A stretch of DNA of 34,406 nt from Veillonellales bacterium. GTDB lineage: Bacteria; Bacillota; Negativicutes; JAAYSF01. The first letter of the stretch is position 1; each line of letters begins with the position of its first letter. The notes under the pieces are model-generated. The model was not told the origin of the DNA and searched no databases. It saw only the letters and a program-made list of their open reading frames with translations. Of the stretch, positions 1-34,406 are shown in pieces. The translations under genes were made by a program, and so were the position numbers. Location of the stretch: assembly GCA_039680175.1 (NCBI GenBank), contig JBDKTO010000005.1, forward strand, positions 1-34,406, given 5' to 3'.

Positions 1-1
1 T

Positions 2-100
<99 letters not shown>

Positions 101-117
101 GCTAGGAGGTGTCCGGA

Positions 118-456
118 ATGTCAGAAAGCAATAAACTGCATGTTAAAAAAGGCGATACCGTAGTTGTTTTGTCCGGTAAGGACAAAGGCAAAAAAGGTAA
201 AGTCATTGAAGCTCTGCCGAAAAAAGGTAAAGTCGTTGTTGAAGGTGTGAATAAAGTAAAACGTCACACTAAGGCGAGTCAAAAGCTGCCCCAAGGCGGT
301 ATCCTTACGAAAGAAGCAGCGCTGAATTCGGCAAAAGTGATGCTCGTTTGCCCGGAATGTAAAGAACCAACCCGTATTAAAAAATCGTCTCTGGCCAGTG
401 GCACTTGGGCCCGTGTTTGTAAAAAATGCGGCGAAATTATTGATAAAGAAAAATAA
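118..456 (+). CDS. rplX: 50S ribosomal protein L24
   Basis: L24 is an early assembly protein of the 50S subunit that binds the 5' domain of 23S rRNA. The 112-residue product starts [13 protein letters not shown] and carries the KOW motif around residues 10-40 ([15 protein letters not shown]). Its C-terminal half has two CxxC pairs (CPEC and CKKC), a potential zinc ribbon seen in many Firmicute L24 proteins. A GTG at 109 is in frame but lies inside the ribosome binding site AGGAGGT (104-110). The ATG at 118, 7 nt after that site, is therefore the better start. It sits between rplN and rplE in standard spc operon order. Confidence 0.96.
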
Positions 457-481
457 TCACGCGGAAAGGAGGTAACTCAAC

Positions 482-1021
482 ATGGCCAGATTAAAAGAAA
501 AGTATACAAACGAAGTGGCTCAATCTTTAATGACGAAGTTCGGCTATCAAAATGTCATGGAGATTCCTAAAGTTGAAAAAGTTGTCCTTAACATGGGGGT
601 CGGCGAAGCGGTTGGCAACCCGAAAGTGTTGGATGCGGCAGTAGGTGATATGACTCAGATTGCCGGACAAAGACCGATAGTAACCCGGGCTAAAAAATCA
701 ATTGCAGCATTTAAAATTCGTGAAGGAATGCCGATTGGGGCCAAAGTTACCCTTCGCGGCGAGCGGATGTATCAATTTTTGGATAAATTGTTCAACGTTG
801 CGCTGCCGCGTGTGCGTGACTTTCGCGGCGTGAGTCCCCGGTCCTTTGACGGTCGCGGTAACTACACCATGGGCGTGAAAGAACAGCTTATATTCCCTGA
901 AATTGAATATGATAAAATCGATAAAATTCGCGGAATGGATATCATCATTGTGACGACTGCTAAAACAGACGAAGAAGCGCGTGAGCTTTTAAAACTGATG
1001 GGTATGCCATTCAGCGCATAA
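482..1021 (+). CDS. rplE: 50S ribosomal protein L5
   Basis: L5 binds 5S rRNA and forms part of the central protuberance of the 50S subunit. The 179-residue length is standard. Recognisable segments are the N-terminal [12 protein letters not shown], the [11 protein letters not shown] strand near residue 35, the [17 protein letters not shown] region near residue 75 and the conserved end of the fold [18 protein letters not shown] near residue 155. AAAGGAGGT lies just upstream of the ATG. It is co-transcribed with rplX and rpsN with short gaps. Confidence 0.97.
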
Positions 1022-1034
1022 AGGAGGGACACTT

Positions 1035-1220
1035 GTGGCCAAGAAGGCATTAATTGAAAAATGGAAGAACGGGTCAAAATTTAAAGTGCGCCATTACAAT
1101 AGATGTAAAATTTGCGGACGTCCTCACGGATATCTGCGCAAGTTTGAAATGTGCCGTATTTGCTTTAGAGAACTGAGCTACAAAGGTGCCATTCCAGGGG
1201 TAACCAAAGCCAGCTGGTAG
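1035..1220 (+). CDS. rpsN: 30S ribosomal protein S14, zinc-binding type Z
   Basis: S14 helps assemble the head of the 30S subunit. At 61 residues this is the short, zinc-binding form (often called rpsZ) rather than the roughly 90-100 residue zinc-free form. The four cysteines lie in CKIC and CRIC, with [11 protein letters not shown] between them. The start is GTG at 1035, preceded by AAGGAGGG (1021-1028). The adjacent TTG at 1033 is out of frame. It lies 13 nt after rplE. Confidence 0.97.
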
Positions 1221-1246
1221 GAGTAACAGGAAGGAGGTATGTTCAA

Positions 1247-1645
1247 ATGGTAATGACCGATCCAATTGCTGATATGCTTACACGTGTTCGCAATGCGAAT
1301 TCCGTTTATCATGATAAAGTAGAAATACCGGCATCGAAAATTAAACAAGCGGTAGCACAGATTCTGAAAGATGAAGGCTTTATCAAAGATTTTGAAATGA
1401 TCAAGGATGATAAGCAGGGCATGTTGCGGGTAAGTTTAAAATACGGTCCTAATCGGGAAAAAGTAATCACTGGAATTAAGCGCATTTCCAAACCGGGGCT
1501 TCGCGTATACGCCAAGAAAGACCAGATACCCCGCGTTCTGGGTGGCCTTGGTATTGCCATCATTTCAACTTCGCAGGGGATCATGACCGATAAACAAGCG
1601 CGTCAGGGCGGCCTTGGCGGCGAAGTAATCGCCTATGTTTGGTAA
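1247..1645 (+). CDS. rpsH: 30S ribosomal protein S8
   Basis: S8 is a primary 16S rRNA-binding protein of the central domain. The 132-residue product begins [17 protein letters not shown] and ends with the family's hallmark C-terminal segment ([14 protein letters not shown], then GGEVIAYVW). AAGGAGGT at 1231-1238 places the start at the ATG at 1247, although the second ATG at 1253 is also possible. It lies between rpsN and rplF, as in other spc operons. Confidence 0.97.
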
Positions 1646-1675
1646 GTAGATTTTTTCTAGCTGGGAGGTGCACAT

Positions 1676-2224
1676 ATGTCGAGAATTGGTAAGATGCCAA
1701 TTGCTGTTCCCGCGGGAGTGACCGTTGCGGTAGATGGCAATGTGGTATCGGTGAAAGGCCCAAAAGGCGAGCTGAGCCATACAGTTCCCCAGGATATGAT
1801 TATTACTGTGGGAGAGAACGTCATCTCGGTTCAACGGCCTTCGGACGAAAAAAAGCATAGATCGCTGCACGGCCTGACTCGTACTTTGATTGCCAATATG
1901 GTTATTGGAGTAACGGAAGGCTTTAAGAAAACACTGGAGATTGCCGGTGTTGGATACAGAGCAGCAAAAGCAGGCAACAAATTGGCCTTGACCCTTGGTT
2001 TTTCTCACCCGTTGGAGATTGAGCCACCGCAAGGATTATCCATTGATGTTCCTGCTCCCAATAAAATTGTAATTTCCGGGATCAGCAAAGAAGCAGTCGG
2101 CGAGCTGGCTGCTAAAATTCGCGGCTATAGAGAACCTGAACCTTATAAAGGGAAAGGAATCAAATACGAAGGCGAAGTGGTCCGCCGCAAAGTCGGTAAA
2201 GCCGGCGGTAAAGGTAAGAAGTAG
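1676..2224 (+). CDS. rplF: 50S ribosomal protein L6
   Basis: L6 sits at the base of the factor-binding stalk of the 50S subunit. The 182-residue protein begins [15 protein letters not shown] and has the family's two repeated domains. The second ends in the strongly conserved signature region [15 protein letters not shown] followed by a basic tail ([13 protein letters not shown]). The site GGGAGGTG lies 5 nt before the ATG. Confidence 0.97.
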
Positions 2225-2250
2225 GATTTTAAGCGAAAGGAGTGAACACC

Positions 2251-2619
2251 TTGCTTCGTAAAGAAAATAAAAATGGTAATCGGCAGAGGCGTCATGCCAG
2301 AGTACGGAAAAACGTGATTGGTACGGCAGAGAAACCTCGTTTTAACGTATTTCGCAGTTTGAATCATATTTATGCGCAGATCATCAATGATGAAACCGGA
2401 ACTACGCTGGCAGCGGCCAGCACAATGGATAAAGAATTAAGCGCAAGCTTGAAATACGGTGGCAATATCGAGGCAGCTAAAGCAGTAGGCGCCGCAGTTG
2501 CAAAACGCGCTTTAGCAAAAGGCGTAAACCAAGTGGTGTTTGACCGTGGAGGCTACATCTATCATGGTAGAGTAGCTGCATTGGCTCAGGCGGCACGTGA
2601 AGCAGGGCTGGAATTTTAG
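2251..2619 (+). CDS. rplR: 50S ribosomal protein L18
   Basis: L18 binds 5S rRNA together with L5 and L25. The product is 122 residues, starting [20 protein letters not shown] and ending with the typical [15 protein letters not shown] longer frame opens at GTG 2242, but that codon overlaps the ribosome binding site AAAGGAG (2236-2242). The TTG at 2251, 8 nt after the site, is the likely start and gives a family-typical N terminus. Confidence 0.95.
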
Positions 2620-2637
2620 GAAAAAGGAGGTTAATCA

Positions 2638-3138
2638 ATGGCCAGAATTGACTACACAACGCTTGAACTTAAAGAAAAGGTTGTGTTCATAAACAGAGTT
2701 GCCAAGGTTGTAAAAGGCGGTCGCCGCTTTTCATTCAGCGCACTGGTGGTTGTCGGTGATGAAAACGGACATGTCGGTGCCGGACTGGGAAAAGCCGGTG
2801 AAGTGCCGGAAGCAATTAGAAAAGGTATCGAAGATGCCAAGAAAAAGCTCATTAAAGTTCCGTTGGTTGGTACGACGATTCCTCACGAAATTTTAGGCAT
2901 ATTTGGCGCAGGCAGAGTTCTGCTGAAACCTGCTTCCGAAGGTACCGGTGTTATCGCCGGCGGGCCGGTTCGTGCCGTATTGGAACTTGCCGGCATTCAT
3001 GACATTTTAACCAAGTCCCTGGGATCCTCCAACGCCAGCAACATGGTACATGCTACCATTAGCGGTTTGGAACAGCTGAAACGGGCAGAGAAAGTGGCGG
3101 AACTCCGTGGCAAAACGGTTCAGGAACTTTTGGGCTAA
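2638..3138 (+). CDS. rpsE: 30S ribosomal protein S5
   Basis: S5 lies on the solvent side of the 30S subunit at the mRNA entry tunnel and affects decoding accuracy. The 166-residue product has the N-terminal S5 RNA-binding domain ([21 protein letters not shown] at residues 11-31, then [15 protein letters not shown]) and the C-terminal domain with the [20 protein letters not shown] segment around residue 90. A strong AAAAAGGAGG precedes the ATG. It is followed by rpmD, the standard partner. Confidence 0.97.
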
Positions 3139-3150
3139 GGAGGAAAAAGA

Positions 3151-3336
3151 ATGGCAAAAGTCAAAATTACTCTTACCAGAAGTCTGATTGGCAGGCCGGG
3201 GGATCAACGCGCTACCGTTAAGGCTCTGGGATTAGGTAAAGTAAACAGCTTTGTTGTGCAAGATGACAATCCGGCGATCAAAGGGATGATTCGCAAAGTT
3301 GAGCATCTTGTTACGGTAGAAGAAGTACAAGACTAG
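3151..3336 (+). CDS. rpmD: 50S ribosomal protein L30
   Basis: L30 is a small 50S protein. The 61-residue product begins [20 protein letters not shown] and continues with the family's central ALGLGK motif (residues 26-31), then [19 protein letters not shown]. Its length is typical of the bacterial form. It lies 12 nt after rpsE and 17 nt before rplO, the expected spc order. Confidence 0.96.
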
Positions 3337-3353
3337 TTCAAGGAGGTGCTACA

Positions 3354-3794
3354 ATGAAATTACACGAATTAGCTCCGGCGCCCGGTTCTAAAAAAGTGCG
3401 AACCCGTATAGGAAGGGGCCTTGGTTCCGGTCTTGGCAAAACAGCGGGTAAAGGGCATAAAGGGCAAAATGCACGTTCCGGTGGTGGAACTCGTCCCGGA
3501 TTTGAAGGAGGTCAGATGCCGATTTATCGCCGGCTTCCCAAACGCGGCTTTTATAACAGATTCAGTAAAGAATATGCAGAAGTCAATGTTTCTGAGCTTA
3601 ACCGCTTTGAAGATGGCGCGGTAGTAAATCCGGTCGCTTTAATTGAAGCCGGCGTACTGAAAAATGTTCATGACGGCGTTCGTATTTTGGGAAATGGCGA
3701 GATCACCAAACCGCTTACCGTAGTTGCCAATGGCTTTACTAAGTCAGCGGCGGAAAAAATTGCGGCTGCCGGCGGAAAAGTCGAGGTGATCTAG
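3354..3794 (+). CDS. rplO: 50S ribosomal protein L15
   Basis: L15 is a late-assembly 50S protein. The 146-residue product has the expected Gly/Arg/Lys-rich N-terminal extension ([19 protein letters not shown], then [11 protein letters not shown]), the [16 protein letters not shown] motif near residue 55 and a globular C terminus ending in [17 protein letters not shown] precedes the ATG. The stop codon directly abuts the secY start codon, which suggests translational coupling. Confidence 0.97.
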
Positions 3795-5051
3795 GTGCTT
3801 TCAGCCCTATCCAATATACTCAAGATTACTGAGCTCAGACAAAAAGTCGTGTTTACGCTGGCAATGTTTCTGGTATTCCGGGCCGGTACCCATGTTCCGG
3901 TTCCAGGCGTAGATGCTTCTGTGATTGAGCAACTGTTTACAAGCGGTAACTTGTTTGGTTTGCTTGATTTATTTTCAGGTGGCGCATTAAGCAAGTTTTC
4001 AGTGTTTGCCATGAGTATTACGCCTTATATCAATGCATCCATTATTATGCAACTCTTAACGGTCGTGGTGCCGAAGTTTGAGCAGTGGGCCAAAGAAGGC
4101 GAAGAAGGGCGAAAGAAGATTACTCAGATCACTCGTTACGGTACAGTGTTACTGGGGTTTATTCAGGCGCTTGGTATGGCTTTTGGTTTGAAAATGGCCG
4201 TCATTAACCCCGGAATCGGCTCGATATTGTTGATCGCTTTGACACTGACTGCCGGGACTACACTTTTGATGTGGATAGGCGAACAGATTACTGAAAAGGG
4301 TATCGGTAACGGAATCTCGTTAATCATCTTTGCCGGTATTGTTTCTCGGCTGCCTGATGGAATTGGGGTTATCTATAAATATCTGACAGCAGGCACCATT
4401 AGTTATTTTAATGTGTTGTTCTTTGCAATTATTGCGGTGGCAATGATCGTATTTGTAATTGCCATTACACAAGGCCAACGCAGAATTCCGGTTCAATATG
4501 CCAAACGGGTAGTTGGACGTAAAATGTATGGTGGACATTCCACACATATTCCGCTGAAAGTCAATCAGGCGGGTGTTATTCCGATAATCTTTGCGTCATC
4601 CGTGCTCATGTTTCCGGTAACCATTGCCCAGTTTATCGATGTTCCCTGGGTAAAAACGGTGGCAGATTGGTTTGCGTGGGGAACGCCGCTGCAGACAACT
4701 CTGTACGCGCTGCTTATTATCTTCTTCACGTATTTCTATACTGCGGTTACCTTAAACATATCGGATATGGCAGAGAACATGAAAAAATACGGTGGTTTTA
4801 TTCCAGGACTGCGCCCGGGTAAACCGACCGCTGATTATTTGGACCGCGTTATGACCAGAATTACTCTTGCCGGTTCCATCTTCCTGGCATTAATCGCTAT
4901 ACTGCCAAACTTTGTAGTATGGGCAACCAGCATTCAAGGGGTATATTTTGGCGGTACCGCCCTCTTAATTGTGGTAGGCGTGGCGCTTGACACTATGAAG
5001 CAAATAGAAGCACTCATTTTAATGAGACACTATCAGGGCTTTATGAAGTAG
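3795..5051 (+). CDS. secY: Protein translocase subunit SecY
   Basis: SecY is the channel-forming subunit of the SecYEG translocon in the cytoplasmic membrane, moving unfolded proteins out of the cell or into the membrane. The 418-residue product has the expected ten hydrophobic segments. It carries the plug/TM2 region ([20 protein letters not shown], about residues 56-75, then TPYINASI) and the cytoplasmic loop [15 protein letters not shown] near residue 330. It starts with GTG immediately after the rplO stop. The ribosome binding site (GAGGTGAT at 3783-3790) lies inside the end of rplO, so the two genes are probably coupled. Confidence 0.97.
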
Positions 5052-5067
5052 GGAGGTAGAGCTGGTA

Positions 5068-5715
5068 ATGTATATCCTATTGATGGGACCGCCTGGCGCC
5101 GGCAAAGGTACCCAGGCGGCTGAACTGGTAAAACAGTTTACGATTCCCCATATTTCTACCGGGGATATGTTTCGGGCGGCTGTGAAAGCAGGAACGGACC
5201 TTGGCAAACAGGCAAAAGCGTGCATGGATGCCGGACAATTGGTACCGGATAACGTTACTGTCGGTATCGTAAAAGAACGGCTGGCAGAGCCGGATTGTAA
5301 AACAGGCTTTATTCTGGACGGATTTCCCCGTACCCTTGAGCAGGCCAATGCCTTAAGCCTTACCCTTCAGGAGTTGGGAATCGTTCTTGACCGGGTTGTG
5401 AATATTGATGTTCCGGCGGAAGAATTGATTAGCCGGATTACCGGCCGCCGCATCTGTAAAGGCTGTGGGGCGACGTATCACGTTACTTTTCACCCCACCA
5501 AGACAGCAGGCAAATGCGATCATTGCAGCGGGGAAATTTATCAGCGGGATGATGATCGGGAAGAAACGGTTAAAAAGCGGCTGGAAGTGTATGCCGCACA
5601 AACCAAGCCGCTGATCCGCTATTATCAGGATAAAGGGCTGTATACGGAAATTGACGGTCGTCAAGGTATCGAGAAGGTTCTTAACGCTATTGTTGCCAGC
5701 TTGAGAGGCGCGTAG
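5068..5715 (+). CDS. adk: Adenylate kinase, zinc-containing lid
   Basis: This enzyme converts AMP and ATP to two ADP. The 215-residue product has the P-loop GPPGAGKGT at residues 7-15, the AMP-binding STGDMFR segment, the DGFPRT motif near residue 85 and a long LID domain. The LID carries cysteines 130, 133, 150 and 153 (CKGC and CDHC), the structural zinc site common in Gram-positive bacteria. It lies between secY and map, an arrangement common in Firmicutes. A GGGAGG site precedes the ATG. Confidence 0.97.
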
Positions 5716-5717
5716 CA

Positions 5718-6464
5718 ATGATCATCCTAAAATCGGATCGGGAACTCAATTATATGCGTGATGCCGGGAAAATCGTAGCGGAAACGCTGCAGGAGGTAAA
5801 AAAAGCAGTAAAGCCGGACGTCACAACGCTGGAACTGGATCGGATCGCCGAACAATATATTAAACACCGCGGCGCAATTCCTACCTTCAAGGGATATCAT
5901 GGATATCCCGGTAACATTTGCGCATCGGTAAATGAAGAAGTTGTGCATGGCATTCCAGGGTTAAGAAAGTTAAAAACTGGAGATAATGTTAGTATTGATA
6001 TTGGAGCGCTAATTAATGGCTATAATGGCGATGGTGCGATTACCGTCGGTGTCGGCGAATTAGATACCGAAGTACAGCAGCTTTTGGCGGTGACGGAAGC
6101 TTCCTTGTACAAAGGAATTGAAAAAGCCATTGAAGGTAACCGGCTGTACGACATCTCTCATGCAGTTCAATCTCATGCCGAGCAATATGGCTATGGGGTT
6201 GTGCGGGATTACGTCGGCCATGGTATCGGCCAGAAAATGCATGAAGATCCGCAGATCCCCAATTATGGAACTCCTGGCCATGGTCCGCGATTGAAATCTG
6301 GTATGACATTAGCAATAGAGCCGATGATTAATCTGGGTACACATGAAGTAGAGACTCTTGACAATGATTGGACGGTAGTGACCTGTGACGGCAGGCGGTC
6401 GGCTCACTTTGAGCACACTGTCGCTGTTACGGAGGGGAAACCGGAGATTCTGACCAAATTGTAG
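5718..6464 (+). CDS. map: Methionine aminopeptidase, type I
   Basis: This enzyme removes the initiator methionine from nascent proteins and needs two divalent metal ions. The 248-residue product shows the expected ligands in order: Asp in [12 protein letters not shown], His in [12 protein letters not shown], Glu in AIEPMINLG and Glu in [14 protein letters not shown] is the usual substrate-side motif. It lies 2 nt after adk. No strong ribosome binding site is visible, so it is probably coupled to adk translation. Confidence 0.97.
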
Positions 6465-6475
6465 GAGGAAGGCCT

Positions 6476-6754
6476 GTGTCAGCTCAGCAGATTGCAGTCG
6501 GTCAACTGGTGATCAGTACAGCCGGCCGCGATACAGGTCAGGTATATGTGGTCATTGGGTATGGCAGGGGGCAGATTTTGCTATTGGCTGATGGGAAAAA
6601 ACGCCAGTTGGCCAAACCCAAACAGAAAAATGTCCGGCATATCAATGTTTTAGAAGCTATTGCGGGAAATGTAGCGGATAAACTGAAGACCGGCGCTTGC
6701 GTCACGAATGAAGAAATCCGTCGCAGTATCCACATTGTTGTATCAATGAAATAA
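6476..6754 (+). CDS. KOW-domain RNA-binding protein (L14e-like)
   Basis: This 92-residue protein starts at GTG 6476 behind AGGAGGAAGG. Its N-terminal half looks like a KOW/SH3-type RNA-binding module (VGQLVISTAGRDTGQVYVV, then IGYGRGQILLLADGK at residues 8-43). It is followed by a basic stretch (KKRQLAKPKQKNVRHIN) and a less conserved tail. Such proteins, related to archaeal/eukaryotic L14e, are often found between map and infA in Firmicutes. The exact role is unknown. The setting and basic charge suggest it binds the ribosome or rRNA, which is inference. Confidence 0.85.
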   Translation: MSAQQIAVGQLVISTAGRDTGQVYVVIGYGRGQILLLADGKKRQLAKPKQKNVRHINVLEAIAGNVADKLKTGACVTNEEIRRSIHIVVSMK

Positions 6755-6787
6755 TAATTCAAAAGCGGACGAGGAGGGAGAGATCTC

Positions 6788-7006
6788 GTGTCCAAACAAG
6801 ATGTAATAGAGGTTGAAGGTACGGTTGTCGAAGCATTGCCTAACGCCATGTTTCAGGTGAAACTGGAAAATGATCATATTGTGCTGGCTCATGTATCCGG
6901 TAAAATCAGAATGAATTTCATCCGCATTTTACCAGGTGATAAGGTCACCTTAGAACTAACGCCTTATGATTTGAATCGCGGCCGTATTACTTACCGTTTT
7001 AAATAG
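6788..7006 (+). CDS. infA: Translation initiation factor IF-1
   Basis: IF-1 binds the 30S A site during initiation and works with IF-2 and IF-3. The 72-residue product is one S1-like OB fold, starting [20 protein letters not shown] and ending [12 protein letters not shown], which is essentially canonical. It starts with GTG behind GAGGAGGGAG. It is followed, after a 44-nt gap holding a small hairpin, by rpmJ. Confidence 0.97.
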
Positions 7007-7020
7007 TTACACTGCGGTGA

Positions 7021-7164
<144 letters not shown>

Positions 7165-7178
7165 GGGGTGGACAATAG

Positions 7179-7553
7179 ATGGCACGTATTGCCGGTGTAG
7201 ATTTGCCACGTGACAAACGAATTGAGATTGCATTAACCTATATCTTTGGGATCGGACTTACTCTGTCCAAAGAAATATTGGCTGCTACTGGTATTAATCC
7301 TGATACGCGGACCCGTGATCTGACGGAAGAAGAAGTTTCCAAACTGCGTGAGACGATTGATAAGAATTACAAAGTAGAAGGAGACTTGCGTCGGGAAGAG
7401 TCCCTGAACATTAAGCGCTTGATTGAAATTGGTTCCTATCGCGGTAGAAGACATCGTATAGGCTTGCCGGTGCGCGGGCAAAAGACAAAAACAAATGCCC
7501 GCACCCGTAAAGGTCCTAAAAAAACAGTTGGCGCTAGAAAGAAAAAAGTATAA
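7179..7553 (+). CDS. rpsM: 30S ribosomal protein S13
   Basis: S13 lies in the 30S head and contacts the 50S subunit and the P-site tRNA. The 124-residue product begins [20 protein letters not shown] and has the helix-two-turn-helix region ([14 protein letters not shown]). It ends in the expected basic tail ([19 protein letters not shown]). It heads the second half of the alpha operon, with rpsK, rpsD, rpoA and rplQ following. Confidence 0.97.
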
Positions 7554-7570
7554 AGAAGGAGGGATAAAGA

Positions 7571-7963
7571 TTGGTTGCGAAAAGAGTCGTTAGAACGAAA
7601 AGAAAAGAACGTAAAAATATTGAGCATGGTGTAGCCCATATCCGTTCCACATTCAATAACACCATCGTTACAATTACCGATACAAAAGGCAATGCCCTTT
7701 CCTGGGCAAGTGCCGGCGGACTTGGCTTTAGGGGTTCTCGTAAAAGCACGCCTTTTGCCGCGCAAATGGCAGCTGAAACCGCAGCAAAAGCGGCTATGGA
7801 ACACGGCTTGAAGCAAATTGAGGTTTTTGTTAAAGGACCGGGATCAGGCCGTGAAGCAGCGATTCGATCGCTGCAGGCAGCTGGTCTGGAAGTAAATCTG
7901 ATTAAGGATTGCACGCCAATTCCCCATAATGGCTGCCGTCCGCCTAAGCGGAGAAGAGTATAA
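7571..7963 (+). CDS. rpsK: 30S ribosomal protein S11
   Basis: S11 is a 30S platform protein near the E site. The 130-residue product has the basic N terminus ([15 protein letters not shown]), the conserved [15 protein letters not shown] segment, the [11 protein letters not shown] motif and the C-terminal [18 protein letters not shown]. The start is TTG at 7571, set by AAGGAGGG (7556-7563) 7 nt upstream. Confidence 0.97.
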
Positions 7964-7988
7964 GGAATTCGGGAGGTGTGAAACAAGA

Positions 7989-8615
7989 ATGGCAAGATAT
8001 ACAGGACCTGTTTGCCGGCAATGCCGCCGGGAAGGTGTAAAACTATATCTCAAAGGTGACAAATGCTACAGTGATAAATGCGCATTTTCGAAACGGGGAT
8101 ACGGACCAGGCCAGCATGGCCAAGGCCGTAAAAAAGTTTCCGAATATGGGATTCAGTTAAGAGAAAAACAAAAGGCGCGCCGCGTTTATGGTATTTTGGA
8201 ACGTCAATTTCGGAACTATTTTGCCAAAGCGGAGCATCAAAAAGGCATCACCGGTGAAAATTTACTGATTATGCTGGAAAGAAGGCTGGACAATGTAGTG
8301 TATCGTCTTGGCTTCGCTTTCAGCCGCAGTCAGGCCAGACAGCTGGTTCGCCACGGACATTTTACCGTTAACGGCCGCCGGGTGAATATTCCGTCCTATC
8401 TGGTAAAAGCCGACGATGTTGTTCAGATTCATGAAAGCAGCAAAGAATCGCCGCTGATTAAAGAAATCGCGGAAGGCCTCAGTCAAAAAACGGTTGCATC
8501 GTGGCTTGAAATGTCCGCCCAGGATATGAGCGGTAAAGTGGTACGCTATCCCACCCGGGAGGAAATCGATATTCCGATTCAAGAACATCTGATTGTTGAA
8601 TTGTACTCCAGATAA
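7989..8615 (+). CDS. rpsD: 30S ribosomal protein S4, four-cysteine form
   Basis: S4 is a primary 16S rRNA-binding protein that nucleates 30S assembly. The 208-residue product begins [16 protein letters not shown] and carries four Cys near the N terminus (CRQC, then CYSDKC), consistent with zinc binding. The S4 RNA-binding domain follows at about residues 98-160 ([20 protein letters not shown]). The frame is open back to 7929, but GGGAGGTG at 7971-7978 and family alignment support the ATG at 7989. Having rpsD in the alpha operon differs from Bacillus subtilis, where it stands alone. Confidence 0.96.
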
Positions 8616-8618
8616 CAC

Positions 8619-8634
8619 ACCCGCGATCGTGGGT
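8619..8634 (+). other. Short hairpin in the rpsD-rpoA spacer
   Basis: The sequence ACCCGCGATCGTGGGT can fold into a 6-bp stem (with one G-U pair) closed by a GATC loop. It is not followed by a U-run, so it is not a classical terminator. The 61-nt spacer is one of the longest inside this operon. It could be a processing or regulatory site, or chance. Confidence 0.3.
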
Positions 8635-8676
8635 ATAGCGTAACTGAGCAGTGCGCAAAGAGGAGGATTTTTCCAG

Positions 8677-9636
8677 ATGATCGAAATCGAAAAACCGAAG
8701 ATCGAAATAGTGGAAATAAGTGAAGACAGCCGCTATGGCAAGTTTGTTTGCGAGCCGCTGGAAAGAGGTTACGGTACTACGCTGGGCAACAGCCTGCGTC
8801 GAATACTATTATCCTCTTTGCCTGGGGCTGCGGTTACCTCGGTTCAGATTGAGGGCGTACTTCACGAATTTTCCACAATCCCCGGTGTTCGGGAAGACGT
8901 TACCGACATTATTTTGAATTTGAAACAACTGTATTTAAAGTCGTACAGTGACGAACCGGTAGTATTGCGGGTGGAAATGAGCGGCGCAGGCGAAGTTACG
9001 GCCGGAGACATCCTTGCCAATCCTGACGTTGAGATTTTAAACCCCGAACTGCATTTGGCCACCGTTGATGACAGCGGCACACTGAAAATGGAAATTTCCG
9101 TTGAACGCGGCCGCGGTTATGTTCCGTCTGATAAAAACAAAAAACCCGATCAGGTTATCGGAGTCATACCCATTGATTCCATCTTTTCACCTATCCAGAG
9201 AGTTAACTATCAAATAACGGATACGCGTGTCGGTAACGTTACAGATTACGACAAATTAACACTGGAAATGTGGACGGATGGCAGCATTCGGCCGGAAGAG
9301 GCGATCAGCAAGGCTGCCGGTATTATGATAGCGCATTTGAAGCTGTTTCAGAACATGGCCGGAACCCCGCCGGAAGAGGAAGGGGCGGGAGGAACATTTA
9401 CCGAAGTGCCGGAGGAGCCCGGATCCAAGACGATGGAAATGACGATTGAGGATTTGGACCTGTCGGTACGTTCTTATAATTGTTTAAAACGGGCCGGAAT
9501 TAACACGGTAGCGGAACTAGTGCAGAAAAGTGAAGAAGATATGATGAAAGTGCGTAACCTGGGTCGTAAATCATTAGAAGAAGTGAAGAAAAAGCTAATA
9601 GAACTAGGGTTATCACTGACCGAATTTGAGGAGTAA
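8677..9636 (+). CDS. rpoA: DNA-directed RNA polymerase subunit alpha
   Basis: The alpha subunit dimerises to start RNA polymerase assembly and contacts activators and UP elements. The 319-residue product has the N-terminal dimerisation domain ([20 protein letters not shown] at about residues 23-42, then [11 protein letters not shown]) and an acidic flexible linker ([18 protein letters not shown], about residues 230-247). The C-terminal helix-hairpin-helix domain contains the segment around [19 protein letters not shown] and ends [17 protein letters not shown] precedes the ATG. Confidence 0.98.
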
Positions 9637-9653
9637 AAAGAGGAGGGAAGAGT

Positions 9654-9992
9654 ATGGCCTACAGAAAGTTAGGACGTGACACCAGTGCGCGCAAAGCGCT
9701 GTTTCGCAGCATCTTGACTTCCTTCTTTGCATGCGAGCGAATTGAAACAACGGAAGCGAAGGCGAAGGAAATCAGCGGCTTGGCTGAAAAAATGATTACC
9801 CTGGCCAAGCGCGGTGATTTGCATGCCCGCCGTCAAGTTTTATCACAGCTCATGGACGAAGAAGTTACAACGAAGCTATTTGATACAATTGCACCGAAAT
9901 ATGTTGATCGTCAGGGCGGCTACACCCGGGTTTTAAAATTAGGGCCGCGTCGCGGTGATGCTGCGCCGATGGCAATACTGGAATTGGTGTAA
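9654..9992 (+). CDS. rplQ: 50S ribosomal protein L17
   Basis: L17 lies near the peptide exit tunnel of the 50S subunit. The 112-residue product begins [20 protein letters not shown] and ends [20 protein letters not shown] plus a short tail, as in other Firmicutes. It is the last gene of the alpha operon. A hairpin terminator begins 8 nt after its stop. Confidence 0.97.
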
Positions 9993-9999
9993 AATGGAG

Positions 10000-10025
10000 A
10001 AGACGACCACTCGGTCGTCTTTCTT
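10000..10025 (+). terminator. Rho-independent terminator after rplQ
   Basis: AAGACGACC pairs perfectly with GGTCGTCTT (9 bp) around the loop ACTC, followed by the T-rich TCTT. It closes the ribosomal operon. Because ecfA1 starts only 25 nt later with no clear promoter between, partial read-through into the ecf genes is likely (inference). Confidence 0.9.
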
Positions 10026-10050
10026 GCTATTGTAGGATAGGGGAAAGACT

Positions 10051-10884
10051 ATGGGAGAACTGATTCGTATTGAGAATATGAGCCATGCTTACACCGGAAC
10101 CGGCGAGGGTGAAGTCAAGGCTCTGGATAATGTATCCTTATCGGTCAATCAAGGCGAATTTGTGGCGATTATCGGCGCCAACGGATCGGGGAAATCTACT
10201 TTGGCAAAGCATCTGAATGCTCTGCTGCTGCCTTCGGCAGGCGACTGCGTCATTGCCGGCATGAACACCAAAGACGCCGAACAATTATGGCAGATTCGCC
10301 AGACAGTGGGTATGGTATTTCAAAATCCGGACAACCAGATCGTAGCCACAATCGTGGAAGAAGATATAGCATTTGGACCGGAGAATTTAGCGGTTCCTTC
10401 AGCCGAGATTGTCGAACGGGTCAATACAGCTTTAGACCTTGTCGGAATGACGGATTACCGGCTGCATGCTCCGCATTTGTTGTCCGGCGGGCAGAAGCAG
10501 CGGGTAGCCATTGCCGGCGTTCTGGCCATGCAGTCACAATGCCTTGTTTTGGACGAACCGACCGCCATGCTGGATCCCCGAGGCCGGCAGGAGGTATTGG
10601 CGACCGTAAGCCGTCTGAATCGGGAAGCTGCCATTACGGTCGTTTATATTACTCATTTCATGGAAGAGGCGGTTGCTGCCGACAGAGTCATTGTCATGGA
10701 AAAGGGTAAAATCGCTTTTTCCGGCAGCCCGGCGGCAGTGTTCAGTCAGGTGAACCGGTTAAAGAGTTTGGGGTTGGAGGCACCGGTGGCAGCGGAAGTG
10801 GCTCAGCGTCTGCGCCAGGCGGGAGTGGTTCTGCCGGAGACGATTATTACCGATGAAGAATTGGCGGTGGCATTATGTCCATAA
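10051..10884 (+). CDS. ecfA1: ECF transporter ATPase EcfA1
   Basis: This is one of two ABC ATPases that power energy-coupling factor transporters for vitamins or metal ions, with the substrate-binding S components encoded elsewhere. The 277-residue product has the Walker A GANGSGKST near residue 44, the Q-loop VFQNPDNQIVA, the signature LSGGQKQRVAIAG and the Walker B CLVLDEPTAMLDP. The VFQNP form of the Q-loop is typical of EcfA1. It overlaps ecfA2 by 10 nt and together with ecfT forms the complete energizing module, commonly found downstream of rplQ in Firmicutes. Confidence 0.95.
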   Translation: MGELIRIENMSHAYTGTGEGEVKALDNVSLSVNQGEFVAIIGANGSGKSTLAKHLNALLLPSAGDCVIAGMNTKDAEQLWQIRQTVGMVFQNPDNQIVATIVEEDIAFGPENLAVPSAEIVERVNTALDLVGMTDYRLHAPHLLSGGQKQRVAIAGVLAMQSQCLVLDEPTAMLDPRGRQEVLATVSRLNREAAITVVYITHFMEEAVAADRVIVMEKGKIAFSGSPAAVFSQVNRLKSLGLEAPVAAEVAQRLRQAGVVLPETIITDEELAVALCP

Positions 10885-11741
10885 CTTTACAGCATGTCAC
10901 TTATACTTATATGCCGGGTACTCCTTATGAACAAACCGCATTGCAGGATATTAATCTTGAAATAGCAAGCGGCGAGTTTGTGGGAATCATCGGTCATACC
11001 GGGTCGGGAAAATCAACCCTGATACAGCATTTAAACGGCCTTTTAAAACCGTCCCGGGGATCGGTTGCGGTTGACGGCATTGATCTCCAGCAAAAGGGAT
11101 CGTCCGCCAAGCGTGCCAGACGAAAGGTCGGAATGGTGTTTCAATATCCTGAGCATCAGTTATTTGAAGAAACGATTTATGACGATATAGCCTTTGGACC
11201 CCGCAATCTGGGAGCCGACGACGAAGCGGTGGAAGGACGGGTGCAGCGGGCTATGGAATTTGTCGGCCTGGATTATGATTCTTTTGCCAAGCGGTCGCCC
11301 TTTAATCTAAGCGGCGGCCAGATGCGGCGGGTAGCTATTGCCGGCGTGATTGCCCTGGAGCCGGAATATCTGGTATTGGATGAGCCGTCTGCCGGTTTGG
11401 ATCCAAAAGGCCGGGGTGAAATATTCGGTCAGATACTGGAATTATATCAAAATACAGGAATGACGGTAGTACTGGTGACCCATAATATGGAAGATATCGC
11501 CCGCATGGCCAATCGGCTTATCGTCATGAATCAGGGGAGAATTTGTCTGGACGGGCTGCCTCAGGATATTTTTCGCCATTCACAGCAGGCTTTACGGGAA
11601 GCAGGAGTGGATGTTCCCCGGGTTACCGCTTTGCTGGAGATGTTAAACAGCAGAGGAATGAAGGTGGATGACGCGGCCACGACCGTGGAGGAAGCGGCCG
11701 CGTCCATCCTGCAGGCCATAGGGGGGAGAAAATCATGCTGA
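10875..11741 (+). CDS. ecfA2: ECF transporter ATPase EcfA2
   Basis: This is the second ABC ATPase of the module, which pairs with EcfA1. The 288-residue product has the Walker A GHTGSGKST near residue 40, the Q-loop VFQYPEHQLFEET (the typical EcfA2 form), the signature LSGGQMRRVAIAG and the Walker B LVLDEPSAGLDP. Its start codon lies within the end of ecfA1 and its stop overlaps the ecfT start by 7 nt. This indicates tight translational coupling and equal stoichiometry. Confidence 0.95.
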   Translation: MSITLQHVTYTYMPGTPYEQTALQDINLEIASGEFVGIIGHTGSGKSTLIQHLNGLLKPSRGSVAVDGIDLQQKGSSAKRARRKVGMVFQYPEHQLFEETIYDDIAFGPRNLGADDEAVEGRVQRAMEFVGLDYDSFAKRSPFNLSGGQMRRVAIAGVIALEPEYLVLDEPSAGLDPKGRGEIFGQILELYQNTGMTVVLVTHNMEDIARMANRLIVMNQGRICLDGLPQDIFRHSQQALREAGVDVPRVTALLEMLNSRGMKVDDAATTVEEAAASILQAIGGRKSC

Positions 11742-12538
11742 CCGATATCATGCTGGGACAGTATTTCCCCGGCGATTCCCTGATTCACCGGCTGGATCCC
11801 CGTACAAAAATACTATTCACACTTTCTTTTATCAGCAGCATCTTTTTGGCGGAAAGCTCTTTTTCTTATCTGTCCCTTACCGCCTTTATTGTCATCCTGG
11901 TGCTGATTTCCCGTATTCCCCTGGGGATGGTGCTTAAATCCCTGAAGCCGTTATGGATGATTGTAGCCCTGACCCTAGCCATTCATCTGGTTACGACACC
12001 GGGAACCGTTCTTTATTCCTGGGGGCCGGTAGCGGTAACCCAGGAAGGAGTTCGTCAGGGACTGTTAATGTCTGCCAGACTGGTTTTTCTGATTATCGTT
12101 TCCTCCCTGCTGACCTTTACAACTTCTCCCATCGCCCTGACCGACGGGATTGAGCAATTGTTGACTCCATTTAAAAAATTTGGTCTGCCGGCTCACGAAT
12201 TGGCTATGATGATGACAATTGCCCTGCGGTTTATTCCCACACTGCTGGAAGAAACCGATCGAATTATTAAAGCGCAGACTGCCAGAGGCGCTGATTTTAC
12301 TTCCGGCAGTATTATCCGGCGGGCGAAAAACATGGTCCCGATTCTTGTACCGCTGTTCATCAGCGCTTTCCGGCGAGCGGATGAGCTGGCGACTGCTATG
12401 GAGGCTCGTTGCTACCGGGGGGGAGAAGGCCGGACCCGGATGAAGGAAATGATGTTTGACCGGGCGGATTGGCTGGCTTTCGCCGTGACCATCGCTTTTA
12501 TCGGATTATTGCTGGCATTACGGCTGACAGGCAGGTAG
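11735..12538 (+). CDS. ecfT: ECF transporter transmembrane protein EcfT
   Basis: EcfT is the membrane scaffold joining the ATPases to the interchangeable S components. The 267-residue product opens with GQYFPGDSLIHRLDPRTKI, typical of the family, and has about five hydrophobic segments. The coupling helices carry the conserved Ala-Arg-Gly motifs (QTARGADF, then MEARCYRGGEGRTRM) that contact the ATPases. ATG 11735 follows GGGGGGAG. Confidence 0.95.
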   Translation: MLTDIMLGQYFPGDSLIHRLDPRTKILFTLSFISSIFLAESSFSYLSLTAFIVILVLISRIPLGMVLKSLKPLWMIVALTLAIHLVTTPGTVLYSWGPVAVTQEGVRQGLLMSARLVFLIIVSSLLTFTTSPIALTDGIEQLLTPFKKFGLPAHELAMMMTIALRFIPTLLEETDRIIKAQTARGADFTSGSIIRRAKNMVPILVPLFISAFRRADELATAMEARCYRGGEGRTRMKEMMFDRADWLAFAVTIAFIGLLLALRLTGR

Positions 12539-12543
12539 GCGGA

Positions 12544-13278
12544 ATGAGAAATATTAAACTGGTCGTCGCTTACGACGGTACAGATTATCATGGCTTTCAA
12601 CGTCAGAAAAATGCTGTTACCGTGCAGGAAGTTTTGGAAGAACAATTGAGTAAGATTTTTGGCCATGGGATAAAACTTAACGCTGCCGGACGAACCGATA
12701 CCGGAGTGCACGCTTTTGGTCAGGTGGTCAATTTTATGACTGACGGCAGAATTCCGGCGGATAAAATTCCCCTGGCGGCTAAAGGTGTGCTGCCGGCCGA
12801 TATCGTAGTACGATCGGCTGAGATTGCCGGTGAAGGATTTCATGCCCGAAAGTCTGCTGTAAGCAAAATTTATTGCTATCAGATTTATCAGGAACCGGTT
12901 TGCAGCCCTTTTTTTCGCAATTATGCTTGGCAGATCAATCAACCGCTGGATATAGGGGCTATGCACCAGGCTGCTCAAATTCTTCTGGGAACTCATGATT
13001 TTTCCGCTTTCCGGGCCGCCGGTGGGGAAACCATCAATCCGGTCAGAACGATTCTCATGGCCTGCTGCAAGCAAACGGGCAGCCGAATCAGTTTTTCTTT
13101 GCAAGGAACCGGTTTTCTTTATCACATGGTTCGCAATATAGTGGGCACACTCATTGATGTCGGGTTAAAACGCATGACTGTGAATGATTTTACCGCAGTA
13201 TTAGCGGGGCGGGATCGGAAAGCCGCCGGCATTACGGCACCGCCTCAGGGGCTGTATTTAAAGGAAGTATTTTATTAA
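12544..13278 (+). CDS. truA: tRNA pseudouridine(38-40) synthase TruA
   Basis: TruA makes pseudouridine at positions 38, 39 and 40 of the tRNA anticodon arm. The 244-residue product begins MRNIKLVVAYDGTDYHGFQR, has the catalytic Asp in AAGRTDTGVHAFGQ near residue 50 and the conserved FLYHMVRNIVGTLIDVG segment near residue 195. The frame is open further upstream, inside ecfT, but homology supports the ATG at 12544. The ribosome binding site is weak, and the gene follows the ecfT stop by 5 nt, so coupling is likely. Confidence 0.96.
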   Translation: MRNIKLVVAYDGTDYHGFQRQKNAVTVQEVLEEQLSKIFGHGIKLNAAGRTDTGVHAFGQVVNFMTDGRIPADKIPLAAKGVLPADIVVRSAEIAGEGFHARKSAVSKIYCYQIYQEPVCSPFFRNYAWQINQPLDIGAMHQAAQILLGTHDFSAFRAAGGETINPVRTILMACCKQTGSRISFSLQGTGFLYHMVRNIVGTLIDVGLKRMTVNDFTAVLAGRDRKAAGITAPPQGLYLKEVFY

Positions 13279-13283
13279 AGTCC

Positions 13284-13312
13284 TTGACATTAACCTGTCC
13301 ATTTATTACAAT
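13284..13312 (+). promoter_or_regulatory. Sigma-A-type promoter for rplM-rpsI
   Basis: A perfect -35 TTGACA (13284-13289) is separated by 17 nt from TACAAT (13307-13312), a 5/6 match to the -10 consensus. It begins 6 nt after truA and gives rplM-rpsI an independent promoter with a leader of about 93 nt. Confidence 0.85.
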
Positions 13313-13318
13313 GTTCTT

Positions 13319-13411
13319 ATGAGATTTTTGCCATGATTTCCACTAGCCCCGGATCTCAGGGATTTAAAAATCGCTTGTTTTCGTAATGCTTGTGACAAGG
13401 AGGGATATCGA
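13319..13411 (+). promoter_or_regulatory. 5' leader of rplM (candidate L13 leader)
   Basis: The leader between the predicted start of transcription and rplM is about 93 nt. It contains complementary segments (GAGAT at 13321-13325 with ATCTC at 13353-13357; GATTTAAAAATC at 13361-13372) that could form small hairpins. Firmicutes are known to carry an L13 autoregulatory leader at this place. I cannot confirm a match to that family by eye. The ribosome binding site AAGGAGGG lies at 13397-13404. Confidence 0.4.
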
Positions 13412-13849
13412 ATGAAAACTTTTATGGCAAACGCTGCCACTGTAGAACGTAAATGGTATGTTGTAGATGCAGATGGTAAAACATTAGGCAGATTGGCTGT
13501 CGAAGTTGCTAAAGTACTTCGCGGCAAAAATAAACCGACTTTTACTCCCCATGTTGATACCGGTGATCATGTCATCGTCATCAATGCTGAGAAAGTTCAG
13601 CTGACTGGTAAAAAATTGCTTCAAAAAACGTATTTTCGTCATTCCGGCTATCCGGGTGGAACTACCTTTACTACGGCCGGCAAAATGATGGCGGAAAGAC
13701 CGGAAAGAGTCATCGAATTAGCGGTGAAAGGCATGCTGCCGAAAAACAGCCTAGGCCGTCAAATGTACCGCAAGCTGAATGTATATCGCGGTGCTGTCCA
13801 TCCGCATGCTGCGCAGCAGCCGGAAGTATTGGAACTGGATATCAGATAA
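13412..13849 (+). CDS. rplM: 50S ribosomal protein L13
   Basis: L13 is an early assembly protein of the 50S subunit. The 145-residue product ([20 protein letters not shown] at the start) has the typical [20 protein letters not shown] and [20 protein letters not shown] segments. The start is fixed by AAGGAGGG 7 nt upstream. It forms a two-gene operon with rpsI. Confidence 0.97.
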
Positions 13850-13871
13850 TACCGGAAAGGAGGAACATAAT

Positions 13872-14264
13872 ATGGCATTAGTGAACTACTACGGCACAGG
13901 CCGCAGAAAAACTTCGGTTGCCAGAGTTCGTCTGGTTCCGGGAGAAGGCAATATTATCATTAACGGTCGTCCGCTGGTTGAATATTTCGGTTTAAAAACC
14001 CTTGAACTGGTTGTAAAGCAACCGCTGAATCTGACTGAGACTGTTGGTAAGTACGATGTGCTTGCCAAAGTGGAGGGCGGCGGTCCTTCCGGACAGGCCG
14101 GCGCAGTTCGGCACGGCATTTCCCGTGCGCTGCTTCGCGTTGACGGCGAATATCGTCCCGCTTTGAAAAAAGCCGGATTATTGACTCGTGATCCCCGGGA
14201 AAAAGAGCGCCGCAAATACGGCCTCAAAAAAGCCCGCAAAGCTTCTCAGTTTTCCAAACGTTAA
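13872..14264 (+). CDS. rpsI: 30S ribosomal protein S9
   Basis: S9 lies in the 30S head, and its C-terminal tail reaches the P-site tRNA. The 130-residue product begins [20 protein letters not shown] and ends [14 protein letters not shown], with the essential terminal KR. The frame is open upstream into rplM, but AAAGGAGGA 8 nt before 13872 sets the start. Confidence 0.97.
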
Positions 14265-14280
14265 TTTTATTGTTATCAGG

Positions 14281-14312
14281 GCCCAGGAGATTTTTCCTGG
14301 GCTTTTGCTTTC
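14281..14312 (+). terminator. Rho-independent terminator after rpsI
   Basis: GCCCAGGA (14281-14288) pairs with TCCTGGGC (14295-14302) over a 6-nt loop, followed by TTTTGCTTTC. It ends the rplM-rpsI operon. Confidence 0.88.
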
Positions 14313-14319
14313 AACTGCA

Positions 14320-14351
14320 AAAATAATCCTGCTTATAAGCAGGATTATTTT
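14320..14351. terminator. 32-nt perfect palindrome: second terminator or operator
   Basis: The 32 nt from 14320 to 14351 are a perfect inverted repeat of 16 bp per arm, centred on CTTATAAG. A-rich and T-rich ends make it terminator-like in both directions, and it lies only 8 nt after the first terminator. It also abuts two TATAAT motifs (14361-14366 and 14376-14381) before the next gene, so it could instead be a repressor operator. The sequence alone does not decide between these. Confidence 0.6.
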
Positions 14352-14417
14352 ACTGAAAAGTATAATAAAAAGGAATATAATAATAGGCAGAGGTAAAAAA
14401 CAGATGGAGGAATGATG

Positions 14418-15071
14418 ATGAAGAGACTAGCAGTTTTTCTTTTGTTTTTGATGATGATTTGTACCAGCGGAGTCGCTTTCGCCGGGTTGGATGATACCCG
14501 GGCTTCGATGGAAAGCCAGTACGGTGATTACCGCATGGTGATTGATACGGATAATCAGATGTGGACAAAAAGCGAGTGGGATCAAAAAGGGCAGTTCCGG
14601 GAAAAAGCCGCCGCTTATACCTATTCTTTCAGCCGCCAGAAACTGGGCTTTGAGCTGGAAGCATCGTATAATGGCAAAACACCTCAGTCAACTGTAATTG
14701 CTCAGCGCTTTACACCTAATATGTCGATTACGGTAAAAGAATTTAAAAATTATTTTCCCGAAATTTACAGCTTAATTGCATCACCGCACGCTCAGGCCTT
14801 CGCCAGCAGCAGACAAGTAACCCGTCAGTTCCAGGAACTGCAGTCGCCGGTGACGATGGGGATTCTGGTAAAGGAAGCGCCGGCAACGCAGAAAGGCTAT
14901 TATACTTTGCTGGCATTTAACATCCAGGATGAAGGCCGCTTGATCAAAGACCCAAAATTTATTGATGCCAATACATATATAAGGGAATTTACGATTGAGC
15001 GGGTCTTTCAAAAGACGGCAGTCGATTCTTTGGAATCCGGCGAATGGCAGCCGATAAAGAATTATTTTTAA
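14418..15071 (+). CDS. Secreted protein of unknown function
   Basis: I do not recognise a family. The 217-residue product begins with a clear Sec signal peptide (MKRLAVFLLFLMMICTSGVA), with likely cleavage after AFA (about residue 22). There is no lipobox and no further membrane segment. The mature part of about 195 residues is polar with scattered aromatics (SQYGDYRMVIDTDNQMWTK). Only one Cys is seen, inside the signal peptide. Three ATGs in a row (14412, 14415, 14418) are possible. GGAGG at 14406-14410 best fits the third, 7 nt downstream. It stands alone between a palindrome and a strong terminator, so it is probably monocistronic. Location would be the cell envelope or outside. Confidence 0.8.
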   Translation: MKRLAVFLLFLMMICTSGVAFAGLDDTRASMESQYGDYRMVIDTDNQMWTKSEWDQKGQFREKAAAYTYSFSRQKLGFELEASYNGKTPQSTVIAQRFTPNMSITVKEFKNYFPEIYSLIASPHAQAFASSRQVTRQFQELQSPVTMGILVKEAPATQKGYYTLLAFNIQDEGRLIKDPKFIDANTYIREFTIERVFQKTAVDSLESGEWQPIKNYF

Positions 15072-15078
15072 TAAAGCG

Positions 15079-15125
15079 AAGCAACAGGATTGCTGCATAA
15101 TGAGCGCAGCAATCCTGTTGCTTTA
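15079..15125. terminator. Bidirectional terminator between convergent genes
   Basis: An 18-bp perfect stem (AAGCAACAGGATTGCTGC at 15079-15096 with its complement at 15106-15123) encloses a 9-nt loop. T-rich sequence follows on the plus strand and a T-run lies beyond the stem on the minus strand. It serves the secreted-protein gene and probably the convergent transglycosylase gene. Confidence 0.88.
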
Positions 15126-15175
15126 TAGACGGCAGTTTCCAGCCATGGGGCGGAACGGCGCACCGGCGTCTTTTT

Positions 15176-15946
15176 CTACCGTGCCAATCGAATCGGAACC
15201 AGTTTGGCCTCTGCGGCTGATTCGGGTCCAATATAACCATTGCGGACCATAGCGGCTAACACGACTGCCTGCCGTTGTTTGGCAGCGTTAAAATCCACAT
15301 AGGGCGAAATGAGAGAGGGAGCGTTGGGCAGTCCCGCCAGCATGGCCGATTCCGCTAAATTCAATTTGTTTGGCGTTTTGCCAAAGTAAGTTTTAGCTGC
15401 GTCGCCGATGCCGTAGGTTCCTGAGCCGAAGTAAACAGTATTTAGATACATTTCAAGAATTTCTTCTTTTGAATACCGCAGCTCCAGATCAACGGCCAGG
15501 ATGACTTCCTCGACTTTTCGTTCCAGGGAACGGTCCTGGGTGAGAAATAAGTTTCTGGCTAATTGCTGGGTGATGGTGCTGCCGCCTTCGGCAATACTTC
15601 CCACCTGCATATTGACCAAGGTGGCCCGGAGAATCCCTTCGATATCAAAACCAAAGTGACGGTAAAACCGGCTGTCTTCTACAGCGATGATAGACTGCTG
15701 CATGGGTAGGGGAATGTCTTGTATTTTGACCATTTTTTGATTTCCCAGCTTAGCATTCACGGCGCTTTTCAACGCGATAATGCGATAGATCCGGTCATAG
15801 GCGCCGCTCAGACTGCCGGATACAATTTCAGTTTTCACAACGGCAGAAGCGGGAAAGGTTTTATGAATAAATAAATTGCCGCCGGACCACCAAAAGGCGG
15901 TGCAAAATATAAGCAGCAGCAAAAACCAAAATTTACGGCTGAACAT
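15176..15946 (-). CDS. Monofunctional peptidoglycan glycosyltransferase (GT51)
   Basis: This enzyme polymerises lipid II into glycan strands at the outer face of the cytoplasmic membrane. The 256-residue product has one N-terminal membrane anchor (FWFLLLLIFCTAFWWSGG) and then the full set of GT51 motifs: the catalytic-Glu motif AVEDSRFYRHFGFD, GGSTITQQLARNLFL, RKVEEVILAVDLE and EILEMYLNTVYFGSGTYGIG. It ends after RQAVVLAAMVRNGYIGPESA. In two-domain PBPs this is where the linker to the transpeptidase begins, but no transpeptidase follows. The start is the ATG whose complement lies at 15944-15946, behind AAAGGAGG. The frame is open upstream without a site. It could be named mtgA-like. Confidence 0.92.
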   Translation of the reverse strand: MFSRKFWFLLLLIFCTAFWWSGGNLFIHKTFPASAVVKTEIVSGSLSGAYDRIYRIIALKSAVNAKLGNQKMVKIQDIPLPMQQSIIAVEDSRFYRHFGFDIEGILRATLVNMQVGSIAEGGSTITQQLARNLFLTQDRSLERKVEEVILAVDLELRYSKEEILEMYLNTVYFGSGTYGIGDAAKTYFGKTPNKLNLAESAMLAGLPNAPSLISPYVDFNAAKQRQAVVLAAMVRNGYIGPESAAEAKLVPIRLAR

Positions 15947-16074
15947 AAAGTCCTCCTTTGGACAGTAGTATAACAACTTACCACTATATTCTACCTTACT
16001 TGTCTTTTTTTTTCTATAGCTTCCTAGCACGCAGCTTTAAGGCGATTTCCCTTCAATTCAACAGCAAAAGTTGG

Positions 16075-16103
16075 GTATAGATGGATAAAATTCGGCATAA
16101 AGT
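16075..16103 (+). promoter_or_regulatory. Possible sporulation sigma (E/G-type) promoter of cwlD
   Basis: GTATA (16075-16079) and CATAAAGT (16096-16103) are spaced 16 nt apart, resembling the sigma-E/sigma-G pattern (an ATA-containing -35 and a CATA-type -10). It lies 30 nt before the cwlD start, and cwlD is known to be transcribed during sporulation in Bacillus. The motifs are degenerate, so this is tentative. Confidence 0.35.
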
Positions 16104-16132
16104 GATATTAAATCCAGGTGGGGGGAATTGTG

Positions 16133-16849
16133 ATGCGGATTTTATCACTGAGCCGGCGGAATCTGCAGAAAGTCGCGCTGCTCAGCGTTGCGGTTGTTGC
16201 ACTGAATTTATTGGCGCTGCGGTATCTGGTACTTGACGACGTTGACGATGTCGATTTAACCTTGCTATCAGGCCATGTCGTTGCCTTGGATCCCGGACAT
16301 GGGGGAATTGACAGCGGTGCCAGAGCGAATGGCTTTAGGGAAAAAGACATCACCATGGCGATTGCGGAAAAGCTTACAGTCATATTACAGGAAAATGGCG
16401 CTCAAGTATTTTTAACTCGTGACAGTGATGTGGATTATTATACTCCGGGCAAAGGGGGCAAGCGCAATGATCTGATGAAGCGGGTGGAAATAATCGAAGC
16501 ATCCGGTGCCCAGGTGTATGTCAGTATTCATTGTAATGCCATCCAAGCCCGACGGTTATCCGGGGCTCAGGTATTTTACAGTCCTAAACTGGAAGAAAAT
16601 AAAATGCTGGCGGAAGGAGTACAGCGGGCGCTAAAAAAATTTCCTCCCGGGAATAAACGTCAGGCGAAGCAGGATTTGCACATTTTAGTGTTGAATGCAA
16701 TGAATAGACCAGGCATCCTGGTAGAAGCCGGGTATCTGACGAATCAAACAGAAGCCGGCTTGCTGGCTGACAGCGGTTATCAGCAAAAACTGGCAGAGCA
16801 GATTGCTAAAGGGCTGGCGTATCATTTCAGCCAAAATGCGGGAAGATAG
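16133..16849 (+). CDS. cwlD: N-acetylmuramoyl-L-alanine amidase CwlD
   Basis: CwlD is a zinc amidase that removes peptide side chains as a step in making muramic-delta-lactam in the spore cortex, needed for germination. The 238-residue product has an N-terminal membrane anchor or signal (residues 15-35) and an Amidase_3 domain. The zinc ligands and catalytic residues lie in DPGHGGIDSGA, FREKDI, SIHCNA and VEAGYLTNQTE. The length matches Bacillus CwlD. The frame opens at GTG 16118, but the GGTGGGGGG site at 16117-16125 favours the ATG at 16133. It implies a spore-forming host. A general cell-wall amidase is the alternative. Confidence 0.88.
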   Translation: MRILSLSRRNLQKVALLSVAVVALNLLALRYLVLDDVDDVDLTLLSGHVVALDPGHGGIDSGARANGFREKDITMAIAEKLTVILQENGAQVFLTRDSDVDYYTPGKGGKRNDLMKRVEIIEASGAQVYVSIHCNAIQARRLSGAQVFYSPKLEENKMLAEGVQRALKKFPPGNKRQAKQDLHILVLNAMNRPGILVEAGYLTNQTEAGLLADSGYQQKLAEQIAKGLAYHFSQNAGR

Positions 16850-16882
16850 CTTTAGAGCGAATTTGTCTGCTAAGGACAAAAG

Positions 16883-16912
16883 ATCCCCGGCCGTAGAGGA
16901 CGGGGATTTTAT
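16883..16912 (+). terminator. Rho-independent terminator after cwlD
   Basis: ATCCCCG (16883-16889) pairs with CGGGGAT (16901-16907) around an 11-nt loop that can itself form a short CC/GG stem, followed by TTTAT. It separates cwlD from the AmmeMemoRadiSam genes. Confidence 0.82.
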
Positions 16913-16964
16913 AGGCTGTTAACGCGATAAAGGATGCTTTTTTGGTTCTAAAAGGAGTGATATT

Positions 16965-17822
16965 GTGACGAAATTAGTTGATTGTGCGCTAATGCCCCAT
17001 CCGCCCATCATGATTCCGGAAATAGGCGGCAGCGAGCTGAAAAAAATTCAGGCGACTGTTACGGCGGCTGAGCGGGTGGCGCAAATCATCAAAGAGGATA
17101 ACCCGCAAACAGTTGTGATCATCACCCCCCATGGCCCGGCTTTTAAGGATGCCGCCAGTATTAGCGTCCATCCCCGGCTGAAGGGGAATCTGAGTGCTTT
17201 TGGCGTGCCTGATGTGTCGGTGGGATTTGAAACCGATGGTTTGCTGATTCGGCATATTTTGAAACAGACCAAGCGGCTGGGAGTTAATTTGGTGGAACTG
17301 ACCGATGATCTGGCCAAGAGTTACCGGTTCCGGCTGGAACTGGATCACGGTGCCGTCATACCACTCTATTATTTACATAAAGCAGGCTTTAAGGGACAAC
17401 TTGTTCACTTGTCCATCGGCAGGCTGCCTTATGAAGAAATGTATACCTTTGGCAAAGCGGTCCAGGCGGCGATTGGAGCCTTGGACAAGCGAGTCGCTGT
17501 CATCGCCTCAGGGGATTTATCACACCGCCTGACAGTGGATGCACCGGCAGGCTACAGCCCCCGGGGGAAAGAATTCGACAGTCAGGTGTTAAGTGCCGTA
17601 AAGGATTTGGATGTAAAAACGCTGTTTCATATAGAGCCCGCTTTGGTAGAGGCGGCCGGAGAATGCGGCCTTCGTCCCATTTTCTTTTTGCTGGGCGTTG
17701 TTGGCGGCTTAGCAACTCAGACGGAAATTTTATCTTATGAAGGACCTTTTGGCGTAGGGTATGCTGTGGCACTGGTTCGTTTGCAGTCGGCTGAAAAGGG
17801 AGACGATGGCAATGCCCGCTGA
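16965..17822 (+). CDS. LigB/Memo-like protein of the AmmeMemoRadiSam module
   Basis: This 285-residue cytosolic protein belongs to the class III extradiol dioxygenase (LigB) fold, of which human MEMO1 is a member. Candidate metal-binding histidines lie in ALMPHPPIMIPEIG, VIITPHGPAF, LELDHGAVIPLYYL and IASGDLSHRL. It starts with GTG 16965 behind AAAAGGAGTGA. It is followed in overlap by an AMMECR1 protein and then a radical SAM enzyme. In many Clostridia the LigB and AMMECR1 parts form one polypeptide, while here they are separate. The family substrate is unknown to me, and no aromatic-ring degradation genes are nearby, so a catabolic dioxygenase is unlikely. Confidence 0.85.
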   Translation: MTKLVDCALMPHPPIMIPEIGGSELKKIQATVTAAERVAQIIKEDNPQTVVIITPHGPAFKDAASISVHPRLKGNLSAFGVPDVSVGFETDGLLIRHILKQTKRLGVNLVELTDDLAKSYRFRLELDHGAVIPLYYLHKAGFKGQLVHLSIGRLPYEEMYTFGKAVQAAIGALDKRVAVIASGDLSHRLTVDAPAGYSPRGKEFDSQVLSAVKDLDVKTLFHIEPALVEAAGECGLRPIFFLLGVVGGLATQTEILSYEGPFGVGYAVALVRLQSAEKGDDGNAR

Positions 17823-18327
17823 AAGTGCACCGGTTGTCCTGGCAAGGGAAAGTCTGACTTATTATTTGACAAACAACCGGCCGATGCTTCTGCCGGCAAA
17901 GCTGGCACCTGAATTAAGCGGACAGGCCGGGGTATTTGTCTCATTGAAGAAAAATGGCCGGCTGCGAGGCTGTATCGGCACTTTTCAGCCGACAACCGCT
18001 GCTATCGGCGCCGAAATTATCCAAAATGCCATTAGCGCCGGGACGGAAGATCCCCGGTTTCCGGCGGTAAAGCTGGCAGAACTAGCTGACATCACGATAT
18101 CAGTGGATGTTTTGGCAGCCCCCGAGGCGGTTGACAGTCCGGCACAGCTTGATCCGCAAAAATACGGAATTATTGTCCGGCGGGGCAGCCGTCGGGGACT
18201 TCTCCTGCCGATGCTGGCGGGAGTCGATACGGTGGCGGAACAGATTGCCATTGCCCGGGAAAAAGCCGGCATTTCACCAGGGGAAGAAATCGAATTATAC
18301 CGGTTTACCGTTACCCGATATACTTGA
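17812..18327 (+). CDS. amrA: AmmeMemoRadiSam system protein A (AMMECR1 domain)
   Basis: This is a 171-residue AMMECR1-domain protein, a fold conserved from archaea to humans. The hallmark GRLRGCIGTFQP lies near residue 50, followed by SAGTEDPRFPAVKLAEL, the beta strands ADITISVDVL and the PQKYGIIVRRGSRRGLLLP segment. Its start overlaps the preceding gene by 11 nt in another frame. AAAGGGAG at 17796-17802 fits the ATG at 17812 (9 nt) better than the one at 17806. Function is unassigned. A catalytic or RNA-binding role has been suggested for the family without proof known to me. Confidence 0.9.
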   Translation: MPAESAPVVLARESLTYYLTNNRPMLLPAKLAPELSGQAGVFVSLKKNGRLRGCIGTFQPTTAAIGAEIIQNAISAGTEDPRFPAVKLAELADITISVDVLAAPEAVDSPAQLDPQKYGIIVRRGSRRGLLLPMLAGVDTVAEQIAIAREKAGISPGEEIELYRFTVTRYT

Positions 18328-18342
18328 CGGCAGGTGATTTGA

Positions 18343-19335
18343 ATGCGGGAAGCTATGTATTATCAGCCACAGGCAGCAGGCGTAGCGGCCTGTGGGCTAT
18401 GTCCGAAAGGCTGTATGATTGGTGAAGGCGGAGCGGGATTTTGCCGGGTTCGCAAAAATACCGGCGGCAAATTGTTTACGGAAAACTATGGACAGGTATC
18501 CTCTTATGCGTTAGATCCAATCGAAAAAAAACCGCTGTATCATTTCTATCCCGGCAGCTATATTCTGTCTCTCGGTACCTGGGGTTGTAATTTTTCCTGC
18601 CGGTTTTGCCAGAACTGGCAGATTTCCCAGACCAGTCCCCACACGCTGGAGCTTTTGCCGGAAGCTGCGGTCCGGCTGGCCAGGGAGCAGGGTGAGAAGA
18701 ATATCGGCTTGGCCTTTACCTATTCCGAACCAACGGTCTGGTATGAATATATTTTGGATACTGCCCAGGCTTGTCGCCGGCAGGGATTAAAAACCGTATT
18801 GGTAACCAACGGATATATCAATCCGGAACCCCTTGACAAGCTTTTGCCTTATATCGACGCTATGAATATTGACGTAAAAGCGTTTAACCCGGAATTTTAC
18901 CGGCAAATCTGCGCCGGCAGTTTAGCCGACGTGAAGCAAACGGTAGAAAGAGCGGCGGGCCGCTGTCATGTGGAGATTACTACGCTGCTGATTCCGGGAC
19001 TGAATGATGGGGCGGGGGAACTGAAGAAACTGGCACAATGGCTGTCGGGAATTGATCCGGCTATTCCTTTGCATTTTTCCCGCTATTTTCCCAATTATCG
19101 GCTGGATGTACCGCCGACACCCCTGGATACGATGGAGCAGGCCAGGGAGGTTGCCGGCCGTTTTTTGTCTTATGTATATCTTGGCAATGTGGGCTTGCAG
19201 GCGGGAAATACGTATTGTCCGGACTGCGGCTGTTTGGTTATTGACCGTACCCGGCGCCAGAGCTTGCTGACCGGAGACAAAAAATGCCCCCAATGCGGCA
19301 GCTTGTCGGCAATTACCGGCGAGATCCGCTATTGA
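18343..19335 (+). CDS. amrS: AmmeMemoRadiSam system radical SAM enzyme
   Basis: This 330-residue radical SAM enzyme has its 4Fe-4S cluster bound by the CxxxCxxC motif at Cys82, Cys86 and Cys89 (TWGCNFSCRFCQNWQIS). Before it lies a Cys-rich N terminus (CGLCPKGCMIGEGGAGFCRV), reminiscent of glycyl-radical-activating enzymes. At the end sits a zinc-ribbon-like pair (YCPDCGC, then KCPQCGS, residues about 290-320). Conserved downstream motifs include TYSEPTVWYEY and NIDVKAFNPEFY. It is the third gene of the module, 15 nt after amrA. The substrate is unknown. A second ATG (MYYQPQ) at 18355 is possible. Confidence 0.92.
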   Translation: MREAMYYQPQAAGVAACGLCPKGCMIGEGGAGFCRVRKNTGGKLFTENYGQVSSYALDPIEKKPLYHFYPGSYILSLGTWGCNFSCRFCQNWQISQTSPHTLELLPEAAVRLAREQGEKNIGLAFTYSEPTVWYEYILDTAQACRRQGLKTVLVTNGYINPEPLDKLLPYIDAMNIDVKAFNPEFYRQICAGSLADVKQTVERAAGRCHVEITTLLIPGLNDGAGELKKLAQWLSGIDPAIPLHFSRYFPNYRLDVPPTPLDTMEQAREVAGRFLSYVYLGNVGLQAGNTYCPDCGCLVIDRTRRQSLLTGDKKCPQCGSLSAITGEIRY

Positions 19336-19366
19336 TCCTAATAAATAAAGCGATTATAAAATATTT

Positions 19367-19405
19367 CTTGCATTAATATTCAATCATAATGTATAATTAT
19401 TAAAG
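19367..19405 (+). promoter_or_regulatory. Tandem ARG boxes (ArgR/AhrC operator) of argC
   Basis: Box 1 (19367-19384, CTTGCATTAATATTCAAT) matches 16 of 18 positions of the ARG-box consensus WNTGAATWWWWATTCANW, as I recall it. Box 2 (19388-19405, AATGTATAATTATTAAAG) matches 15 of 18. They are separated by exactly 3 bp, the spacing known for ArgR hexamer binding in Escherichia coli. Together they cover the -35 and -10 of the argC promoter, so arginine-bound ArgR would block transcription of the whole operon. Confidence 0.75.
19368..19397 (+). promoter_or_regulatory. Sigma-A-type promoter of the arg operon
   Basis: TTGCAT (19368-19373) and a perfect TATAAT (19392-19397) are spaced 18 nt apart. 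This gives a leader of roughly 20 nt before argC, with AAAGGAGG at 19407-19414. It is overlapped by the two ARG boxes. Confidence 0.75.
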
Positions 19406-19424
19406 CAAAGGAGGTTGGTTATTC

Positions 19425-20459
19425 ATGAAGGTTAGTATTATCGGGGCAACCGGTTATACCGGAGAAGAATTACTTCGGCTGTTAAGCCGTCATCCGGCAG
19501 TCGAAATTACCCATATTACATCCGAAAGTCATACAGGAACACCTATCAGTGATATATATCCTCATCTTACCCGCTTCCAGGGGAAAAAGCTGGAAAGCTT
19601 GCAGCAGCTTGACAGCATCGCTGCCGACAGCGATGCTGTATTTATCGGTCTGCCTCACGGCCATGCTATGGCAGTCGGCAAGCAGCTGGCAGGTACGGGG
19701 GTTAAAATTATCGATCTGGGGGCGGATTACCGGTTCCGTGATCCGGCAGTATATGAACAGTGGTATAAAGTCCCCCATACTCATCCTGAGGCGCAGGCAG
19801 TGTACGGGCTGACCGAATTATATCGTGAACAGATCAAGCGGGCTGCCATCGTTGGCAACCCCGGCTGCTTTACAACCGCCAGTATTCTGGCCTTGGCGCC
19901 CTTGGTCAAAAACGGTTTGATTGCGTTAAACAGTATTATCGTGGATGCCAAATCCGGCGTGTCGGGTGCCGGCCGGGGACTCAGTCTCAACAACCACTTC
20001 ACCGAGGCTTTTGAAAATGTAAAGGCTTATAACATTGGCGGTCATCGCCACACGCCGGAAATAGAGCAGGCGCTGGCAGAACTGTCCGGCAGTGAAGTAG
20101 TGATTAGCTTTACGCCTCATCTTATCCCCATGGCCAGAGGTATACTCAGCACCTGCTATGGGACGCTGAAGCCGGGGGTAGCACCGGAAGCCGTGGATGA
20201 AGCCTATACGGCATTTTATGAAGATGAATTTTTTATTCGCCTGCTGGGACGGGGCGGCTATCCGTCTACGAAATTTACCCGGGGCTCAAACTTCTGCGAT
20301 ATTGGCTGGCATGTTGACAGCCGCACTAACCGGGTGATTGCTCTGTCTGCTATTGATAATCTGGTCAAAGGCGCTGCCGGTCAGGCAGTACAAAATTTTA
20401 ACGTATTATTTGGTTTGGACGAGAAAAGCGGCTTGGAACAGGCCCCGCTGTATCCGTGA
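19425..20459 (+). CDS. argC: N-acetyl-gamma-glutamyl-phosphate reductase
   Basis: This enzyme performs the NADPH-dependent reduction of N-acetylglutamyl phosphate to the semialdehyde, the third step of arginine synthesis. The 344-residue product has the N-terminal nucleotide-binding motif GATGYTGEELLRLL, the catalytic Cys148 in GNPGCFTTASIL, the KSGVSGAGRG loop and the C-terminal NFCDIGWHVD segment. It is the first gene of argCJBDFGH and lies directly behind the ARG-box promoter. A 246-nt non-coding gap with a heptamer array separates it from argJ. Confidence 0.97.
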   Translation: MKVSIIGATGYTGEELLRLLSRHPAVEITHITSESHTGTPISDIYPHLTRFQGKKLESLQQLDSIAADSDAVFIGLPHGHAMAVGKQLAGTGVKIIDLGADYRFRDPAVYEQWYKVPHTHPEAQAVYGLTELYREQIKRAAIVGNPGCFTTASILALAPLVKNGLIALNSIIVDAKSGVSGAGRGLSLNNHFTEAFENVKAYNIGGHRHTPEIEQALAELSGSEVVISFTPHLIPMARGILSTCYGTLKPGVAPEAVDEAYTAFYEDEFFIRLLGRGGYPSTKFTRGSNFCDIGWHVDSRTNRVIALSAIDNLVKGAAGQAVQNFNVLFGLDEKSGLEQAPLYP

Positions 20460-20461
20460 GA

Positions 20462-20673
20462 ATAGCAGTTGGCTATGGGCACTTGGCACTTAGCGAAGTA
20501 ATAGAAGATAAAGGAAGTCAGCCTCTATGCCCTTAGCCAAGTCCCCAGTTCCAACTCCCAAGTCCCAAGTGCCATGAGCTATGAGCCATGAGCTATGCGC
20601 CATGAGCCAAGTCCCCCGTCCCAAGTTCCAAGTCCCAAGTCCCATGCGCCAATAGCCATACGCCAAAAACTAT
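20462..20673. repeat. Degenerate 7-bp tandem repeat array, argC-argJ gap
   Basis: From 20534 to 20666 the sequence parses without a break into 19 heptamers (TAGCCAA, GTCCCCA, GTTCCAA, CTCCCAA, GTCCCAA, GTGCCAT, GAGCTAT, GAGCCAT and so on), with consensus close to G-[TA]-[CG]-C-C-A-[AT]. A 20th, AAACTAT, ends at 20673. To the left, 20462-20489 holds four heptamers in the opposite orientation (complements CTGCTAT, TAGCCAA, GTGCCCA, GTGCCAA). About 44 nt of unrelated sequence lies between. The opposed arms could form an imperfect stem. No open reading frame or terminator is seen here, so argJ must be reached by read-through. Confidence 0.85.
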
Positions 20674-20705
20674 CAAACTAGAGTCTATATATTGGAGGTC
20701 ATTAT

Positions 20706-21914
20706 ATGCTTAAACAAATACAGGGCGGTATTACCGAACCTAAAGGATTCAAGGCTGCCGGCGTCAAGGCCGGCATTAAAAAAAGCGGCAAGGAAGACTT
20801 AGCGATTATCTACAGTATCGTTCCGGCGGCGACAGCGGCAGTGTTTACTCAGAACGTAATGGCGGCTGCTCCCGTAATCGTATCCCGGAAGACGGTGGAA
20901 AATGGAACAGCATCCGCGATTGTGGTTAACTCAGGCTGCGCCAATGCCTGTACGGGAGAACAGGGCTTAGCAGATGCCAAGGCGATGGCCCATATTACGG
21001 CCTCCGAGCTGGGTATACAGGATGATGAAGTGCTGGTGGCATCCACCGGTATTATTGGAGTAACGATGCCGATGGACAAAATTTCCGCCGGAATTAAGAA
21101 AGCGGTAGCCGAACTGTCGGCAGACAACCACGAAAGTGCCAGACAGGCGATCCTGACTACCGATACTTTTCCCAAATCGGTAGTATGTGAGTTTCAATTA
21201 GGTGAGTATACCACCCGTATTGCCGGTATTGCCAAGGGGTCAGGGATGATTCAGCCCAATATGGCCACGATGCTGTCCTTTATTACCACCGATATTACCA
21301 TTGCACCTGCTTTGCTGAAAAAAGCTTTGACGAAAGCGGTCGCTATTTCGTTTAATATGATTACCGTTGACGGGGATACAAGCACGAATGATATGGTAAG
21401 TGTCATGGCCAATGGAATGGCCGGCAATCCGGTTATTGACGACGAAAATAGTCCGGTATATCACAATTTCTATTTAGCGCTGGAGGCAGTCTGCATTTGT
21501 CTGGCTAAACAAGTTGCCCGGGACGGCGAAGGCGCCACCAAGTTTTTAGAAGTACAAGTAAAAGGCGCCAATGATTTTGCCGATGCCAAGAAAACAGCGA
21601 TGGCCGTCGCCAGATCGCCGCTTGTCAAAACCGCATTCTTTGGTCAGGATCCTAACTGGGGCCGTATTTTGTGCGCTGTCGGTTATTCGGAAGCCGCTGT
21701 GGTGCCGGAAAAAACAGGGTTGACCATTGGCGGCATTCAGATTGTAGCAGGCGGTTTAGCGACCCAGTATGACGAAAAAGCGCTGCGGGCAGTGATGGCC
21801 GCCCATGACATCAGCATGACGGTTGATTTGGGCCTGGGCAGGGCGGAAGCCACCGTATGGACCTGCGATTTTTCCTACGAGTACGTAAAAATTAATGGGG
21901 AATACCATACCTGA
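20706..21914 (+). CDS. argJ: Bifunctional ornithine acetyltransferase/N-acetylglutamate synthase
   Basis: ArgJ recycles the acetyl group from N-acetylornithine to glutamate, and many versions also make N-acetylglutamate from acetyl-CoA. The 402-residue precursor self-cleaves before a Thr in KGSGMIQPNMATMLSF. Here that is Thr188, giving alpha (1-187) and beta (188-402) chains. Other conserved parts are VNSGCANACTG and DPNWGRILCAVGYS. With argJ present, the operon encodes the cyclic pathway. ATG 20706 lies behind GGAGG. Confidence 0.97.
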   Translation: MLKQIQGGITEPKGFKAAGVKAGIKKSGKEDLAIIYSIVPAATAAVFTQNVMAAAPVIVSRKTVENGTASAIVVNSGCANACTGEQGLADAKAMAHITASELGIQDDEVLVASTGIIGVTMPMDKISAGIKKAVAELSADNHESARQAILTTDTFPKSVVCEFQLGEYTTRIAGIAKGSGMIQPNMATMLSFITTDITIAPALLKKALTKAVAISFNMITVDGDTSTNDMVSVMANGMAGNPVIDDENSPVYHNFYLALEAVCICLAKQVARDGEGATKFLEVQVKGANDFADAKKTAMAVARSPLVKTAFFGQDPNWGRILCAVGYSEAAVVPEKTGLTIGGIQIVAGGLATQYDEKALRAVMAAHDISMTVDLGLGRAEATVWTCDFSYEYVKINGEYHT

Positions 21915-21932
21915 TCAGGGAGGAAGATGGTA

Positions 21933-22817
21933 ATGACAAAAGCTTTGGAAAAAGCGGCGGTACTGATTGAAGCCTTGCCCTATCTGAGGAGATTTGCCGG
22001 CAAGACAATCATCGTCAAGTATGGCGGCAACGCCATGATCAACACCGAACTTAAGCACAGCGTCATTCAGGATATTATCCTGATGAAAACCGTGGGGATG
22101 CGGCCGGTGGTGGTTCATGGCGGCGGACCGGAAATTACCGGGATGCTGAAAAAAATGGGCAAGCAGTCGGAATTTGTCAGCGGCCTGCGGGTAACTGACG
22201 CGGAAACCGTGGCCATAGCGGAAATGGTGCTGGTGGGGAAAATCAATACGGAAATCGTCAGCCTGCTGAATCATCATGGTGCCAGAGCAGTAGGACTGAG
22301 CGGTAAGGATGCCGATCTGATTATTGCGAAGAAACATTTGGCCCAAGTCCATGAAAATGGACAAATCCGGCACGTGGATATCGGTTTTGTCGGTGAAGTG
22401 GAACAAATCAACACCGCTATAGTAAATACACTGCTCGATACCGGTTATATACCAGTGATTGCTCCTATCGGCATAGGCCGGGAAAACGAAAGCTATAATA
22501 TTAACGCTGATTACGTAGCCGGTGAAATAGCCGGAGCCCTGGGGGCCGAAAAACTGATGCTGCTCACCGATGTGGAAGGAATTTACCGTGACTATCATGA
22601 TAAAAGCAGCTTTATTTCCACCCTGAGTTTGACGGAGGCCAAGACTATGATTCAGCAGGGCAGCATTGACGGCGGGATGATTCCCAAAGTGGAATCTTGT
22701 ATCCGGGCTCTGACCGGAGGCGCTGCCAAAACTCATATCATTGACGGCCGGCAGCCCCATTCCCTCTTGTTGGAGGTTTTTACAGCCAAAGGGATTGGGA
22801 CGGAAGTGATTCAGTAA
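21933..22817 (+). CDS. argB: Acetylglutamate kinase
   Basis: ArgB phosphorylates N-acetylglutamate, the second step and often the arginine-feedback-controlled one. The 294-residue amino-acid-kinase-fold protein has the N-terminal helix KALEKAAVLIEALPYLRRF, KYGGNAM, the GGGPEI motif, GLSGKDADLI and the C-terminal GGMIPKVESCIRAL. The mobile N-terminal helix is typical of hexameric, arginine-inhibited forms, so feedback inhibition is plausible. GGGAGG at 21918-21923 supports the ATG at 21933 rather than the in-frame ATG at 21927. Confidence 0.96.
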   Translation: MTKALEKAAVLIEALPYLRRFAGKTIIVKYGGNAMINTELKHSVIQDIILMKTVGMRPVVVHGGGPEITGMLKKMGKQSEFVSGLRVTDAETVAIAEMVLVGKINTEIVSLLNHHGARAVGLSGKDADLIIAKKHLAQVHENGQIRHVDIGFVGEVEQINTAIVNTLLDTGYIPVIAPIGIGRENESYNINADYVAGEIAGALGAEKLMLLTDVEGIYRDYHDKSSFISTLSLTEAKTMIQQGSIDGGMIPKVESCIRALTGGAAKTHIIDGRQPHSLLLEVFTAKGIGTEVIQ

Positions 22818-22840
22818 AAAATTTTTAGGGGGACGTTAAA

Positions 22841-24031
22841 TTGGAGAAACAACAAGTGATGGAACTTGACCGGCAGTATTATATGCCGGTGTTTGCCCGT
22901 TATCCCATTGTACTGTCCCATGGCGAGGGACCCTATGTTTATGATAACGAGGGTAAAAAATATTTGGATTTTCTCGGCGGTATTGCCGTAAACGTACTGG
23001 GACACGGTCATCCCAAGCTGGTGGCGGCCATTGCCAGGCAGGCCGGCAGAATGATTCATTGCTCCAACTTATATTATACGGAAGAACAAGCCACCCTGGC
23101 GAAAACCTTAGCCGGCCTCAGCGGCATGGATCGGGTGTTTCTTGGCAACAGCGGCGCTGAAGCGAATGAAGGTGCGCTTAAGTTGGCCCGCAAATACGGC
23201 AAAACCATTGATGCGGGGAAAGTGGAGATTATTACCGCCGATCATTGCTTTCACGGACGGACGCTGGCGACATTAACGGCGACAGCTCAGCCCAAATATC
23301 AGCATGGCTATGAACCGCTGCCTCAAGGATTTCGTTATGTTCCTTACAATGATCTGGCAGCGCTGGAAGCAGCTATGTCAAAAAAGACGTGTGCGGTACT
23401 GCTGGAACCTATTCAGGGCGAGGGAGGCATTAATGTTCCTGACGACGGCTATTTGCCGGGGGTGCGGAAATTATGCGATCAGTACGGCGCGCTGCTGATC
23501 TTCGACGAGATTCAAAGCGGCATGGGGCGTACCGGAAAGCTATTCGCTTTTCAGAACTTCGACGTGATGCCGGACATTGTTACGATGGCAAAAGGGCTGG
23601 GCGGCGGTGTTCCCATTGGCGCCTTTTTGGCAAAAGAGAAGGTCGCTCAGGCCTTTAAGTCCGGCGATCATGGCACAACCTTTGGCGGCAATCCGCTGGC
23701 CTGTGCGGCGGCCAACGCGGTACTGGCGGTTATGGCGGACGAAAAGCTGCTGGATAATGCCAATAAAATGGGTGCTTACATGATCAGTGAATTGAAAAAG
23801 CTGCAGCAAAAGTATCCGGCCATTATCAGTGAGGTTCGCGGCAAAGGCTTGTTGATTGGCGCACAACTGGCCCTGCCGGGCCGGGAGATTGTCGAGCAGT
23901 GTTTGACAAAAGGAATTATTATCAATTGTACGGCAGGCAGTGTTCTCCGGTTTGTCCCGCCGTTAAATATTACAGAGCAGCACATTGATCAGGTCATTGC
24001 TACCATGGATCAAGTACTTAGCGGACAATAA
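22841..24031 (+). CDS. argD: Acetylornithine aminotransferase
   Basis: ArgD is a PLP-dependent class III transaminase that turns N-acetylglutamate semialdehyde into N-acetylornithine. The 396-residue product has GNSGAEANEGALKLAR (cofactor phosphate binding), IFDEIQSGMGRTGKLF and the Schiff-base Lys251 in TMAKGLGGGVPIGAF. The TTG start at 22841 fits AGGGGG at 22827-22832. The ATG at 22859 is possible but has no visible site. Confidence 0.95.
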   Translation: MEKQQVMELDRQYYMPVFARYPIVLSHGEGPYVYDNEGKKYLDFLGGIAVNVLGHGHPKLVAAIARQAGRMIHCSNLYYTEEQATLAKTLAGLSGMDRVFLGNSGAEANEGALKLARKYGKTIDAGKVEIITADHCFHGRTLATLTATAQPKYQHGYEPLPQGFRYVPYNDLAALEAAMSKKTCAVLLEPIQGEGGINVPDDGYLPGVRKLCDQYGALLIFDEIQSGMGRTGKLFAFQNFDVMPDIVTMAKGLGGGVPIGAFLAKEKVAQAFKSGDHGTTFGGNPLACAAANAVLAVMADEKLLDNANKMGAYMISELKKLQQKYPAIISEVRGKGLLIGAQLALPGREIVEQCLTKGIIINCTAGSVLRFVPPLNITEQHIDQVIATMDQVLSGQ

Positions 24032-24062
24032 GCTGCCGATGTGTACGCGGTGCAGGTAAGCG

Positions 24063-24071
24063 TGATATAAT
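24063..24071 (+). promoter_or_regulatory. Possible extended -10 promoter before argF
   Basis: TGATATAAT (24063-24071) matches the extended -10 (TGNTATAAT) perfectly. No good -35 lies upstream, which extended -10 promoters can tolerate. Transcription would start only about 15 nt before argF, leaving just the ribosome binding site. It may boost argFGH in the operon, but is unproven. Confidence 0.4.
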
Positions 24072-24092
24072 TGTAAAATGGGGGACATACCA

Positions 24093-25025
24093 ATGAGTAT
24101 GAAAGGAAAAGATTTATTATCGATTCATGATTTATCAATTGCGGAAGTGGACGAAATTCTGGATATGGCCCAAACTCTTAAGGCCAGACAGAAACAAGGC
24201 AAGAAACATAAACTGTTAAAAGGCAAAACCCTGGGGATGATCTTTCAGAAATCGTCCACCCGGACGCGGGTATCTTTTGAAGTCGGTATGTATCAATTGG
24301 GCGGTTCGGCTCTATTCTTAAGCTCCCATGATCTGCAGATCGGACGGGGTGAACCTGTAAAAGACACGGCGCGGGTATTGTCCCGCTATGTTGACGGGAT
24401 TATGATTCGTACCTTTTCCCATGATGAGGTCAAAGAACTAGCCGAATATGCAACCGTTCCGGTAATCAATGCCCTGACAGATTTATTGCATCCCTGTCAG
24501 GCTTTAACCGATATTTTTACGGCGAGGGAATACAAGGGCGACCTGAAAGGCCGGAAAATGGCTTTTATCGGCGACGGCAACAATATGGTTCATGCCTTGA
24601 TGCATGCCTGTGCCAAGGTCGGTATGGATATTGCCGTGGCGACACCGGCGAATTACACGCCAAACGAGATGATCGTGGCGGAAGCGCGGGAAGATGCCAA
24701 GCTAACCGGCAGCAAAATCATTTTAGGTAATGATCCCCTGGAAGCGGCAAAAGACGCGGATGTGCTGTATACCGATGTCTGGGCCAGTATGGGTCAGGAA
24801 GCAGAGCAGGCAGCCAGAATGAAAGCTTTTACCAATTTCCAAATAAACGACCAAACCATGTCAGTGGCTCAGAAAGATGCCATTGTACTCCACTGCCTGC
24901 CTGCTCACCGGGGCGAGGAAATCACCGATGAGGTGATAGAAGGTCCCCAGTCGGCGGTTTTCGACGAAGCGGAAAATCGGCTTCACGTACAAAAGGCAAT
25001 CATGGCTCTGTTAATGGGAGAGTAG
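24093..25025 (+). CDS. argF: Ornithine carbamoyltransferase
   Basis: ArgF joins carbamoyl phosphate and ornithine to make citrulline. The 310-residue product has the carbamoyl-phosphate motif STRTR at residues 55-59, [10 protein letters not shown], the [10 protein letters not shown] segment, [10 protein letters not shown] and the ornithine-binding [11 protein letters not shown]. The frame begins at ATG 24078, but GGGGGA at 24080-24085 marks the ATG at 24093 as the start ([10 protein letters not shown]). An anabolic role fits its place inside the arginine operon. Confidence 0.97.
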
Positions 25026-25026
25026 A

Positions 25027-25118
25027 GAAGCTATGAGCTGTTGGCTGTGAGCTATGGGCTGAAAACCAACAGCCCAAAGCCCAAAGCGAATAGCTCATAG
25101 CCAACAACCATGAGCCAT
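25027..25118. repeat. Degenerate 7-bp repeat array, argF-argG gap
   Basis: The left arm (25027-25061) reads as five heptamers in reverse orientation (complements TAGCTTC, CAGCTCA, CAGCCAA, TAGCTCA, CAGCCCA). The right arm (25070-25118) reads as seven forward heptamers (CAGCCCA, AAGCCCA, AAGCGAA, TAGCTCA, TAGCCAA, CAACCAT, GAGCCAT). The innermost units pair perfectly (7 bp, 8-nt loop). The next two left units pair with TAGCTCA-TAGCCAA (13 of 14 plus one G-U) after a 14-nt bulge. It is the same kind of element as the argC-argJ array. Confidence 0.85.
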
Positions 25119-25142
25119 CTATTTACAAGGAGGAGTTTGAAA

Positions 25143-26351
25143 ATGAGTGACGTTAAAAAAGTAGTATTAGCTTATTCCGGTGGTCTGGATACCTCAGTTA
25201 TTATTCCGTGGCTGAAAGAAAATTATGACTGCGAAGTTATTGCCATGTGCGCCGATATCGGTCAAGGCGACGAACTGGCTCCGGTCAGGGAAAAGGCGCT
25301 CAAATCCGGTGCCAGCAAAGTGTATATTGAGGATTTAACCAAAGAATTCGTGGAAGATTACATATGGCCGACACTGAAAGCCGGTGCAATTTATGAAGGC
25401 AAGTATCTGCTGGGGACTTCTTTTGCCCGTCCGCTCATTGCCAAGGCACTTGTAAGAATTGCCGAACTGGAAGGTGCGGATGCTATTTCTCATGGCGCTA
25501 CCGGTAAAGGCAACGACCAGGTACGGTTTGAACTGACAGTTAAGGCTTTGGCACCGCAGCTGAAAATTATTGCCCCCTGGCGGCTGTGGGATATCCGCTC
25601 CCGGGAAGATGCCATTGATTATGCGGCAAAACACAACATTCCGGTACCGGTAACCAAAAAGCGCCCTTACAGCATGGATCGGAATATTTGGCATCTGAGC
25701 CATGAAGGCGCCGACCTGGAAAATCCCTGGAATGAACCGAAAGACGACGTCTTTATGGTTACCACTACTCCGGAAAAAGCACCGGACAAAGCTGCTTATG
25801 TTGAGATTTCCTTCGAAAAAGGCATTCCGGTAGCGGTTGACGGAGAAAAACTGGATGCTGTTGCTCTGCTGGAAAAATTAAATAAATTAGGTACCGCCAA
25901 TGGTATCGGCATCACCGACATCGTGGAAAATCGTTTGGTAGGGATGAAATCCCGCGGTGTGTATGAAAATCCCGGCGGATCAATTTTGTATTACGCTCAC
26001 CGGGAACTGGAATATTTGACCCTTGACCGGGCTACCCTGCATTATAAAGAACAAGTCGCTGTGCGTTATGGTGAATTGGTTTATGACGGAATGTGGTTTG
26101 CTCAGTTGAAAGAGGCTCTGGATGCTTTCGTCAATTCCACCCAGGAGACTGTAACCGGTGTCGTACGGTTAAAATTATATAAAGGCAATATTATCAGTGC
26201 CGGTTCCAAGTCGCCATACTCTCTGTATCATGAAGGTTTTGTAACGTTCAGCCGGGATGAAGTGTACAATCAGGCCGATGCGGAAGGCTTTATCAACTTG
26301 TTTGGTTTGCCCCTGAAAGTTCGGGCGTTAATGCAAAAGGGAGCGAAATAG
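25143..26351 (+). CDS. argG: Argininosuccinate synthase
   Basis: ArgG makes argininosuccinate from citrulline, aspartate and ATP. The 402-residue product begins [20 protein letters not shown], with the PP-loop SGGLDTS, and continues with [30 protein letters not shown] and the C-terminal [13 protein letters not shown]. The frame is open upstream across the repeat, but AAGGAGGA at 25127-25134 supports the ATG at 25143. argH follows after 2 nt. Confidence 0.97.
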
Positions 26352-26353
26352 CA

Positions 26354-27760
26354 ATGAGTATGTGGGGCGGTAGATTTACCAAAAGCACCGATGTAATGGT
26401 GGAGGAATTTACCTCCTCCATTTCTTTTGACAGCCGCATGTACAAAGAAGATATTGCCGGCAGCACGGCTCATGCCCGGATGCTGGCTAAATGCGGCATT
26501 TTAAGTGCGGCGGAAGCCAAAGTTATCGTCGACGGCCTGCAGTCCATTCTCGCTGATATCGAAGCCGGGAATTTTGATTTCCAGATTTCTCTGGAAGACG
26601 TTCATATGAATATTGAAAAGCGGCTGACGGAGCGCATTGGTCCTGTCGGCGGCAAACTCCATACCGCTCGCAGCCGGAACGATCAGGTTGCACTCGATAC
26701 TCACATGTATCTGCGTAAGGAAATTACGGCTATTGCCAAACTGCTGATTGATTTGCAGCAATCAATCATGGACGTAGCCCAAAAATATCCTCATGCCATC
26801 ATGCCGGGCTATACTCATTTGCAGCGGGCTCAGCCTATTTTATTCTCCCACCACCTCATGGCTTATTTCTATATGCTGGCCCGGGATTTTTCCCGGCTGG
26901 AAGGCGTGCGGGAACGAACGGATATTATGCCTTTGGGGGCGGGAGCTCTGGCGGGGACCACATTCCCCATTGACCGGCACTTTGTCGCCGAGCAGCTCCA
27001 GTTTGCCCGGGTCTATGAAAACAGCCTTGATGCCGTCAGCGACCGGGATTATATTCTTGAATTCCTTTCCTTTGCGTCCATTTTGATGATGCATTTAAGC
27101 CGTATCAGTGAGGAGATTATTTTCTGGTCTTCGGCTGAGTTCAACTTTATTGAACTGGATGACGCTCACTGCACCGGTTCCAGCATTATGCCTCAGAAAA
27201 AAAATCCCGATGTCGCCGAACTGGTTCGCGGTAAAACCGGCAGAGTATTTGGTCATCTTATGGCTATGCTGACAGTGGCGAAAGGACTGCCTCTGGCTTA
27301 TAATAAAGACTTACAGGAAGATAAAGAAGGTTTGTTTGATACCATTGACACGGTTAAGTTCAGCTTGACCGTATATGCGTCGATGCTGCGGGCCATGAAA
27401 GTCAATCAGGCGCGGATGGGCGAGACGGTGCGCCATGATTTCTCCAACGCAACCGATATGGCCGATTATTTGGTGAAAAAGGGCTTGCCTTTCCGCCAGG
27501 CCCATGAAGTGGTTGGCAAATGCGTACGTTATTGTATCGATCAGCATAAATGGCTGATGGATTTATCGCTGAAGGAATACAAACAATTTTCTCCCCTCTT
27601 TGAGGCGGATATTCTGGAAGCGATCAAAATCGAGACCTGCGTTGAGGCGCGAAACTCGTATGGCGGAACTTCACCCGCTCAGGTAGCACAATCGCTGACA
27701 ACTGCCGGTAAAATTCTGTCCAAAGAAGAAAGTGCTCTTGCCACGTATACAAAAGATTGA
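26354..27760 (+). CDS. argH: Argininosuccinate lyase
   Basis: ArgH splits argininosuccinate into arginine and fumarate, the last step of the pathway. The 468-residue product begins [20 protein letters not shown] and has the conserved [14 protein letters not shown], the [13 protein letters not shown] segment and the fumarase/aspartase-family signature [12 protein letters not shown] at about residues 275-287, which holds the catalytic Ser. It is the last gene of the operon, followed by a terminator. Confidence 0.97.
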
Positions 27761-27763
27761 TTT

Positions 27764-27800
27764 AAAATGTTTCTCACATATGTGAGAGACATTTTTTTAT
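27764..27800 (+). terminator. Rho-independent terminator of the arg operon
   Basis: AAATGTTTCTCACA (27765-27778) pairs with TGTGAGAGACATTT (27781-27794) with one G-U pair, centred on CACATATGTG, and runs into TTTTTTTAT. The stem is long and AT-rich. Confidence 0.9.
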
Positions 27801-27880
27801 AACTTAATAATAATTAAAGGTTTTCCCTGATATTGGGTAGAATAGATAAATGTAATACTATGAGCTGAGGAGTTTATTTG

Positions 27881-28699
27881 ATGCTGTTACAAATCCAAGG
27901 AATTCTTTCAACAGTCGGAATGTTGGATGTTGTGGATATTCTTATCGTGGCTTTCGTTGTATATAAAACCTATTTTATGATCCGGGACACTCGGGCATTA
28001 GCGCTGGTAAAGGGACTGATTATTCTGCTCGTATTTACCTTAGCCAGTAAGTGGCTGGGGTTAAACGTCATTAACTGGCTGCTGCAGAAGACCATGACTG
28101 TAGTTTTGGTTGCCTTGCCGGTGGTCTTTCAGCCGGAGCTTCGCCGGGCGCTGGAACAGCTGGGACGAGGCCATTTGTTCGGTAAAAACGTGTTTTTAAA
28201 TGAAGAAGAGACGGCAAATCTGCTTGACGAAATTGCCAAGGCCGTAGCGGTACTATCGCAGAACAAAATCGGCGCTTTGATTGTTCTGGAGCGGGAAACA
28301 GGCTTACAGGATTATATCGAAACAGGGATAAAAGTGGACGGCTTTGTATCCAGTGAATTTTTGATTAATATTTTTATCCCCAATACGCCGCTGCATGACG
28401 GGGCGGCCATTCTCAGGGGCAACCGGTTAAGCGCGGCGGGTTGTCTTTTACCGCTGACAGAGGATCGCAGACTGAATAAAGAATTGGGCACACGCCATCG
28501 GGCGGCCATCGGCATTACCGAACAGAGCGACGCCGTGGTAGTGGTGGTCAGTGAAGAAACCGGTATCCTTTCCATTGCCCGGGGCGGACAATTGCAGCGC
28601 TATTTGGATGCCGCTTCTTTAAAGGACGAACTGCGTCCCCTGTTTGCCGGCAAACATTCTGCGCTGGCAGACTTGCGTAATTGGAGGAAATCGCAATAA
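27881..28699 (+). CDS. cdaA: Diadenylate cyclase CdaA
   Basis: CdaA (DacA) makes cyclic di-AMP from two ATP at the membrane. The 272-residue product has about three N-terminal hydrophobic segments (to about residue 90) and a DAC domain with the catalytic DGA motif (Asp173, in PLHDGAAIL) and the RHR motif (residues 205-207, in GTRHRAAIGI). The numbering closely matches Bacillus CdaA. A TTG at 27878 is in frame, but GAGGAG at 27867-27872 fits the ATG at 27881. It is followed by cdaR with a 1-nt overlap and by glmM further on, the classic cluster for this cyclase. Confidence 0.96.
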   Translation: MLLQIQGILSTVGMLDVVDILIVAFVVYKTYFMIRDTRALALVKGLIILLVFTLASKWLGLNVINWLLQKTMTVVLVALPVVFQPELRRALEQLGRGHLFGKNVFLNEEETANLLDEIAKAVAVLSQNKIGALIVLERETGLQDYIETGIKVDGFVSSEFLINIFIPNTPLHDGAAILRGNRLSAAGCLLPLTEDRRLNKELGTRHRAAIGITEQSDAVVVVVSEETGILSIARGGQLQRYLDAASLKDELRPLFAGKHSALADLRNWRKSQ

Positions 28700-29616
28700 T
28701 GGACAGATTCCCCAAAAAAAATATGACCGCCAAAATACTGGCTGTCATATTTGCCACTATGTTATGGCTGTATGTAATGAACGAGCAAAATCCACCGGTA
28801 GAAGTCAGCTTTCAGGCCCCGCTGGAAGTTCGCAATTTGGCGGGAAGTCTGATTGTCACTGATGTGCCTGATATTGTCCGGGTTAAAGTGCGGGGACCCC
28901 GCAGCGCGATTGCCGCGATTACAGCGCAGGATATTAAGTGCTACATTGATTTAAAGGGATTGGAAGAAGGTCAGCATTCCGTTAAGATACATACCTCTAT
29001 TCCGGCCAGTCTGGAAGTAGTGGAGGTGATGCCGGATAAGGTACGGCTGGTGATTGATTCCATCATTAGCCGACAGCTGCCGGTTGATGTCAATTTGAAA
29101 GGGACGCCGCTGTCTGGTGCTGCCATTGGTAAAGTGCTGCCAAGTGTGGCGCAGGTCAAGGTTGTCGGCACCCGGAGTGTGATGGATGCTGCGGAAAAAG
29201 TAGTGGCTCAGGTGGATGTAAGCGGCCGCAGCGCCGATTTTACCGTAGAAGCGCCATTAATTGCCGTTGACCATGAAGGAAAAGCAGTGGAAGGATTGAC
29301 TCTCTATCCGGCTACTATTAATGTAAGCCTGACGATTAGCAATCTCAGCCGGAAAACAGTTCCGGTAAAAGCAGTACTGGCGAATGAACTGGCTAAAGGG
29401 TTGATACTCCAGAGCATTACCGCTGAGCCGGATAAAGTGGAATTATTAGGCGACGGACAATTGCTGGAAAAGGTGGATGCGATATTGACCGAACCGATCA
29501 ATTTAACTGAAATTAATAAAAGTATGGATAAAGAGGTCAAACTGCAGCTCAGGGAAGGCATAACCGTGCAAAAAAATACGGTATTGGTGCACATTACCGT
29601 AGAGAAGAAACTGTGA
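28699..29616 (+). CDS. cdaR: CdaA regulator, YbbR-domain protein
   Basis: CdaR is anchored in the membrane with its YbbR repeats outside, and it modulates CdaA activity in Firmicutes. The 305-residue product has one N-terminal anchor (ILAVIFATMLWLYVMNEQNP) followed by about three YbbR-like beta-rich repeats, each starting near a PVEVSFQAPLEVRNL-, LPVDVNLKGTPLSGA- or TVPVKAVLANELAKG-type segment. The ATG at 28699 overlaps the cdaA stop in TAATG, behind GGAGGAAA, so the two are coupled. An upstream in-frame start (28681) lies within cdaA and is less likely. Confidence 0.93.
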   Translation: MDRFPKKNMTAKILAVIFATMLWLYVMNEQNPPVEVSFQAPLEVRNLAGSLIVTDVPDIVRVKVRGPRSAIAAITAQDIKCYIDLKGLEEGQHSVKIHTSIPASLEVVEVMPDKVRLVIDSIISRQLPVDVNLKGTPLSGAAIGKVLPSVAQVKVVGTRSVMDAAEKVVAQVDVSGRSADFTVEAPLIAVDHEGKAVEGLTLYPATINVSLTISNLSRKTVPVKAVLANELAKGLILQSITAEPDKVELLGDGQLLEKVDAILTEPINLTEINKSMDKEVKLQLREGITVQKNTVLVHITVEKKL

Positions 29617-29642
29617 CATGAAGGCAAAGGAGCGATAAACTG

Positions 29643-31238
29643 TTGTTGCGCGTAACAAATCTTCGGGTTGCTTTGGATCATGATGCCTCACTGAAAAAAA
29701 TAGCCGCCAAGCGTCTGCAAATACCACTTCAAGCTGTGCTTGAGGTGGTTATTGTGCGTAAAGCCCTTGACGCCCGGCGAAAATATAATATAAACTTTGT
29801 ATATTCCCTGGATGTTCGCACTAGTTTACCTGAAGGACAAACTATAAGTAAATTCCGGAATGACCGGGATGTTGCTTTAGTACCCGACCTGAAGCCGCAG
29901 CCGATTATCCCCGGCTGCAAGCCTTTGGATTCCCAGCCGGTTGTAGTAGGACTGGGACCGGCCGGCATGTTTGCCGCCCTTATGCTGGCCAAACAGGGGT
30001 ATCACCCTCTGGTTTTGGAGCGGGGGCGGGATGTGGATTGCCGTACCCGGGCGGTGGCTGACTTTTGGCGCAGCGGAAATTTTGACGCAGCTACCAATGT
30101 GCAATTTGGCGAAGGCGGTGCCGGTACCTTTTCCGACGGTAAGCTGACCACCAGAGTACAGGACCCCCGCATGGGAGAAGTGCTGGATATACTGGTGGAA
30201 GCCGGTGCTCCACCGGAGATCCGCTATGAGCATAAGCCCCATATCGGTACGGATAAATTGCGGACCGTGGTAAAGAATATCAGAAATCGCATTCTCGCTT
30301 TAGGCGGGCAGGTGGAGTTTGAAGCCAGAGTGACGGATGTGAAGATAAAAGACGGCAGCCTGCAGGGATTGGTGATCAATGAAAATCGTTATATTCCCTG
30401 TCAGGCCGCTTTATTCGGCATTGGCCACAGCGCTCGGGATACCTATGGAATGCTGTACCGGCGGGGGGTAGCCATGGAAGCGAAGCCTTTCGCCGTCGGG
30501 GTGCGGATTGAGCATCCCCAGGAACTGATTGACAAGGCGCAGTATGGGCCATCTGCCGGTCATAAAAAACTGGGGAGGGCTGATTATGCCCTCGTTTATC
30601 ATGACAAAGCGAGCGGCCGTACCGCCTATTCCTTCTGCATGTGTCCGGGCGGTTTGGTGGTAGCCGCCGCCTCCGAAGCAGGCGGCGTGGCCACCAATGG
30701 AATGAGCTTGTACGACAGGGCTTCCGGTATCGCCAACAGCGCCCTGGTAGTCAATGTGAATCCGGCGGACTGCGGCCGGGATGTATTGAGCGGTATTGAT
30801 TTTCAGCGGCAGTACGAACAGCTGGCCTACCAATACGGGGGATCAAACTATTATGCTCCGGTGCAAACGGTAGGCGACTTTTTAGCCGGTACTTCCGGCA
30901 GCAAAGATTTTCTCACTCCACCCAGCTATCAACCGGGCTTTACAGCGGTGGACCTGCATCATTGCCTGCCTTCTTTCGTTACCGGCGCGCTAGCCGCTGC
31001 CCTGCATGATTTTGACCGGAAAATTAAAGGCTTTAGTCATAAACAGGCGGTCATGACCGGAGTGGAAACCAGGACATCGGCTCCGGTGCGGTTGGTACGC
31101 ACGGAACGGTATTTGTCCGTCAATACTGCCGGCTTTTATCCCATCGGCGAGGGAGCCGGGTATGCCGGCGGCATCATGAGCGCCGCCCTTGACGGACTGA
31201 ATGCTGCAATTGCAATTATTACTGAATATAAGCCATAG
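29643..31238 (+). CDS. Uncharacterised FAD-dependent dehydrogenase (COG2509-type)
   Basis: This 531-residue flavoprotein belongs to a conserved family without an assigned substrate. Residues 1-95 form an N-terminal domain (LRVTNLRVALDHDASLKKIA). It is followed by an FAD-binding Rossmann motif (VVVGLGPAGMFAALMLAKQG, about residues 99-118, then LVLERG), a second conserved segment (QFGEGGAGTFSDGKLTTR) and a C-terminal FAD motif (PIGEGAGYAGGIMSAALDG). No membrane segment is seen. The start is TTG 29643 behind AAAGGAG. It lies 26 nt after cdaR and 37 nt before glmM, so it is co-transcribed with c-di-AMP and cell-wall precursor genes. A link to either pathway is inference. Confidence 0.88.
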   Translation: MLRVTNLRVALDHDASLKKIAAKRLQIPLQAVLEVVIVRKALDARRKYNINFVYSLDVRTSLPEGQTISKFRNDRDVALVPDLKPQPIIPGCKPLDSQPVVVGLGPAGMFAALMLAKQGYHPLVLERGRDVDCRTRAVADFWRSGNFDAATNVQFGEGGAGTFSDGKLTTRVQDPRMGEVLDILVEAGAPPEIRYEHKPHIGTDKLRTVVKNIRNRILALGGQVEFEARVTDVKIKDGSLQGLVINENRYIPCQAALFGIGHSARDTYGMLYRRGVAMEAKPFAVGVRIEHPQELIDKAQYGPSAGHKKLGRADYALVYHDKASGRTAYSFCMCPGGLVVAAASEAGGVATNGMSLYDRASGIANSALVVNVNPADCGRDVLSGIDFQRQYEQLAYQYGGSNYYAPVQTVGDFLAGTSGSKDFLTPPSYQPGFTAVDLHHCLPSFVTGALAAALHDFDRKIKGFSHKQAVMTGVETRTSAPVRLVRTERYLSVNTAGFYPIGEGAGYAGGIMSAALDGLNAAIAIITEYKP

Positions 31239-31275
31239 ATCATTTCAGGAGAAAGAGAAGGGAGAACAAAACCAT

Positions 31276-32622
31276 ATGGCAAGACTTTTTGGAACAGATG
31301 GAGTAAGAGGAGTAGCGAATAAAGATCTCACGCCGGAACTGGCTTTTAAATTAGGCTGGGCCGCGACTACCTATTTTGGCGAAGAAGTTCATTCTCAGCC
31401 GGTGATTCTCATTGGCCGGGATACCCGCATTTCAGGGTTAATGCTGGAAGCCGCTCTTGCCGCCGGTATCTGTGCGGCAGGGGGAAAAGCTATTGTCGCA
31501 GGAGTTGTGCCGACTCCGGCGATTGCCTATTTAACCCGCAAGCGCAAGGCCCAGGCTGGGGCGGTTATTTCCGCATCCCATAACCCCTTTCCCGATAACG
31601 GTATCAAATTTTTTGCCGGCACCGGGTATAAGCTGCCTGACGCCGTAGAGGACAAGCTGGAAGAATTGGTAGGCAGAACGGAAGAAGATCAAAAAAACCG
31701 GCCAATAGGCGATAAGGTTGGTATTGTAGCGTACCATCATGATTTAATTAAAGAGTATATTGACTATGTTGCCAGTACGGCCAAAGCAGAGTTCCAGGGA
31801 CTGAAAGTGGTTGTCGACTGTGCAAACGGCGCTGCTTTTGAGGCAGCTCCCGTATTACTGAAACGCTTAGGCGCCGAGGTTGTCGTCATTAATAATAAAC
31901 CCACCGGCACCAATATCAATGACGGCTGCGGCTCAACTCATTTGGAACAGCTGCAGCAAGCAGTTACAACCCATAAAGCCGACCTGGGCATCGCCCATGA
32001 CGGCGACGCCGACCGCTGCCTGGCTGTAGATGAACAGGGAAATGTGGTTGACGGTGATCAGATCATGGTGATCTGCGCCCTAGAACTGATGCGGCAGCAG
32101 AAATTGAAGGATAATAAGCTGGTAGCAACCGTAATGAGCAACATCGGGCTGCACCAGGCCATCAAAAAAGCCGGCGGGACAGTAGCAGTCACACCGGTCG
32201 GCGATCGCTACGTGTTGGAAACAATGCTGGAAAAAGGCTATGTATTAGGCGGAGAACAGTCCGGACATATCATCTTTAGCGATTTCAGTACCACCGGCGA
32301 CGGACTCATCACTGCCCTGCAGCTGCTTACCGCTCTTCGCCACAGCGGCAAAAAACTGTCCGAACTGGCCGGCTTAATGACCCGGTTTCCCCAGCTATTG
32401 GTCAATGTGCGGGTCAAATCGAAAGCAGGCTGGGAGGATAACCCGACAATAAAGGCTGCCATTCAGGCCGGCGAAACCGAGTTGGGCGAAGAGGGGCGCA
32501 TTTTGGTTCGCCCTTCCGGTACCGAGCCCTTAATCCGGGTGATGGCGGAAGGCTTCAGCCTGCCGGATTTGGAGCGGATTGTGAATGGGATTGCGGCGGT
32601 CATTAAAAAAGAACAATCCTAG
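31276..32622 (+). CDS. glmM: Phosphoglucosamine mutase
   Basis: GlmM converts glucosamine-6-phosphate to glucosamine-1-phosphate on the way to UDP-GlcNAc. The 448-residue product starts MARLFGTDGVRGVANKDLTP and has the phosphoserine loop ISASHNPFPDNGIKFF (Ser101 is phosphorylated in this family). It also has the metal-binding DGDADR and the sugar-phosphate-binding RPSGTEPLIRVM. The frame opens far upstream within the FAD gene, but the conserved N terminus and GAAGGGAGA before it mark the ATG at 31276. In Bacillus, CdaA-CdaR and GlmM interact physically. Confidence 0.97.
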   Translation: MARLFGTDGVRGVANKDLTPELAFKLGWAATTYFGEEVHSQPVILIGRDTRISGLMLEAALAAGICAAGGKAIVAGVVPTPAIAYLTRKRKAQAGAVISASHNPFPDNGIKFFAGTGYKLPDAVEDKLEELVGRTEEDQKNRPIGDKVGIVAYHHDLIKEYIDYVASTAKAEFQGLKVVVDCANGAAFEAAPVLLKRLGAEVVVINNKPTGTNINDGCGSTHLEQLQQAVTTHKADLGIAHDGDADRCLAVDEQGNVVDGDQIMVICALELMRQQKLKDNKLVATVMSNIGLHQAIKKAGGTVAVTPVGDRYVLETMLEKGYVLGGEQSGHIIFSDFSTTGDGLITALQLLTALRHSGKKLSELAGLMTRFPQLLVNVRVKSKAGWEDNPTIKAAIQAGETELGEEGRILVRPSGTEPLIRVMAEGFSLPDLERIVNGIAAVIKKEQS

Positions 32623-32651
32623 TTGACCGGGAAAGAATAATGTATTAGAAT
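32623..32651 (+). promoter_or_regulatory. Sigma-A-type promoter of glmS
   Basis: TTGACC (32623-32628) and TAGAAT (32646-32651) are spaced 17 nt apart, each a 5/6 match. The -35 starts immediately after the glmM stop codon. It gives glmS a leader of about 285 nt containing a hairpin and the ribozyme. Confidence 0.75.
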
Positions 32652-32660
32652 GAGAGAGCA

Positions 32661-32687
32661 AGGGAGCACAACAGTGCTCCTTTATTC
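32661..32687 (+). terminator. Terminator-like hairpin between glmM and glmS
   Basis: GGAGCAC (32663-32669) pairs with GTGCTCC (32674-32680) around AACA, with two further pairs outside (A-T and a G-U), followed by TTTATT. For transcripts coming from glmM it is a normal terminator. For the glmS promoter it lies at about +3 to +30, so it may act as a 5' stabilising hairpin or weak attenuator. Confidence 0.78.
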
Positions 32688-32715
32688 ATATAGTAAGATA
32701 TTGGCAGGAGGTGAG

Positions 32716-32733
32716 ATGATGAGGCAGGCATAG
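32716..32733 (+). other. Possible leader mini-ORF (MMRQA) upstream of the ribozyme
   Basis: A perfect Shine-Dalgarno run AGGAGGTGA (32706-32714) is followed by ATGATGAGGCAGGCATAG, encoding four or five residues. It lies in the transcribed leader 32 nt before the glmS ribozyme. It could be a translated leader peptide or a ribosome-standby site, or chance. No family is recognised. Confidence 0.25.
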
Positions 32734-32765
32734 AAAATGGAATTCAGCCGAAAATAACGAGAAAA

Positions 32766-32904
32766 GCGCTGGTGCTTGTTTGTTGTCAGACAAGCAGACG
32801 AGGCAGGGGTTTATCGAATTGTCAGCGGGTGCCCCTCGGCTGGTGCGGCCGTGAGAACGTCGACAAAACCATAAGGCGACTTATGGGACAAAACGGCGGA
32901 GCAA
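32766..32904 (+). promoter_or_regulatory. glmS ribozyme (glucosamine-6-phosphate riboswitch)
   Basis: This self-cleaving RNA uses glucosamine-6-phosphate as cofactor and destabilises the glmS mRNA. The conserved core is seen in GACGAGGCAGGGGTTTATCG (32798-32817) and then AATTGTCAGCGGGTGCCCCTC (32818-32838). The 5' strand of P1, CGCT, pairs with AGCG, while other glmS ribozymes I recall have CGCC with GGCG, a compensatory change. P2 forms from GCTTGT/ACAAGC. The 3' part has CCATAAG-GCGA-CTTATGG (32869-32886), a GNRA hairpin, inside CGTCG/CGGCG. Cleavage is expected between A32765 and G32766. glmS starts 41 nt after it. Confidence 0.94.
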
Positions 32905-32944
32905 TTGATTTATTATTTTGTAAAAATTAGGAGGAATTTACCCT

Positions 32945-34406
32945 ATGTGTGGTATCGTTGGTTATATCGGTCCGGAACAGGCCGCTCCTTTTTTGCTTGA
33001 AGGCTTAACGAAACTGGAATACCGCGGTTATGACTCTGCCGGTATTGCTGTATTTGATGGAAATAAAATCAATGTGGAAAAAAGCGTGGGACGGCTTGAC
33101 GTTCTCCAAAAGAAAATTGAGCAGCATATGCCTCAGGGCCATATCGGTATCGGTCATACCCGCTGGGCGACGCACGGACGCCCTTCGGACGTCAATTCTC
33201 ATCCCCATACCGACTGCAGCGGCAAATTTGTTGTCGTGCATAACGGAATCATTGAGAACTATCTGCATATCAAGGAAAAATTAATTGCCAAAGGTCATGT
33301 GTTTACGTCCGAAACCGATACGGAAGTTGTGGCTCACATGATGGAAGAGTACTATGACGGCGACTTTGAGGCAGCAGTAAAAAAAGTCCTGGCCGAAATT
33401 GAAGGTTCTTATTCCCTTGTTTTTATGACCGAATACGAACCGGATAAAATCATTTGCTCCAAACAAGACAATCCCCTGGTTATCGGACTGGGCGAGGGAG
33501 AAAATTTTATCGCCTCCGATATCCCGGCTATCATTAACCGTACCCGCAAAACCTACATTTTAAGCGACGGTGAAATGGCAATTGTGACCAAGGATTCCGT
33601 CTGGGTGATGAATCGCAAGGGAGTACCCATTACAAAAAAAATATTCGAAGTGCGCTGGGATGCTGAGGCAGCGGAAAAAGGCGGCTACGAGCATTTTATG
33701 ATCAAAGAAATCTATGAGCAGCCGAAAGCCATCCGGGAAACCATGACCAGCCGGCTGGCGAAAGATAACCGTCATATCATTTTTGACGAACTGAAGTGGA
33801 CGAAAGAAGACGTTGCTTCCATTAAAAAGATTGTTATCGTTGCCTGCGGTACGGCTTATCATGCCGGTATTGTCGGCAAATATTATCTGGAGCAGCTGGC
33901 TCGTATTCCGGTAGAAGTGGATATCGCTTCCGAATTCCGCTATCGGTCGCCGCTGATTGACGATCGGACCTTAGCCATCGTAATCAGCCAGTCCGGCGAG
34001 ACCAGCGACACCCTGGCGGCCCTGAAAGAAGCCAAGCGGCTAGGCGCCAGAACGCTGGCTGTTACCAATGTGGTTGGCTCCTCCATTGCCAGGGAAGCCG
34101 ATCAGGTCATTTATACCTGGGCCGGCCCGGAGATTGCCGTAGCTTCTACCAAAGCCTACACCACCCAGCTGGCCAGCATGTGCATGCTGGCTGCCTACAT
34201 CGCCGATCTTCGGGACGCTATCGCCCCGGAGCGCCTGGAAACCCTCATTCAAGGCTTGCGGGAACTGCCGGCTCAAGCCCATGAAATGCTGGAAGATGTG
34301 GAACCGATAAAAACCTTTGCCCAGCAATACGGCTTTAACGAAGACGTATTCTTTATCGGCCGTTCCTTAGACTATGCCGTGGCGCTGGAAGGTTCCCTGA
34401 AATTAA
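32945..34406 (+). CDS. glmS: Glutamine-fructose-6-phosphate aminotransferase (partial)
   Basis: GlmS makes glucosamine-6-phosphate from fructose-6-phosphate and glutamine. About 487 codons of roughly 610 are present and the gene runs off the window. It begins MCGIVGYIGPEQAAPFLLEG, where Cys1 (after Met removal) is the glutaminase nucleophile. It continues with EYRGYDSAGI, HTRWATHGRPSDVNSHPH and VVVHNGIIENY. The SIS isomerase domain starts near residue 295 (IVACGTAYHAGIVGKYYLEQ, then VISQSGETSDTLAAL, then STKAYTTQLA). AGGAGG at 32929-32934 is 10 nt before the ATG. It is under ribozyme control. Confidence 0.97.
   Translation, partial: MCGIVGYIGPEQAAPFLLEGLTKLEYRGYDSAGIAVFDGNKINVEKSVGRLDVLQKKIEQHMPQGHIGIGHTRWATHGRPSDVNSHPHTDCSGKFVVVHNGIIENYLHIKEKLIAKGHVFTSETDTEVVAHMMEEYYDGDFEAAVKKVLAEIEGSYSLVFMTEYEPDKIICSKQDNPLVIGLGEGENFIASDIPAIINRTRKTYILSDGEMAIVTKDSVWVMNRKGVPITKKIFEVRWDAEAAEKGGYEHFMIKEIYEQPKAIRETMTSRLAKDNRHIIFDELKWTKEDVASIKKIVIVACGTAYHAGIVGKYYLEQLARIPVEVDIASEFRYRSPLIDDRTLAIVISQSGETSDTLAALKEAKRLGARTLAVTNVVGSSIAREADQVIYTWAGPEIAVASTKAYTTQLASMCMLAAYIADLRDAIAPERLETLIQGLRELPAQAHEMLEDVEPIKTFAQQYGFNEDVFFIGRSLDYAVALEGSLKL

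Follow-up and report, generated by a model that had tools for sequence, protein, structure and literature searches.

Two arrays of a dispersed, degenerate heptamer family lie in the arginine operon of a Veillonellales bacterium

Introduction

In the arginine operon of a Veillonellales bacterium (GenBank assembly GCA_039680175.1), the gap between argC and argJ carries a long run of degenerate 7-nt units. This raises the questions of what such an array is, whether it serves the arginine genes, and how it came to lie between them. The stretch analyzed here, which we refer to as the window, comprises positions 1 to 34,406 of contig JBDKTO010000005.1. An initial annotation of the window had described an uninterrupted series of 19 heptamers, likened it to the STRR-type repeats of cyanobacteria, and proposed, among other origins and roles, slippage or an RNA element that uncouples argC from argJ.

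Tandem repetition with a period of 7 is itself a widespread prokaryotic phenomenon that is not specific to the arginine operon: the SPADE survey, covering widely differing species, found 7 more often than any other intergenic tandem period, with no clue to its function (PMC6344855). The GGGAATC repeats of Xanthomonas (Rehm et al. 2015, PMC4692102) are degenerate around a conserved core, dispersed and mostly intergenic; they lie near stop codons, are scarce between divergent genes, and form 70 to 75 convergent G-rich/C-rich inverted pairs per genome. Near gene starts their G-rich strand is the noncoding one, the gene sites that they occupy are not common to different species, they are largely G4-capable, and no association with mobile elements was found (PMC4692102). 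The GGGGA(C/T)T repeats of Nostoc and the STRR heptamers of Calothrix are tandem heptamers found genome-wide in gaps, those of Nostoc being 68% intergenic and of G4 type, with few inverted pairs (PMC4692102). TAACTGA repeats are found in Beggiatoaceae and in some Cyanobacteria and Bacteroidetes (MacGregor 2015, PMC4679880), and work on DRT10 has established that bacteria are able to make templated tandem-repeat DNA (PMC12632851).

Results

Anatomy of the array between argC and argJ

The array between argC and argJ (array 1) has two arms of opposite orientation (Table 1). Within the right arm, the 133 nt from 20534 to 20666 divide into 19 heptamers in perfect register, with no insertion. Self-identity reached 0.71 at lags of 7 and 14 nt and 0.62 at a lag of 21 nt, compared with 0.09 to 0.31 at lags not divisible by 7, and period 7 at this site was the strongest signal in the window when periods 4 to 15 were compared. 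The arrays of the window were also recovered by TRF. In shuffled sequence (444 kb) the parser detected no arms, but it detected 99 in 1.0 Mb of real sequence, which excludes chance as the source of the arrays. The lag identities, the TRF result and the shuffled control thus uphold the series of 19 units as first described. The heptamers of opposite orientation noted to its left were indeed four in number, at a distance of about 39 nt from 20534 rather than the 45 nt initially given. Parsing with the fitted profile widened the right arm, which stops 22 nt before the argJ start and leaves the GGAGG untouched.

Annotation with NCBIfam gave the gene order argC-argJ-argB-argD-argF-argG-argH and thereby confirmed the arginine operon context. 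AmmeMemoRadiSam-type genes (system protein B and a radical SAM enzyme) lie directly upstream of the operon, at 16965-19335. Rfam families gave no match at the arrays; the sole match in the window was a glmS ribozyme (32754-32910; 101 bits) downstream of glmM. LpxC is present in this genome.

The RNA of array 1 was predicted to fold no better than shuffled sequences (z = -0.5), and neither a terminator-like (U-tract) nor a promoter-like site was found in the argC-argJ gap. Together with the lack of the insertion in 27 relatives (see below), these results lend no support to the suggestion that array 1 acts as an RNA element to uncouple argC and argJ. Its minus strand contains four G-tracts of at least 3 nt.

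Table 1. Features in and around the two arrays of the arginine operon (window coordinates)
Feature	Positions	Strand	Remarks
argC, upstream of array 1	19425-20459	+	NCBIfam TIGR01850
Array 1, left arm	20462-20494	+	four TRG-orientation heptamers (TTGGC, TGGGC, TTGGC, TTAGC); starts 2 nt past argC stop codon
Array 1, spacer between arms	20495-20522	.	nonperiodic
Array 1, right arm	20523-20683	-	TRG units on minus strand (CYA on plus); 19-unit perfect-register core 20534-20666
argJ Shine-Dalgarno site	20694-20698	+	GGAGG, intact, immediately right of array 1
argJ, downstream of array 1	20706-21914	+	NCBIfam NF003802
argF, upstream of array 2	24078-25025	+	NCBIfam TIGR00658
Array 2	25029-25118	.	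G-rich arm, AAAA loop, C-rich arm; near-perfect hairpin
argG open frame	25110-26351	+	first codons inside array 2

A second array between argF and argG

The family has another array in this operon (array 2), which the initial annotation overlooked and which fills the argF-argG gap. Its RNA hairpin has a predicted energy of -46.6 kcal/mol (z = -8.2). Since homologues of argG align only from residue 9 or 10, and since the first codons of the open frame fall within the array, the true start of argG is probably located after the GGAGG near 25130.

A genome-wide family with a shared unit

That the genome might hold further arrays was borne out: a search of the 4.08-Mb genome with the DNA of array 1 gave 71 matches, spread over 20 contigs. 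We analyzed 1.0 Mb of this genome, in stretches taken partly around matches and partly elsewhere, and found 74 arrays of period 7, whereas periods not divisible by 7 gave 0 to 2. Arms had a median length of 63 nt and a maximum of 386 nt. A core-free alignment of the 74 arrays converged on the unit profile [TA]-C-[TA]-T-R-G-C, which holds 5.02 bits of information, as opposed to 2.07 ± 0.08 bits when the columns of each array were shuffled. The main words were ATAGCTC, ATGGCTC, TTGGCTG, TTGGCAC, TTGGGAC and TTGGTAC, and of 28 distinct words, 21 had a TRG/CYA core, compared with an expectation of 12.6 ± 2.5. The shared profile and the enrichment of this core indicate that the arrays were not born independently from local sequence and that their units are common across loci. 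Arrays also showed in-register blocks of words and higher-order repeats of 14 and 21 nt, and a nonperiodic core, GAATTCAGTTNCCATTAC, recurred in four of them, in both orientations. The initial proposal of an origin by slippage therefore holds in part: the in-register blocks fit it, but it leaves the profile common to all 74 arrays unexplained. G-quadruplex (G4) formation is possible for only 2 of the 99 arms, and the word seen most often, ATAGCTC, lacks GG.

Array density was uneven, with one clear array (C7:13441-13522) in 251 kb of contigs picked regardless of matches. Array-bearing stretches mostly had a GC content of 48 to 50%, and many array-free contigs had one of 36 to 46%. Several low-GC contigs (36 to 41%; C3, C14, C17, C44, C77 and others) showed a different tetranucleotide usage and no arrays; such array-free contigs could be mobile DNA or contamination (reported as 4.33%). 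Contigs C8 (at position 1), C42 and C115 (both at their ends) begin or stop inside GAGCTAT arrays, as expected for long multicopy repeats, so that arrays evidently break the assembly and the real ones are longer than those assembled. Arrays collapse in short-read assemblies, and most array-carrying genomes of the class are drafts.

Position and polarity of the arms

Arrays were found in 37 tandem, 15 convergent and 1 divergent gap, compared with 156, 37 and 36, respectively, for background gaps of at least 100 nt; the gene context was taken from a simple ORF caller, and 15 arrays overlap ORF calls, mostly dubious ones. Stop codons lay within 40 nt of an array edge in 49 cases, mostly between -15 and +10 nt. 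The arrays fill the interval between a stop codon and the Shine-Dalgarno site that follows, and are rare in gaps with divergent promoters. Near gene starts, the mRNA-sense strand was the C-rich CYA strand in 17 of 20 cases (17:3), and in tandem gaps with a single arm the C-rich strand was in the mRNA by 23:7.

Neighboring arms that face in opposite directions follow a fixed order, G-rich and then C-rich. For pairs of complementary words, this genome gave a ratio of G-rich-first to the reverse of 15:1, and other array-rich members of the class gave 25:1; by skew alone the ratio was 37:2 in tandem gaps, 5:1 in divergent gaps and likewise, on few pairs, 5:1 in convergent ones. A universal polarity rule was rejected, since loci of other phyla gave 25:22. 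Outside the class, Treponema was G-rich-first (4:0) and an Elusimicrobia genome C-rich-first (4:1), and concordance within genomes was weak and not robust (permutation p of about 0.03 at two of three thresholds).

Within a genome, arms that belong to one element resembled each other no more than arms taken from different elements did (permutation p = 0.32, 0.59, 0.59, 0.51, 0.17 and 1.0). This speaks against local snap-back copying of one arm off the other, which we rejected, and suggests that each arm draws its units independently from a pool of words common to the genome. Two near-identical heptamer hairpins at different loci (L263, 7048-7107 and 15616-15670; G163) have loops of TTTT and AAAA, and look as though the loop or one arm had flipped.

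A palindrome adjoining the arms

A palindrome, TGTCATTGCGAG...CTCGCRATGACA, follows 21 of the 99 arms on the 3' side of the TRG strand and was seen once on the opposite side. It is imperfect, about 90 to 110 nt long, and begins with TGTCATTGCGAGCGGCAGCGAAGCAATCTC. More than half of the palindrome ends (18 of 33) are no farther than 100 nt from an array, a distance that covers just 2.3% of the sequence. The imperfect, MITE/REP-like palindrome TGTCATTGCGAGC...GCTCGCAATGACA occupies 38 sites in this genome (G000), C30:9597, C60:15584 and C117:88643 among them, and the palindrome was also present at a few sites in 4 of 39 relatives of the class. Neither array of the window has a palindrome, nor do most arms. 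The same motif was not found beside arrays in other phyla, and the literature searched, mostly without subscription papers, yielded only unrelated papers for the palindrome sequence. Slippage stalled by a hairpin where no palindrome is present was considered and rejected, the asymmetry between the upstream and downstream sides being weak (p = 0.04); loss of the hairpin nuclease SbcCD was likewise rejected, since SbcD is present.

Other arrays have neighbors of their own. In Treponema sp. Md513_bin18 (L160, L191, L136), GGGGAGT arms flank an unrelated palindromic core of the GTAGTACGCGC... type, and a repeated element, GGGGTGGCGCRAAGCGACGGGGTGTGTACG, adjoins heptamer arrays at L035 (9457-9509) and L032 (13594-13672).

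Lineage-specific insertion and wider distribution

Comparison of orthologous argC-argJ gaps, which the initial annotation had named as a check, revealed short gaps without the array in relatives: the gap measures 246 nt here, compared with 19 to 78 nt in 27 relatives, where it keeps the stop codon, a short spacer and the Shine-Dalgarno site. The argF-argG gap measures 114 nt here, compared with 45 and 49 nt in two genomes of the same family, in which heptamers are absent. As both gaps are longer than those of relatives, we conclude that two separate insertions into one operon occurred in this lineage.

Array 1 DNA had no match in 39 other genomes. The pattern (TRGNNNN)x7, whose reversed control was near zero in most genomes, was present in 64 of 380 genomes and 18 of 102 genera of the class and absent from both genomes of the same family. 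The pattern (TTGGNAC)x3.5 gave at least 119 stretches over more than 15 phyla. Period 7 dominates in many phyla, but TRG was not enriched among the words of other phyla (58 of 131, compared with 52.2 expected); the period is thus general and the core lineage-specific.

Discussion

The arrays belong to a kind of repeat that is already known, namely degenerate intergenic tandem heptamers with many dispersed copies near gene ends, and the likeness to STRR-type repeats stands. What is new is the family member itself, its degenerate core that does not form G-quadruplexes, its association with a palindrome and the evidence for independent arms. It resembles the Xanthomonas repeats in its convergent inverted pairs, its closeness to stop codons, its degenerate core and its lack of conservation between species, and differs from them in its TRG rather than GGGA core, in the scarcity of G4-capable arms and in the palindrome that adjoins about one-fifth of the arms. 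Words such as GTCCCCA are shared with Nostoc and Calothrix, whose core sequence differs. TAACTGA repeats are likewise intergenic tandem heptamers of scattered phylogenetic distribution, but consist of one fixed word in 2 to 6 copies upstream of gene starts, with virtually no inverted pairs. The SPADE survey, unlike the present work, did not analyze anatomy, polarity or dispersal.

The reading that we prefer, and to which we give an even chance, is that shared units disperse into intergenic sites, where 7-nt slippage and purifying selection on position then shape the arrays, with no dedicated role in arginine biosynthesis. Units from a genome-wide pool would be copied or added into intergenic sites, as the shared profile, the insertions and the recurrent nonperiodic cores suggest; the arrays would subsequently grow and shrink in 7-nt steps by slippage, producing blocks of words; and selection would purge insertions in coding sequence, promoters and Shine-Dalgarno sites, leaving the positions observed. 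Given that the ancestral gaps were short, insertion plus selection against damage suffices to account for these positions. Array 1 would be a copy of the N-T-R-G-N-N-N family (on the minus strand) inserted after the lineage had split from its relatives, and is most likely a nearly neutral dispersed or selfish spacer rather than a regulator of the arginine genes, its neutrality being our inference. Locally, the insertions would chiefly lengthen the untranslated mRNA that separates argC from argJ by about 200 nt and give the argF-argG gap a hairpin.

As a counterpoint to neutrality, a selected function could instead underlie both the polarity and the scarcity of arrays in divergent gaps. Arrays might be kept at gene ends as 3'-end, processing, Rho or mRNA-stability elements or as binding arrays, in line with their adjacency to stop codons, the C-rich bias of the mRNA strand near starts and in single-arm tandem gaps, and the strong hairpin of array 2; the polarity could also arise if G-rich RNA that resembles a Shine-Dalgarno site were selected against ahead of starts. 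However, the arrays are missing from the argC-argJ and argF-argG gaps of relatives, the RNA of array 1 appears unstructured and has no U-tract terminator or promoter beside it, and arm lengths range up to several times the median, so that we hold such a function to be rather unlikely. We also rate as unlikely, if slightly more credible, a composite mobile element in which the arms are the terminal inverted repeats of a MITE/REP-like hairpin moved by a transposase and single arrays are remnants. The fixed polarity, the one-sided palindrome and its concentration near arrays, and the Treponema GGGGAGT arms flanking another palindrome (L160, L191) are consistent with it. Two-arm elements and palindrome association do exist, yet most arms are single, most have no palindrome, and arms within an element are no more alike than between elements. 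Target-site duplications did not exceed chance, with a mean longest match of 5.3 nt, carried by one array-overlapping case, compared with 4.4 nt for mismatched flanks. Y1_Tnp was not associated with the arrays either, and a RAYT/Y1 transposase was rejected as the mover, since Y1 occurs in this genome but the array-rich G198 (the richest), G163 and G167 were not among the matching genomes.

Purely local slippage, by which 7 nt duplicated by chance at each site would have grown into the array there, was among the origins offered by the initial annotation and matches Mrazek's idea of polymerase slippage, as cited in PMC4679880. The in-register blocks, the higher-order repeats and the dominance of period 7 in many phyla (PMC6344855) fit this view, but independent origins would yield neither one profile over 74 loci nor the excess of the TRG/CYA core, and we regard it as already disfavoured and improbable. 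The G-quadruplex element proposed for Xanthomonas and Nostoc heptamers could draw on the four G-tracts of array 1; with so few capable arms and a commonest word that has no GG, it is scarcely credible for this family. A more speculative mechanism, which we consider a long shot, is that, where DNA is broken or nicked, its 3' ends gain TRG-type units from a genome-wide template before they are joined. Such end addition would create a head-to-head G-rich/C-rich layout resembling a telomere-fusion site and predicts polarity, single-arm arrays (where one end is extended), genome-specific words and independent arms; against it, several other phyla show the reverse polarity. The RVT_1 matches in the genome comprise two full-length reverse transcriptases and two short fragments, and no telomerase-like or DRT10-type enzyme was found among them, the full-length ones being of the group II intron type. 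DRT10 itself differs in its repeat, which is 9 nt in the best-studied case, and in making protein-primed cDNA.

Tandem heptamers are the most abundant intergenic tandem repeats across a wide range of prokaryotes and have been left without an explanation (PMC6344855). If end addition were true, it would point to a bacterial repair activity that adds repeats. Any explanation of heptamers has to accommodate shared degenerate units, a polarity fixed within the class, independence of the arms, mapped lineage-specific insertions and adjacency to a palindrome, and these constraints jointly speak against pure slippage and against a G-quadruplex reading.
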